In this document: positions 1 to 64,000 of the stretch, piece after piece
Layout of the letters: each line of letters starts with the position of its first letter
Numbering within the stretch: position 1 is the first letter of the stretch
Source of the DNA: Rhodococcoides fascians A25f
Lineage (GTDB): Bacteria > Actinomycetota > Actinomycetes > Mycobacteriales > Mycobacteriaceae
Length of the DNA: 64,000 nt
Direction: 5' to 3'
Assembly (NCBI RefSeq): GCF_000760935.2
Contig: NZ_CP049744.1
Location: forward strand, 3,813,501-3,877,500
Made by a program: the position numbers and the translations under genes
The notes under the pieces: model-generated
The model's input: only the letters and a program-made list of their open reading frames with translations
Databases searched by the model: none
Told to the model about the DNA's origin: nothing

Positions 1-1
1 C

Positions 2-649
2 GAAATGCCGCAGGTCCTCGCCCAGATGGACGGCGTCTACATCGCTGCGCAGAACACCGCCGACCAATTCGACACCCTTGCGAGCGCTTGCGGCGAATGG
101 GCCACCACCATTCAGGAGGCTCACCAGAGCGTCATCGATATCGTGGGGACGGCCATCGTTGCCGGCATGATCGCCGGTGCAGTTGCCGGCTTCTTCACAC
201 TCGGCGTGGGAACGGTCGCGGTTACCGGCGCGACGGGCAGCGTCATCGCCGGAAGTGTCATCGCGGTCCTCACCGGAGTGGAAGCGGCGTCGGCAATTGC
301 TGTCGGTGTCACCGTGGCAACCGGCGCGGCGGCCATTGGAATTGCACTGGACGTGCAACCGCTCCTACAAGCAAGTCCGACGACATTCAACGCGAATACT
401 GGTGGAGGTAGTTGGCATTACAATCCTCCGCCAACAAGGGATCTTCCAGGGATACCTAACGCGAAATTAGCAAAAAGAATGAACCGGCGGACGCGTTGGG
501 TCGACGAAAAAGGAAACATATACGAGTGGGATTATCAGCACGGCGCGGTCGAAAAGTACAGCAAGAGCGGTAAACATTTGGGGGAATACGACCCCAATAC
601 CGGCGTTCAGACGAAACCCCCAGATCCAACCAGAAGGCCAGGTCGATGA
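2..649 (+). CDS. Polymorphic toxin with C-terminal colicin E3-type 16S rRNase domain (5' end outside window)
   Basis: The frame is open to the left edge, so the N-terminus and the secretion domain are probably missing; the first Met in the window is at base 5 and residues are numbered from it. Residues 41-118 are a long Gly/Ala/Val-rich hydrophobic stretch, as in toxins that cross or enter membranes. Residues 155-214 read like the cytotoxic domain of colicin E3 and cloacin DF13, which cleave 16S rRNA at the decoding site. The E3 catalytic residues D510, H513 and E517 match D176, H179 and E183 in the motif YEWDYQHGAVEKY, and E3 R545 matches R210 in PDPTRR. The DPNTG turn is also kept. Small paralogous genes of E3-immunity size follow immediately. 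Secretion by a type VII (WXG/ESX-like) route is an inference from the host type only. Confidence 0.85.
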   Translation, partial: EMPQVLAQMDGVYIAAQNTADQFDTLASACGEWATTIQEAHQSVIDIVGTAIVAGMIAGAVAGFFTLGVGTVAVTGATGSVIAGSVIAVLTGVEAASAIAVGVTVATGAAAIGIALDVQPLLQASPTTFNANTGGGSWHYNPPPTRDLPGIPNAKLAKRMNRRTRWVDEKGNIYEWDYQHGAVEKYSKSGKHLGEYDPNTGVQTKPPDPTRRPGR

Positions 650-755
650 CGAATCGGCTCCGACATCTGGATTGCTCGAACCTGACATGACGCTGGGTCA
701 CAACCGCTCCGAAATCAACCACAACAGTAAAATATACACTCGAAAGGAGAACGCC

Positions 756-1007
756 ATGTGGTACCTGCAAGAATTCAATGATGAAACCGAATTGGCAACA
801 GAGATATACCTCTTGCACGATATGACGGTCGAATTCGTCAAACACACGCTACAGATCGACGACAGCGACTTCGACCTACCCGTTGCAGTCGGCCAGAACG
901 ACGTACCGGCGGAGAAGGTGCCGGCCTTTGCTCAGTTCATACAAATCCCGTTCCAAGCCAAAGAAGGACACTCGTACGAAGTCTCGTTCCGCGCCGAACC
1001 GAAATGA
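756..1007 (+). CDS. Putative immunity protein 1 (83 aa)
   Basis: This small acidic protein starts MWYLQEFNDETEL and ends with a YEVSF segment. It begins about 100 bases after the rRNase toxin and has a good ribosome binding site (GAAAGGAG at 742-749), which selects the ATG at 756 over an upstream in-frame ATG at 672. Its size (83 residues), its early W and F/Y-D/N/E-K/E-T pattern, its DVP-x4-FA segment and its final Y-x-V/F strand are shared with three further genes downstream. They resemble the general plan of E3/cloacin immunity proteins (about 85 residues). I believe such proteins are classed as DUF7683, but that is from memory. As the gene nearest the toxin it is the best candidate for the cognate antitoxin, binding and blocking the rRNase domain in the cytoplasm. 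Confidence 0.75.
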   Translation: MWYLQEFNDETELATEIYLLHDMTVEFVKHTLQIDDSDFDLPVAVGQNDVPAEKVPAFAQFIQIPFQAKEGHSYEVSFRAEPK

Positions 1008-1098
1008 GGCTTCACACTCCGCGTCCATGGCCGAGCGTTTGCGGTCGAGGGAAGACGAAGACCTACCAGATCGATCGCATCAGGAACCACGAGACGGC

Positions 1099-1338
1099 AT
1101 GTGGTAATTGGAATCGTACAATGACCGAACCGATTCGATCGCGGACAGCTATCTTCTGCTCGCTATTACGGGAGACAAAATCAGAGAGATAATGGACGTC
1201 GACGAAAGTGAATATCCGTTAGAGATGGGACCGTACCCCGTCGCATTGGCCGACGTACCGAAGTTCGCGAAGTACATAGATGGCAATTTGAGAATCAGCT
1301 CCGATTATGAATACTTCATCGGCCTGTTCACCGACTGA
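1099..1338 (+). pseudogene. Immunity paralogue 2, interrupted by a stop at codon 3
   Basis: Read from the ATG at 1099 the sequence is M-W-stop-LESYNDRTDSI. The stop TAA at 1105-1107 sits exactly where the paralogues have Tyr or His (MWYL, MWHL), so a single TAC or TAT to TAA change explains it. The rest is intact for 76 codons and ends in YEYFIGLFTD, almost the same as paralogue 4 (YFVGLFAD). A TTG at 1108 follows the stop directly and could serve as an alternative or re-initiation start, giving a protein lacking three residues. It is therefore either a recent pseudogene or a gene that starts at TTG. It belongs to the same immunity family as the genes on either side. Confidence 0.7.
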
Positions 1339-1472
1339 GGAATGGGCAATGCGATACGTGGGAGGCGAACTGCTCGAGAGTGGAGCACACGTGATACCAG
1401 AATCTATCGACTGATCGAGCGATTACCGGTCACACGGCACGCGCTTGTTCTCACTAACTTCTGAAAACTAAG

Positions 1473-1718
1473 ATGTGGCACCTAGAGAAATTCGATAAGA
1501 CTACCCATCTCCTTATGAGCGAATATGTCCTTCACGACATGTCAGCCACGGTAATCGGGAGGATTCTCGGAGTAGCAGACGACGAGAACGAACTTCCCAT
1601 TGGGATTCGTCAACACGACGTTCCGCTGTCCAAGGCGTCAGAGTTTGCAGCTTTCCTGAACGAAGCCTTCACTCTGGACGAGAAATGCGAGTACAAAGTT
1701 GGCTATTCTTCAGATTGA
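1473..1718 (+). CDS. Putative immunity protein 3 (81 aa)
   Basis: This is the third member of the tandem family. It starts MWHLEKFDKTTHLL and shares with member 1 the segments YxLHDMS/T, LPxxxxQxDVP and a final Y-K/E-V strand. Members 1 and 3 are closer to each other than to 2 and 4. The ATG at 1473 is fixed by alignment of the N-terminal MW. The 134 bases before it contain no recognisable toxin tip. Orphan immunity genes kept in series protect against relatives that carry other toxin tips; applying that here is an inference. Confidence 0.65.
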   Translation: MWHLEKFDKTTHLLMSEYVLHDMSATVIGRILGVADDENELPIGIRQHDVPLSKASEFAAFLNEAFTLDEKCEYKVGYSSD

Positions 1719-1805
1719 CGATCACCAACAACACGTCCTGCAGCGTAGACCTCGGTATCGTCATCGCTCTGGTCGGATCTCAATCTCAGTGTCCGCACCT
1801 CAGCG

Positions 1806-1985
1806 ATGAACGTCCACCGGACGATCGGCCACATCGGACAGGCAACAGAAGATATCTATTCGTATGCACTTACCGACATGGGGGTCCGAATGCACACGAG
1901 GAACGGGCACCGCCTCGACAAGTTCGACCCAGTCACCGGCGATATGACAAAAGCGCCGGTGCCCGGCCGAAAACCACGGAGATGA
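1806..1985 (+). pseudogene. Orphan, degenerate E3-type toxin tip
   Basis: A 59-codon frame from ATG 1806 to TGA 1983-1985; the frame is open back to about 1749. Its last 44 residues align without gaps to the last 44 of the rRNase toxin at the start of the window: 16 identities by my count, including IY, DP-x-TG, TK and the basic PxR tail. The catalytic positions are lost: D, H and E of the active toxin are A, D and R here. It lies directly upstream of immunity paralogue 4 (ATG 1989), as expected for a displaced toxin-tip/immunity cassette. It may be a decayed remnant, or a silent cassette reactivated by recombination only if the remaining catalytic residues differ from those of E3. The short length makes this less certain than the other calls. 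Confidence 0.55.
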
Positions 1986-1988
1986 CAA

Positions 1989-2228
1989 ATGTGGTACCTG
2001 GACGCGTACGAGAAAAAATCCGAGCTTCTTACCAAGAGCTACCCGCTTCGGGGTGCTACCACCAGGATCATCAAAGAGTTGATCGAAGTAGACGAAGGAT
2101 ACGGACCAGTTGAAGCCGCAATGCATGAGGTCGCGCCCGCGGGCTTGGCAAAGTTCGCGCCATATATCGATGTCGAGTTCTTGATCGACTTCGACTGCAC
2201 CTACTTCGTAGGCCTCTTCGCGGACTGA
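1989..2228 (+). CDS. Putative immunity protein 4 (79 aa)
   Basis: The fourth tandem paralogue starts MWYLDAYEKKSELLTKSY and ends YFVGLFAD. It begins 3 bases after the stop of the orphan toxin tip, so the two could be translated together. It is closest to the interrupted paralogue 2 (shared FxxYID and Y-F-x-GLFxD). As the partner of the orphan tip it would be the antitoxin of an older toxin variant; this is inferred from position. No function outside toxin immunity is suggested by the sequence. Confidence 0.65.
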   Translation: MWYLDAYEKKSELLTKSYPLRGATTRIIKELIEVDEGYGPVEAAMHEVAPAGLAKFAPYIDVEFLIDFDCTYFVGLFAD

Positions 2229-2494
2229 TCCAAGGAGAACCCCCGCCACAACGCGGCCTGACGCGGCCCAAGAGGTTTGCGTACAGACCTTGTACGAAAA
2301 TCACGTTCAAAACTCTGTACCGATGTCGCGCGCAATACTCCTCGCCGCGTTGACGCCGCTCTGGACTCGACCGCAGACACGGTCAAGCGAATTCAGCGGC
2401 TCAGTTCGGCGCGGTACACGGGTAGCCCCGCCGTTTCGCAACCCGCAGACCCAGTTGGACACCCGGACTCCCACTTCTTCGCTAACGTCGGACC

Positions 2495-3862
2495 ATGACG
2501 GACTCGAAGGCAGTCGACATCGACCACCTCACCCACACTCTGCGTGACCGCAACATCGCGGGGGTGACCATCGGCTGGGTCGACAACAATGGCATCGTCC
2601 GATCACGCACCGTGCCCACCGCAGGATTGACGGCAGTCGCACGGCGTGGAGTAGGAGTTACCGCGGTGTTCGCGGTGTTCGATTCCCACGACGGGATCAC
2701 GTTCGCCCACGAGGGACTGTCGACGCCGTCCGGCGATGTGCGGTTGATTCCGGTGATCGACAACGCGTCGAGCGTGGTCGCCCTGTCCGGACAGCCAGGG
2801 CTTGTCTGGGTACACGGCAGGCAGCTGTCGGCGGACGGCTCTCCCTGGCCCTACGATCAACGTGCTGTTCTCGAGCGGCAGGTTCAGAGGGCGTCCGATG
2901 CGGGTTTCGAGGTGCGGGCCGGATTCGAGATCGAGTTCGCCCTGACTCGCGAATCGGACGGGCTCTCGGCTCATCGCGGACCTGCCTACTCGGCGAACGC
3001 ACTCCGCGACGTCGACGAATTCGTAGTCCTGCTGCTCGAGGCGCTGACTGCGAACGGCCTCGACATCGGTCAGATTCATGCCGAGTACGGCGGCTCCCAG
3101 CTGGAGATCGCATTGAGTCCACTCGATCCACTTGCTGCAGCCGATGCGCAAGTTCTCGCGCGGCAGACCATCCACTCAGCGGCGAAAGCTCACGGCCTGC
3201 GGGCAAGCTTCGCTCCCCTGCCCTCATCGAGCAGTGCAGGTAACGGGTGGCACCTGCACACGTCACTGGTTCGTGATGGTCACAACGCATTGACCGGGGA
3301 CGGAGAGTACGGACTGTCCGACACCGGGCGGGCGTACGTCGCGGGCCTCGTTCGAGAACTTTCGGGACTCACTGCCATCACGGCACCGAGTTCGGGTTCG
3401 CTGCTGCGTCGTCGACCGGGCTACTGGGCAGGTGCCTTCGGGTTCTGGGGCGTCGAAAACCGTGAGGCTGCAGTGCGACTCGTACCGGCCACACCCCTTC
3501 TCGGCCCCGAACACACGAACGTCGAGTTGAAGGCATGCGACGCGTCCGCCAATCCGTATCTGGCACTGGCCGTCACGATCGCGGCCGGCCTGTCGGGAGT
3601 CGCGGATTCGGCGCAGTTGCCGTCACCGGTCCAGGAGGACGTGGGAGGTTGGGACGACGCGCGTCGCGAGACCGCGGGGATCTCCCCACTCGCGACCACC
3701 CACGCGCAGCAGCGCGACAACCTACTGTCGTCAGCACTGGTCCGAGACGTGTTGGGCGAGGAACTTCTGGGCGCATTCGTTGCCTGCCGGGACGCCGACG
3801 CCACGTGGGCGGAGAGCCATACCGAGGACGAACTGCTCGAATCGTTGCGCTGGATCTACTGA
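2495..3862 (+). CDS. Glutamine synthetase family protein (455 aa)
   Basis: A full-length member of the type I glutamine synthetase fold. The N-terminal beta-grasp half is followed by the catalytic barrel with GFEIEFAL (about residue 145, metal-binding glutamates), the GNGWHLHTSL motif (about 250, equivalent to the GSGxHxHxS ammonium/glutamate loop), an Arg-rich ATP/phosphate segment and a late NVELKACDASANPYLA motif (about 345-360). It lacks the conserved adenylation-loop context of housekeeping GlnA, and its divergence suggests a gamma-glutamyl ligase acting on an amine or polyamine (GlnA3-like, PuuA-like) rather than primary ammonia assimilation. The next gene starts 1 base after its stop, so the two are probably co-translated. 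The substrate cannot be told from the sequence. Confidence 0.88.
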   Translation: MTDSKAVDIDHLTHTLRDRNIAGVTIGWVDNNGIVRSRTVPTAGLTAVARRGVGVTAVFAVFDSHDGITFAHEGLSTPSGDVRLIPVIDNASSVVALSGQPGLVWVHGRQLSADGSPWPYDQRAVLERQVQRASDAGFEVRAGFEIEFALTRESDGLSAHRGPAYSANALRDVDEFVVLLLEALTANGLDIGQIHAEYGGSQLEIALSPLDPLAAADAQVLARQTIHSAAKAHGLRASFAPLPSSSSAGNGWHLHTSLVRDGHNALTGDGEYGLSDTGRAYVAGLVRELSGLTAITAPSSGSLLRRRPGYWAGAFGFWGVENREAAVRLVPATPLLGPEHTNVELKACDASANPYLALAVTIAAGLSGVADSAQLPSPVQEDVGGWDDARRETAGISPLATTHAQQRDNLLSSALVRDVLGEELLGAFVACRDADATWAESHTEDELLESLRWIY

Positions 3863-3863
3863 G

Positions 3864-4562
3864 ATGCTGCGCCGGTTCCCCGAGGCAAGCACCATTGTCT
3901 CGGGGCTCGATCATGTTCTGCCGCAACCGGATCAACTCTGCGGACCGTTCTCGGCATCGGTTGCGCTGACGGCCGTCATGGGCGACGACGCACCGGGCGT
4001 GACGGCACTTGCGGTCGCATCAGGGTCCGCGATCTGGCCGGTCGAGGTCGAGTCGACCGGTCCTCCCGGAACCCCTCGAATCACCGACGGGTGGGACGCA
4101 CTGCCGAGGGCCACATCGATCGACGCAGCCGGGACCACAGCGGCAGGTCTCGCAGAGGGCATCGAGACGGCAACCGACCACCGCGTTGCCGTCGTTCCGA
4201 TCATGGGGCCCGGTACCGAGCGGCTACGCCTGCTACTCGTCGGCCTTGCCGACGTGCACTTCCGATTCGGCCTGGTGGCGAATGTTCACACCGCGGAACT
4301 GACCGAATTCGATTGGAATGTAGGACATTTCGTGACCGTCTGGGGATTCGATCCAGTCGAGGACGTGGTTGCGATCGCCGACACCTATCGGGAACTCGGA
4401 GTCCCGGATATGCCACCTGGATGTAGAACCGTCTCCACCGACGCGTTCGCGTCGGCGATGTCCGAGCGTGGCCTGTTGCTGATCGTCGACAGCCAGGATC
4501 ATCATGCGGCGGTGGATCTGGTCCGCTCTCTCGAGCTACGACACGACGTGTGGTCGGTGTGA
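3864..4562 (+). CDS. Papain/C39-like cysteine-fold protein coupled to the glutamine synthetase homologue (232 aa)
   Basis: The ATG at 3864 lies 1 base after the upstream stop, which sets the start. I see a classic papain-type arrangement: QPDQLCGPF (Q21 as possible oxyanion residue, C26 as nucleophile), NVGHFVTVWGFD (H155) and VAIADTY (D173). Order and spacing match peptidase C39-like folds. There is no signal peptide or membrane segment. I do not recognise a named family with certainty. The tight coupling to a glutamine-synthetase-like ligase suggests amidase or gamma-glutamyl hydrolase chemistry on the ligase product, but this is only an inference. It ends 24 bases before a strong hairpin. 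Confidence 0.7.
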   Translation: MLRRFPEASTIVSGLDHVLPQPDQLCGPFSASVALTAVMGDDAPGVTALAVASGSAIWPVEVESTGPPGTPRITDGWDALPRATSIDAAGTTAAGLAEGIETATDHRVAVVPIMGPGTERLRLLLVGLADVHFRFGLVANVHTAELTEFDWNVGHFVTVWGFDPVEDVVAIADTYRELGVPDMPPGCRTVSTDAFASAMSERGLLLIVDSQDHHAAVDLVRSLELRHDVWSV

Positions 4563-4586
4563 AGATCGGCACCTGGGAAACACGAA

Positions 4587-4620
4587 ATGGGCGTGGGTTC
4601 CTGTCGGAACCCACGCCCAT
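4587..4620. terminator. Perfect 15-bp hairpin between convergent operons
   Basis: Arms 4587-4601 and 4606-4620 are perfectly complementary with a 4-base loop (tgtc). It lies between the stop of the C39-like gene (plus) and rpsN (minus), so it can serve both. Reading the minus strand a weak T-containing run (ATTTCGTGTTT) follows the stem; there is no strong U-tract on the plus side. Confidence 0.8.
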
Positions 4621-4653
4621 CAGCGTGGTGTGGTGAAGGCCGGAGGCCTCAGA

Positions 4654-4839
4654 TCACCAGGAGCTCTTGCGAACTCCGGGAAGCTCTCCGGCGTGTGCCA
4701 TTTCGCGCACGCAGATACGGCAGAGGCCGAACTTGCGGAACACGGAATGGGGACGGCCGCAGCGGTTGCAGCGAGTGTATGCACGCACCGCGAACTTCGG
4801 CTTCTTGTTGGCCTTGTTGACCAATGCCTTCTTCGCCAT
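4654..4839 (-). CDS. rpsN: 30S ribosomal protein S14, zinc-binding type Z
   Basis: A 61-residue S14 of the short, zinc-ribbon type: CxxC at C24/C27 and C40/C43, within [20 protein letters not shown]. It is the last gene of the rplN-rplX-rplE-rpsN operon; the upstream rplE stop is 4 bases away. The length matches type Z S14 proteins, and the zinc-free longer paralogue used under zinc limitation is not in this window. It acts in assembly of the 30S head. Confidence 0.97.
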
Positions 4840-4843
4840 GGAC

Positions 4844-5416
4844 TCAGTTCTCCTTGAACGGGAAGCCGAGGTGCTTGAGCAGCGCGCGGCCTTCTTCGTT
4901 GTTGGTTGCGGTGGTTACTACGGTGATGTCCATGCCGCGCGGACGATCGATCTTGTCCACGTCGATCTCGTGGAACATCGACTGCTCGTTGAGGCCGAAC
5001 GTGTAGTTTCCGTTGCCGTCGAACTGCGTGCCCGAGAGGCCGCGGAAGTCCCTGATTCGGGGAAGGGCAATGGAGACCAGACGGTCGAGGAACTCCCACA
5101 TGCGGTCGCCACGGAGGGTGACGCGTGCGCCGATGGGCATTCCTTCGCGCAGCTTGAACTGTGCGATGGACTTGCGAGCCTTGCGGATCTCCGGCTTCTG
5201 GCCGGTGATGGCAGCGAGGTCGGCAACTGCACCGTTGATCAGCTTGGCGTCACGGGCGGCGTCGCCGACACCCATGTTGACGACGACCTTGACGATGCCG
5301 GGGATCTGCATGACGTTCTCGTATGCAAATTCGGTGTTCAGGGCGTCTTTGATCTCGGCGCGGTAGCGCGCCTTGAGTCGAGGCTGTTCGCCCGCGATGT
5401 TTTCGGTGGTAGTCAT
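4844..5416 (-). CDS. rplE: 50S ribosomal protein L5
   Basis: A 190-residue L5 with recognisable [39 protein letters not shown] and [21 protein letters not shown] blocks. The start is the ATG at 5416 (MTTTENIAG); an upstream extension of the frame overlaps rplX and is not L5-like. It is separated from the rplX stop by 1 base. L5 binds 5S rRNA and contacts S13 and the P-site tRNA. Confidence 0.97.
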
Positions 5417-5417
5417 C

Positions 5418-5735
5418 TCAGATGTCCTTCCCGTTCTTGCGGGAAACACGAACGCGCTTGCCGGATTCCTCATCGGTCCGGTAGCCCACGCGGGTGGGGT
5501 TTCCGTCCGAGTCGACCACTGCGACGTTCGATACGTGGATCGGGGCTTCCTGAGTGACGATGCCACCCGAGGATGCGCCGCGCTGGTTGGCGGAGACCGC
5601 GGTGTGCTTCTTGATGCGGTTCACGCCCTCGACCAGAACCTTGGAGTCAGCGGGGTAGGCCTGAATGACCTTGCCCTTGGCACCCTTGTCCTTGCCTGCG
5701 ATCACGAGAACGGTGTCGCCCTTGTGCACCTTCAT
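5418..5735 (-). CDS. rplX: 50S ribosomal protein L24
   Basis: A 105-residue L24 with the N-terminal KOW motif ([22 protein letters not shown]) and the usual basic C-terminus. The start codon abuts the rplN stop exactly (5735/5736), showing translational coupling. L24 initiates 50S assembly on 23S rRNA domain I. Confidence 0.97.
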
Positions 5736-6104
5736 TTACAGCACCTCCGGGGCGAGCGAGACGATCTTCATGAACTTCTTCTCACGCAGCTCGCGGCCGA
5801 CCGGGCCGAAGATACGGGTTCCACGGGGATCGTTGTCCGGCTTGATCAGCACAGCAGCGTTCTCGTCGAAGCGGATGTACGAGCCATCCGGACGACGGCG
5901 CTCCTTGACGGTGCGGACGATGACGGCCTTGACGACCTCACCCTTCTTGATGTTTCCACCGGGGATGGCGTCTTTCACCGTAGCTACGATGATGTCGCCG
6001 ATTCCGGCGTAGCGACGTGACGAGCCACCGAGAACGCGGATGCAAAGGATTTCCTTTGCGCCCGTGTTATCAGCGACGCGTACTCGCGACTCCTGCTGAA
6101 TCAC
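5736..6104 (-). CDS. rplN: 50S ribosomal protein L14
   Basis: A 122-residue L14 ([20 protein letters not shown] at the start; [20 protein letters not shown] following). It is the first gene of this four-gene operon. In the E. coli arrangement rplN follows rpsQ directly; here rpsQ lies 7.4 kb away with a non-ribosomal block between, so rplN needs its own promoter. Confidence 0.97.
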
Positions 6105-6217
6105 TCACTTCTCCTTGACCTGGATGTACGTACGTGCCGGATTTCCGTCCCGACACGCGCGGTCGGCTGCCGGGTACGGGCGCACGAAGGCACACCGCTG
6201 CCACAGGCAACCGGTCA

Positions 6218-6247
6218 AGTGTAGGGGAACGGCCCCCGTGGATCCAA
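6218..6247 (-). promoter_or_regulatory. Candidate promoter of the rplN operon
   Basis: On the minus strand a TTGGAT (6242-6247) and a TACACT (6218-6223) are spaced by 18 bases, giving a transcript start near 6210 and a leader of roughly 105 bases before rplN. The -10 matches 4 of 6 consensus positions and the -35 only the TTG, so this is a weak prediction supported mainly by position. Confidence 0.35.
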
Positions 6248-6342
6248 ATCGTGATCGCCCGCCCTCGAGCCGTTGCCAACGGACCCAGGACTCTCGGTAC
6301 GGTTTCGGAGATGGAACATCTTCGGATCGTCGAGGCAGGGCG

Positions 6343-7380
6343 ATGACGTCGAACGACGTTACCGCGGGCTGGTGGTCCGGCTTACCCGTGGATCGAGTCG
6401 TTCGAGTACACGGTGCGACCGAACGAGAACTCGCCGATTCGGTGAACCCGCTGCCCACCTCTGCACCCGCAATCGTCTTCTTCGCGCTCGAGCCTACGAC
6501 TGCGAAACGGACTGTCGACCTCGTGGATGCCGTGGTCGACGAACTGGAGAATGCGGCGGCGAACTCGGCCGAGCTCTGGCTTCCGGAATTCGACCACCAG
6601 GCAGGCACGTCCACGCTGGATCGGCGCGCTGCGCGCACGACCGCTGTGCGGCTGGCCGCCGACACCGAGCACTTCGGCCCCTACGTCGGAGCTCTCGCCG
6701 ACGCGGCCGTCGCCGGGCGGTCGCCGCGTCGAGCAGCGTTCACCGTGGAAACCAGGGCTGCGGGTTCGGCGCGGATACTCGCAGTTGCTCAACGCCGCCG
6801 TTCCGCCGCGCTCGTGCTGGTCGTACCCACGGGCATCGATGCCGGTGTCGCCGCAACTGCGGCGGAATGGCTGTGCACGCATGCCGGGATGGCGGTGTGG
6901 GTCATCGGAGACGGGGCGTCGGGCATGGATCGGTTCCCGTCGGTGTCGGTTCGTGCACCCGCAGTGCCCGCCGGTGTCAGCACCGTCCTCGATCGCTTTC
7001 GCCCACTGAGCTATCCACCGATCGCCGGACATCCGCACCCGGCCAGTGATCCGGAGAAGCGCTTGTATCGAGCGCTGGACGTGCACGAGTGGGCCACCGG
7101 ACGGGAGCACAATCGCTCGATCCGGCTCGACGAGCTCAGCCGACCGTTCACAGTCGACGTACTGTGGCGCACCGAGAGAGTCGTCGTGGAAATCGACGGC
7201 AACGAACACCGTGCACCCGAGCGTTTCGCCGAGGACCGCGTGCGCGACAACCAACTGCAGACACACGGTTACATGGTGTTGCGGTTCACCAACGCTCAGG
7301 TGATGGACGACCCGCACCGCGCTGTCGCTACCATCCGCGAGGCAGTATCGAGAAGACGATCGAAGGGGGATCCTCGATGA
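6343..7380 (+). CDS. DUF559/Vsr-like PD-(D/E)XK nuclease-domain protein (345 aa)
   Basis: The C-terminal third (about residues 230-335) reads like the DUF559/very-short-patch-repair nuclease fold: FTVDVLW (Asp near 272), VVVEIDGNEHR (E-x-D near 283-285), then ERFAEDRVRDNQLQTHGYMVLRF, the D-x3-D/RDxxLxxxG-x-x-VLRF pattern of that family. The N-terminal 200 residues are alpha/beta-looking, without a motif I know. The start at 6343 is chosen because earlier in-frame codons lie in non-conserved, promoter-like sequence. Its stop overlaps the next start (ATGA, 7377-7380), so it is the first gene of a coupled operon with a winged-helix protein and a HerA-like ATPase. A DNA-processing or defence role is inferred from this pairing. 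Confidence 0.75.
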   Translation: MTSNDVTAGWWSGLPVDRVVRVHGATERELADSVNPLPTSAPAIVFFALEPTTAKRTVDLVDAVVDELENAAANSAELWLPEFDHQAGTSTLDRRAARTTAVRLAADTEHFGPYVGALADAAVAGRSPRRAAFTVETRAAGSARILAVAQRRRSAALVLVVPTGIDAGVAATAAEWLCTHAGMAVWVIGDGASGMDRFPSVSVRAPAVPAGVSTVLDRFRPLSYPPIAGHPHPASDPEKRLYRALDVHEWATGREHNRSIRLDELSRPFTVDVLWRTERVVVEIDGNEHRAPERFAEDRVRDNQLQTHGYMVLRFTNAQVMDDPHRAVATIREAVSRRRSKGDPR

Positions 7381-8030
7381 GTACCGAAGACCTGAACGGG
7401 ACCGAGGCAGCAGTGCTACTGGTCCTGATGGCCGAAGCGAGTCCGGTCAAGAATTCCGAACTCAGAACGATGGGCCCCGAATTGGCCAAGCCTTCTCGCG
7501 ACAAGCTGAAGAACGCAGGTCTGATCGAGGTGAACTCCTCGGTACGCCCGATGACTCTCGAACTGACCGACAAGGGGTGGCGTACCTGCGGTGAACTCAT
7601 CGGCGGTGAACCCCCGGCTCGATCGACCGGAGCCGGTAAGGCGATGTTCACCGTGTTGGCCGGGTTGCGTCGATGGCTCGATCGCACCGACAGCCGTCCG
7701 GCGGATGTGTTCTCGCCCCGCGAGGACGAACCCGCACCCGCCGACAGGTCCGAGAAGTCCGACGAGACCGTCGACATCGAAGCCTCGATTCGCACGGCTT
7801 ACGCGCGGCTCGCACGTGAACCCGGCAGCACGGTTCGACTCTCGCGACTGCGAAACGAGTTGCACGACATACCGAGAAGCGACCTCGACGACGCTCTCGC
7901 ACGCCTGCGACGAGCGTCGGACGTTTCGTTGATCCCCGAAGAGAATCAGAAGACACTGACGGACGAGGAACGTGCTGCCGCCGTCGTCGTCGGTAATCAG
8001 CAGAACCACCTTCTCTCGATCGAAGCATGA
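7377..8030 (+). CDS. Winged-helix-like protein coupled to the HerA-like ATPase (217 aa)
   Basis: The N-terminal 70 residues (EAAVLLVLMAEASPVKNSEL, then ELTDKGW) look like a MarR/PadR-style winged helix with its closing LTxKG wing. A charged linker (about residues 100-140) leads to a second helical unit (about 140-195; RLSRLRNELHDIPRSDLDDAL) that resembles another small helix-turn-helix. It overlaps both neighbours by ATGA (7377-7380 and 8027-8030). It may be a DNA-targeting or regulatory subunit of the nuclease/ATPase pair. I do not recognise a named family. Confidence 0.65.
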   Translation: MSTEDLNGTEAAVLLVLMAEASPVKNSELRTMGPELAKPSRDKLKNAGLIEVNSSVRPMTLELTDKGWRTCGELIGGEPPARSTGAGKAMFTVLAGLRRWLDRTDSRPADVFSPREDEPAPADRSEKSDETVDIEASIRTAYARLAREPGSTVRLSRLRNELHDIPRSDLDDALARLRRASDVSLIPEENQKTLTDEERAAAVVVGNQQNHLLSIEA

Positions 8031-11000
8031 TGGGCGTTGAGTCGACGATGACGGACAACGAGCAGATCCGAGCCCTCGAATCGGTGCGGCTGAGCTGGGC
8101 ACCGACACCCGACGACGTCTGGCGTTCGCAATCGAACGTGCATGTGCCGGGGATGCACGAGCGGGTCTTCCTCGAGGTGATGAATGCGTACGACGACGCC
8201 GATGTGTCCGATGACGCCAGCCCTCTCGGTGTCGTCGTGCGAGGGCCTGCCGGCTCGGGCAAGACGCACCTACTGGGCCAGGTGCGCGAGGAAGTACAGC
8301 TCAAGGGGGGTTACTTCTTTCTGATCCGGCTCCTCGACGCCGCCGGATTCTGGCGCTCGACCCTGATGGGAATGCTCGACGATCTGATGCGCCCGTCCGG
8401 TCGCGGATCCGACAGTCAGCTCGGTTTGCTGCTTCGACGCCTGTGCGAGATCGGCGACGCGTCCGAGGATCAGCGCGCAAAGATCATGGGCGAGAACATG
8501 ATCGATGCCGAGACGCTCGACGCCTTCGTCACCGCGGTGTACAAGGTGCATCCCCGCCATCGCCGGACGTCGCAGCACACACTGCGCGCGCTGGTGCTGT
8601 CCATTGCCCCGGACTCTGCGGTTCAGGACCTGGGCGATGCATACCTGCAGTCGATCGACGACGTCGATCCCGAGGAGTTCTCGGGGTGGGGAATTCGCCG
8701 CGCCGAGCTCGGCCATCAGGGCATCGCCGAGAACATTTCGCGACTGCTCGCGATCACCGGCCCGACGATTCTCGCGATCGACCAGATCGACACTCTCGTC
8801 GCCCAGTCGCGCACCGGATCCGATCAGGAGTTCGCCGACGCGCAGGAGGACAAGGTCGTCGAACAGCTGGCGCACGGGCTGATGTCTCTACGCGAGACAC
8901 TCCCCCGCACCGCCTCGGTGCTGTCGGCTCTGTCGAGTGCGTGGGAACTGATCGCTGCCCGTGGAGTCGCTCCCATGCGAGACCGTTTCCGAGTCACTCA
9001 GTCGCTCAAGCCGATTCCGTCGTCGGACATCGGTCGGCTACTGCTCGGACGACGCCTGGCAGCGTGCTTCCTCGAAGCGGGCTTCACTCCGCCGCACCCG
9101 ACGTGGCCGGTGGCACCCGACGCGTTCGAGCAAGCCCCGGACTTCACTCCGCGCCAGCTGCTCATTGCCGTCGATCGCCACATCAGGCACTGCCTCGACA
9201 CCGGCATCGCATCGGAGCTGACGAGCTTCACCGACCGGTCCGGCCCGGCAGATGCGCCGGAACTCCCCACCGCGCGGGTCAACGAACTCGACATGCTCGA
9301 CGATCGCTACAAGCAACTTCGCGAACAGGTGGACGTCTCCGTTCCGCTGCGTCCCGACAGCGAGGACTCGATCGTTCCCGCACTGCTGTCCGCGGGTCTG
9401 ACCGCGTGGATCCACGAACACCAGTCGTCCGATGACAGCCTCGCCCAGGACCCGCCCCCGAGCGGCAAGCCTGCCCTGCACGCCCGGCTACGCCACACCG
9501 TCGACACCGATACCGACGACGAGGAGCACTGGTGCTTCCGTGCGGTGACGTCCGGCAACGCTCGGGCCGCGCTGGCCCGAGTGGAGCGCGCAGTGACCAC
9601 AGCGGGCCTGCGCGTCGACATGCCCAAACGGCGACTGATTCTGATCAGGAACGACCCGTGGCCCAACGGAGCGAAAACCGAGCAGACGATTGCAGCCCTG
9701 CGTCGCGCCGGAGGCGTCGTGGCGCCCTTGAGCGACCAGGACCGTCGGGCTTTGGCAGCGCTGTCGATCCTGCTGAGCGAGAACTCCCCCGCGCTCACCT
9801 CCTGGCTGCTCGCGCGCAAGCCGGCACACGACGTCGAACTGTTCGGCGCGGTGTTGCCTGCCGTGAGCGTCGTCGACGACGACACGGCCCTGATCGAACC
9901 GGAGACCCCGATCACCGCGGCCGCACCGGCCGCATCGCGTCGGCCGTCCATCGTGGTGGGTGCCGAATTGAGCACAGGTGCCGATGTCGCGGTTCCCCTC
10001 GAAGCGCTGCGCAAGCACACGGCGATCTTTGCCGGCTCCGGCTCGGGCAAGACGGTGCTGATCCGACGTTTGGTGGAAGAGTCTGCGCTGCAGGGTGTTT
10101 CGGCGATCGTACTCGACGTCAACAACGACCTGGCTCGGCTCGGCACTGCATGGCCGGAGGACGAGCGAACCTGGCCGCCGGGTGACGAAGCCAAAGCAAC
10201 GGCGTATCTGCGCGACACCGATGTCGTGGTCTGGACGCCGCGCAAGTCCGCCGGTCGGCCGCTGAGCTTTCAGCCCCTTCCCGATTTCGTCAGCGTCCTC
10301 GGTGACGCCGACGAGTTCGAGGCCTCCGTCGAGTCTGCACTGGCCTCGCTCGAACCGGCTGCGGGCGTTCTCGGTACCTCACAGAAGGCCAAACACGGTC
10401 GGGCCGTGCTGAAGTCGGCCCTCGATCTGTTCGGTCGACGCCCGCACGGTGGCAATCTCACCGACTTCATCGACTTGCTCGAGGAATTCCCCGAGGACGC
10501 CAGCGAGATGCGCGACGCCGTCCGCATCGCTGCCGGTCTGGCCGAGAATCTCAAAGCCGCCGCCGCGAACGATCCGATGTTCGCCGGAGCAGGTACGCCG
10601 GTCGATCCGGCTGTTCTGCTGACGCCGGTCGAGGGCAAGAAGGCCAGGGTGTCGGTGATCAACCTCGCCGGCCTGACCACCGACGAGCAGAAGCAGAGCT
10701 TCGTCAACCAGCTGCAGATGGGCTTGTTCGCCTGGATAAAGAAGAATCCTGCGGGCGACCGGCCGCTGGGCGGACTGTTCGTCATGGACGAGGCGCAGAA
10801 CTTCGCGCCGTCGGACAGGACGACCGCCGCGACACACAGCACCCTCGCTCTGGCGTCGCAGGCACGTAAGTACGGGCTCGGTCTGGTGTTCGCCACCCAA
10901 GCTCCGAAGGGCCTGCACAACCGCATTGCCGGCAACGCGTCGACTCAGTTCTACGGCCTGTTGAACAGCCCGTCGCAGGTCGATGCGGCCAAGGAGATGG

Positions 11001-11170
11001 CGCGAGTCAAGGGCGGCTCGGTTCCCGACGTCGGGCGTCTGCCCGCCGGTCAGTTCTACGCCGCCGTGGAAGGCGCGGAGTTCCGGCGCACGGCCACTCC
11101 ACTGTGCTTGTCTTACCACCCCAAGAGTCCACCGACCGAGGAAGAAGTCATCGAACTCGCGCGTTCCTGA
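8027..11170 (+). CDS. Large double-P-loop ATPase with C-terminal HerA/FtsK-like module (1047 aa)
   Basis: Two separate ATPase units are visible. The first has Walker A GPAGSGKTHLL at about residues 73-83 and a Walker B-like TILAIDQIDTL at about 247-257, in the style of AAA/ORC or STAND ATPases. The second has Walker A GSGSGKTVLI near residue 670 and Walker B GGLFVMDEAQNFAPS near 915, followed by ASQARKYGLGLVFATQAP and an NASTQFYG segment. That order is typical of HerA/VirB4/FtsK hexameric DNA pumps. There are no membrane segments. The gene overlaps the upstream winged-helix gene, and a nuclease gene stands first in the operon. HerA-type ATPases work with nucleases in DNA end resection (HerA-NurA) and in several anti-phage systems; a similar job is inferred here. 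Confidence 0.85.
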   Translation: MMGVESTMTDNEQIRALESVRLSWAPTPDDVWRSQSNVHVPGMHERVFLEVMNAYDDADVSDDASPLGVVVRGPAGSGKTHLLGQVREEVQLKGGYFFLIRLLDAAGFWRSTLMGMLDDLMRPSGRGSDSQLGLLLRRLCEIGDASEDQRAKIMGENMIDAETLDAFVTAVYKVHPRHRRTSQHTLRALVLSIAPDSAVQDLGDAYLQSIDDVDPEEFSGWGIRRAELGHQGIAENISRLLAITGPTILAIDQIDTLVAQSRTGSDQEFADAQEDKVVEQLAHGLMSLRETLPRTASVLSALSSAWELIAARGVAPMRDRFRVTQSLKPIPSSDIGRLLLGRRLAACFLEAGFTPPHPTWPVAPDAFEQAPDFTPRQLLIAVDRHIRHCLDTGIASELTSFTDRSGPADAPELPTARVNELDMLDDRYKQLREQVDVSVPLRPDSEDSIVPALLSAGLTAWIHEHQSSDDSLAQDPPPSGKPALHARLRHTVDTDTDDEEHWCFRAVTSGNARAALARVERAVTTAGLRVDMPKRRLILIRNDPWPNGAKTEQTIAALRRAGGVVAPLSDQDRRALAALSILLSENSPALTSWLLARKPAHDVELFGAVLPAVSVVDDDTALIEPETPITAAAPAASRRPSIVVGAELSTGADVAVPLEALRKHTAIFAGSGSGKTVLIRRLVEESALQGVSAIVLDVNNDLARLGTAWPEDERTWPPGDEAKATAYLRDTDVVVWTPRKSAGRPLSFQPLPDFVSVLGDADEFEASVESALASLEPAAGVLGTSQKAKHGRAVLKSALDLFGRRPHGGNLTDFIDLLEEFPEDASEMRDAVRIAAGLAENLKAAAANDPMFAGAGTPVDPAVLLTPVEGKKARVSVINLAGLTTDEQKQSFVNQLQMGLFAWIKKNPAGDRPLGGLFVMDEAQNFAPSDRTTAATHSTLALASQARKYGLGLVFATQAPKGLHNRIAGNASTQFYGLLNSPSQVDAAKEMARVKGGSVPDVGRLPAGQFYAAVEGAEFRRTATPLCLSYHPKSPPTEEEVIELARS

Positions 11171-11203
11171 CGGCGGGCGACCAACACTGGCACACTGGAT
11201 TCG

Positions 11204-12526
11204 ATGAAAAACCTCGCTCGCGGGGAGAACTGCCCCGCTCCGACCGGACCCCTGACGGTGACACTGGCCGCTTCGACCTCAGTCGACGTGTCCGCGCTGC
11301 TGTTGGGGCGGGACGGACGTGTGCGTTCGGACGCGGATCTGGTGTTCTACAACCAGCCCGCGGGTGCAGGCGTGGACTACCAACGCGCGCCGTCCGGCCA
11401 TCTCGTCCGGGTGGATCCGTCTGCGATTCCGCCCGACATCGAGACCATTGCGATCGCAGCCTCGTTGGACGGAAGTGGTCCAGCAACATTTGCCGCCGCG
11501 GGCCCTACGTCGGTGACGGTCTCCGATGCGTCGGGGACGGCTCAGGTCGGGTTCGCTGCCGATGCTCTCGGGGACGAAAGCGCGCTGGTGTGCCTGGAGC
11601 TCTACCGGCGCGGTGAGCAGTGGAAGATCCGCGCTGTCGGCCAGGGATACGCGGACGGGTTGGCCGGTCTCGCCACCGCTTTCGGTATCAGTATCGACGA
11701 CGACGAGCAGCCGCCCGAGGTACCGACTGCAACCCCCTCACACAAGATCGAACCACCCGTTGATTCACCTGTCCACCAAGGAGTTCTGGCCATGAGAAGC
11801 GAACTGTTCGCGCCTGCCCACGCCGAGGTTCCCGGGTCGGGCATTCAGAAGCAGGGCAGCAAGATGTGCCGCGTCGGCATGAGCGGCGAGCTGATGGCCC
11901 GCGCGGGCTCGATGGTGGCGTACCAGGGAAACCTGCAGTTCGAGGCCAAGGGCTCAGGGGGTATCGGCCGGGCGTTGAAGCAGGCGCTGTCCGGCGAGGG
12001 CGTGCCACTGATGAAGGTCACCGGTCACGGTGACCTCTTCCTCGCCAATGCCGCACAGGACGTCCATCTGATCGACTTGGACGGCTCGGATGGACTGACC
12101 ATCAACGGTGCCAACGTGCTGGCCTTCGAGTCCTCGCTGAGTTACGACGTCAAGCGAGTCCAGGGCGCGGCGGCAGGTGGAAACGCGGGCTTCTTCAATT
12201 GTGTGTTCACCGGGCGCGGGCGAATCGCCATCACGACCGACGGTGTGCCGGTGGTGTTGAACGTCGATCAGCCGACGTTCGCAGACCCGCAAGCTGCGGT
12301 CGCGTGGTCGTCGTCCCTGCAGACACGGGTGAAGAAGAACGATTCGTTCGGACTCGGGACCCTGATCGGCCGTTCGACCGGTGAGCGATTCACCCTGGAG
12401 TTCGCGGGTCAGGGATTCGTCGTCGTACAGCCGTCGGAACAACCGCCCGGCGGATTGATCGGTGGTGCCGGCAGCGGGGAGCAAGCCGGCGTCGGTGGGG
12501 CGCTCGGCGGCCTGCTGGGCAGGTGA
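11204..12526 (+). CDS. TerD-AIM24 fusion protein (440 aa)
   Basis: Residues 1 to about 170 are a TerD domain: VSALLLGRDGRVRSDADLVF with the calcium-binding acidic residues, then YNQPAG and an ELYRRGEQWKIRAVGQGYADGLAGLA closing segment typical of tellurite-resistance TerD/TerE. After a Pro-rich linker (about 170-190), residues about 195-425 form an AIM24-like beta domain (MCRVGMSGELMARAGSM; GRGRIAI; FGLGTLIGRSTGERFTLEFAGQGFVVVQPSE). The end is Gly-rich. It starts 33 bases after the ATPase stop and probably belongs to the same operon. TerD proteins occur in stress and phage-response systems; the fusion with AIM24 and the HerA neighbour are unusual. It ends 7 bases before the convergent glycosyltransferase gene. 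Confidence 0.85.
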   Translation: MKNLARGENCPAPTGPLTVTLAASTSVDVSALLLGRDGRVRSDADLVFYNQPAGAGVDYQRAPSGHLVRVDPSAIPPDIETIAIAASLDGSGPATFAAAGPTSVTVSDASGTAQVGFAADALGDESALVCLELYRRGEQWKIRAVGQGYADGLAGLATAFGISIDDDEQPPEVPTATPSHKIEPPVDSPVHQGVLAMRSELFAPAHAEVPGSGIQKQGSKMCRVGMSGELMARAGSMVAYQGNLQFEAKGSGGIGRALKQALSGEGVPLMKVTGHGDLFLANAAQDVHLIDLDGSDGLTINGANVLAFESSLSYDVKRVQGAAAGGNAGFFNCVFTGRGRIAITTDGVPVVLNVDQPTFADPQAAVAWSSSLQTRVKKNDSFGLGTLIGRSTGERFTLEFAGQGFVVVQPSEQPPGGLIGGAGSGEQAGVGGALGGLLGR

Positions 12527-12533
12527 CCCCCGG

Positions 12534-13421
12534 TCACAGGAACAGCGTGCGGTACCGGATCGATCCCTGGACATGACCGACGACCACAGCCACTGCTCCG
12601 ATCCAGCGTTCTCGGGGCACCCGCGACACCCTCTGCGGCACCAGCGGATTGGTCACCAACAGTCGCAGCACATGCTTCGAGAAAACCCTGACCGACAGAC
12701 CGGCGAACCCGTAGTCGCGATACGCGACATACAGCTGAACGTCGCCGACGGCGTATCGCCGCACCTGTGACCAGAACTCGCGCATCGTCGGTCTGAGGCG
12801 GTAGTCGACGGTCGCAGCTCCTGCATGAGCCATGCGGAACCCGGCCAGTTGTACACGCCAGGAGAAGTCGAGGTCCTCGCCCGCCTCGGTCAAGGTCTCG
12901 TCGAAACCGTGCACGGCATGAAAGACATCGGCCCATACCGCGAAGTTGCAGCCTGGGACGTACGGGAGAAAGTCGGTGTCGAGACCCGCGGTCGAGGGGG
13001 TCATCGGACGGCGACGGTACACCGTAGGAGAATTCACCCTCGACGTGTCCACCGAGCCACTCACCAGATCCGCCGTCGATGCGGCAGCCACCAGTTCGCT
13101 CAACCACTGGGGCCGGACGACGTCATCGCCGTCGCAGAACGCCAGCAACTCGGTTCGAGCTGCCGATGCCCCGACGTTACGTGCGTGCGATGTGCCTGCA
13201 GAACCGGAAGCATCGACGTACCGAACGCATATTCCGTAGTCGTCAGGGCGCGTGCCGAGAAACTCCCGCAGCCCATCGGTCGACCCGTTGTCGCTGATGA
13301 TCACCTCGAAATCGGGGCCGTGATCCTGTACCGCCAAGGCGTCCAGTTGGGCTCCCAGGGTCGCGACCGCATTGCGGACGGGGATGACCACAGTCACGCC
13401 CTTGCGTCGGTTCTCGTCCAT
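12534..13421 (-). CDS. Family 2 glycosyltransferase (295 aa)
   Basis: GT-A fold: VTVVIPVRN (nucleotide-binding start, residues 9-17), IISDNGSTDG, FCDGDDVVRPQWL (DxD metal motif) and EAGEDLDFSWRVQLAGFRMAH (acceptor-side ED motif). There are no clear transmembrane helices. The ATG at 13421 has a purine-rich ribosome binding site (GGAAGAG). It lies just downstream of the S10 operon terminator on the same strand. It is clearly related to the glycosyltransferase at 24583-25467 (shared YVDAS-x-GxxHARNxGA and LLAFCDxDDVV). The sugar donor and acceptor are unknown. Confidence 0.9.
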   Translation of the reverse strand: MDENRRKGVTVVIPVRNAVATLGAQLDALAVQDHGPDFEVIISDNGSTDGLREFLGTRPDDYGICVRYVDASGSAGTSHARNVGASAARTELLAFCDGDDVVRPQWLSELVAAASTADLVSGSVDTSRVNSPTVYRRRPMTPSTAGLDTDFLPYVPGCNFAVWADVFHAVHGFDETLTEAGEDLDFSWRVQLAGFRMAHAGAATVDYRLRPTMREFWSQVRRYAVGDVQLYVAYRDYGFAGLSVRVFSKHVLRLLVTNPLVPQRVSRVPRERWIGAVAVVVGHVQGSIRYRTLFL

Positions 13422-13454
13422 CGAATGCTCTTCCTACCTCGGGTGAGAACACAA

Positions 13455-13491
13455 AAGAGCCCATCCCCGGTTGATCCGGGAATGGGCTCTT
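13455..13491 (-). terminator. Rho-independent terminator of the S10 operon
   Basis: A 16-bp stem (13455-13470 with 13476-13491, one mismatch) and a 5-base loop lie 15 bases downstream of rpsQ. On the minus strand the stem is followed by TTTTGTGTT, a good U-rich tail. It separates rpsQ from the glycosyltransferase gene behind it. Confidence 0.85.
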
Positions 13492-13505
13492 CCAGCACTC
13501 GGTGC

Positions 13506-13784
13506 TTACTTGGCCTTTTCGAGAACCTCGACCAGTCGCCAGTGCTTCGTGGCGGACAACGGACGGGTCTCCATGAGCTGAACGCGATCGCCTACGCCGG
13601 CGTCGCCCTTCTCGTCATGTGCCTTGACCTTGGTGGTACGACGGATGATCTTGCTGTAGAGGGGGTGCTTGACCCTGTCCTCGAGCTCGACCACGATCGT
13701 CTTTTCCATCTTGTCGGATACGACGTAGCCGATCCGGACCTTACGGTTGTTGCGCTCTTCAGTCACAGTGTTTTCCTCGCTCAT
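13506..13784 (-). CDS. rpsQ: 30S ribosomal protein S17
   Basis: A 92-residue S17 ([39 protein letters not shown]). The first 13 residues are an acidic extension common in actinobacteria. Its ATG overlaps the rpmC stop by ATGA (13781-13784). It is the last gene of the operon; the usual next gene rplN is 7.4 kb away. Confidence 0.97.
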
Positions 13785-14026
13785 GCTGCGTCACCTGCTG
13801 TGTCCTCGGAAGGACCAGAGGCCAAGCCGAGCTCACGTTCGCGGAGCACCGTGTAGATACGCGCGATCTCGTGGCGCACCACGCGCAGTCGACGGTTGTT
13901 GTCCAACTGGCCGGTAGCCATCTGGAAACGAAGGTTGAACAGCTCTTCCTTCGACTCACGCAGCTTGGTGACCAGCTCTTCACCGGTGAGCTCGCGGAGC
14001 TCTGCGGCTGGGGTTCCGGTAGCCAT
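13781..14026 (-). CDS. rpmC: 50S ribosomal protein L29
   Basis: An 81-residue L29 with the signature [20 protein letters not shown] and [15 protein letters not shown]. It overlaps its neighbours on both sides by one or four bases. L29 sits at the peptide exit tunnel. Confidence 0.97.
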
Positions 14027-14442
14027 CAGAACTGCTCCTCCCTGGTGATGATGCGTGCCTTGATGGGCAGCTTGTGGATGGCGCGAGTCAGTGCCTCACG
14101 CGCGATGGTCTCGTCGGGGTACGACAGCTCGAAGAGCACCCGGCCCGGCTTGACGTTCGCGATCCACCACTCGGGCGAACCCTTACCGGAACCCATGCGG
14201 GTCTCGGCAGGCTTCTTGGTGAGCGGACGGTCCGGGAAGATGTTGATCCAGACCTTGCCGCCACGCTTGATGTGGCGAGTGATCGCGATACGAGCGGACT
14301 CGATCTGACGGTTGGTGATGTAGGCGGGCTCGAGAGCCTGGATGCCGTAGTCACCGAATGTCACCTGAGTTCCGCCCTTGGCGGCACCCGAACGCTTCGG
14401 GTGGTGCTGCTTGCGGTGCTTGACCCGGCGGGGGATCAACAT
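14026..14442 (-). CDS. rplP: 50S ribosomal protein L16
   Basis: A 138-residue L16 ([56 protein letters not shown]). Full length and without anomalies. L16 helps shape the A-site and tRNA accommodation corridor. Confidence 0.97.
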
Positions 14443-14445
14443 GCG

Positions 14446-15673
<1,228 letters not shown>

Positions 15674-15677
<4 letters not shown>

Positions 15678-15955
15678 CGCCTCTTCGCCTTCCGGTCGTC
15701 CTTGATGTGACCCTTGAACGTGCGGGTCGGTGCGAACTCCCCGAGCTTGTGGCCGACCATGGAGTCGGACACGAACACCGGTACGTGCTTGCGACCGTCG
15801 TGGACGGCGAAAGTGTGACCGATGAAGTCGGGCAGGATTGTCGATCGACGGGACCAGGTCTTGATGACCTGCTTGGTTCCCTTGTCGTTCTGGACGTCAA
15901 CCTTCGCGAGGAGGTGATCGTCTACGAACGGGCCTTTCTTCAGGCTGCGTGGCAT
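15674..15955 (-). CDS. rpsS: 30S ribosomal protein S19
   Basis: A 93-residue S19. The start is the ATG at 15955 ([16 protein letters not shown]), the standard S19 N-terminus; the longer open frame upstream is not conserved. Motifs [21 protein letters not shown] and [11 protein letters not shown] are intact. Confidence 0.97.
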
Positions 15956-15968
15956 TCTGAACTCCCTC

Positions 15969-16805
15969 CTAGCGCTTGTTCTTGCCGGTACGACGACGAC
16001 GGACAATCAGCTTGTCGCTCGCCTTGTTCTTACGGGTACGGCCTTCCGGCTGTCCCCACGGGCTGACCGGGTGGCGTCCACCGGAGGTCTTGCCCTCGCC
16101 GCCACCGTGCGGGTGGTCGACCGGGTTCATCACGACACCACGAACGGTCGGGCGCTTGCCCTTCCAGCGCATGCGGCCGGCCTTGCCCCAGTTGATGTTC
16201 GACTGCTCGGCGTTGCCGACCTCGCCGACGGTTGCGCGGCAGCGCACGTCGACGCGACGGATCTCACCGGACGGCATACGCAGCGTGGCGTAGGGGCCTT
16301 CCTTGCCGAGCAGCTGAATGCTCGCTCCAGCGGAGCGGGCCATCTTTGCGCCACCACCCGGACGGAGTTCGACCGCGTGGATGGTCGTACCCGTCGGGAT
16401 GTTGCGTAGGGGCAGGTTGTTGCCGGGCTTGATGTCGGCATTGGCACCCTGCTCGATCGGCGATCCCTGGGCGATGCCCTTGGGTGCGACGATGTAGCGC
16501 TTCTCGCCGTCTGCGAAGTGCAGCAGTGCGATGTTCGCGGTGCGGTTGGGGTCGTACTCGATGTGAGCGACCTTGGCCGGCACGCCGTCCTTGTCGTTGC
16601 GACGGAAATCGATGAGACGGTACGCACGCTTGTGACCGCCACCCTTGTGCCGGGTGGTGATGCGACCGTGTGCGTTACGTCCACCGCGACCGTGCAGCGG
16701 GCGGATCAGCGACTTCTCGGGGGTCGAACGCGTGATCTCAGCGAAATCGGACACGCTGGAGCCACGACGGCCCGGGGTTGTCGGCTTGTATTTACGGATT
16801 GCCAT
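15969..16805 (-). CDS. rplB: 50S ribosomal protein L2
   Basis: A 278-residue L2 with [17 protein letters not shown], the peptidyl-transferase-associated histidine region [16 protein letters not shown] and a basic C-terminal tail. Usual length; no anomalies. Confidence 0.97.
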
Positions 16806-16844
16806 GAGTCTTCTCGTCCTCTATATCCGAAGAGTCCCAGTCGC

Positions 16845-17150
16845 TTACGCGACCGGACCTCCGAAGATCTCGATGGGCTTGCTGTCGGCGGAGAGCGTTA
16901 CGAGCGCGCGCTTGGTGTCCTTGCGCTTGCCGTAACCGAACCGGGTCCGCTTACGCTTGCCCTGACGGTTCATCGTGTTGACGCTGGTCACGGTGACGTC
17001 GAAGATTTTCTCGACGGCAATCTTGATCTGCGTCTTGTTCGAGTCCGGGTGCACCAGGAACGTGTACGTGCCGTCTTCGATCAGTCCGTAGGACTTCTCG
17101 GAGATGACCGGTGCCAGCAAGATGTCGCGGGGATCGGCGATCGTGGTCAC
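16845..17150 (-). CDS. rplW: 50S ribosomal protein L23
   Basis: A 101-residue L23 ([33 protein letters not shown]). It starts with GTG overlapping the rplD stop (GTGA). It forms the trigger factor and SRP docking site at the tunnel exit. Confidence 0.97.
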
Positions 17151-17824
17151 TTGCTTGCCTCCTCGTTCTTTGCAGGCCCAGCGATGAAGGTGTTCAGCGC
17201 TTCCACGCTGAAAACGACGTCATCGGCGTTGAGCACGTCGTACGTGTTGAGCTGGTCGGGTGCGATGGGGTGCACGCCGTCCAGGTTCTGGACGCTCTTC
17301 CAGGCCGCGGTGTCTTCGCGTCCGACGACGAGCAGGACCTTCTTGCGGTCCGAGAGCTCGGCGAGGAACGTCTTCGCACCCTTGGTGGATGGAATCTGTC
17401 CGGCAACCAGTTCGGTGATCACGTGGATCCGCTCACTGCGAGCCCGATCGGAGAGGGCACCGCGCAATGCGGCTGCCTTCATCTTCTTGGGAGTCCGCTG
17501 GCTGTAGTCGCGCGGCTGCGGTCCGTGGACCGTGCCACCGCCGACGAACTGAGGAGCGCGGGTCGAGCCCTGACGGGCGCGGCCGGTTCCCTTCTGGCGG
17601 TACGGCTTCTTGCCACCGCCGCGAACCTCGCCACGAGTCTTCGTGGAGTGCGTTCCCTGGCGTGCCGCTGCGAGCTGCGCAATGACGACCTGGTGGAGGA
17701 GCGCGATGTTCGCGGGTGCGTCGAAGATCGCCGACGGCAGATCGACGGTTCCGTTGGTCTTGCCACCGACCTCTTTGACGTCCAGCGTCAAGTTGGTTTC
17801 GGTCTTCTTGTCGAGGCTGGTCAT
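17147..17824 (-). CDS. rplD: 50S ribosomal protein L4
   Basis: A 225-residue L4 with the tunnel loop [24 protein letters not shown] overlap with rplC. In enteric bacteria L4 represses the S10 operon; no comparable leader structure was recognised here. Confidence 0.97.
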
Positions 17825-18486
17825 GCCCGTGCACCACCCTTCAATGCAGACTTGACGATCACGACGTTGCCGCGACGGCCCGGGATCGCTCCCTTGATCA
17901 GCAGCAGACCGTTTTCGCTGTCCACCTTGTGGACCGAGAGGTTCTGCGTGGTTACGCGATCGCCACCCATACGTCCGGACATGCGCATTCCCTTGAACAC
18001 GCGACCCGGAGTTGCGCAGCCACCGATGGATCCGGGGCGACGGTGCACAGCCTGTGCACCGTGGCTCGCGCCCTGACCCTTGAAGCCGTGACGCTTCATG
18101 GTTCCGGCGAAGCCCTTGCCCTTGCTGGTGCCGGTGACGTCGACGTATGCGCCGTCCTCGAACACTGCAGCGGTGAGCTCCTGGCCGACCTCGAACTGCG
18201 AGGCGTCGGCAACGCGGATCTCCACGATGTGGCGACGCGGCGTGACACCTGCCTTCTCGAACTGGCCGGTGGTGGGCTTGTTCACCTTGCGCGGATCGAT
18301 CGCACCGAATGCGACCTGGACGGCGCTGTAGCCGTCACGTTCCTGGGTGCGGATCTGGGTGACCACGTTGGGGCCTGCCTTGATCACGGTCACCGGAACG
18401 ACGCGGTTGTTCTCGTCGAAGACCTGGGTCATTCCGAGCTTGGTGCCCAGAATTCCTGTCGCAGGCCGGTTCTTGTTATCAGTCAT
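17821..18486 (-). CDS. rplC: 50S ribosomal protein L3
   Basis: A 221-residue L3 ([20 protein letters not shown]; the [22 protein letters not shown] loop near the peptidyl transferase centre, shown here in two parts: [10 protein letters not shown] and HRRPGSIGG). I chose ATG 18486 because a GGAG lies 6-7 bases ahead. A GTG at 18504 would add six residues and overlap the rpsJ stop, so it remains possible. Confidence 0.95.
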
Positions 18487-18500
18487 CGTTGTCTCCGCGC

Positions 18501-18806
18501 TCACTGGATGTTGACGTCGACACTGGCCGGGAGGTCGATGCGCATGAGCGCGTCCACCGTCTTCGGTGTCGGGTCGAGGATGTCAATGAGCCGCTTGTGA
18601 GTACGCATCTCGAAGTGTTCGCGCGAGTCCTTGTACTTGTGCGGCGAACGGATGACGCAGTACACGTTCTTTTCTGTCGGCAACGGCACCGGTCCGACGA
18701 CGCGGGCACCCGTACGGGTGACCGTTTCGACGATCTTGCGCGCTGACGCGTCGATCGCCTCATGGTCGTAGGCCTTGAGCCTGATGCGGATCTTTTGTCC
18801 CGCCAC
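18501..18806 (-). CDS. rpsJ: 30S ribosomal protein S10
   Basis: A 101-residue S10 beginning at GTG 18806 ([20 protein letters not shown]), the standard start; further upstream codons are not S10-like. S10 also partners NusB/NusG in antitermination. It is the first gene of an eleven-gene operon with mostly overlapping junctions. Confidence 0.96.
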
Positions 18807-19266
18807 GCTTAGTGTCCTTTTCTTGCCGCTTGGTCGTAGAACGGGCCGTTCGGCCTGCTCCACCTCGTCTGCACAGTCCCCGAGCCGGTGGAACCCACCG
18901 ACCCGAACTGCCTTCGTGCACACACGACAGTGAAAAACGTTGACGACCCAGGCGTGGCCTGCATCCGTTGCCGCTCTTCATCTGTCATGGTTCTCCGGTC
19001 CACGCGGTCGGGCGTGTCGCGATTGCGCTCATTCGTCTGCGCTGAAACTTTCGCTTCAACCATCCGTACCGAACGAAACCCGCACCGATCGAGCTGGTGT
19101 TCCGGACGCGCTCACGTGGAGCGCTGGTCTCATGTCTTGCTCAGCCGGCTCTGCAGCCGACTCACCTGGTTCAGGCCGCACGCAAGAGCGTCCCGTGTCC
19201 AGGCAACCCGACCAGTATGCCGCAGTCCGGGCGACAGATCAACTCGGGGTCCGTCGATCGTCGTCG
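18807..19266. other. Divergent intergenic region, S10 operon leader
   Basis: About 460 bases without a convincing gene separate rpsJ (minus) from the DUF4442 gene (plus). The S10 operon promoter and a long leader must lie here, but I could not point to a clear -10/-35 pair or an attenuator. Short open frames present are not conserved-looking. Confidence 0.6.
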
Positions 19267-19294
19267 CGCTACCTTACCGAGCAGTAAGGTAGCG
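19267..19294 (+). promoter_or_regulatory. Perfect 11-bp palindrome abutting a start codon (operator or RNA hairpin)
   Basis: Arms cgctaccttac (19267-19277) and gtaaggtagcg (19284-19294) are perfect inverted repeats around a 6-base spacer, ending 2 bases before the ATG at 19297. The right arm contains AAGG, the only Shine-Dalgarno-like run. The dyad looks like a TetR-type operator, or alternatively an RNA hairpin hiding the ribosome binding site. No repressor gene is in the immediate neighbourhood. Confidence 0.6.
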
Positions 19295-19296
19295 CC

Positions 19297-19791
19297 ATGA
19301 CCTCAGTCCAGAGCACCACGGGCGCAACCTATCGCGCCTGGTCGAAGCTTCCCCACAACACTATCGGGTCCGCCGTGTTCTCCGTCGGCATGTGTCTCCG
19401 GGTCCCCTACTTCGCTTCCGTGCTGCCGCGAGTGGTGGCCCTCGAACCGGGTCGCTGCGAGGTGACGGCTCCGAAATGGTTCGGAATTCGGAACCACCTG
19501 GGCACCTTCCACGCCATCGCCGCATGCAACCTCGCCGAAGTTGCGATGGGCATGCTCGCCGAGGCGACGGTGCCGACCTCGCACCGTTGGATCCCCAAAT
19601 CGATGAACGTCCGATACCTGACGAAGGCAACCACCTCACTCCGTGCCGTCGCGCAACTCGATCCGATTCCCGACTTCTCCGCGGTGACCGACGGACTCGA
19701 AGTCGTCGTGCCCGTGTCGATCAGAGACACCGCAGGCGTCGAGGTGGTGCACGCAGACATCACGATCTGGGTGTCCGCCGCGGCCCGTTGA
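19297..19791 (+). CDS. DUF4442 hotdog-fold protein, putative thioesterase (164 aa)
   Basis: The sequence has the hotdog pattern of DUF4442 proteins: a helix with RNHLGTFHAIAACNLAEVAMG (the hot-dog helix region, residues about 67-87), then SMNVRYLTKATTSLRAVA and a final beta strand pair (VVVPVSIRDTAGVEVVHADITIWV). Such proteins are related to acyl-CoA thioesterases, but substrates are rarely known. It is the first plus-strand gene after the ribosomal block, 12 bases before the PapC-like dehydrogenase gene, and is preceded by a perfect palindrome. It may edit or release thioesters for the adjacent biosynthetic genes, or be unrelated housekeeping. Confidence 0.8.
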   Translation: MTSVQSTTGATYRAWSKLPHNTIGSAVFSVGMCLRVPYFASVLPRVVALEPGRCEVTAPKWFGIRNHLGTFHAIAACNLAEVAMGMLAEATVPTSHRWIPKSMNVRYLTKATTSLRAVAQLDPIPDFSAVTDGLEVVVPVSIRDTAGVEVVHADITIWVSAAAR

Positions 19792-19803
19792 CATACTCGA
19801 ACG

Positions 19804-20709
19804 ATGAACACGGTTCGGCAGTGGAAGTCCGATGACTCGGTGGTCGTGGTCGGCGGGTCAGGGGCTGTCGGCCGCCTGATCGTCGACCTGATGCGCGGCG
19901 ATGGCGTACCCGTGACGGTCGTCGACGTGCACGAGAGCTCCGACGCCGCCTCGCCGGTCACGGTCGGAAACATCACCGCGCCCGACGCCCGGCTCACTTC
20001 GGTACTGACAGGTGCTGCGACGGTGATTCTGGCGGTGCCCGAATCCGTGGCGTTGGCAGCAGACCTCTCGGCCGTGCAGTCCGAAGCACTGGTGGTGGAG
20101 ACCTTGTCGGTGAAATCCGGATTCGCGCGCCACGTGGATGCCACCGACCGCCTCGGTCCCACCGTCGGAATCAATCCGATGTTCGCCCCGTCGCTGGGAA
20201 TGGCCGGCCGCCCGGTGGCCGCCGTCGTGCACCGCGAAGGCCCATCCGCGGACGCCTTTCTCGACACGGTCGCACGGTGGGGTGGACGAGTCGTTCTGCT
20301 CGACGCCGCGCGCCACGATCGCCTCGCCGCCGCGACGCAGGCTCTGACGCACGCCAGTGTGCTGGCGTTCGGGTTGGCACTGGCCGAACTCGACCTGCCG
20401 TTCGGGGACATCGCTGCCGTTGCACCTCCCCCACACGCAACGATGCTGGCGGTGCTCGCTCGCATCACGGGCGGCGAACCCGAGGTCTATTGGGACGTAC
20501 AAGCAGGCAATCCGCATGCCGCCGAGGCCAGAGCGGCACTGCGGCGCGCCACGCAAACACTGAACGAGGCGGTCGATTCCGGTTCCGAGGCCCAGTTCGC
20601 GCGACTGTTGGCCGAGGCAGAGTCCGCGCTGGGCGGAAGCGGCGATCGCTATCGAGCCGTGTGTGCGGAGATGTTCGGTATCGTTCGAGGTAGCAGTGGG
20701 AACCGATGA
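19804..20709 (+). CDS. TyrA/PapC-type prephenate dehydrogenase homologue (301 aa)
   Basis: The N-terminal Rossmann motif (VVVVGGSGAVGRLIVDLM) and later blocks ILAVPESV, TLSVKSGF, GINPMFAPSLGMAG and ATQALTHASVLAFGLALAE align with the dehydrogenase domain of E. coli TyrA (GLHPMFGP; IQALRHFATFAYGLHLAE). It is of that type rather than the common actinobacterial TyrA. The TyrA catalytic histidine (H197), which contacts the ring 4-hydroxyl, is Asn124 here. PapC-type enzymes act on 4-amino-4-deoxyprephenate to make 4-aminophenylpyruvate. A 4-amino substrate is an attractive explanation, strengthened by the overlapping AurF-like gene (ATGA at 20706-20709). No PapA or PapB partner is in this window. 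Confidence 0.82.
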   Translation: MNTVRQWKSDDSVVVVGGSGAVGRLIVDLMRGDGVPVTVVDVHESSDAASPVTVGNITAPDARLTSVLTGAATVILAVPESVALAADLSAVQSEALVVETLSVKSGFARHVDATDRLGPTVGINPMFAPSLGMAGRPVAAVVHREGPSADAFLDTVARWGGRVVLLDAARHDRLAAATQALTHASVLAFGLALAELDLPFGDIAAVAPPPHATMLAVLARITGGEPEVYWDVQAGNPHAAEARAALRRATQTLNEAVDSGSEAQFARLLAEAESALGGSGDRYRAVCAEMFGIVRGSSGNR

Positions 20710-21695
20710 CCGCTGGTAACAGCGCGGAGGCGAGGCACGCAATGCTGGAACAGCCGTCGTTGCCGGAGTTCGACTCCGACGATGTCGTGGAGAGTGCGGT
20801 CGTCTCGCGGTTGGCCAAGAACTGGGCGCAGCGCGCGACAGTGAAGAAGCCCGAACCCGAGCTCGACGACCTGTTCGACACGTCCAAACAGGATTTTCCC
20901 GACGCCCTCATTCCCTTCGGCGAGCACGACACCTTCACCGGCGCCACCCCCGAGCAGAAGGATCGCCTCCGAGCCTGGGGTTGGATCGCGTTCAACAAGA
21001 ACGTGATGGATGTCGAGCAGCACGTCGTCCACCCAGGTTTCGCGCTCCTGGCGCAGGACGTGTTCGAGACCGGAATGGGCGACACCCTCGCGGTAGCGGT
21101 GACCCAGGCGATGGTGGACGAGCAGTACCACACGCTGATGCACCTGAACGCGAGCGCAGCGACGCGGCGAGGGCGTGGGTGGGCGCTGTCGGAGCGTTCC
21201 CTGCCCTTCAGCTCGACGGTGCGTCGGCAACGTACTGCGCAGGCAACCAGCGACGACTCGTGGTCCGCTGCGATCAGCTCACTGGCATTCATGACGGTTG
21301 CGGAGATCTCCATCACGTCCTACTTGGACCTGATCGAGGACGACGACGTCATCCAGCCCATCAATCGGGCGACCGTAAAACTGCACAATCGCGACGAGTA
21401 CTGCCATGCGTCGATCGCCGACGACATGGCCGCGATCGTCTTCGATCGACTCGGAGCCAACGACCGACAGACGTTCCTCGACGGTCTCGTCGACGGCATG
21501 GATGCGTTCTCGAGCAGCGATTTCTCCACCTGGCGACGCATTCTCGAGCTCGAGGGCATCCGCGGTGCCGACGAGATGCTGGCCGACGTCGAGCAGGACA
21601 GGAGTCGCCGCGCTCTGGTTCAGGACTACAGCGGGCTTCGATCTCTGTGCCGGAAGCTCGACGTCGAAGACAGTATCGATATCGATTGGGGCTGA
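20706..21695 (+). CDS. AurF-like diiron arylamine N-oxygenase (329 aa)
   Basis: A p-aminobenzoate N-oxygenase family protein. All seven metal ligands of AurF (E101, E136, H139, E196, H223, E227, H230) have counterparts with nearly the same spacing: E104, E139, H142, E200, H227, E231, H234, in the motifs MDVEQHV, VDEQYHTLMH, VAEISITSYL and HNRDEYCHAS. AurF-type enzymes oxidise an aromatic amine to hydroxylamine, nitroso and nitro forms using O2. Its start overlaps the PapC-like gene, so the two are coupled: one could supply an aminophenyl compound and the other oxidise it. The ABC exporter begins 121 bases downstream. Confidence 0.9.
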   Translation: MTAGNSAEARHAMLEQPSLPEFDSDDVVESAVVSRLAKNWAQRATVKKPEPELDDLFDTSKQDFPDALIPFGEHDTFTGATPEQKDRLRAWGWIAFNKNVMDVEQHVVHPGFALLAQDVFETGMGDTLAVAVTQAMVDEQYHTLMHLNASAATRRGRGWALSERSLPFSSTVRRQRTAQATSDDSWSAAISSLAFMTVAEISITSYLDLIEDDDVIQPINRATVKLHNRDEYCHASIADDMAAIVFDRLGANDRQTFLDGLVDGMDAFSSSDFSTWRRILELEGIRGADEMLADVEQDRSRRALVQDYSGLRSLCRKLDVEDSIDIDWG

Positions 21696-21816
21696 CTGCG
21701 GAGGTCACCCGGTGTCGACCCGCAGGTAACATTCTCGGGGAATTCCGGTATCAAGTAGTGGCCCTCGACTCCACGGGGTCCTGCCCCACCATTCACCCCG
21801 ACAGCTCGGAGAATCG

Positions 21817-22788
21817 ATGTCGTCAGCTCAACACGCAGCCGTACACGTGGAGGACGTACACAAGTCCTTCGGTGATGTGCATGCGCTGCGCGGCATCAGC
21901 TTCTCCGCCGAGCGCGGGACCGTCCTGGGCATTCTCGGTCCCAACGGTGCCGGAAAGACGACCACGGTCAAGGTGCTGTCGACCCTGATCGCACCGGACA
22001 GAGGCAGAGCTTTCGTCGCGGGACACGACGTTGCCGCGGACGCCCCGGCGGTACGACGCTCGATCATGATGACCGGACAGTATGCGGCCCTCGACGACAC
22101 CCTGTCGGGCCGCGAGAACATAGAGTTGTTCGGCCGCCTGATGGGCCTGGACAAGAAGGCCGCCAAGGCGCGCGCCAAGGCTCTCCTCGACGAGTTCGAC
22201 CTCTCGGATACCGGCAAGCGGCCCGTCCGTGGGTACTCCGGCGGCATGCGTCGCCGCATCGACATCGCGTGCGGATTGGTCGTGCGGCCGGAGGTCGTGT
22301 TCCTGGACGAGCCGACGACCGGACTCGACCCGCGCAGCCGCCAGGGCGTGTGGTCACTGGTCGAAGCACTCAAGGCACAGGGCATCACCGTGCTGTTGAC
22401 GACGCAGTACCTCGAAGAAGCGGACGTCCTCAGCGACAACATCATCGTCATCGACAAGGGCACCGTGATCGCGGAGGGCACGTCCGATCAGCTCAAGGCC
22501 ATGACCGGTGGCAGCTACTGCGAAGTGGTGCCGCTCGATCCCGGTCAGCTCCGAGCGGCCGCGCAGGCATTGGGCGACATGGTCCCTGCTGCGGTACACG
22601 CCGAGATCACCGCTACCTCCGACCGGCTCTCGGTGCCTGCACCCGACGGCGCAGCGACGCTGTCCGAGATCCTGCGCCGCGTCGACGCGGAGGGAATCGT
22701 GTTGGCCGACATCGCACTGCGACGACCCTCGCTGGACGACGTGTTCCTCACCCTCACCGGGCACTCGCAGACGAGCGCGAGCTCATGA
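21817..22788 (+). CDS. ABC transporter ATPase, DrrA-type exporter (323 aa)
   Basis: Complete nucleotide-binding protein: Walker A GPNGAGKTTT at residues 41-50, the signature RGYSGGMRRR, Walker B VVFLDEPTTGLDPRSR and the H-loop-like LLTTQYLEEAD. The C-terminal extension after residue 230 (ending RRPSLDDVFLTLTG) is the one typical of daunorubicin-resistance DrrA ATPases. It overlaps permease 1 by ATGA and forms an export complex with the two permeases. Location between tailoring genes and giant NRPS genes suggests export of, or self-protection against, the peptide. Confidence 0.92.
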   Translation: MSSAQHAAVHVEDVHKSFGDVHALRGISFSAERGTVLGILGPNGAGKTTTVKVLSTLIAPDRGRAFVAGHDVAADAPAVRRSIMMTGQYAALDDTLSGRENIELFGRLMGLDKKAAKARAKALLDEFDLSDTGKRPVRGYSGGMRRRIDIACGLVVRPEVVFLDEPTTGLDPRSRQGVWSLVEALKAQGITVLLTTQYLEEADVLSDNIIVIDKGTVIAEGTSDQLKAMTGGSYCEVVPLDPGQLRAAAQALGDMVPAAVHAEITATSDRLSVPAPDGAATLSEILRRVDAEGIVLADIALRRPSLDDVFLTLTGHSQTSASS

Positions 22789-23642
22789 CGGCCACGACGC
22801 GGGGCTTACCCAAAACACACTCGAGGTTTGTCGAGCGGACCGGTGCCGGCTCCACCACACAGCAGCCGAAGCGGCGGTCACGAACGCGGCCGTCCGGATT
22901 CGTCCAGTGGCAGGCGCTGACCGGACGTGCTCTGTGGACGATGCTCACCAAGGGCGAGTTGCTGATCGCGGTCATCGCTCCGCTGATCTTCACCATCGGC
23001 TTCTACCTGCCGTTGAAGTTCGTGATGGGCCTACAGGGCATCAACTACGCGCAGTTCCTGATGCCGATCATCGTGCTGCAGGCTATGGCCTTCACCGCAA
23101 TTTCCGCCGCCCAGAGAGCCTCGACGGAGGCGATGAGCGGACTCAATTCTCGTTTGAAGACGATGCCCGTCGTTCGTGGTGTCCCACTGGTGGCACGGAT
23201 CTCGAGCGGTGTGGTCCGTTCGTTGGTGTCGTTGGTGTCGGCCCTCGGTTTCGGTTACGTCATCGGTTTTCGCTTCACTGCAGGATTCGGTCAGGCGCTG
23301 TTGTTCTGTGCACTCGCCATGTTGATCAGCACCACGTTGTCGATCGGTGCCGATGCGATCGGGACGCTGTCGAAGAGTCCGGAAGCCACCAGCCAGGTAT
23401 TGACCCTCCCCCAGCTCATTCTCGGTATGGCCTCGTGCGGGTTCGTTCCGGAAAGTGGTTTCCCAGAACTCATCCGACCGTTCGTACGCAACCAGCCGAT
23501 CTCGCAGTTCTCCTTCGCAATGCGCGACATGGCCGAAGGCGGAGTCAGCTTCCAGGTGTTGTGGCCGTCGCTCGCGTGGGTGGCCGGCTTGATCGTGTTC
23601 TTCGTACCGCTCGCCATCTGGGCGAGCTCCAGGCCAGAGTGA
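22785..23642 (+). CDS. ABC-2 type permease 1 (285 aa)
   Basis: About six hydrophobic segments follow a basic N-terminus of about 45 residues (LLIAVIAPLIFTIGFYLPL; FLMPIIVLQAMAFTAI; LVSLVSALGFGYVIGF; ALLFCALAMLISTTLSI; LAWVAGLIVFFVPLAIWA). The order is that of DrrB/ABC-2 permeases. The start is ATG 22785, overlapping the ATPase stop. The next permease begins 10 bases after its stop, so the exporter is probably a heterodimeric membrane part with one ATPase. Confidence 0.88.
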   Translation: MTATTRGLPKTHSRFVERTGAGSTTQQPKRRSRTRPSGFVQWQALTGRALWTMLTKGELLIAVIAPLIFTIGFYLPLKFVMGLQGINYAQFLMPIIVLQAMAFTAISAAQRASTEAMSGLNSRLKTMPVVRGVPLVARISSGVVRSLVSLVSALGFGYVIGFRFTAGFGQALLFCALAMLISTTLSIGADAIGTLSKSPEATSQVLTLPQLILGMASCGFVPESGFPELIRPFVRNQPISQFSFAMRDMAEGGVSFQVLWPSLAWVAGLIVFFVPLAIWASSRPE

Positions 23643-23652
23643 CGAGTCCGAG

Positions 23653-24510
23653 ATGACAATGTCCGAAGCGTCGGTGAACACAACCCGCCGCGTGTCCAGC
23701 TTGACCTTCCCCGAACCCAATATGGTCCTGGGCGAAAGGTCTGTTCGTGCGCTCTGGACCCACAGTCTGATCCAGGCCAAGCGACTGTTGATGCGATGGA
23801 TGCGCGATCCGTCGACGATGATTCAAGCGTTGCTGTACCCCGCGTTGATGTTGGTCATGTTCCGTGTCGTACTCGGTAACTCGATTTCCGCGGCCACCGG
23901 AGCGCCGGCGATCTACGGTCAGGTGCCGATGATCGCTCTTGTCGGAGCCATGTTCGGGTCCATCGTCAGCGCTGTCGGTCTCAAGGGCGAGCGGAAATCA
24001 GGCTTGTTGTCCAGGTTCTGGACGACACCCACTCACCGCGCTGCCGGCCTGCTGGGCAGAATGATCGCCGAAGCAGTTCGAGTGCTCGTCACCACCTCCG
24101 TGATCATCTGTGCGGGTGTCGCGATGGGATTCAGATTCTCCCAGGGAATTCAGGCCGGCATCTTGTTGATCCTGATTCCGGTTGTGTTCGGTATCGGGTT
24201 CGCGGTGATGGTGACATTCCTGGCCACGGTCGCCGGAGACGCACCACTGGTCGAGCTGGTATCGATCTTCTGCACCCTGTTGATGTTCTTCAATGCGGGA
24301 TTCGTCCCCGTGCTCGCCTATCCGCTCTGGCTCCAACCGGTGGTTGCGGCGCAACCCATGTCCGTTGCAGTCAACGCAATGCGGAATCTCGCTATGGGTG
24401 GTCCGGTCCTGACCCCGGTGTTGCAAACTCTGGCGTGGTCACTCGGAATGGCAGTCGTGTTTCTGATACCGGCAATCCGCGGTTACAAGAAGGCATCTTC
24501 GGACGGCTGA
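23653..24510 (+). CDS. ABC-2 type permease 2 (285 aa)
   Basis: A second DrrB/DrrC-like permease: after a cytoplasmic stretch with LMRWMRDPSTMIQALLYPALMLVMF it has five more hydrophobic segments, including the GLLSRFWTTPTHR loop characteristic of the ABC-2 family (an LxxRFRTMP-type element). It is equal in length to permease 1 but clearly divergent. An alternative Met lies two codons inside. Confidence 0.88.
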   Translation: MTMSEASVNTTRRVSSLTFPEPNMVLGERSVRALWTHSLIQAKRLLMRWMRDPSTMIQALLYPALMLVMFRVVLGNSISAATGAPAIYGQVPMIALVGAMFGSIVSAVGLKGERKSGLLSRFWTTPTHRAAGLLGRMIAEAVRVLVTTSVIICAGVAMGFRFSQGIQAGILLILIPVVFGIGFAVMVTFLATVAGDAPLVELVSIFCTLLMFFNAGFVPVLAYPLWLQPVVAAQPMSVAVNAMRNLAMGGPVLTPVLQTLAWSLGMAVVFLIPAIRGYKKASSDG

Positions 24511-24582
24511 CGAACAGGCGCACGACCGCATTCGGACCGGCCCCTTCCGCTCGGGCCACGTCCTTGCGTACCGTGAACCGCC

Positions 24583-25467
24583 GTGACCTCTTCGAGTGTG
24601 CCCACCGTATCGGTGATCATTCCTGTCGGCTCGTTCGATCGACATCTCGAGGCACAACTGAGGGCTCTCGCAACGCAAGATTTTTCGTATGAGTTCCAGG
24701 TCGTCATTGCAGACAATTCCGACTGCGCCGAGCTTCGGAAGTACCTCGAAACATGCGAAGTCCGTGAGGGTGTGTCGATCCTGTACGTCGACGCATCCCA
24801 GGCGACGGGGGCCGCGCATGCTCGCAATCGTGGGGCCGAGGCGGCCACCGGTGAGCTGCTCGCCTTTTGCGACGCCGATGACGTGGTGCATCCCGACTGG
24901 TTGAACAGCCTCGCCCGGCTGGCGACGAATTACGATGTGGTCGGTACCGCAGTCGAGACGTCGACGCTCAACGACGAACGGGCGTTGTCGTGGACGACCG
25001 GCCCGGCTCCGGAACAACAGGGTCGAACTTCGTTTCGCCCGTTCGCAATCGGTGCCAGCATGGCGTGCCGCGCGGAGGTCTATCGCGCTCTCGGCGGCAT
25101 GGACAATCAGTTCGCAGCCAGCCAGGACGTGGAGTTCAGTTGGCGCGCACAGCTGGCGGGTCACAGTTTTCGCTTCGATCCGCAGCCGAAAGTCTCCTAC
25201 CGTCTTCGTGACCGACTCCGACCGCTTCTGCGCCAGTCGTACCGGGCCGGTTACGGCACCACGAAGCTCATCGGTGTGTACCGCCCACTCGGTTGCCCTC
25301 CCCTGAGCATTCGGACCGTACTGCTCAGATGGGGCGTGTTGATCCTGCGCAATCCACTGTTACCCACGTCGCTGACGAAACTGTCGCGAGGGCACTGGTT
25401 GCGTGCCCTGTACATCCGCGTCGGGGAACTGCGCGCCGGTATCGAACACCGAGCGTTCAGCTGGTAA
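24583..25467 (+). CDS. Family 2 glycosyltransferase (294 aa), paralogue of the gene at 12534
   Basis: It begins with GTG. GT-A motifs: VSVIIPVGS (residues 6-14), VVIADNSDCAELRKYL, LLAFCDADDVVHPDWL (metal-binding DxD) and SQDVEFSWRAQLAGHSFRF. Compared with the 12534-13421 protein the usual DNGSTDG is DNSDCAE here, while the YVDAS-xx-GAAHARNRGAEAATGELLAFCD block is strongly shared. It follows the exporter by 72 bases in the same direction and could glycosylate the peptide product; a cell-envelope target is equally possible. Confidence 0.87.
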   Translation: MTSSSVPTVSVIIPVGSFDRHLEAQLRALATQDFSYEFQVVIADNSDCAELRKYLETCEVREGVSILYVDASQATGAAHARNRGAEAATGELLAFCDADDVVHPDWLNSLARLATNYDVVGTAVETSTLNDERALSWTTGPAPEQQGRTSFRPFAIGASMACRAEVYRALGGMDNQFAASQDVEFSWRAQLAGHSFRFDPQPKVSYRLRDRLRPLLRQSYRAGYGTTKLIGVYRPLGCPPLSIRTVLLRWGVLILRNPLLPTSLTKLSRGHWLRALYIRVGELRAGIEHRAFSW

Positions 25468-25538
25468 TAAATCGGCCTTGTTTGTGAGCATCATCACAAT
25501 GGGGATCGAGCACAACTCGCGGACCAGTAGTTCTGCAA

Positions 25539-25566
25539 TTGCCCAAAAGGTTACTCGCACTATGAA
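25539..25566 (+). promoter_or_regulatory. Weak candidate promoter for the lipase gene
   Basis: TTGCCC (25539-25544) and TATGAA (25561-25566) are 16 bases apart, about 72 bases before the lipase start. Each matches the sigma-70 consensus at 4 positions. The stretch is also unusually AT-rich for this window. Confidence 0.25.
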
Positions 25567-25637
25567 TGTTACGGTTGTGTCAACCACATGCTATCGCCGA
25601 CGTCGTCCGACGCGGTGAGCTGAACCCGAAAGGGGCC

Positions 25638-26555
25638 ATGGCGATTACAACACGAGCCGCGCGAGTTCTCTGTGCGCTCGCGGCAATCTTCGCCGTGACC
25701 CTCTCCGGACAAGCCATCGCGTCCGCCGATCCTGCCCCCACGCAGTTTCCTACCGTGGAGGGGACCAACGACTTCGGCTGCGTTCCCAGCCCCGAACATC
25801 CACGACCTGTCGTGTTGATCCACGGCACCAAGATGGATGCCACGACGTGGACCGTTCTGGCTCCGCAGCTCATCGAACAGGGCTACTGCGTGTTCGCACC
25901 CAATTACGGTGCAGTCGGCTTGCTGTTCGAGCCTGGCAAGGTCGTGTGGGGCTCGGGCGACATTCCCGAATCGGCGCGTGAGATCGGCGGTTTCATCGAT
26001 CGAGTTCTCACCGGGACCGGCGCCTCGCAGGTCGACATCGTCGGACACTCGCAGGGCGGAATCGTAGCTCGGCAGTACATGAAGTTCGACGGTGGTACCG
26101 ATCCCGCCGACCCCTCACGAAACAAGGTCCACAGCCTCGTCACCCTGGGTGCCACCAACCACGGCACGACATTCGGCGGACTGCAGGAATTGGCGAAGCT
26201 GGTCGCCTCATTGGGACTTCCCGGTGACGCGATCACACCGTTGACCTGGAACATGGCCGGAGCCCAGCAATTGGTGGGTTCGCCGGTACTGGTCAATCTC
26301 AATGCCGGCGGTGACGCCCTTCCCGGCGTCGACTACACGGTGATCGCCACTCGGGACGACACGATCTCGACGCCCCCGGAGCAGACCTTTCTTCGTACCG
26401 GTGACACGGAGTCGGTGCACAACGTATGGGTCCAGGACGTCTGCCCTGCCGCAACCACTACTCACGTCGGGCTCGTCACGGATCCGGCACCGAATTACAT
26501 GGTGCTCTCCGCACTCGATCCCGAATACGCCTCGACTCACACCGCACCCTGCTGA
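25638..26555 (+). CDS. Secreted alpha/beta-hydrolase, lipase EstA/LipB type (305 aa)
   Basis: Start ATG 25638 follows GAAAGGGG and gives a signal peptide (TTRAARVLCALAAIFAVTLS, cleavage likely after ASA near residue 30). VVLIHGTKMDATTW is the oxyanion-hole segment, VGHSQGG the nucleophile elbow (S138), ATRDDTISTP a likely acidic residue and TTHVGL a likely histidine. Conserved cysteines (FGCVP; QGYC; QDVC; APC) suggest disulphides outside the cell. It resembles actinobacterial secreted lipases of the EstA family. It is convergent with NRPS-C; a role in tailoring a lipopeptide is possible, but an unrelated nutritional lipase is just as likely. Confidence 0.88.
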   Translation: MAITTRAARVLCALAAIFAVTLSGQAIASADPAPTQFPTVEGTNDFGCVPSPEHPRPVVLIHGTKMDATTWTVLAPQLIEQGYCVFAPNYGAVGLLFEPGKVVWGSGDIPESAREIGGFIDRVLTGTGASQVDIVGHSQGGIVARQYMKFDGGTDPADPSRNKVHSLVTLGATNHGTTFGGLQELAKLVASLGLPGDAITPLTWNMAGAQQLVGSPVLVNLNAGGDALPGVDYTVIATRDDTISTPPEQTFLRTGDTESVHNVWVQDVCPAATTTHVGLVTDPAPNYMVLSALDPEYASTHTAPC

Positions 26556-26561
26556 CCTGAC

Positions 26562-26579
26562 GGTCCGGTCGCTCGGACC
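26562..26579. terminator. Small hairpin between convergent lipase and NRPS-C genes
   Basis: A 6-bp perfect stem (ggtccg/cggacc) with a 6-base loop lies 6 bases after the lipase stop. There is no U-tract, so termination activity is uncertain. Confidence 0.25.
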
Positions 26580-26643
26580 CCACGGTCCTACGGCGCAAGT
26601 CGACTCCGGGGCCGCCCATCACGGCCTCCGGCTCGACCGACAT

Positions 26644-29600
26644 TCACCGCTCGGCGGCGTCCATCGCTGTGTCGAGTGCCCGTCCGACCACCACCAGCGA
26701 CTCTGCTGAAGTCATGTTCGCGTGCGTGGCCTCGACATCGACGTTCTCGATGGTGCCGCCCACGTACGGCGACCAGAGCAGCGCCGCGTCGCCTGCGGAC
26801 GGGTGATCTCGGACTGCTGAGAAGAACAGCAGATCTCCCTCGAGTGCCACCGGCGAGTAGCCGTTGATCTTCGTCGCGCTCGCGAGAGCGTCCTCGTACA
26901 GCGTCGACACCTGTAGCTCGTCGAACATGTCCAGTTCGGCCAGCACGAGATCGACGACCTGCCGGCGAGTGGCCTCGCTGCGCAAGTCGGTGAGCTCCCC
27001 CGCCCCACCGATCCCGAGCGCGCGCAGATTGTCCGCGAACTCTTCGGCGAACACCGCCTCGTCGACGGTGGGGAGACTGTCGAGCATCGCTACGACGCCG
27101 ACTTCGTGACCGGCAGCTCGCAGTGCAACAGCTACCGCGTGAGCAAGGACGCCACCGAAGGACCACCCCAGAAGATGGATGGGTCCGGTCGGCTGCACGC
27201 GAACGATCTCCCGTGCGTACAACTCGGCCTGCTCCACCATGGTGCGCATCGAGTCCGATGCGTCGCGCAACTGCGGAAGCTGCACGCCGTAGATGGGGCG
27301 TCCCGGTGCAGTGGTCTCGGCCAACGCGGCATAGTTCCACGCCAGCCCGATCATCGGATGAATACAGAACAACGCCGGACGGTCGCCACCGGCTCGGATG
27401 GGAAGTATCGCCGCCAGCGGATCTGCGGCAGCACCGCCCGCTGCCGAACCCGCCGCCTCGTGGATCCGACGCGCGAGCAGCTCGACGGTGGGCTCGGTCA
27501 AGACCCACTGCACCTGCACCGCCGACCCGCACCGCGATCGGATCCGAGCCGCGAGCTTCGCAGCGAGCAACGAATTACCGCCCAGCTCGAAGAATCTGTC
27601 GTCGAGCCCGACGTCGTCGAGCCCGAGCACGTCGGCCACCGAGGCAGCCACATCCGCTTCGAGATCTGTGGTCGGCGCGCGAAACTCGATCCGGCGCACC
27701 TGCGGGTCAGGTAGTGCGCGACGATCGAGCTTGCCGTTGACCGTCAACGGCAACGACTCGAGGACCATCAGGGCGTCGGGAACCATGTACGACGCCAGGC
27801 TCTGCGCGGCGTGCCCGCGCACATGATCGAGATCCACGGACCCGTCGTCCGGCACCAGGTATCCGACGAGTCGGGATCCGAGGTGCTCGTCCTCGCGGAC
27901 GATGGCGACAGCCTGCGCTACACCGGGTGCGGACCGAAGCGCTGCTTCGACCTCGCCGAGCTCGATCCTGAAGCCTCGCAACTGCACCTGCGAGTCCGCC
28001 CGTCCGACGTAGTCGAGGGTGCCCTGCGGCGTCCACTGCGCCAGATCGCCGGTGCGGTACATACGCGCGCCGACGCCCTGGAACGGATTCGCGACGAAGC
28101 GTCCTACCGTCAGTCCTGCACGTCCGAGGTACCCGCGCGCGAGCTGCACTCCGAAGACATAGACCTCGCCCACCACTCCGACCGGCACTGGACGCAGACC
28201 CTGATCGAGGACGTAGGTTCCGAGGCCGTCGATTGCGGTCCCGATTGGGTGTCGGACACTCTCGTCGACACCACGGACCTCATGATGTGTCACGTGCACC
28301 GTGGTCTCGGTGATCCCGTACATGTTGCTCAGCAGCGGCGCATCGACTCCGTGCGCGTCGAACCATCCGGTGAGCTTGCTCGGATCCAGGGCCTCGCCGC
28401 CGAACACGATGTGTCGCAACGCCGTCGGAGACGACGACGCGGCCCGCTCGGCATCGACGAACTGATAGAACGCCGATGGCGTCTGGCTGAGCATCGTCAC
28501 GCCCTCGCGCGCCACGAGCTCGACGAACTCCCGAGGCGACCGGGACGTGGCATGATCCACCACCACCAGAGTGCCGCCGTGCAACAACGGTCCCCAGATC
28601 TCCCACACGGAGAAGTCGAACGCGAACGAGTGGAACATCGTCCACACGTCACTCGGTCCGAAGTCGAATGTCCGATCGGTGTTGCGGAACAGCCGTACGA
28701 CGTTCTCGTTGGGTATCGCAACGCCTTTCGGCGTGCCGGTGGAACCGGAGGTGTAGATGACGTACGCGAGATCGGCACCACTGCGCGCCGTATCGGGTCG
28801 GGTCACCGAAGCCTGCTCGGTCGCACCCGCACCCTCCCACGCGATGACCGGCACACCGAATTCGGCGTACGACGCCCCGCCGTCGCGGTCCGTCAGTACA
28901 CACGTCGGACGTGCATCCTCGATCATGAAGCGCGCCCGGTCGAGCGGCAGCGACGTGTCGACGGGGAGGTAGCCGGCACCGGACTTCAGCACGGCCAGCA
29001 AGCCGACGATCAGCTCGATACCGCGGGGAAGCGCTATGGCAACCAAGGTTTCCCGTCCCGCACCGGCGTCCACGAGCGTGCCGACCAGCTTCTCGGCTCG
29101 TAGGTCGAGCTCGCGGTAGGTCACGCGTTCGTCACCGAAGACCACGGCGACAGCGTCGGGTGCGGCCAGTACCTGCTTCTCGAACAGGGAGATCAGCGAC
29201 TCGTCCTCCGCCTCGGAATCGAGCTCGGAAGCAACGGTTTCCGTCACACCGTTCCAGGTCTGCAGCACCTGCGCCCGCTCGGCACCGTCGAGGATGTCGA
29301 TGGAACCTGCCTTGTCGGCTCCGTTCGATCCGTCGGCGACGGAGTCCAGTACCCGAGCAAATCTCGTCGTCATCGATTCCACGGCGTCGGCGTCGACGAG
29401 ATCGGCCCGATACTTCAGCGTGAAGGTGATCTCGGCGTCGGCTACGACCACCAGGGTCAACGGGTAGTGAGTTGCGTCCTTGGTGTCGACACCGAGGACG
29501 CTCATCCCGTCGATCGAGCTCGCCGCGGATAAACCGGACTTGTCGATCGGGTACGACTCGAACACCACCAGGGTGTCGAACACTGCTCCCGAGCCGACCG

Positions 29601-32600
29601 CCTGCTGGATGTCGGTCAGACCCACGTAATGATGATCGAGAAGTTCCGCCTGCTCCCTCTGCGTGCGGTGCACCAGATCCTCGATGCTCGAGTTCGCGTC
29701 CTGGGTGAATCGGACCGGAACGGTGTTGATGAACAGACCGACCATCGATTCGATGCCGTCGAGCTCCGCCGGACGACCGGACACCGTGGTTCCGAACACG
29801 ACATCGTCGCGAGTCAGCAAGCGCGAGAGCAGAACTCCCCACGCAACCTGAACCAGAGTGTTCATCGTGACGCCCAGTTCCGACGCGCGGTCCGACAACC
29901 GAGCGGCGTCCGCACCGCTGAGGACGAATCTCTTCTCGGCTATAGCAGGAGAGTCGGAATCCGCGGAGCCGTGCTGCGAGATCAGCGTCGGGTCGTCCAG
30001 TCCTGCGAACGCCCGTCGCCACGCGTCCAGTGAGTCGTCGAGGTCACGCGTGGACAGCCACGCGAGGAAATTGCGGTAAGGACGGACCCTCGGCAGAACG
30101 GATGTCTCGCCGCGGGTCGCGTACAGGACCAGCAGATCCTTCATCAAGATGGGCATCGACCAGCCGTCGAGCAGAATGTGGTGGCTGGTCACGCCGAGCG
30201 TCCACCGATCGGCGGCCGTGCGGATCAACAAGAACCTGATCAGCGGCGGCGCGGTCATATCGAATCCGAGCGCTTGTTCGGCACTCAGCAACTCGTCCGC
30301 AGACTTCGAATCATGTTCGGCAACAGTGAGATCGATTGTTCGCCACGGCACGCGAACCGAGTCGACGACGACCTGTACGGCATTGCCTGTCTCGTCGCGC
30401 AGGTATGCGGTGCGCAGGTTGGAATACCGTTCGAGAATCCGATCCGCCGCTAGGTGCAGCCGCTCCGCGTCGACGTCGCCGCCGAGGTGCAGCTGGATCT
30501 GTGTGGTGTACACGTCGGTCGTGGCCTCGGAGATCGACGCGTGGAACAGCAGTCCGTTCTGCAGCGGCGACAGCGGCCAGATGTCGCGCACCGACGGCAG
30601 CTGTGCCTCTACCCGCTCGATGTCGCGCTGAGTCAGCTGCACGAGCGGCAGATCCGACGGGGTCAGACCTCCGGCACCGTCGTTTCGGCCGTGCTCGACG
30701 ATGGACGTCAGCGCATCTCGCCAGTGCTCGGCCAAGGCCTGAACGTCGGACTCCGACAACAGGGTCGTCGGGAAGCCGAAGTCTGCGGTGAGGCGTCCAC
30801 CGACCACAACGGCGTTGATGTCGATCGGAGCCATGGCGGGGGCGTCCACGTCGGGCGTCCCGGTGAGGTCACCGAGGTCCCCGGCCGGAATCCACCCGAC
30901 CTTCTCCATGCCCTCGGGTATGTCGGCCGCCGACACTCGGCCCAGGTAGTTGAAGCTGATCTGCGCGTGCGCTGCCGAGGGTGGTGCGAACGCCGGGTCG
31001 CCCATGTACCGCAGCAATCCGTAGCCCAGCCCCTTGTCCGGAATCGATCGCAGCTGCTCCTTGACCGACTTCACGGCGGCACCGGCAGCGATGCCACCCG
31101 AGTAGGCGTCGCCCACGTCGATGGTCTCGAGTTCGAGTCGAACGGGGTAGATGCCGGTGAACCAGCCGACCGTACGGGACAGATCGGCCCCTGTGGCCAG
31201 CGACTCCTCGCGCCCGTGACCCTCGAGTCTGATCAGAACCGACGAAGACTGCACACCCCGCTCGTCACGCCAGCGGGCCACCGCGAGCGAGAGCGCGGCG
31301 AGGAGAACATCGTCGACACCGGCGTTGAAGGCAGTCGGGATCGCCGTCGTCACGGCCTCGGTCGTGGCCTCGTCCACCTCGATGTGCACCTTGCGCACAG
31401 TCGATGCCAAGTCCACCGCGGGGTCGAAGTGGCGCGTACCGACGGGCAGCTCGATCCGGTCCAGAACCGAAGTCCAGTAGGGCAATTCGGCTCGACGAAC
31501 ATCGGAACCCGCGTTGTCGACCAGCGCGTGCGCCCACCGCCGGAACGACGTGCCGACCGCATCGAGTGTCGGTACCGACCCCGCGGACACCTGCAGCCAG
31601 GCAGAAATCAGATCGGGAACGATGATGCGCCAGGACACGCCGTCGACGACGAGGTGGTGGGCAGCGACGATGAGCCTGCCCGTGTCGTCGGTTCCTTCCC
31701 CGGACGGTGACGTCGGATCGAGCCACGCGAACTCGACGACTCGTCCGGCCGCTGGGTCCAGACGACTCAGCGCACCCTCGAGTGCCGACGCAGCGAGGGT
31801 CAGACGACCATCGTCATCGAGGGCCGGATCGACGGCCGTGCGCGTGACGGCCGCCGCGACATCGACACCGCCCTGCTCGCGCGTGCGCAACACCCACGCA
31901 CCGTCGACGTCGCGTTGCAGCACCGCGCGCAACATGTCGTGGCGATCGATCACGGCGGTGAGGGTGGCGACTATCTGGTTCTCGGTGATGCCGGCGGGAA
32001 GCTCGAGAGCGAGGTTCTGGGTGAACCGATCGAAGCCACCGGCGCGCTCGACCATGAAGCCGACGGCCGGGGTCAGCGGAATCGTCCCCACTCCGCCGCC
32101 GGGAAGTTCCTCGAGTACGTCGGCGGCACCGGATTCCACGATCTCGGCCAGTGCGGCAACGGTTCTGAGCTCGAACACGTCCCGCGGTCCGAAGTTCAGG
32201 CCGCGAGCCCGGGCGCGCGAGACCAGCTGGATGGACACGATGCTGTCACCGCCCAGGGCGAAGAACGAGTCGTCCACGCCCACGGTGTCGACACCCAGTA
32301 CCTCCGCGAACACCTCGCTCAGGGCGCGCTCGGTGTCGGTGGTCGGTTCGCGACCTGCAGTGGTCTCGAACACCGGTTCCGGCAACGCGTTTCGGTCGAG
32401 TTTGCCCACCGGGGTCAGCGGCACTTCGTCCACCACGACGACGGCCGAGGGCACCATGTGTGCAGGAAGCGATTTCCCGACGTGCTCACGAACGTCGGCG
32501 GCGTCGATGTGAGCTCCCGGCCGCAAGCGCACGTAGGACACGAGGGCGGTGCCGCCGGAGGCAAGCGTCCGCCCGAGGGTGGCCACGAAGTCGACGCTAG

Positions 32601-35600
32601 GGTAGGTCGCGACGACGGAGTCGATCTCACCGAGCTCGATGCGGAATCCGCGGATCTTGACCTGGAAGTCCGAGCGGCCCACGTACTCGATCACGTTGCT
32701 GCCGTTGCTCTTTCGCCAGCGTACGACGTCACCCGTTCGGTACATCCGGTCTCCGGCGTCGCCGAACGGATTCGCGACGAAACGCTCGGCCGTCAGCCCG
32801 TGCCGCCGAAGGTATCCCCGAGAGAGCTGCACACCGGCGAGGTAGAGCTCGCCGGTGACGCCGAGCGGTACCGGACGCAGGCGCGAATCCAGGACGTACG
32901 ACGCCATTCCCCGGATGGGCCCGCCGATGGACAACAGGTCGCCGGGGCTCAGAGCGTCGCTGATGTTGGTCATGATGGTGGTCTCGGTCGGGCCGTAGCC
33001 GTTGAAGAACCGAACGTGAGTGGACCAGCGCTGCACCAGCTCCGGCGAGCACTGCTCGCCGCCTGCGATCACGACCTCGAGACCGGTCACCGCGTCGGGA
33101 TCGATCGAGGCCAGAACCGTCGGAGTCAGGAACGTGTGCGTTACCGACTCCCGCGTGATCAGTGCCTCCAGCTCGCCGCCGCCGTATGTGCGCGGTGGCG
33201 CGATCACCAGGGTGGACGCGGAGGCAACCGCGAGAAGCAGTTCGAGAACCGACGCGTCGAAACTGGGCGACGCGAAGTGCAACGCGCGGGATTGCTCGGT
33301 CAGCCTGTATCGCTCTCTCTGCTCGGCCGCGAAGTTGGCCAGGCCGCGATGCGTGACGACCACGCCCTTGGGCTTTCCGGTGGAGCCGGAGGTGTAGATG
33401 ACGTACGCGGCGTCGTCGGCCTTCGCACGGTCCATCGAATCAGGCTGCACCACTGTCGTATTCGACTGCACGAGTGCATCGACGACGATCCAGTCCACCT
33501 CGGTCGGCAGTGACTCGACGACATCCGATGTCGTGAGCCCGATCCGTACGCCGGAGTCGCTGAGCATGAAGCGAACTCGATCGTCCGGGTAGTCGGGATC
33601 GACGGGCACGAAGGCCGCGCCGGATGCAGTCACAGCCCACACCGCGGTCACCGACGAGATGCCGCGGCGGGTGGCGACAGCCACCGTGGTGCCCGGTCCG
33701 ACACCGCGACCCCGCAGAATCTCCGCGATCGCGGCGGACGTCTCGTCGAGCTCGCGATAGGTCACCTGGTTGCTGCCCTGCGCCAGCGCAGTTCCGTCCG
33801 GGTTCGCCGCGACGGCATCGGCCATCAGATCCGCGAGGGTTCGCGGGGCGACGGTTCCCACCGGCCCGCGCAGCAGATCCTGCGCCTCGCTGGGTGCCGA
33901 CAACTCGATATCTCCCACCACCGTCTCGGGATCGGCCGCAACGGCGGCCAGCACCCGTACGAGCCGCGCCGAGATCTCGTCGACGGTGTCGGCATCGAAC
34001 AAGTCTGTGGCGTAGGTGATCACGCCTGCCATGCCGTCGGCGGTGCCGTCGGGATGGGCTTGTTCGGACAGCGTGAACTGCATGTCGAACTTTGCGCTCG
34101 TGTCCTCGATGTCGACACCGGCGATCGTCAGATCGGGCAGCGTCAGAGAACTCGTAGCCGGGTTCTGGAACGAGAGCGCAATCTGGAACAGGGGGTGCCG
34201 GGACTGCGAACGTTCGGGGTTCAGCTGTTCCACCAGACGCTCGAACGGCACATCGGCATGCGCGAAGGCCTCGAGGTCCGCGTGCCGCACGGTGTTCAGA
34301 ACGGTCGCGAACCGGCTGCTCGGCTGCACGTCGGTCCGCAGCACGAGCGTGTTGACGAACATCCCGACGAGGTCGTCGAGGGCGGCGTCCCCGCGGCCTG
34401 CGATCGGCGTACCGATCACGACGTCGTCGGTGGCTGCCAATCGTGCCAACAGCACGGCGAGCGCTGCGTGGACCACCATGAACAGCGTCGAACCACTCTC
34501 GCGCGCGACCCGGCCGAGGGAGGCGTGCAGGGAGGCGTCGATCTCGAAACGAGCCGCCGCTCCCCTGTTGCTGATCACCGGTGGACGAGGTCGGTCCGTG
34601 GGTAGATCCACTCGATCGGGAATTCCGGCCAGCGTCCGAGTCCAGAAGTCCAACTGCTTCGAGAGCACCGACTCCGGGTCGGTCTCCTCGCCCAGTACGC
34701 GACGCTGCCACAGGGTGTAGTCCGCGTACTGCACGGCCAGATCCGACCAGCCCGGGGCGGACCCCGCCGTGCGAGCCGAATACGCCACCGCAAGATCCCG
34801 CGCGAGCGGCCCCATCGAGAATGCGTCACCGCTGATGTGGTGCACCACCACGGCCAGTACGTGCTCGCGCTCACCCAGCCGGTAGAGCCACGCTCTCAGC
34901 GGTACCTGGATCGTCACATCGAACGGCATGCTCATGGCGTCGGTCAGAACCGCGACGAGTTCGTTCGGCGCGACGGCGATGGGCGTGAGATCGGGCACCT
35001 CGATGCCGTCGGTCACCACCGATTGCCGTGCCCGACCGTCGGTTTCGGGATACAGCGTCCGCAGCGACTCGTGTCGATGCACGATGTCGGATACCGCACC
35101 CTGTAGCGCAACCACATCCAGATCACCGGTCAGCGAAATCGCCAACGGCAGATTGTCGGCGGCCGAGGTGGTGTCGAACTGGTTGAGGAACCACATCCGC
35201 TGCTGTGCGTACGACAGCGGGATCTCCGCCGGACGCTCGACAGACTCGAGCTTCGGAACGGATCGCTCGGACGACAACGCCGAGACCGCCGCAGCGAAGG
35301 CGGCGACAGTGGAGGCCTCGAACAGCGCTCGAACCGGAACGCGCCATCCGGCGGCAACACCCACCCGTGCGACGAGACGGGTGGCGATGAGAGAGTTCCC
35401 GCCCAGATCGAAGAAGTCGTCGTCGAGTCCGACGCGCTCGACGCCCAGAACATCGCCGAACGATGCCGCGACGATCTCCTCCACCGGTGTCGACGGTGCG
35501 CGGTACTGCCGGGTATCGATCGACGGGGACGGTAGTGCGCGACGGTCCAACTTGCCGCTCGAGTTCAACGGAAGTTCGCCGAGGACAACGACGGCACTCG

Positions 35601-38600
35601 GAATCATGTACGCGGGCAACAAGTTCTTGGCGAACTCGGTCACAGATGCACGATCGGGTGCGGCACCGACCGCCGGCACCACGTAGGCCACGAGCTGGTC
35701 ACCGGTGGCCGTCGGCACCACCAGCACCACGGCCTGGTTGACATCGGCAGAGGTGAGCAACGCAGATTCGATGTCGCCGAGTTCGATGCGCTGGCCGCGG
35801 AACTTCACCTGAAAATCGCTGCGCCCGATGTAGTCGAGCACGCCGTCGGGTCGACGGCGAACCAGGTCACCGGTGCGATACATCCGAGTGCCGGAGCCGC
35901 TCACGTCGGCGACGAACCGGTCCGATGTCAGATCCGGACGGGCGACGTAGCCCCGAGCGAGTTGGTCGCCGACCAGATACAGCTCGCCCTGCACACCTGT
36001 CGGCACAGGGTGAAGGCGTCGGTCGAGTACCAGTGCGCCGACGTTCCATTCGGCGACACCGATGGGTATCGAACCACGCGAATCCGGCTCCGCGCGATGC
36101 TGAGTCACCGACACCGCGGCCTCGGTGGGCCCGTAGAGATTGTGGACGCGAGCAGTGCTGACGCGACCGAAATCGGTCACGGTCGCAGGCGGCAACGCCT
36201 CACCGATGACGAAGATGTCACGCAGCGTGGCGCATTCGGCGGCGCGTGCGTGCGCAGCGAACACGGTGAGCATCGACGGCACGAAGTCCGTGAGTGTCAC
36301 CCCGTGCCGGGCGATCGAGGCCGAGATGTACTCGGGATCGCGATGCCCGTCCGGCGTCGCGAGAACGATGCGGCCCCCGGTACGCAACGGCAAGAAGAAG
36401 CCCCACACCGACACGTCGAAGGTGGTTGCGGTCTTCTGGAAATAGACGTCGGTGTCCGCCACGTCGTACTGTGCCGTCATCCAGGCCAGCTGGTTCTCGA
36501 CCGCGCGGTGGGACACCGCGACGCCCTTGGGGTTTCCGGTCGAGCCGGAGGTGAAGATGACATAGGCGGGACTGGCTGTGTGCAGGGGGCGCAACTCGTT
36601 CGCGCGCAGAGGAGAACCGTCGAGCGCCGGATCGAGGGTGTCGATCGCGATGGATTCCGGCACCGTCTCGTGCCCGCTGGTCTCGTCGGGTTCGATGTCG
36701 GCGGCGCTGGTGAGCAGACACAACGGCGCCGCCGTGCCGAGGATGTGGGCTCGGCGTTCGCTCGGGAGATCAGGATCGATCGGCACGTAGGCGCCGCCCG
36801 CTCGAACCACGGCGTAGATCGCCACCAGCAGGTCGATCGAGCGCCTGATGGACACGGCGACGAGCACCTCGGGGCCGACACCGCGCGAGATCAGATGCCG
36901 CGCAAGCGCATTGACTCGGTGGTCGAACTCCGCGTAGGTCAGCGTGACGTCCTCGAACGTCACCGCCGGCGAATCGGGTGTCGCGGATACCTGCCGCACG
37001 TAGGCGTCCAGGATCGACCGGTCCGGCACCGCGACTGCATCGACGGCCGCATGTTGGGTGGACAGTGCCCGCTCGGCGGCGTCGAGCAGATCCACATCGC
37101 CGACCGGAAGTGTCGGCGCATCGACGAGTCGAGCGAGCAGCAGGACGAAGCGGTGGGCGATTCCACGCACCGTCGCCTCGTCGAACAGATCCGCCGCATA
37201 GGTGAACGTGCCCGCGAGCGCGTGCTCCTCGGTACCGGCGGCGCGATCCTCCAGGACCAGTTGCAGGTCGAACTTCGCGACCACCTCACCGAAGTCCAGC
37301 GGGGACACCGTCAGCTCCGGCAGCTCGAGTGTGCCTGTGGGCTGGTTCTGGAAGAACAGAGCCACCTGGAACAGCGGGTGGCGGTCGCCGGAGCGAACAG
37401 GGTCGAGCACCTCGACCAAACGCTCGAACGGAAGGTCCGCGTGCGCGAACGCCTGCAGATCGGCTTCGCGAACCTGGGAAAGCAGGTCCGAGAATGTGCG
37501 GGACGCGTCGACGGCGGTACGCAGAACGAGGGTGTTGACGAACATTCCGATCACGTCGTCGAGCGCCTGCTCACCTCGACCGGCGATCGGCGATCCGACG
37601 ACGACGTCCGTGGAATCGGACAGGCGGGCGAGCAGCACCGCGAAGGCGGTGTGTACCACCATGAACGGCGTGGCCCCGTGCTCGCGGGCCAGACGCCCGA
37701 TCGCCGCCGTCGACGCCGCGTCGATGTCGAATCCGAGTACCCGACCGACTCCGGTCGGATCGAGTGGACGGCTACGGTCGGTCGGCAGGTCGAGCTGATC
37801 CGGCAACCCCTCGAGGTTGTCTTTCCAGAACGAAATCTGCTGATGTGCAACGGAGTCGGGATCGTCGTCGGATCCGAGCACCTCGTGCTGCCACAGCGTG
37901 TAATCGGCGTACTGCACTGCCAGTGGTTCCCAGCCGGGTGCAGTCCCCGCGCTGCGAGCGGCGTAGGCGGTCATGATGTCTCGCACCATCGGTGCGACGG
38001 ACGAGCCGTCGGCGGTGATGTGGTGGGCCACCAGCACGAAGACGTAGTGATCGGTGCCCAGATGCAACAGGTGCAACCGCACCGGGACCTGCTGGGTCAC
38101 ATCGAAGCCCGCGAAAGCCAGCTCCTGAACCCGACGCGCGACCGCATCGGCCCCGATCGTTTCGATCTCGAGCGTGACTCCACTCTCGACCGCGTCCCGC
38201 ACCATCTGGTACCCGATCCCGTCGACCTCGGGGTAGTACGTGCGCAGCGATTCGTGACGATCGACGACATCGTCGATCGCGGAGGACAGCGCCGAGACGT
38301 CGAGAATTCCGCGCAGTTCGATGGCGGCCGGAATGTTGTTCGCTCCCGACGCGGTGTCGAAGCGGTTGAGGAACCACATCCGTCGCTGAGCCAACGACAG
38401 TGGGATCCGCTCGGGCCGCTCCCTCGTCGCCAGCACCGGCTGCGGTCGGCTCGCGGCGTTGTCGCCATCGGACGAGGCACTCTCCACGCGGGCAGCGAGG
38501 GATTGCACGGTCGAGAACTCGAAGACCGTGCGTGCCGGCACTCGGGTTCCGGTCGCAGCTCCGAGACGCGCGGCCAGTTGCGTTGCGATCAGGGAGTTTC

Positions 38601-40362
38601 CGCCGAGGTCGAAGAAGTCGTCGTCGGCACCGACTCGGTCCATGCCGAGCAGCTCGCCGAAGATCTGTGCGACGGTGATTTCGGAGGGCGTCGACGGAGA
38701 ACGGAACTCTGCCGCGGCGAAGACCGGAGCGGGCAACGCGGCCCGATCCAGCTTGCCGACCGGCGTCAACGGGATCGAGTCGAGTGCGATGATCATCGAC
38801 GGAACCATGTGTCGTGGAAGATGTTGTGCCGCAACCGAAAGAAGTGCTCGCTCGTCGAATTCCGACGTCGCCGCGGGCAGTACGTACGAGACGAGGGCGG
38901 TGGACTTCGACGGTGTCTCGCGGCCGACCGTCACGGCGAATTCGACGCTCTCGTCGGCCGCCAGAACGGCGTCGATCTCACCGAGTTCGACGCGGAAGCC
39001 GCGAATCTTGACCTGAAAGTCGTTGCGGCCGATGTATTCGACCACTCGCTCACCCTCGACCACCCGCCAGCGCACGACGTCTCCGGTGCGGTACATCCGC
39101 GCACCGTCCTCACCGAACGGACAGGCAAGGAAGCGATCCGAGGTCAGTCCACGTCGCTGGTGATAGCCGCGGGCAAGTCCCGGCCCGGCCAGGTACAGCT
39201 CTCCTGCCACCCCGTCGGGGACCGGGTTCAGGGATGCGTCGAGCACATATACGCTGACGCCTCGGATGGGCCCGCCGATCGTCACGCGCTCGTTCTCGGC
39301 GATCGGGCCGCCGATGTTGGTCATGATCGTCGTCTCGGTCGGCCCGTACCCGTTGAAGAAACGGCGGCCCGGTGCCCATCGGTTCGCCAGCTCGGGCGGG
39401 CAGGCCTCGCCGCCGACGACGACGGTCTGCAGAGTGTCCGTGTCGGCCGGATTCACCGACGCCAGAGCTGCTGGGGTGATGAAGGCGTGACTCACGTTCT
39501 GCGCGCGGATGAGCGCAGCCAGATCGTCCCCACCGAGAATCTTCGGAGAGGCGACGACCATCGTCGAACCCCGGCCGATGCTCATCAGGAGTTCGAGTAC
39601 GGACGCATCGAAGCTCGGTGATGCGAAGTGCAGCACTCGCGACTGCTCGGTCAGCGAGTAGCGGTCGATCTGCTCCTCGCAGAAGTTGCTCAGTCCGGCG
39701 TGAGTGACGACGACGCCCTTCGGCAGACCGGTCGATCCGGAGGTGTAGATCATGTATGCCGGATGCGTCGGCTCCAGGGCTCGCACCCGATCCTCCGCCG
39801 TGACGGGCTCGCTGGACAGTTCGTCGAGACGCCGAGTCATGTCACTGTCGTCGATCACCAGCCATTCGACCTCCGCGGGCAGATCGTCGCGCACCGCGCC
39901 GACGGACAACCCCAGCAGCACGCCGGAGTCGGACACCATGTGCCGCACCCGGTCGGCCGGGTAGGTCGGATCGATCGGCACGAATGCCGCGCCGGTCTTG
40001 GCCACCGCCCACAGCGCCATGACGGACAGGTCGGAGCGCGGAATCGACAGTGCGACGAAGTCCTCGGGACCGACGCCACGCGCGATCAGCACGCGGGCGA
40101 GAGCAGCCGATCGAGCATCGAGCTCGGCGTAGGTCCAGATTCGGCTGTCGAACACGAGGGCATCCGAGTCGGGTCCGAGTTCGACTGCCGAGGCCAGCAG
40201 CTGAGGCAGAAGCGGCGTGCGGGGGCGTCGACGGCGCACGGGACGCTCACGTCGTGCCGGCCGCTCCCTGGTTCGTGTTTCCCGGCCCCGCTCTCGCGAA
40301 CCGTTCTCCACCGGGTTGCCGCCGCCGGTCGTTCCTGCTGTCCCCGACGTCTCGGTACCCAT
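26644..40362 (-). CDS. NRPS-C: four-module non-ribosomal peptide synthetase A-PCP-C-A-PCP-C-A-PCP-E-C-A-PCP-TE (4572 aa)
   Basis: A basic Arg/Pro-rich leader (about residues 20-50) precedes an adenylation domain, with no condensation domain in front. Landmarks (approximate residues): PCP1 GGNSL serine 591; C HHITADG 781; A2 TSGSTG 1272; PCP2 1656; C HHISGDA 1844 (last Gly of HHxxxDG is Ala); A3 2326; PCP3 GGDSI 2706; epimerase HHLVVDG 2906 with EGHGRE later; C after E, SHHILLDG 3398, of the DCL type; A4 3873; PCP4 4264; thioesterase GWSFGG 4402 to the end. Pocket residues by eye: A1 DALFVGGIM, A2 DVWDFILVS, A3 DALFIGGIM, A4 DFWSVGMVH (threonine-like, cf. DFWNIGMVHK). Expected product: a tetrapeptide X-X-(D-X)-Thr, released or cyclised by the TE. 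The ribosome binding site GAGGAG lies about 12 bases before the ATG. Confidence 0.95.
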
Positions 40363-40558
40363 GAACTGTCGTGCTCCTCACACTCGAACGACACTCGGGC
40401 GTCCGCCGCTCGCCCGATCCAGCCCGGCGGACTATTGACGTCCGACGGTACGCATCACTCGAGATATCGGGTACTTTGCTGGATTCGTTACCCTCGAACT
40501 GACGTTGCGTTCGGATGTGAGCTGCCAGCGATACGACTGCAGGCGGTGCCGCTCTCAG

Positions 40559-43500
40559 TCAGCGAGATATCCATTCGTCGAGGACAGGTCCGATCTCGGC
40601 GAGCGCCGACGCCGACGCCATCTGCCAGTGCGTCGAATGAACTTGCGTCACGGTCGGTTTCCCGTCGATGAACTCGGTCCACGTCGATGCACCGGCAACA
40701 CCTGTCGGGTCGTCGACGACGGACGCGAAATAGAGCAGCTCACCGTCGAACCGCTCAGGCTCGTGGGCCTGCAGCATCGTGGCCGACCGTTCGATTCCGT
40801 CGACGATGCCCTGCACCCGATCTCTGGACAACGCATCGAACGGAGCGGGCATCGTGCGGAGTAGCGCCATGGCGGAATCGACGGACAGTTCGGACACGTC
40901 CGAGTCGTGTTCGGAGTCGATGCCCAACCCGCCGAGCACCTCCCCCGCAGTCACTGTCCGTTCGACGAGATGTGTGGTTCGGGACAGCACGAACGAATCC
41001 ATCATTGCCAGCGTCGACACCATCTCCCCGAGCCCTCGCAACTGCACGGCGACCGCATGAGCGATGACGCCGCCCATCGACCACCCCAGCAGGTGGTAGG
41101 GCCCGCTGGGCTGAATCTCGCGGATGCGATCGACGAAGATCGATGCCCACTCGTCGATCGAGGCGGGCATCGGGTCGCCGGCCAGCACCGGAGATTGCAG
41201 ACCGTAGAGGGGCCGGGTGCTGTCGACGTACGGCGCCAATCCGCCGAACGCCCAGGACAGTCCCACGATCGGATGTACACAGAACAGTGGCGTGCCGCTT
41301 CCCCCACGCAGTTCGACGACGGTATCCAGTCCGGTCTCTTCGGCGATCGGAGTATCGGAACGACGCGCCGCATCGATCCGCGACGCCAATGCTGCGACCG
41401 AGGAATCGGAGAACAACCACGACACCGGCACCGTCACGCCCTCGAGGGAGCGGCCCAACCGGGACACGAGCTTCATCGCCGACAGCGAGTTTCCGCCCAG
41501 CGAAAAGAAATCGTCGTCCGACCCGACCCGCTCGACGCCCAGTACATCCGCGAACACCGACGCCACTGCCTCCTCCACCGCGGTGGCAGGAGAACGGAAT
41601 TCGCGTGCCTCGAACACCGGATCCGGCAGCGCACGGCGATCGAGCTTGCCCGCCGGATTCAGCGGAAGTGAATGCAGAACAACAAAAGCCGACGGCACCA
41701 TGTACGTCGGAACCAGCGAGCCGAGCCTGGTGCGAATATCCTCGGTGTCGAGAACCGCATCGGCTACCGGCACGAGGTACGCAGCGAGAAGGTCACCGGC
41801 GACCGAGCCGGAGACCACGACCACCGCCTGACCGACTCCGGGCAACGATGTCAGAGCGGTTTCGATCTCCCCGAGCTCGATGCGCTGACCGCGGAACTTG
41901 ACCTGGAAGTCGGTACGTCCGATGTACTCGATTCGGCCGTCGCCGAGCATCGACCATTGCACCAGGTCGCCCGTTCGGTACATGCGGTCGCCGGCGCTAC
42001 CGAACGGATCGGCCACGAACCGTTCGGACGTCAGATCCGGTCGTGCGACATAACCGCGGGCCAACTGCACACCCGCCAGATACAGCTCACCGGGCACCCC
42101 GGCAGGAACCGGATTCAATCGCGAATCCAGAACTCGCACAGCGGTGTTCCATTCCGGAACACCGATCGACACCGAACCGTCGCCGGACGCGGCAACGAGG
42201 TCGGCTGCGTCATCGGAGACATCACGGTAGGTCACCGACACGGCCGCCTCGGTGGGACCGTAGAGATTGTGCACTCGTGCGTTCGACACTGCACGGCAGG
42301 CCGCCACCGTCCGAGAGGGCAGAGCCTCTCCGATGACGAATACGTGCCGCAGTGTAGATATCGCTTCCGCAGCAACGGATTCCGCGAATACGGTCAACAT
42401 CGACGGTACGAAATCGGTCACGGTCACTCGATGTCGGGAGATCAAGTCGCCGACGACATCGACCTCGCGCTGTGCACCCGGCGGCGCGATGATCAACTGC
42501 CCGCCGGTCCGTAGAGGAAGAAAGAAGCCCCACAGTGACACGTCGAACGTCGTCGCCGTTTTCTGTAGATACACGTCCGATTTGTCGAGTCCGTACTCCT
42601 CGGCCATCCAGACCATCTGGTTGACGATGGCCCGATGCTCGACCGCGACACCTTTGGGCCTGCCCGTCGAACCCGAGGTGAACAGGACGTACGCGAGATC
42701 AGCGGAGTGTGGACGTCCGAACGTGGGCACAGCATCGATCCGCTCCACCCCGTCGATCAGCAGGACCGAGACATCACTGGTCGTCGCGAATTCGTCTCTG
42801 CTGGTGGACAGTACGACCATCGGATCTGCCGTGGACAGAATGTGATCGTTTCGCTCGATCGGTTGATCGGGATCGAGGGGAACGTAGGCCGCACCGGTGC
42901 GCAACACCGCGTACATCCCGACGACCAGTTCGATGGACCGTTTCATGGCCAACCCGACGAGAGCGCCGGGACCGGAGCCGTCCTGATGCAACCGCTGCGC
43001 TACGGCATCCACCCGAGCCGAGAACTGGGCATAGGTGAGCACATCGTCTCCGAAGACAACGGCCACGGCATCCGGCGTCGCGGCGACCTGTCGATCGAAT
43101 CCGTCGAGCAGCAGTTCGTCACCGGGTACCTCCGCGTGATGGGTGTCGTTCCACTGCTGCAGGATTCGGTATCGCTCGTTCTCCGGCAGTATCTTGTGGT
43201 CGCCGATCGGAACCTCGGGATTCTCGGTGACAGCATCGAGCAACGCCACCAGCCGTTTCCCGAAGGCAACGACGGTGTCCTCGTCGAACAGGTCGGTCGC
43301 ATAGAGCAGTTCGCCGGCGAGTCCACCCGCCGATTCCGTGACCGTGACCTGCAGATCGAACTTGGCCGAGAACGCTGCGGCCCCGAACCGCGAGACCGTC
43401 AACCCTGGAAGCTCGAACGTCCCCTCGGAGAAATTCTGAAAGAACAGTGCAACCTGCACCAGGGGGTGTCGGCTCTGCGATCGCACCGGATCGAGCACCT

Positions 43501-46414
43501 CGACCAGACGCTCGAACGGCACCTCTGCGTTCTCGAAGGCATCCATGTCGGAGATCCGCACCTGGTCGAGAAGCTGCGCAATCGATCGATCTCCGTCGAC
43601 CCGCGTCCGCAGGATCACCGTATTGACGAACATACCGACCAGATCGTCGAGACCGGCATCGCCGCGACCACCGACCGGCGCACCGACGGCGACGTCGAGG
43701 GAACCGGACATCCGCGCAAGCAGAACCGCCAACGCCGCGTGCACCACCATGAACGGCGTCGCGTCATGCCTGTGCGCCAGTTCGACGATGCGCTCGTACG
43801 TCTCGGGCTCGACGGCGAACTGCGTCAGTCCACCTCGCCCGGACGCCACCCGAGGACGTGGTCGATTCCACGGCAACTGGAGTTGCTCCTGGGTGCCTGC
43901 CAATGCAGCTTCCCAGAAGGCGATCTGTTTGGACACCAACGAATTCGGGTCGTCCTCGGAACCGAGCATCTCGCGCTGCCACAGTGTGTAGTCGGCGTAC
44001 TGCACAGCCAGCGGAGGCCAGTTCGGTGCGTCTCCCGCCGCACGAGCCACGTAGGCAGTCATCACATCTCGCGACAGCGGCCCCATGGACAGCCCGTCGG
44101 CGGAGATGTGGTGGGCGACGAAAGCCAACACGAATTCCGGCTCGGAACCGTCCGGGTCCGTGATCTCGAACAGCCGCACCCGAAACGGAATCTCCGTGGT
44201 CACGTCGAATCCCCTCGACAGGAACTCACCCACCGCCTCGGCTGCCGACTCGCGTGACGCCGGAACGACCTCCAAGGTGACGTCGACACCGGACGCGTCG
44301 AGAATCTGCTGGAACCCCGTTCCGTCGAGTTCGGGATACACGGTGCGCAGCGACTCGTGCCGAGCGATCACATCGTCTATCGCCGCGCGCATCGCATCGA
44401 CGTCGAGCGCGCCGGTCAGAGCCAGAGCCACCGGCACGTTGTTCATCGCCGATGCGGTGTCGAACCGGTTGAGGAACCACATGCGCTGCTGCGCCGGAGA
44501 AAGCGGAACATGTTGCGGGCGAGGCCTGGACGAGTCCAGTACGGTCAGCGCGTCGGCCTCGGCCGCGTCGATCGACGCGGCCAATGACTCGACGGTGGCA
44601 TTGTCGAACAGAGCCCGCGGTCGCACTCGGCGCCCGAGCGCTGCGCCGATGCGCGCAGCGGCCTGCGTCGCAAGGAGCGAGTTGCCGCCCAGCGAGAAGA
44701 ACTCGTCGTTGGACCCCACCTCGTCCACACCGAGCAAGTCGGCGAAGACGTCGGCCACGACGATCTCGGTCGGAGTCGTCGGAGCGCGGAACTCGCGCAC
44801 CGCGAACACCGGTTCCGGTAGGGCACTTCGATCGAGCTTGCCCGCCGGTGTCAGCGGAATCGACTCGAGTATCGTCAGCGTCGTCGGCACCATGTGCGCA
44901 GGCAAGTACCGCTTCGCTGCGTCCAGCACCTCATCGACGACGAGATCCACTCCCGTGTTCGGCAGGACGTAGCCGACCAGTTCGGTTGCACCGGAATCGC
45001 GTCGGTGTCCTACGGTCACGGCGAAGTCGACCCCGTCCACGGCGGCGAGCACCGCGTCGATCTCCCCGAGTTCGATGCGAAAGCCTCGCAGCTGAATCTG
45101 CGCGTCGTTGCGACCGACGTACTCCACCACAGGTCCGCTGTCGCCCTGTCGCCACCGAACCAGGTCGCCGGTTCGGTACATCCGCGAGTGCGACGGATCG
45201 CCCTCTGCCGCAAAGGGATTGGCTACGAACCGTTGTGCGGTGAGCCCCATGCGCTCGAGATAGCCGCGGGCCAGTCCCGGCCCACTCATGTACAACTCCC
45301 CCACCACGCCCACCGGAACCGGCCGGAGTCGGTCGTCGAGCACATGACTGGCCATACTCTTTGTGGGCGAGCCGATGTCGACCGCTCCGCCGGAGACGAG
45401 CGGGGCGGACAGACTGCAGATGACGGTCGTTTCGGTGGGACCGTAGGCGTTGTGGAACTGCCGACCACGGGCCCACCGTCCCATCAGCTCCGCGGTGAAC
45501 GTCTCCCCACCGACGGCGAGGGCACGAAGTTCGGGAAGGTCGCCGGAATCCATGGTCGTCAGCGCGGCAGGCGTGATGATCGCGTGAGTGACTCGATGCT
45601 TCGCCATGATCTCGGTCAATTCCGTGCCGCCGTAGACACCCGACGGAACGATCACCATCATCGACCCGTTCACGATGGAGATCAGCAGTTCCAACACGGA
45701 GGCGTCGAAACTGGGTGAGGCGAAATGCATTGTGCGAGAGTCACCGGAGGTCTCGAACGTGTCGTTGACGGTAGCGGCGAGCGGGGCAAGTCCGGCGTGC
45801 GTGACCGCGACCCCTTTCGGCCTTCCGGTCGACCCGGACGTGTAGATCACGTAGGCGAGATTGGCGGGAACCGGCTGAGCCAGACGGTCCTGCGGTGCGA
45901 TCGGCTCTGCCGACAACTGCTCGAGTTGCCGCATTTCGTCGGTCCCGTCCAGCGCGATCCAGGACACTCCGTCGGGCAGCTCGGCCACCCGGTCGGACGT
46001 CGTCAGTCCCCATCGAACACCGGAGTCGGTCACCATGTGCTCGATCCGCCCGGGTGGATACCGCAGATCGATCGGCAGGAAGGCTCCGCCGGACTTCGCG
46101 ACGGCCCATACCGAGGCCACCGACTCGATGGATCGATCGAGCGCGATCGCCACCAGGTGTTCCGGTCCGACGCCGTGAGAGATCAACAGCCGAGCCAACT
46201 TCGACGACTGCCCGTCGAGTTCTTCGTACGTAACGGACGTTTCGCCGAAAACGAGCGCGGTACCCGTCGGATTCTTCTCGACCGCTGCCGAGAGCAATGC
46301 CGGCAAGGTAGGAACCCGTGCGGGTCGGCTACGGCCCGGTTTCGGACGCCTGACACGTCCCTTCGGTCGCACTGCCTTACCGGACGTACCGGTCCCCGAC
46401 CACTCCGAACTCAC
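40559..46414 (-). CDS. NRPS-B: two-module synthetase A-PCP-C-A-PCP-TE (1951 aa)
   Basis: I chose GTG 46414 because GAGGAG lies 6 bases ahead; a TTG 33 bases earlier is also in frame. After a basic leader of about 30 residues comes A1 (TSGSTG about residue 194), PCP1 serine about 578, C with HHISADG about 770, A2 about 1248, PCP2 about 1642 and a thioesterase with GWSMGG about 1778 and a late STHW histidine. There is no N-terminal condensation domain. Pocket residues: A1 DALIAGAVI; A2 DVWDFILVS, identical to A2 of NRPS-C. NRPS-A, which is transcribed before it, ends in a condensation domain plus a dead adenylation fragment, so A1-PCP1 here may complete that module in trans. The TE shows chain release at the end of NRPS-B. 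Confidence 0.95.
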   Translation of the reverse strand: MSSEWSGTGTSGKAVRPKGRVRRPKPGRSRPARVPTLPALLSAAVEKNPTGTALVFGETSVTYEELDGQSSKLARLLISHGVGPEHLVAIALDRSIESVASVWAVAKSGGAFLPIDLRYPPGRIEHMVTDSGVRWGLTTSDRVAELPDGVSWIALDGTDEMRQLEQLSAEPIAPQDRLAQPVPANLAYVIYTSGSTGRPKGVAVTHAGLAPLAATVNDTFETSGDSRTMHFASPSFDASVLELLISIVNGSMMVIVPSGVYGGTELTEIMAKHRVTHAIITPAALTTMDSGDLPELRALAVGGETFTAELMGRWARGRQFHNAYGPTETTVICSLSAPLVSGGAVDIGSPTKSMASHVLDDRLRPVPVGVVGELYMSGPGLARGYLERMGLTAQRFVANPFAAEGDPSHSRMYRTGDLVRWRQGDSGPVVEYVGRNDAQIQLRGFRIELGEIDAVLAAVDGVDFAVTVGHRRDSGATELVGYVLPNTGVDLVVDEVLDAAKRYLPAHMVPTTLTILESIPLTPAGKLDRSALPEPVFAVREFRAPTTPTEIVVADVFADLLGVDEVGSNDEFFSLGGNSLLATQAAARIGAALGRRVRPRALFDNATVESLAASIDAAEADALTVLDSSRPRPQHVPLSPAQQRMWFLNRFDTASAMNNVPVALALTGALDVDAMRAAIDDVIARHESLRTVYPELDGTGFQQILDASGVDVTLEVVPASRESAAEAVGEFLSRGFDVTTEIPFRVRLFEITDPDGSEPEFVLAFVAHHISADGLSMGPLSRDVMTAYVARAAGDAPNWPPLAVQYADYTLWQREMLGSEDDPNSLVSKQIAFWEAALAGTQEQLQLPWNRPRPRVASGRGGLTQFAVEPETYERIVELAHRHDATPFMVVHAALAVLLARMSGSLDVAVGAPVGGRGDAGLDDLVGMFVNTVILRTRVDGDRSIAQLLDQVRISDMDAFENAEVPFERLVEVLDPVRSQSRHPLVQVALFFQNFSEGTFELPGLTVSRFGAAAFSAKFDLQVTVTESAGGLAGELLYATDLFDEDTVVAFGKRLVALLDAVTENPEVPIGDHKILPENERYRILQQWNDTHHAEVPGDELLLDGFDRQVAATPDAVAVVFGDDVLTYAQFSARVDAVAQRLHQDGSGPGALVGLAMKRSIELVVGMYAVLRTGAAYVPLDPDQPIERNDHILSTADPMVVLSTSRDEFATTSDVSVLLIDGVERIDAVPTFGRPHSADLAYVLFTSGSTGRPKGVAVEHRAIVNQMVWMAEEYGLDKSDVYLQKTATTFDVSLWGFFLPLRTGGQLIIAPPGAQREVDVVGDLISRHRVTVTDFVPSMLTVFAESVAAEAISTLRHVFVIGEALPSRTVAACRAVSNARVHNLYGPTEAAVSVTYRDVSDDAADLVAASGDGSVSIGVPEWNTAVRVLDSRLNPVPAGVPGELYLAGVQLARGYVARPDLTSERFVADPFGSAGDRMYRTGDLVQWSMLGDGRIEYIGRTDFQVKFRGQRIELGEIETALTSLPGVGQAVVVVSGSVAGDLLAAYLVPVADAVLDTEDIRTRLGSLVPTYMVPSAFVVLHSLPLNPAGKLDRRALPDPVFEAREFRSPATAVEEAVASVFADVLGVERVGSDDDFFSLGGNSLSAMKLVSRLGRSLEGVTVPVSWLFSDSSVAALASRIDAARRSDTPIAEETGLDTVVELRGGSGTPLFCVHPIVGLSWAFGGLAPYVDSTRPLYGLQSPVLAGDPMPASIDEWASIFVDRIREIQPSGPYHLLGWSMGGVIAHAVAVQLRGLGEMVSTLAMMDSFVLSRTTHLVERTVTAGEVLGGLGIDSEHDSDVSELSVDSAMALLRTMPAPFDALSRDRVQGIVDGIERSATMLQAHEPERFDGELLYFASVVDDPTGVAGASTWTEFIDGKPTVTQVHSTHWQMASASALAEIGPVLDEWISR

Positions 46415-46531
46415 TGAACACTCCTCATCGGCGGCGCTCCCACACAACCGCCTCAGTGACGCGTGCCGAGAACGCTCACCGTCTCTACGGACGGTTGTTG
46501 TTCAGGGTCGAAGTCTATCGACCCGATCGGT

Positions 46532-49500
46532 TCAGCCGAACTCCGGCGCGCCGTGTACCGACACACCGACCGGTCGTTCGGCCGCCTCCACATCACCGGC
46601 CACGATCACCAGAGCCACCAGGTCCTCGAGATCGTCCGACTCCAATTCGGCGACCGCCGCGGCTTCCGCCGTAGTCACGAACGCGTGCGTCATCCATTCG
46701 GCGACGACGAGATCGGCAGAATCCTCGGGTGATTCGGCCCGATCGACCACCAGCACAGCACCGACCGAAGCAGCCATCACCCCGGCGAACCACGCTGACG
46801 GAGAGGTGATCGCCGTGGGCACGCCCAGTCGCGACTCGTAGTCGATCCCGTACTCCCCGACCGCACGAACGGCCATGGCAGCAAGGGCACCATGGCTCAC
46901 CGTAGCGCCGGTCGACACGTCCACCACAAGAGCCGGGCTGTCTGCGGAGAGCACAGCGACACGGTCGGTGTACGTGATCGGACGAGCCGATCGGGCTGTC
47001 ACCGACCTCGAGGTCGCCTCGTCACCGAGATCGACGACCGTGGACACTCGATCCCAGTCCTGCGCCTCACCGGTATCGATGACCACTACGCTCGCGCCTA
47101 CCCCGACGGCACTGTCGATGTGGTCCACCAGGGCCAGAGCGCCGCCCGCCTTGACCACCGCCCACCGGGCCACGACGGATTCGACTGCGTCGTCGACGAC
47201 GACGGCAACCGTGACGTCGGGACCGACGTTGCGGTCGATCAGTTCGCGGGCCAGGCGCGACGAACGTCGGTCGAGCTCGAGGTACGTGGTGTCCTCACCT
47301 GCGGAGGACAACGCCGGTGCCTCGGGATCCGCTTCCACGGTCGCAGCGAGCAGTTGTGGCAACGTTCGACCGGCCACTGCACCCACGGCGTCGGCGACCG
47401 GTGTCGGGGATGCGGTCAACGCGGCCCGCTCGTCGTCACCGAGATCGTCGATCGCACCGACCTTGATACCCGGAGCCGCCGCGACGGCGTCGGCGATCCG
47501 GACGAAACGCTCGACCATCGCCGATACGGTCGACTCGTCGAACAGGTCTGCGGCGTAGGCGAATTCGACCGCCAGGTCTGGTTCGCCATCGGCACCGACG
47601 ACGGGCCGAGTCTGCACCGTCACCTGGAGATCGAACTTGGCGGTCGGCTCGAATCCTTCGACGGGCTCGACGGTCAGGGCAGGCAGTTCGAAGCGAGCCT
47701 CGCCCAATGGTTCGACGGACAGCACGGTCTGGAACAGCGGGCTGATTCCGGGGGTTCGGTCCTGCCCGATGACGTCGACGACGTGCTCGAACGGTACGTC
47801 CGCGTTGCCGAATGCCCGCAGGTCGCTCTCCCGAATGCTGCGCACGAGATCCTCGAACGTCGCGTCCGGATCGACGCTGGTCCGAAGCGCCAGCGTGTTG
47901 ACGAACATTCCGACGATGTCGTCGAGTTGTTCGTCTCCCCTGCCGGCAATCGGAGTTCCGACAGCGAAGTCCCGTGCACCGCTGGTTCTCGCCAGCAATA
48001 CCGCGAGGACGCTGTGCAACACCATGAACAGAGTCGCGTTGTTCGATCGTGCGATGCCGACGAACGCCTCGTGGGTCTGCGCGTCGAGATGTGCGCGGAC
48101 ACTTCCACCGTGCAGCGAGGGCTCTGCCGGTCTCGGTCGATCCCACGGCAGGGCGATGACCGGGGTGATACCGCTCAGCTCGGTGCGCCAGAAGTCGACC
48201 TGCCGATTCGCTGCGGAACCCGGGTCGTTCGTCGAACCCAGCACCTCACGCTGCCACAGCGTGTAATCGGCGTACTGGATCGACAGCGGTGCCACCGACG
48301 GAACCGTGCCTGCTGTCGCGGCGAGGTACGCGGTCATCACGTCGCGAGCAAGCGGCGCCATCGACGCTCCGTCGCCGCTGATGTGGTGCATCACGATGAC
48401 GAACACGTACTGGATGTCGCCGTCGCTCGCTCCGGCGAGTCGGAACAGTGCCCCGCGCACCGGAGGCGCGGCGGTGACATCGAAGCCGTCGTACACCAGT
48501 CGACGCACCCGGTCGGCGATGTCGGCTTCACCCGTGGCGTCGATCGGATCGAGGTCGAGAGTGGTGGCCCGGGCGTCGAGGACCTCCTGGAACGCAGTGC
48601 CGTCGGCATCCTCTGGATAGCGGGTTCGCAAGGTCTCGTGCCGCTCGATCGCCCACGCCGCAGCCGACTGCAATGCGGCCACGTCCAAGTCACCGGTGAG
48701 CCGCAGGGCGAGCGGCATGTTGTACGCACCCGACCCGGGGTCGAGTCGATTCAGCACCCACATCCGCTGCTGTGCGAGCGAGAGCGGTACCCGCTCGCCG
48801 CCTGTCCTGGGTCGAAGCGGCACGCGATGCACCGTTCCCTGGAGATCCGTGCGCGCTGCGAGCGCTGCGACCGTCGAGTTTTCGAACAGCTCGCGAACAC
48901 CCACCTGCTTGCCCAGACCAGCGGTGATGCGCGCCGCGGCACGGGTGGCCGCGAGCGAGTTTCCACCGAGGGCGAAGAAGTCGTCGTCCGATCCCACCCG
49001 ATCGACACCGAGCACGTCGGCGAAGACGTCGGCGATGGCGATCTCGGTCGCGGTCACCGGTGCACGGAACTCACTCGCCTCGAACACCGGTTCCGGCAAT
49101 GCTTTTCGATCGAGCTTGCCACTGGCGTTCAGCGGGAACTCGGCGAGCACCATGATCTGGGTCGGCACCATGTAGCCGGGGAGTCGGCTGCCTGCGAACG
49201 AGGTCAGTTCGCTCACGTCCACCGACGCACCGGTACGAGGAACGACGTAGCCGACGAGGATTTCGCCCGACGCCGTCGACGTCACCAGCACGGTCGATCG
49301 GTCGATGTCGGGGTGAGCGGTCAACGCCGCCTCGATCTCACCGAGCTCGATGCGCAGGCCGCGCAGTTTCACCTGGAAGTCGGTGCGGCCGATGTAGTCG
49401 AGTTCGCCGTCGACGTTCCACCGGACCAGGTCGCCGGTCCGGTACATCCGAGTACCCGGTGCACCGTACGGATCGGCAACGAACCGGTCTGCGGTCAGAT

Positions 49501-52500
49501 CCACTCGCCCGAGGTAGCCGCGGGCCAACTGGACTCCCGCGAGGTAGAGCTCACCCGCGACGCCGACCGGCACCGGCCGCAGCCGTGCGTCGAGCACGGT
49601 CACCCGAGTGTTGGCCACCGGCACACCGATCGGTACGCCGGCGACATCGGCGTCGGTGACGCGGTGGTAGGTCACGTCCACCGCGGCCTCTGTGGGTCCG
49701 TAGAGGTTGTGCAGGTTCGTGTTCGGCAGTGCCGTACCGATTGCCGAGGCGACCGACACCGGCAGCGCCTCACCCGACGCGAAGAGCATGCGCAGGCTCG
49801 AACACCGCGAGACTCCGTCCGCTGTCGCGAACACGGCCAGCATCGACGGCACGAAGTGTGCGACGGTGACCGACCGCTCGGTGACGATCTCGACCAGGTA
49901 GGCCGGATCGCGATGTCCGTCCGGCTTCGCTATCGCCAGTTCTGCACCGATCTGCAACGGCCAGAACAACTCCCACACCGACACGTCGAACGTCACCGGA
50001 GTCTTCTGCAGCACCACATCGTCGACGGTCAGCCCGTACTCGTCCTGCATCCACACGAGCCGGTTGACGATGGCGGCGTGCGTCACGGCGACACCCTTGG
50101 GCTTGCCCGTCGAGCCCGAGGTGAAGATCACGTACGCGACGTCGTCGGAGAGCAGCGCGGCGCGCCGCTCGTCGGCGAGAACCGCATCGGTGGCGAAGCC
50201 GGCGAGGTCGACGGAATCGACCTCGATCCGGGGCGCGACGGACGAGACCGATTGCACTGCAGACAAATCCGCCGCCGTGGTCAGAATCGCAACGGGATCG
50301 GCCGTCGCCAGGATGTACTCGACGCGCTCGGCCGGCTGGTCGGGATCGATCGGGACGTATGCCCCACCCGCGGTCAGCACCGCGTAGACACCGACGAGCA
50401 TGTCCACCGATCTACGCATGGCGATCGCGACCATCGTTTCCGGGCCGACGCCCTCGCGGATCAGCAGTCGCGCAAGCGCGTTCACTCGACCCGCGAATTC
50501 CGCGTACGTCACTCGATCACCCTCGAAGGAGACCGCGATCCGGTCCGGGGACTGCGCCACCCGCTCCTCGAACATCGACACGAGCGTTGCCGCGGAGTCG
50601 ATCTCGCGGGCAGTGTCGTTCCACTCGTCGAGTATCCGTGTGCGCTCCACGGGGTCGAGCAGATCGATGTCGAGAACCCGACGCGTGGGGTCCGCCGCGA
50701 ACGTAGCGAGCAGCGAGACGATGCGCGCCAGGATCGATCCGACCGCACGGGTGTCGAAGAGGTCGCTGATGTACTTCGCCGTCAGCGTCACTTCCTCGTT
50801 CGCCACCACGAGCAGGGTCAGCGGGTAGTGGGTGTTGTCGTTGGAGCCGACACCCTCGACGGTCATGCCGTCGATCGATGCGGCCTGCTGCGCCAACTCC
50901 GCCTCGTTCACCGGGTACGACTCGAACACCGTCAGCGTGTCGAACAGGTTGCCCAGCCCCGCATCCCGCTGGATGTCCGCCAATCCCACGTGGTGGTGAT
51001 CGAGCAGATCGGCCTGCTCACCCTGGAGCCGCGTGAGGTACTGCTCCACTGTGTCGTGAGCATCGAGGCGAGATCGTACCGGAATGGTGTTGATGAACAA
51101 ACCGATCATCGATTCGACTCCGGGAAGGTCCGCGGGACGACCCGACACCGTTGCCCCGAAGATCACGTCGTCGCGGCCCGTCATCTGAGCCAACAGCATT
51201 CCGTACGCGGCCTGTACCAACGTGTTCACGGTGACGCCGAGGCGTCCACCGAGCGCGATCAACGCTGCGGTGGCCTCCGCGTCGATCCGCACCTCGGTCT
51301 CCGCCGATCGGGTGGAGATCTCGCGGCCCAGGGTCGGTGGAGTCAGCAGTGTCGGTTCGTCGACGCCGTCGAGCGAACGGGCCCACGCCTGCCGGGAGGT
51401 CTCCGGGTCGCGCTGACCGAGCCACTGCAGGAACGAGCGATACGAGCGCGGACGCGGCATCGACGAGGTGTCGCTACGGACGGCGTAGAGGTAGAGCAGC
51501 TCCTTCATCACCAGCGGCAGCGACCAGCCGTCCAGCAGCACGTGATGGTTGGTCATCGCCAGTCGGTACGTCGTGGGCCCGAGGCGAATCAGCAAGAACC
51601 GCAACAACGGGGCGGTGGTGATGTCGAAATGCTCCCGCTGATCCTCGTCCAGTGCCGCCGCGACCGCGGCGGCGCGCGCGTTCTCCTCGACACCGCTGAG
51701 ATCGACTGTGCGCCAAGGCAACCGCACACCCTGCTGAACTATCTGCACGCTGTCGCCGTCCGCGGTCACCGCGAACACGGCGCGTAGGTTCTCGTACCGA
51801 TCCAGTAGGGCCTGCGCGGCATCGCGCAGACGCTCCTCATCGACCTCGCCTGCCAGGTCGAGAACGACCTGCATCGTGTAGACGTCCAGCGAGGTATCGG
51901 CGAACAAGGCATGAAACAGCAAGCCCTGCTGCAACGGTGCCAGCGGCCACACGTCGGTCAGTGCCGGATAACGCTGCTCGAAGCCGAGAATGTCGGCCTG
52001 ACTCACGCGCGCCAACGGAAGGTCCGACGGAGTGAGGCCACCGGCACCGGGTGTACGTGCGTGGGCCGCGAGCGAGTCGAGCAGCTCCGACCACAGTTGC
52101 GCCAGACGCGCCACGGTCGCCTCGGAGATCGCGCCCCGCGGGAACGCCAGCGAAGCACTCAGGGCGCTGCCGTCGTCGGTGTCCACCACGATGGCGTTGA
52201 TGTCGATCGTCTTGTTCGCGGCCATGTCCGGATCACCGGCTGCAGACAGACCTGCGGTGTCCTCGGCAGGCAACCAGCCGAGAGACTTCATGTCCTCCGG
52301 TACCTCACCGGTACCGACCCGACCGAGATAGTTGAAGCTGATCTGCCCGGTGGACAGCGCCGCCAGCTCCGTCTCGCTCGCGGGATCGAGGTAGCGCAGC
52401 AGCCCCCAGCCCATTCCTCGGTCGGGCAACGCCAGCATCTGCTCCTTGACGGCCTTCACGGCGTCGCCGAGGGCAGAGCCTCCGCCGAGGGCGTCGTCGA

Positions 52501-55500
52501 CGTCGATTCCGGTCAGGTCGAGCCGAACCGGGAAGAGGCTGGTGAACCAGCCCACGGTCCGGCCGAGGTCTGCTCCGGGGACCACGGCCTCCTCGCGGCC
52601 GTGGCCTTCGAGCTGAAGCAGTGTTACGGGGGCATCGATCCCCTGTTCCTTGCGCAGGGCAGTGACTGCCAGCGCGAGTGCGGCGAGCAGTCCGTCCGCG
52701 ACTCCGCCGTGGTAGATCTCGGGAACCGTGGTCAGCAACGTGCGCGTCGCATCCGACGACAGGGACATCTCGACTCGCTCGAGGGTGTCCACCACGTCAA
52801 CGGCCGGCTCGAAGGCCCGCTCCCCCAGGACCGGGTCCGGGGTCCGGGCGATGCTGCGCCACTGCGGCAACTCGTCCGTCCGGCGCGCCGCTTCCTCCAC
52901 GAGTGCGTGTGTCCAGCGCCGCATCGAAGTACCCACATCCGGCAGCACCGGGCCGGCACCGCCGGCGATCTGCGCCCACGCGGACACGAAGTCCGGCACC
53001 AGGATTCGCCACGACACGCCGTCGACGACGAGGTGATGTGCGACGACGGTCAATGTGTTCGGCGCGCTCTCGACCCACACGAACGCGAGCATGCGCCCGT
53101 TCTCCGGATCGAGCGATCCGACCGCCGCATCCACCGCGGCGGCTCCACCGTCCGCCGACGCGGTCGTCAGCAGCTCGTCGACGTCCACCGAACCGGACTC
53201 GCCCACCTCGAGACCCCAGCCACGATCGTCGTGCACGAGGGTGGACCGAAGAACGTCGTGGTGGTCGACGACAGCAGTGAGCGTGGCCACGACACCGTCG
53301 CGGTCGATGCCTGCCGGGAGCTCGAGTGTGAGCGCCTGATGGAAGCGACGGTACCCACCGCCGCGCTGCAGCAGTGCCGCACCGAACGGTGGCAGCGGCA
53401 GCCAGCCGACTCCACCGCCGTCGAGTTCGTCGAGGACGACCGTGTCCGCACCCTCGCCGACGATGACGGCCACCTCGGCCAGCCCGGCAACGGTCTTGCG
53501 CTCGAACACATCTCGTGGGCCGAACTGGATTCCTCTCGCCTTGGCGCGCGAGACCAACTGAATGGACACGATGCTGTCGCCACCGAGCGCGAAGAAGGAG
53601 TCGTCGACGCCCACCGTCTCGAGTCCCAGGACGTCTGCGAACACGTCGGCGATGATGCGCTCGGTATCGGTGCTCGCAGTGCGGAACTCGGCGTCGCTAC
53701 CGAACTCGGGATCCGGTAGTCCGCGTCGGTCCAGCTTGCCGTTCGGTCCGAGCGGAAGTGATTCGAGAACCACCACCGATGCCGGAACCATGTATTCGGG
53801 CACCGTCCGCGCCGCGACCGCCGTCAGGGCCGCCGGATCGACGGCCGCGCCGGAGGCGGGTACCACGTAGCCCACCAGAATTTCGCCCGCCGACGGCGTC
53901 TGCCGCACGAGCACGACGGCCTGATCGACGGTCGGGTCGGCGATGAGGGCCGACTCGATCTCACCGAGCTCGATGCGAAGGCCGCGGAGCTTGACCTGGA
54001 AGTCGGTGCGCCCCAGGTACTCCAGCTCTCCCCCGGTGTTCCAGCGCACGAGGTCGCCGGTGCGGTACATCCGACTCCCAGCTCGCCCGTACGGATCTGC
54101 GACGAATCGGTCTGCCGTCAGGTCGGGTCGTCCCAGATAGCCTCGGGCCAGCTGGGTTCCGGCCAGGTACAGCTCGCCCGGCACGCCGATCGGCACCGGG
54201 CGCAGCCGAGCATCCAGCACGGTGACCCGGGTGTTCCAGACCGGCACGCCGATCGGCACCGACACGGTGTCTGCGTCGGTGACCCGATGGAACGTCACGT
54301 CCACCGCGGCCTCGGTCGGCCCGTACAGGTTGTGCAGTTCCACGGCGGGCAGTGCCCGACGGATGCCTGCGGCTACCGAGACCGGTAGCGCCTCACCCGA
54401 TGCGAACAGCATCCGCAGAGCGCTGCATCGCTCGATGCCGTCGGTCGCAGCGAACACGGCGAGCAAGGAGGGAACGAAGTGTGCGGTGGTGACACCGCGG
54501 CGTTCGATCGTCTCCACCAGATATGTGGGGTCCCGATGACCGTCCGGCTCGGCGATGTAGAGCTGGGCACCGACCTGCAACGGCCAGAACAACTCCCACA
54601 CCGAGACGTCGAACGTCACAGGGGTCTTCTGCAGTACCACGTCGTCGACGGTGAGCCCGTACTCGTGCTGCATCCACAGCAGACGGTTGACGATGGCGGC
54701 GTGCGTGACGGCCACACCCTTGGGCTTGCCCGTCGAGCCCGAGGTGAAGATGACGTAAGCGGTGTCCGACGGCCTCAGCGGTGCCAGTCGCTCCGAATCC
54801 TCGACCGGTCGGGTCGCGGACGCATCGGTGTCCACGGTGTCCAACCGGATCTGCGGAACGGACGAACCGGCGACGCCGCCGTCGCGGGTGGTGGTCAGCA
54901 CCGCGACCGGTGCTGACGTCTCGAGGATGTACTCGATCCGATCGGACGGCTGGTCCGGGTCGACCGGCACGTAGGCACCGCCTGCAGCGAGGACGGCGTA
55001 GATGCCGACGAGCATGTCCGGCGAACGGCGCATCGCGATCGCGACCACGGTCTCGGGTCCTACGCCCTCCCCGATGAGCACTCGGGCAAGCGAATTCACC
55101 CGTCCGGAGAACTCCGCGTAGTCGATCTGCTCGTCGCCGAAGCCCAGGGCCACGTTGTTCGGTGCTGCTGCTACCCGCTCGGCGAACAGGGAGACCAGGG
55201 TGTGCCGATCGTCGATCTCGTGGTCGGTCGCGTTCCACTGTTCGAGGACGGCGGTGCGCTCGGCAGGCTCGAGGAGATCGACGTCGCCGACGGGCCGGTC
55301 GATCTCGGCCGTCATCGACTCGAGAACCCGGACGAGCCTGCGTGCGAAGGCTGCCATCGACGATTCGTCGAACAGATCTGTGGCGTAATCGAATTGGACG
55401 TCGACGCCATCGGGCGCGCCTGCGGAGTCGAACTTCTCCCACAGTGTCACCTGCAGATCGAACTTCGCGATCGCACTCGACAGATCGACACCGTCGATGT

Positions 55501-58500
55501 CGAGACCGGGAAGCGCGAACGACTGTTCGGCGAGGTTCTGGAACGTGAGCATCACCTGGAAGATCGGGTGCCTGGCCTGCGACCGTTCCGGCGCGATCGC
55601 GTCGACGAGTCGCTCGAACGGTATGTCGGAGTGCGAGAACGCCCCGAGGTCCACCTCTCGCACCAGGGCGAGCTGATCGCGCAATGTCGTGCCCGGCTCG
55701 ACGGATGTGCGCAGTGCGAGGGTGTTGACGAACATACCCACGAGGTCGTCGAGGTTGGAATCTCCACGCCCGGCCACCGGCGTCCCGATCACCACGTCGT
55801 CGGTTCCCGCCAGCGCAGCCAACAGCACCGCGAGAGCGGTGTGTGCGGTCATGAACACCGTCGCGTTGTTCTCCCGAGACGCTCGGGCGATGCTCTCGTG
55901 CAGTTCGGCGTCGAGCGAGAAGTTGTACGCCGCTCCTCTGTTGGTCGCCACCGCCGGCCGCGGTCGATCGGTCGCCAGATCGAGTTGTGCAGGCGCGCCG
56001 CGCAGTACCGAACGCCAGTAGCCGAGCTGCTGAGCCATGGGCGATTCGGGATCACCCTCGGTGCCGAGCAACTCGTGCTGCCACAGCGTGAAATCTGCGT
56101 ACTGGACGGGCAACGGTGCCCACTGCGGATCCTCGCCCGCCGCACGGGCGGTGTAGGCGACCATGATGTCGCGGGTCAACGGTCCCATGGAGAACCCGTC
56201 CGCGGCGATGTGGTGGGCCACGAAAGCCAGGACGTGCTCACGCTCGTCGATGCGCAGGATCGTCACCCGCACCGGAACGGCGCTGGTGACGTCGAAGCCC
56301 TCGGACACGAACCGCCGCAACGTCTCGGGCACATCGGCGGCTGCCGTGTCGATGACGTCGACGGACGGTGCGCCCTCGGCGAGGCCGAGCACGACCTGGC
56401 TGCCTCGCCCGTCGACCTCGGGGTACACGGTGCGCAGAATCTCGTGCCGCGAGACCACATCCGACACCGCTCGCACCAGTGCGGGCACGTCGAGATCGCC
56501 GGACAGTCGAATCGCCACCGGAATGTTGTTCACCGCCGAGGTGGGATCGAACTGGCTCAGGAACCACATCCGCTGCTGTGCCAGCGACAGCGGAACCTGC
56601 TCGGGCCGCCTGCGCTGCACCAGAGCACGGCGCGCACCGGCACCGACGGTGGATTCGATGGCGCGGGCAAGTCCGAGCACCGTCGGCGACTCGAAGATCG
56701 CCCGCACCGGAACCACGGTGTCGAGCGCGGAGCCCAGCCGTGAGACCACCTGGGTGGCAATCAGCGAGTTTCCGCCGAGCGCGAAGAAATCGTCGTCCAG
56801 ACCCACGCGCTCGACGCCGAGGATGTCCGCGAACACACCGGCGACCGTCACCTCGACGAGATCGGTGGGGGCCCGGAACTCCGCGGCCTCGAACACCGGT
56901 TCCGGCAGGGCCTTTCGGTCCAGCTTGCCGTTGGCGTTGAGTGGCAGGACATCGAGGATCACGAAGGCGGACGGCACCATGTAGGACGGCACCGACGACG
57001 CCATCGACGCGCGTACGGTCTCGGGATCGACCGATACGCCGTCGACGGGCACCACGTAGGCGACCAGTCGATCCCCGAGGCGTTCGTCGTTCGAGGCGAC
57101 CACGGCCGCATCGCGTACCGATTCGATCGAGCGCAGCGCGGCGTCGATGTCGCCGAGCTCGATGCGGAAGCCGCGGATCTTGACCTGGAAGTCCGAACGA
57201 CCCACGTACTCCAGTTCACCGTCGCTACGCCATGCTGCGAGATCGCCTGTGCGATAGAGCCGTCGGCCCGGCGCGAACGGGTTGGCCACGAACCGCTCCG
57301 CGGTGAGATCCGGCCTCCCGACATAACCGTCGGCCAACTGCGTGCCCGCGAGATAGAGCTCTCCCGTGACACCGACCGGGACCGGCGACAGACGTGAATC
57401 CAGCACGTAGACACGGGTGTTCCATTCGGGAGCACCGATGGGAACCGGCCCCGTCCCGGAGTCGTGCACCCGGTGCGCGGTGACCGACACCGCCGCCTCG
57501 GTGGGGCCGTACAGATTGTCCAGGCGTGCCCGCGTAGCGCGGAGCGCACGCTGAGCGGTGGTAGGCGGCAGTGTTTCACCGATGGCCAGGATTCGACGCA
57601 GGCCGGACGGCAGCGTGCCGCCGGACGCCGCGATCAATGCGTCGAGCATCGACGGCACCGTGTGCAGCGTCGTCACGTTCGCCTCGGTCATCAGGTTCAG
57701 CAGGTAGCTCGGGTCGCGGTGTCCACCGGCCTCGGCGACCACGGTGCAACCGCCGGCGATCGACGCCGTCCAGAATTCCCATACCGACAGATCGAAGGTG
57801 GCCGCGGTCTTGAGCAACACCGCGTCGTCGACGCCGATGCCGTATTCCGCACGCGCCCAGAGCAACTGGTTGACAACGGCGCGATGACTGACGGCGACCC
57901 CCTTGGGTCGACCGGTCGAGCCGGACGTGAAGATCACATACGCCGTGTTCGCGGCACGCAGCGGCGCACGTCGTTCGTCGTCCGTGATCGGTGCATCCGA
58001 GATGTGTGCGTACTCGTCCGAATCCGCGTCGACCATCACGACGGGCACCGACCGACCGTTGCCCTCGGGAGCCGAGAACCCGTCACGGGTCGAGCTCAGG
58101 ATCAACAGTGGCGATGCGTCGTCGACGATGTCGGCGATGCGGGCAGCCGGCTGATCCGGATCGAGCGGCACATAGACTCCGCCTGCTTTGCTCACCGCGT
58201 ACATCGCGACGAGCAATTCGACCGAACGCCCGAGCGCGAGCGCCACCGTCACCTGCGGGGCCACCCCCGCGGTGATCAACCGCCGCGCCAGACGGTTGAT
58301 CCGACCGTCGAACTCGCGATAGGTCAGTGTCCGGCCGGCGTACCTGACCGCCGGAGCCTCGGGGCGGGCGTCGACCTGAGCGTCGAACAGCGACACCAGG
58401 GTCTGCGACAGATCGACATCGTGATCGGTGTCGTTCCACGTGTCCAGGATCGTCGTTCGCTCCGACTCGTCGAGCAGGTCCAGATCTCCGACGACTGCAC

Positions 58501-61500
58501 TCGGGTACTCAGCCACCGCGGCCAGCACCGCGACGAATCTCCGAGCGAAGGCCTCGACCGTCGATCTGTCGAACAGGTCGGTAGCGAAGGTGAATTCGGC
58601 GTCCATGTCCGCAGGCGTGCCGTCGGCGGCGTAGCGATCGGACACCGTCAGTTGGAGGTCGGTCTTGGCGAGGGTCGACTCGGCGTCGACACCGCGGACG
58701 GTCAGCCCCGGCAACTCGAAGCTGAGATCGGCCAGATTCTGGAACGACAGGCCGATCTGGAACAGCGGATTTCGCGCGGTGGAACGCACCGGGTTGAGTA
58801 CCTCGACCAGACGCTCGAACGGTACGTCCGCGTGGGCGAATGCCGACAGGTCGCGCTCGCGAGCCTGCGCCAGCAACTCCTCGAACGTCATGAAGGGGTG
58901 CACCGTGGACCGGAACACCAACGTGTTGACGAACATGCCGATCATGGGATCGAGCGCTCTCTCGCCGCGGCCGGCGATGGGAGTCCCGATGGCGACGTCC
59001 TCGGTTCCTGCCACACGTGCCAGGAACGCGGCGAAGGCCGAGTGGACGACCATGAAGACGCTGGCCTGACGTGCCCGCGCGAGGTCGGCGACGGCAGCGT
59101 GCACCGCGGCATCCACGGTGAAGCGCACCGTCTCGCCCCGGAAGCTCTGGGTCGGGGGGCGGGGTCGGTCGGTGGGCAGCACCAGCTGGTCGGGCAGACC
59201 GTCCAGCGCTTCTTTCCAGTACCGAACCTGTTGCGACGCAACAGAATTCTCGTCGTCGTCGGAGCCGAGAACGGTGCGCTGCCACAGCGCGAAATCCGCG
59301 TACTGCACCGGCAGGGGTTCCCAGTTCGGAGCCGAGCCTGCCGCTCTCGCGGTGTATGCGGTCATCACATCCGTTGCCAACGGTCCCATCGATGCACCGT
59401 CGGCGGAAACGTGATGGACGACGAAAGCAAGGACGTGCTCGACGGCCTCCCCGTCGATTCGCACCAGCATCGCGTCCACCGGAACCTCGCGGGTCACGTC
59501 GAAGCCGCGCAGGAAGAAGCGGCTCACCGTCTCCGGTACATCGGCCGCTGCGACTGTCCGCACCGACAGGTCCAGAGTGGCCTCGGCAGCCGGGAGTACC
59601 CTTTGGAACGGTCCGTGTTCGGAGTCCGGGTAGAGCGAGCGCAGCGATTCGTGGCGCTCCACCACATCGCCGACGGCGGCAGCCAATGCCGCCGTGTCGA
59701 GCGCACCGGTCAGACGTACCGCGAACGGAATGTTGTCCACGGCCGACGAGGTGTCGAACTGGTTGAGGAACCAGTAGCGCTGCTGCGCCAACGACAGTGG
59801 TGGACGCTCGGGCCGAGGTCCGGCCACGAGCGGCGCACGCGAGCCCGAACCGACGCCGGACTCGAGGCGATCCGCCAGCGCTGCGACGGTGGACACCTCG
59901 AACAGCATGCGTACGGGCACGGTGGTGTCCAGAATCGCACCGAGACGCGAGACCACCTGCGTCGCGATGAGCGAGTTGCCACCGAGCTCGAAGAAGTCGT
60001 CCTGGGCTCCCACCCGATCGACTCCCAGCACCTCCGCGAACACGGTCGCCACGCTCTGCTCCACCGCGGTGGCCGGCGCGACGAACTCGCGTGCCTCGAA
60101 CGCCGGAGCGGGAAGCGCTGCCCGATCGAGCTTGCCGACCGACGTCAGCGGCACCGCGTCGAGCACCGTGATAGATGCCGGAATCATGTAGTTGGGCAAC
60201 GCTTTTCCGACGAACGCCGTCAGGTCGTCCACGTCGACCGATGCGTCGCGGACCGGGAGTACGTACGAGATGAGCGTGGTGACCCCCGAGGGCAGCCGGT
60301 GTCCGAGTGTCACGGCGAACTCGACACTCGGGTACGCGGTCAGTGCCGAGTCGATCTCGCCGAGTTCGATACGGAACCCACGCACCTTCACCTGGAAATC
60401 GGTGCGGCCCACGAACTGAAGTTGAAGATCCTCGGTCCAACGCACCACGTCTCCGGTGCGATACATCCGGCCGCCGCCGACACCGTAGGGGTTGGCAACG
60501 AAGCGCTCGGAGGACAGCATGGGCCGACCGAGATAGCCGCGAGCGAGAGCGCCGCCGGCCAGATAGAGCTCACCGGCCACTCCGGACGGCACCGGACGCA
60601 ATCGATCGTCGAGAATCAGTGCCGACATACCGTGAATGGGCCGTCCGACGGTGATCGGTTCGCCGGGAGTCAGGTCTGCGAAGCTCGAGATGATGGTCGT
60701 CTCGGTCGGTCCGTAGCCGTTGAAGTACTTACGGCCAGGGGCCCATCGCGCGAGCAGTTCCGGTGTGGTGACGTCGCCGCCGACCGAGAGCACTTCGAGC
60801 GCGTCGAGACCCGTCGGATCCATCGTGCCGAGCACCGCGGGAGTGATGATCGAATGGCTGACCTGCTCGGCCTTCAGCAGCTCGGACAACTCGGTACCGC
60901 CCAGGATCTCGGCGGGCACGATCACCAGAGTTGCACCTACCGAGAACGCCGCCATCCACTCGAGGACGGACGGATCGAAGTTCGGCGAGCAGATGTGCAG
61001 GAATTGCGCCGACGGTGTCAGGTGGTACAGATCGCCGGCGGCATCGAGCACGCCCCCGAGCCCGGCATGCGTCACCACGACGCCCTTGGGCTTACCGGTC
61101 GAGCCCGAGGTGTAGATGACGTACGCCGGATTCTGGAACACCGACGGCCGCAGTCGATCCGCATCCGTGATCGGATCGGCGGAGTGAGCGCGCACCGCCG
61201 CCACCACGTCGTCGTCGTCGAGACGGATCCAGTCCGGACCGCCGCTCGATCCCTGCACCGAAGCCAGGTGTGCCGCGGCGGTCAGGCCGAGTACCGCCCC
61301 GGAATCACCGACCATGTGGGCAATGCGGTCGCTCGGATATGTCGGGTCGACCGGGAGGTGGGCACCGCCCGCCTTGGCCACGGCCCAGACCCCGAGCACC
61401 ATCTCGTAGGAGCGCTGGAACCCGAGCGCGACGACGGTCTCCGGCCCCACGCCCCTGGAGATGAGCAGACGGGCGAGCTGAGACGAGGTGCTGTCGAGTT

Positions 61501-64000
61501 CGGCGTACGTGATGGAGCGATCGCGGTAGCGGATGGCAATCGCCTGCGGATCGAGAGCGGCTCCGGCAGCGAAGATCTCGGCGAGAGTGCCGCCTGCCAA
61601 CACCTCGTCGCCGTGTACGTGGGTCAAGCGGTCGTATTCGTCCTCGTAGAGAATCCCCAGGTCGCCGACCGGAGTACTCGGATCCGCCACCACGCCGTCG
61701 AGAAGACGGCGGAAGCGGTCTGCGAAGCCCACGATGGTCGACTCGTCGAACAGATCGCGCGAGTAGAGCCACGCCGCGGACATACCGCCGCCGTCGGACT
61801 CGCGCAACGTCAGCGACAGATCGAACTTGGCCGTCTCGACGTCGAGATCGACAGCCGAGACCTCCAACCCGGGCAGCGCGAAGGTGCTCGGCGGCAGGTT
61901 CTCGAAGGCGATCGCCACTTGGAACAGTGGGTGTCGTGAAGCGGAGCGTTCGGGGTCGAGAAGATCGACCAGACGCTCGAACGGGATATCGGCGTGCGCG
62001 AAGGCCGCCAGATCGACCTCACGGACGTCGGCAAGCATGCCGTCGAAGCCCTTGCCCGGGTTCACCTCGGTACGCAGGACCAGGGTGTTGACGAACATTC
62101 CGATCACGTCGTCGAGTGCAGCATCTCCGCGTCCGGCGATGGCCGTGCCGACGGCGATGTCCGTCGAATTCGACATGCGCGCAAGGAATACCGCGAGGGC
62201 AGTGTGCAGCACCATGAACGTCGTGGTGCCGCTCTCCCTGGCCAGGGCACTGAGACCGGCATGGACGTCGGGGGCGATCTCGAATTCGACGCGGCCACCG
62301 GCCCCCGAGGACTCGGCGGGACGTGGCCGATCGTGCGGAAGAGCGAGCTCGGCCGGCATCTCCGCCAACGTCTCGCGCCAGAACGACGCCTGCCGGGAGA
62401 TCAGGCTCGCCGAATCCGCCTCGCTACCGAGTACTGACCGCTGCCACAGCGTGAAGTCGATGTACTGCACCGCCAGTGGCTGCCAGGACGGCGACTCGCC
62501 CGCCACTCGTGCGAGGTACGCGGTCATCACGTCGCGGGTCAGCGGACCCATCGACCAACCGTCGGCGCTGATGTGATGCACCACGAACACCAAGACATGT
62601 TCCTGCTCCGAGACCTCGAACAGCCTCACGCGCAACGGAACTGCAGCAGTGACGTCGAAGCCTGCGGCCACGAAGGCGGTCACGTCGGCCACGATCGCAT
62701 CGGCAGTTGCCCCGACCGGCTCGAGATTCGGGACGACGGTCCGGGTGGGGAGCACGAGTTGGTGTCCCGAGCCGTCCACAGCCGGGTACACCGTGCGCAG
62801 GGATTCGTGGCGCTCGAGGACGTCCGACACGGCAGCGCGCAGCGCAGCCGCGTCCAACGAACCACGCAACCGGATGGCCACCGGAATGTTGTTCACGGCG
62901 GACTCGGGATCGAATCGGTTCAGGAACCACATCCGCTGCTGCGCCATCGACAGCGGAACCGTCTCCGGCCGAGTCTGCGGAACCAGCGGTGCCGCGGCAC
63001 CGTCACCCAGATGACTCTCCACCCGAACCGCCAGTGCCGCAACCGTACTGGCCTCGAACAGTGCACGGACCGGAACGGTCGCATCCAGTTCGCTACCCAA
63101 CCGCGAGACCACCTGGGTGGCGACGAGAGAGTTGCCACCGAGGGCGAAGAAATCGTCGTCGACGCCGATGCGGTCGACTCCGAGAACGTCCGCGAACACC
63201 CGAGCGACGATCTCCTCGACGGGATTCGACGGTGCGCGATACTCGACTTCCTCGATCTCGGGATCCGGCAGGGCCTTGCGGTCCAGCTTGCCGCTGGCAC
63301 CGAGGGGCAGAGCATCGAGAACGACGATCACGGCGGGCACCATGTACGAGGCGAGGCGCTCGCTCAATGCATCACGCAGAGACTGCGTGTCCACGCTCCC
63401 GGTGCCGACCACATAGGCCACCAACCGATCGGCACGGACCACGGTGACCGCCTGGCTCACCGACGGCTGCTCGAGCAGGGCCGCTTCGATTTCACCCAGT
63501 TCGATCCGTAGACCGCGAAGCTTGACCTGGAAGTCCGAACGTCCGACGTAGTCGAGTTCGCCGCCGGGCAGCCAACGCACCACGTCGCCCGTGCGATACA
63601 TCCGGGCTCCGTCCTCGCCGAACGGGTTGGGCAGGAAGCGATCCGCCGTCAGATCCGGTCGCCCCACGTAGCCCCGAGCAAGCTGCGTTCCGGCGAGGTA
63701 GAGCTCTCCGTGCACTCCGACCGGCACCGGTCGCAGAGCGGAGTCCAGTACGTAGACGGCCGTGTTCCAGACCGGCGCACCGATCGGTACGACGGCGGTG
63801 TCGTCGTCGGTGACTCGGTGGTACGTCACGTCCACCGCGGCTTCGGTCGGGCCGTAGAGGTTGTGGATCTCGATGGCCGTCAGCGCCCGGCGCAGCGCCT
63901 GCGCAGTCGTCGGTGTCAACGCCTCACCGGAGGCGAACACCAGCCGCAGGGTTTCCGCGGACTCGGCGCGCGCAACGACCTCGGGTACGAACACCGACAT
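46532..64000 (-). CDS. NRPS-A: giant synthetase, at least 5822 aa, N-terminus beyond the right edge
   Basis: The window cuts this gene inside an adenylation domain (the first Met is that of the internal VPSM motif). Numbered from the edge: A1 (partial), PCP1 serine 290, C 478 (HHISADG), A2 TSGSTG 967, PCP2 1343, C 1532 (HHVSADG), A3 2028, PCP3 2410, C 2598 (HHIAADG), A4 3088, PCP4 3476 (GGDSI), epimerase 3657, C 4157 (HHVLLDG, DCL type), A5 4628, PCP5 5013, C 5209 (HHISGDG), then a truncated adenylation domain about 5540-5822. Pocket residues: A1 ...FSLVD (serine-like), A2 DPLISGGII, A3 DLWHLILVS, A4 and A5 both DVWHFSLVD, the EntF serine code. Module 4 therefore gives D-Ser and module 5 L-Ser. 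There is no thioesterase; the chain must pass on, presumably to NRPS-B 117 bases downstream. Confidence 0.95.
46535..47374 (-). other. Truncated, inactive adenylation domain at the C-terminus of NRPS-A
   Basis: About 280 residues starting at [20 protein letters not shown] resemble the N-terminal part of the adenylation domains ([32 protein letters not shown]). The A3 phosphate loop TSGSTGxPKG is reduced to [11 protein letters not shown]; motifs A4 to A10, the A8 hinge and the following carrier domain are absent. The stop at 46532 is clean. The end is acidic ([10 protein letters not shown]). It cannot activate an amino acid; a docking or scaffold role is possible. Confidence 0.8.
49300..50450 (-). 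repeat. Serine adenylation domain, copy 2 (NRPS-A module 5)
   Basis: Partner of the repeat at 53900-55100. The flanking condensation and carrier domains differ more than the adenylation cores do, suggesting duplication or gene conversion limited to the substrate-selecting part. Confidence 0.7.
53900..55100 (-). repeat. Serine adenylation domain, copy 1 (NRPS-A module 4)
   Basis: This segment and 49300-50450 encode near-identical blocks such as [22 protein letters not shown] and [15 protein letters not shown], far more alike than other adenylation domains in the cluster. Boundaries are approximate. Confidence 0.7.

Follow-up and report, generated by a model that had tools for sequence, protein, structure and literature searches.

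The window, a 64,000-nucleotide stretch of the Rhodococcoides fascians A25f genome, contains four consecutive reading frames on the forward strand, at positions 6343-7380, 7377-8030, 8027-11170 and 11204-12526. ATGA overlaps couple the first gene (NUC) to the second (WH) and the second to the third (HERA), and the fourth, encoding a TerD-AIM24 fusion, starts 33 bases past the HERA stop codon. All four run antisense to ribosomal genes, within the gap between rplN (5736-6104, reverse strand) and rpsQ (13506-13784, reverse strand), which separates the spc operon from the S10 operon. The same gap also holds a family-2 glycosyltransferase gene (12534-13421, reverse strand). The ribosomal genes of the window were named by their order and size, and an annotated Tsukamurella record has the identical order. 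Among named organisms, strains of Rhodococcus and Rhodococcoides are closest, with 98% identity in HERA. An initial annotation of this DNA had given the same placement, coupling and spacing, and had proposed the four genes as a DNA-processing or defence island; the grouping of the first three holds, whereas that of the fourth does not. The conserved unit is NUC-WH-HERA. An intact trio in the same order is present on a plasmid of the alphaproteobacterium Methylobacterium aquaticum, and because the order is kept at only 38% HERA identity, the linkage is not due to chance.

NUC (345 aa; 6343-7380, forward strand) is composed of an N-terminal ATPase-like domain (residues 4-206) and a Vsr-like DUF559 nuclease domain (residues 233-340; 7039-7362, forward strand). 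The former weakly resembles AAA+/STAND/ORC ATPases, and more weakly ABC ATPases, and has no conserved P-loop. The protein matches DUF559 of Pfam at 3.2e-13, above the gathering score, and DSSP analysis of the predicted model gives the nuclease core the order alpha-beta-beta-beta-alpha-beta, with strand 2 bearing D272 and strand 3 bearing E283 and D285 along it or at its end. A fold match to this model, together with the alignment, indicates a Vsr-like fold with D272, E283 and D285 intact. Of 74 NUC sequences examined, 73 extend to the site (the piece from locus L108 stops short of it), and all 73 keep both E283 and D285; NUC sequences of up to 250 aa were omitted from this count and identical ones merged. 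The initial annotation had called gene 1 a DUF559/Vsr-like nuclease, singling out E283 and D285, and had pointed to a missing PD-(D/E)XK fold as the finding that would speak against it; Pfam, the modelled fold and the invariant residues all agree with its assignment. On its predicted fold and catalytic residues, NUC is assigned to the DUF559/Vsr-like PD-(D/E)XK nucleases and is the predicted active nuclease of the operon.

WH (217 aa; 7377-8030, forward strand), which has an ATGA overlap on both sides, shows no Pfam match at a limit of 0.1, and weak winged-helix matches were obtained among 37 of its homologs, to DUF6293_C in seven (best 0.0029) and to HTH_27 in three (best 0.038). It is probably a winged-helix DNA-binding protein, as had been suggested; the family identity comes from these weak matches in a few homologs. 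As called, WH adjoins HERA at 76 of 80 places in the best 79 named loci of at least 552 relatives, and precedes HERA at 39 of 42 places in 40 loci of the class; the gene caller overlooked WH in a few loci. The dN/dS value of WH exceeds that of HERA in 18 of 21 pairs, and identity to the window is lower in WH than in HERA at L135 (66 versus 85%) and L143 (45 versus 57%), whereas the two are about equal in several mycobacterial loci.

HERA (1047 aa; 8027-11170, forward strand) combines an AAA+ ATPase, a middle alpha/beta domain and a HerA/FtsK pump, according to Pfam, a predicted model (pLDDT 85.7, pTM 0.58) and a fold search. DUF87/HerA (6.5e-11) and AAA_16 (3.2e-8) both match above their gathering scores. 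HerA-NurA structures are among the top fold matches; the matches listed concern the pump domain and are silent on the other two. The AAA+ domain (residues 45-392; 8159-9202, forward strand), to which AAA_16 corresponds, carries a Walker A motif (GPAGSGKT), a Walker B motif ending in D252-Q253, and R320, and in the model its strands at residues 68-73, 96-101, 247-252 and 295-302 are compatible with an AAA+ fold. Walker A, R320 and a Walker B of the D-Q, not D-E, form are each conserved in 136 of 136 AAA+ domains, and the D-Q form speaks against the domain being an active motor. By its AAA_16 score and compatible strands the domain may belong to the Orc/Cdc6 family; its Walker B is D-Q.

The pump domain (residues 638-1040; 9938-11146, forward strand) has Walker A at residues 670-676, DEAQ at 921-924, R947 and Q958. 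Walker A is kept in 136 of 136 sequences, the DE pair in 135 of 135, Q958 in 131 of 135 and R947 in 129 of 135, and the window has all of them; HERA sequences of up to 850 aa were omitted from the conservation counts, identical ones were merged, and that of L115 lacks the second half. In the relevant passages of PMC10853773 the HerA/FtsK clade is marked by a sensor-1 Gln that ends strand 4 and an Arg finger just upstream, and the motifs and predicted fold of HERA place its pump in this clade. The domains given in the initial annotation, an AAA N-terminal ATPase joined to a HerA/FtsK pump in 1047 residues, are thereby supported by Pfam, motifs and the pump fold. Between them lies the middle domain (residues 415-609; 9269-9853, forward strand), a candidate inactive restriction endonuclease (REase)-like domain, since its helix and strand order in the model is compatible with one; sequence and profile searches found no relatives. 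A PDB profile search gave four weak matches alone (best 0.37), and Pfam gave nothing consistent. Comparison with Mrr, DUF559 and PDC-M02A by hhalign produced no match, in a test that has no power for this purpose because it also missed the link between DUF559 and Mrr; eight of 20 Mrr pieces were unusable and some of those used were evidently of the wrong strand.

At thresholds of E up to 1e-20 for HERA and up to 1e-15 for NUC, HERA is present in 46 of 394 genomes of the class (17 of 137 genera) and NUC in 25, every one of which is HERA-positive; NUC without HERA was found in none of the 394. Of the 46 HERA-positive genomes, 40 make up the class set; G000, G005, G010 and G050 belong to other sets, and G180 and G210 were unread. 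In G370, NUC and HERA are on separate contigs, each close to a contig end. The initial annotation had suggested counting the co-occurrence of all four families: NUC occurs always with HERA (25 of 25), and linkage of TerD-AIM24 did not emerge. Among the best 79 named loci of at least 552 relatives, NUC stands at 40 of 80 HERA places, including three (L137, L142 and L205) that the gene caller had overlooked and tblastn recovered. NUC is missing from 39 loci, and L150 lacks it at its second copy; 32 of the 39 are mycobacterial, and one, L158, is cut off by a contig end and cannot be judged. Intact trios also occur in Nonomuraea and Tsukamurella, in records filed as plasmids, one of which bears ribosomal operons while the other is 11.9 Mb long.

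The gap between rpsQ and rplN holds a HERA cassette in 31 of 37 genomes of the genus, although some copies are damaged or without a called NUC. Within the window's family, the two ribosomal genes are 5.2-91 kb apart in 16 of the 16 genomes that have both on one contig (18 sampled); G017, a genome of the genus outside this sample, has them adjacent (L213). Of 13 loci read from other families of the order, 12 have the two genes side by side. Outside the family, the distance exceeds 1.5 kb in seven of 37 genomes chosen from about 106, and this is not a rate because the 37 were hand-picked, with noticed long gaps included. In Tsukamurella the trio occupies the same gap, together with a VapB/PIN pair and a helicase gene, and in Gordonia and Williamsia the cassette lies on the other side of rplE, without NUC at L152 and L166. 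One genome (L021) has two divergent systems in tandem within the gap. The neighbours beyond the gap are, by reading, mostly metabolic. A literature search for a ribosomal-gap insertion hotspot found no match.

Gene 4 (11204-12526, forward strand) is indeed a TerD-AIM24 fusion, with both domains matched in Pfam (TerD 2.4e-25, AIM24 2.3e-38), and is a neighbour of the trio in the ribosomal-operon gap, not one of its members. In the 37 genomes of the genus, the gap contains both the HERA cassette and TerD-AIM24 in 26, the cassette only in five, TerD-AIM24 only in four and neither in two (Fisher p 0.32 for co-presence). In three of the gaps with TerD-AIM24 only (G010, G025 and G032), the trio is located elsewhere in the genome with no TerD-AIM24 beside it; the fourth genome, G003, has no HERA, and its gap is interrupted by contig ends. 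TerD-AIM24 stands in the gap without the trio at L209-L211, and also at L207/L208, where there is a contig break. Furthermore, TerD-AIM24 precedes NUC in one subclade, is separated from the trio in Williamsia, where they lie on opposite sides of rplE-rplX-rplN, and was not seen within six genes of HERA in the 40 class loci. The obligate linkage of TerD to DNA-processing genes by which a Ter-linked system is recognised was not found here. The separate occurrence, the flipped order, the Williamsia split and the Fisher test lead us to reject TerD-AIM24 as a fourth component, contrary to the four-gene unit first proposed. A single paper, on tellurite resistance, was the literature match for TerD and AIM24 together.

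The nuclease slot beside WH-HERA is filled by NUC, by a TIR-NUC fusion, by a DUF4365 and PDC-M02B pair, by a P-loop protein, or by nothing. At the 42 HERA places of the 40 class loci, NUC or TIR-NUC was found in 21 (six of them TIR-NUC; a split gene of L117 is counted twice) and a PDC-M02A/B-like pair in five. The TIR-NUC of L098, the one scanned, matches TIR_2 at 1.4e-33, and the P-loop protein of L093 and L193 has no Pfam match, its motif having been read by eye. In a quick maximum-likelihood analysis of 73 HERA sequences the cassette types cluster on the tree, with one change for the P-loop protein, one or two each for TIR-NUC and M02, 14 for NUC and nine for the empty slot; origin labels that were evidently wrong for some Rhodococcus rows were disregarded. 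Loss of NUC does happen, as the 52-residue NUC remnant at the mycobacterial locus L184 demonstrates. HERA dN/dS is 0.046-0.278 in 11 NUC-less pairs, compared with 0.031-0.241 in ten NUC-having pairs, and that of NUC (0.139-0.354) is higher than that of HERA in ten of ten pairs. Purifying selection on HERA and WH thus persists without NUC, so some lineages can do without the nuclease.

Given the established gene unit, the intact nuclease and ATPase motifs, the Vsr-like and HerA pump folds and the slot exchange, we consider the trio a probable counter-invader system that intercepts DNA in the manner of ORC-HerA 'capture'. In this reading, WH and the AAA+ domain would recognise or load on invader DNA, from a phage or a plasmid and perhaps while it replicates or is transferred, with ATP binding by the D-Q domain serving as a switch for assembly and not for fast hydrolysis; the HerA ring would pump the DNA and present it to NUC, which would cut it, and in relatives TIR or other cassettes may replace or extend the cutting step. 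Both the sequence of steps and the target are inferred from earlier work on HerA and from passages of PMC10853773, which propose that invader DNA is intercepted as it segregates, is transferred or is packaged. Against interception stand the NUC-less WH-HERA pairs kept under purifying selection, the site fixed in 31 of 37 genomes of the genus, as a housekeeping gene would also show, the mostly metabolic neighbours, and the absence of any HERA match in 50,697 phage records.

The same fixed site, the strong purifying selection and a HerA pump fold whose top matches include HerA-NurA structures would also suit a cellular DNA-repair or end-processing machine similar to HerA-NurA, with the pump and the Vsr-like nuclease resecting damaged DNA or clearing it away. 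We regard such a machine as unlikely, because the distribution in the class is patchy (46 of 394), the nuclease is swapped or fused to TIR, the trio rides on the Methylobacterium plasmid, and no NurA match was obtained in the four proteins at a limit of 0.1. Slightly less probable still is that WH-HERA is the real unit, working independently of a nuclease, for example by pumping off proteins or incoming plasmid DNA, with nucleases as optional additions. WH is the more constant partner of HERA (76 of the 80 places, against 40 for NUC), and selection maintains the NUC-less pairs; the remnant at L184 points to loss there and not to original absence. However, what reached the alphaproteobacterial plasmid is the whole trio, and NUC was never found apart from HERA in the 394 genomes at the thresholds used. 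A four-gene stress or defence system including TerD-AIM24 is very improbable and already largely refuted, its adjacency on the same strand and presence with the cassette in most gaps of the genus notwithstanding.

The 'HerA/FtsK capture' systems with ORC/Cdc6-type ATPases were proposed computationally in PMC10853773. According to its main-text passages, they likewise combine an AAA+ ATPase, a HerA/FtsK pump, a nuclease and a probable wHTH protein, some are located on mobile elements, and the distribution of domains over one or several proteins lies within the variety described; their marks are an inactive REase between the AAA+ core and a C-terminal wHTH, and a rapidly evolving multi-wHTH protein. 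The nuclease of the present trio is a Vsr-like DUF559 or a DUF4365 protein, terms missing from that main text, NUC has its own weakly ATPase-like N-terminal domain, the AAA+ Walker B is D-Q, and neither an inactive REase nor a C-terminal wHTH is recognised in HERA. The earlier view that no named system matches therefore holds in part: systems of this kind have been proposed computationally, and what is new relative to those passages is the nuclease, the NUC N-terminal domain, the D-Q motif and the cassette exchange, while members may be included in the supplement. Other systems differ further. The trio differs from HerA-SIR2, HerA-DUF4297 and HerA-NurA in its Vsr-like effector nuclease and in the fusion of the pump to an AAA+ domain; HERA reaches no NCBIfam HerA cut-off, and none of the four proteins matches SIR2 or DUF4297, or NurA at a limit of 0.1. 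The best PADLOC match of HERA is mad8 of MADS (1.7e-18, over the pump), whereas the other mad families match none of the four proteins; the PADLOC DndH match (9.4e-4) covers the pump only (compare the DndH C-domain, PDB 7es4), and none of the four matches DndF or DndG. The PADLOC defence candidate PDC-M02 fills the slot beside WH-HERA in five class loci, as A (DUF4365) plus B, and is absent from the locus of the window. Shango, described in passages of PMC10250203 as TerB with an ATPase and a helicase, shares a Ter-family domain beside an ATPase gene, but has TerB rather than TerD and a helicase, and the TerD gene of the window lies outside the system. Passages of PMC12839542 and PMC3710099 were also used.

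Tentatively, the trio may even be a counter-invader system in its own right, as yet unnamed, that joins a naturally hydrolysis-impaired D-Q AAA+ sensor to a HerA pump, has exchangeable cutting cassettes and working nuclease-free descendants, and resides in ribosomal-operon gaps of Mycobacteriales. The cassettes would be the Vsr-like nuclease with its second, degenerate ATPase domain, the TIR-nuclease, the PDC-M02 pair and the P-loop repeat protein. In five loci, PDC-M02 is suggested to be an exchangeable nuclease module within a larger machine. ORC-HerA capture, in the passages of PMC10853773, has so far rested on comparative genomics, and the trio offers a compact and widespread actinobacterial object on which to test it: because it has a defined nuclease, natural swaps and natural nuclease-free versions, what the pump does by itself and what the D-Q AAA+ domain senses can be asked directly.

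The organization of the cassette comprising the Vsr-like DUF559 nuclease (NUC), the probable winged-helix protein (WH) and the AAA+ ATPase–HerA/FtsK pump protein (HERA) varies among the loci read. In L032, L033 and L056, a gene of 106 amino acids is located 62–113 bases upstream of NUC; it may encode an alkyltransferase-like DNA-repair protein, a candidate that we propose from a motif judged by eye. Locus L021 (contig 9 of genome G024) harbors a tandem pair of divergent versions of the system, in the order NUC–WH–HERA (54%), a shortened WH and HERA (98%), and then the TerD–AIM24 fusion gene. HERA reaches 1402–1739 amino acids in L094, L107, L112, L113, L114 and L125. These long variants have an insert of several hundred residues ahead of the pump (five measured), in which Pfam gave no matches in the three scanned, and their Arg finger is lost.

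The gap between rplN and rpsQ (window 6105–13505) lies at the boundary of the S10 and spc operons, as in loci L207–L213 and L227. For the window's family (Mycobacteriaceae), the S10–spc boundary is a large site for accessory genes, this gap spanning 5.2–91 kb in all 16 assessable genomes of our sample. In other families of the same order, the boundary is closed in 12 of the 13 loci read, and in G017, a genome outside the family sample, rpsQ and rplN are adjacent. In L212 (genome G006), a single different gene of 296 amino acids (6129–7019) occupies the gap, and the trio is located elsewhere in that genome.

Elsewhere in the window, three giant frames of 4572, 1915 and at least 5822 amino acids (26644–64000, minus strand) are perhaps a peptide synthetase cluster, judging by their size. 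The segment just past rplE (2495–4562) holds two genes, one resembling glutamine synthetase (Gln-synt_C, 7.8e-73) and the other assigned to DUF6885. In Gordonia (L152 and L166, two loci in which NUC was not found) and Williamsia (L197 and L204), the cassette is located across rplE, still within the same ribosomal cluster, and two ribosomal gaps are therefore used.
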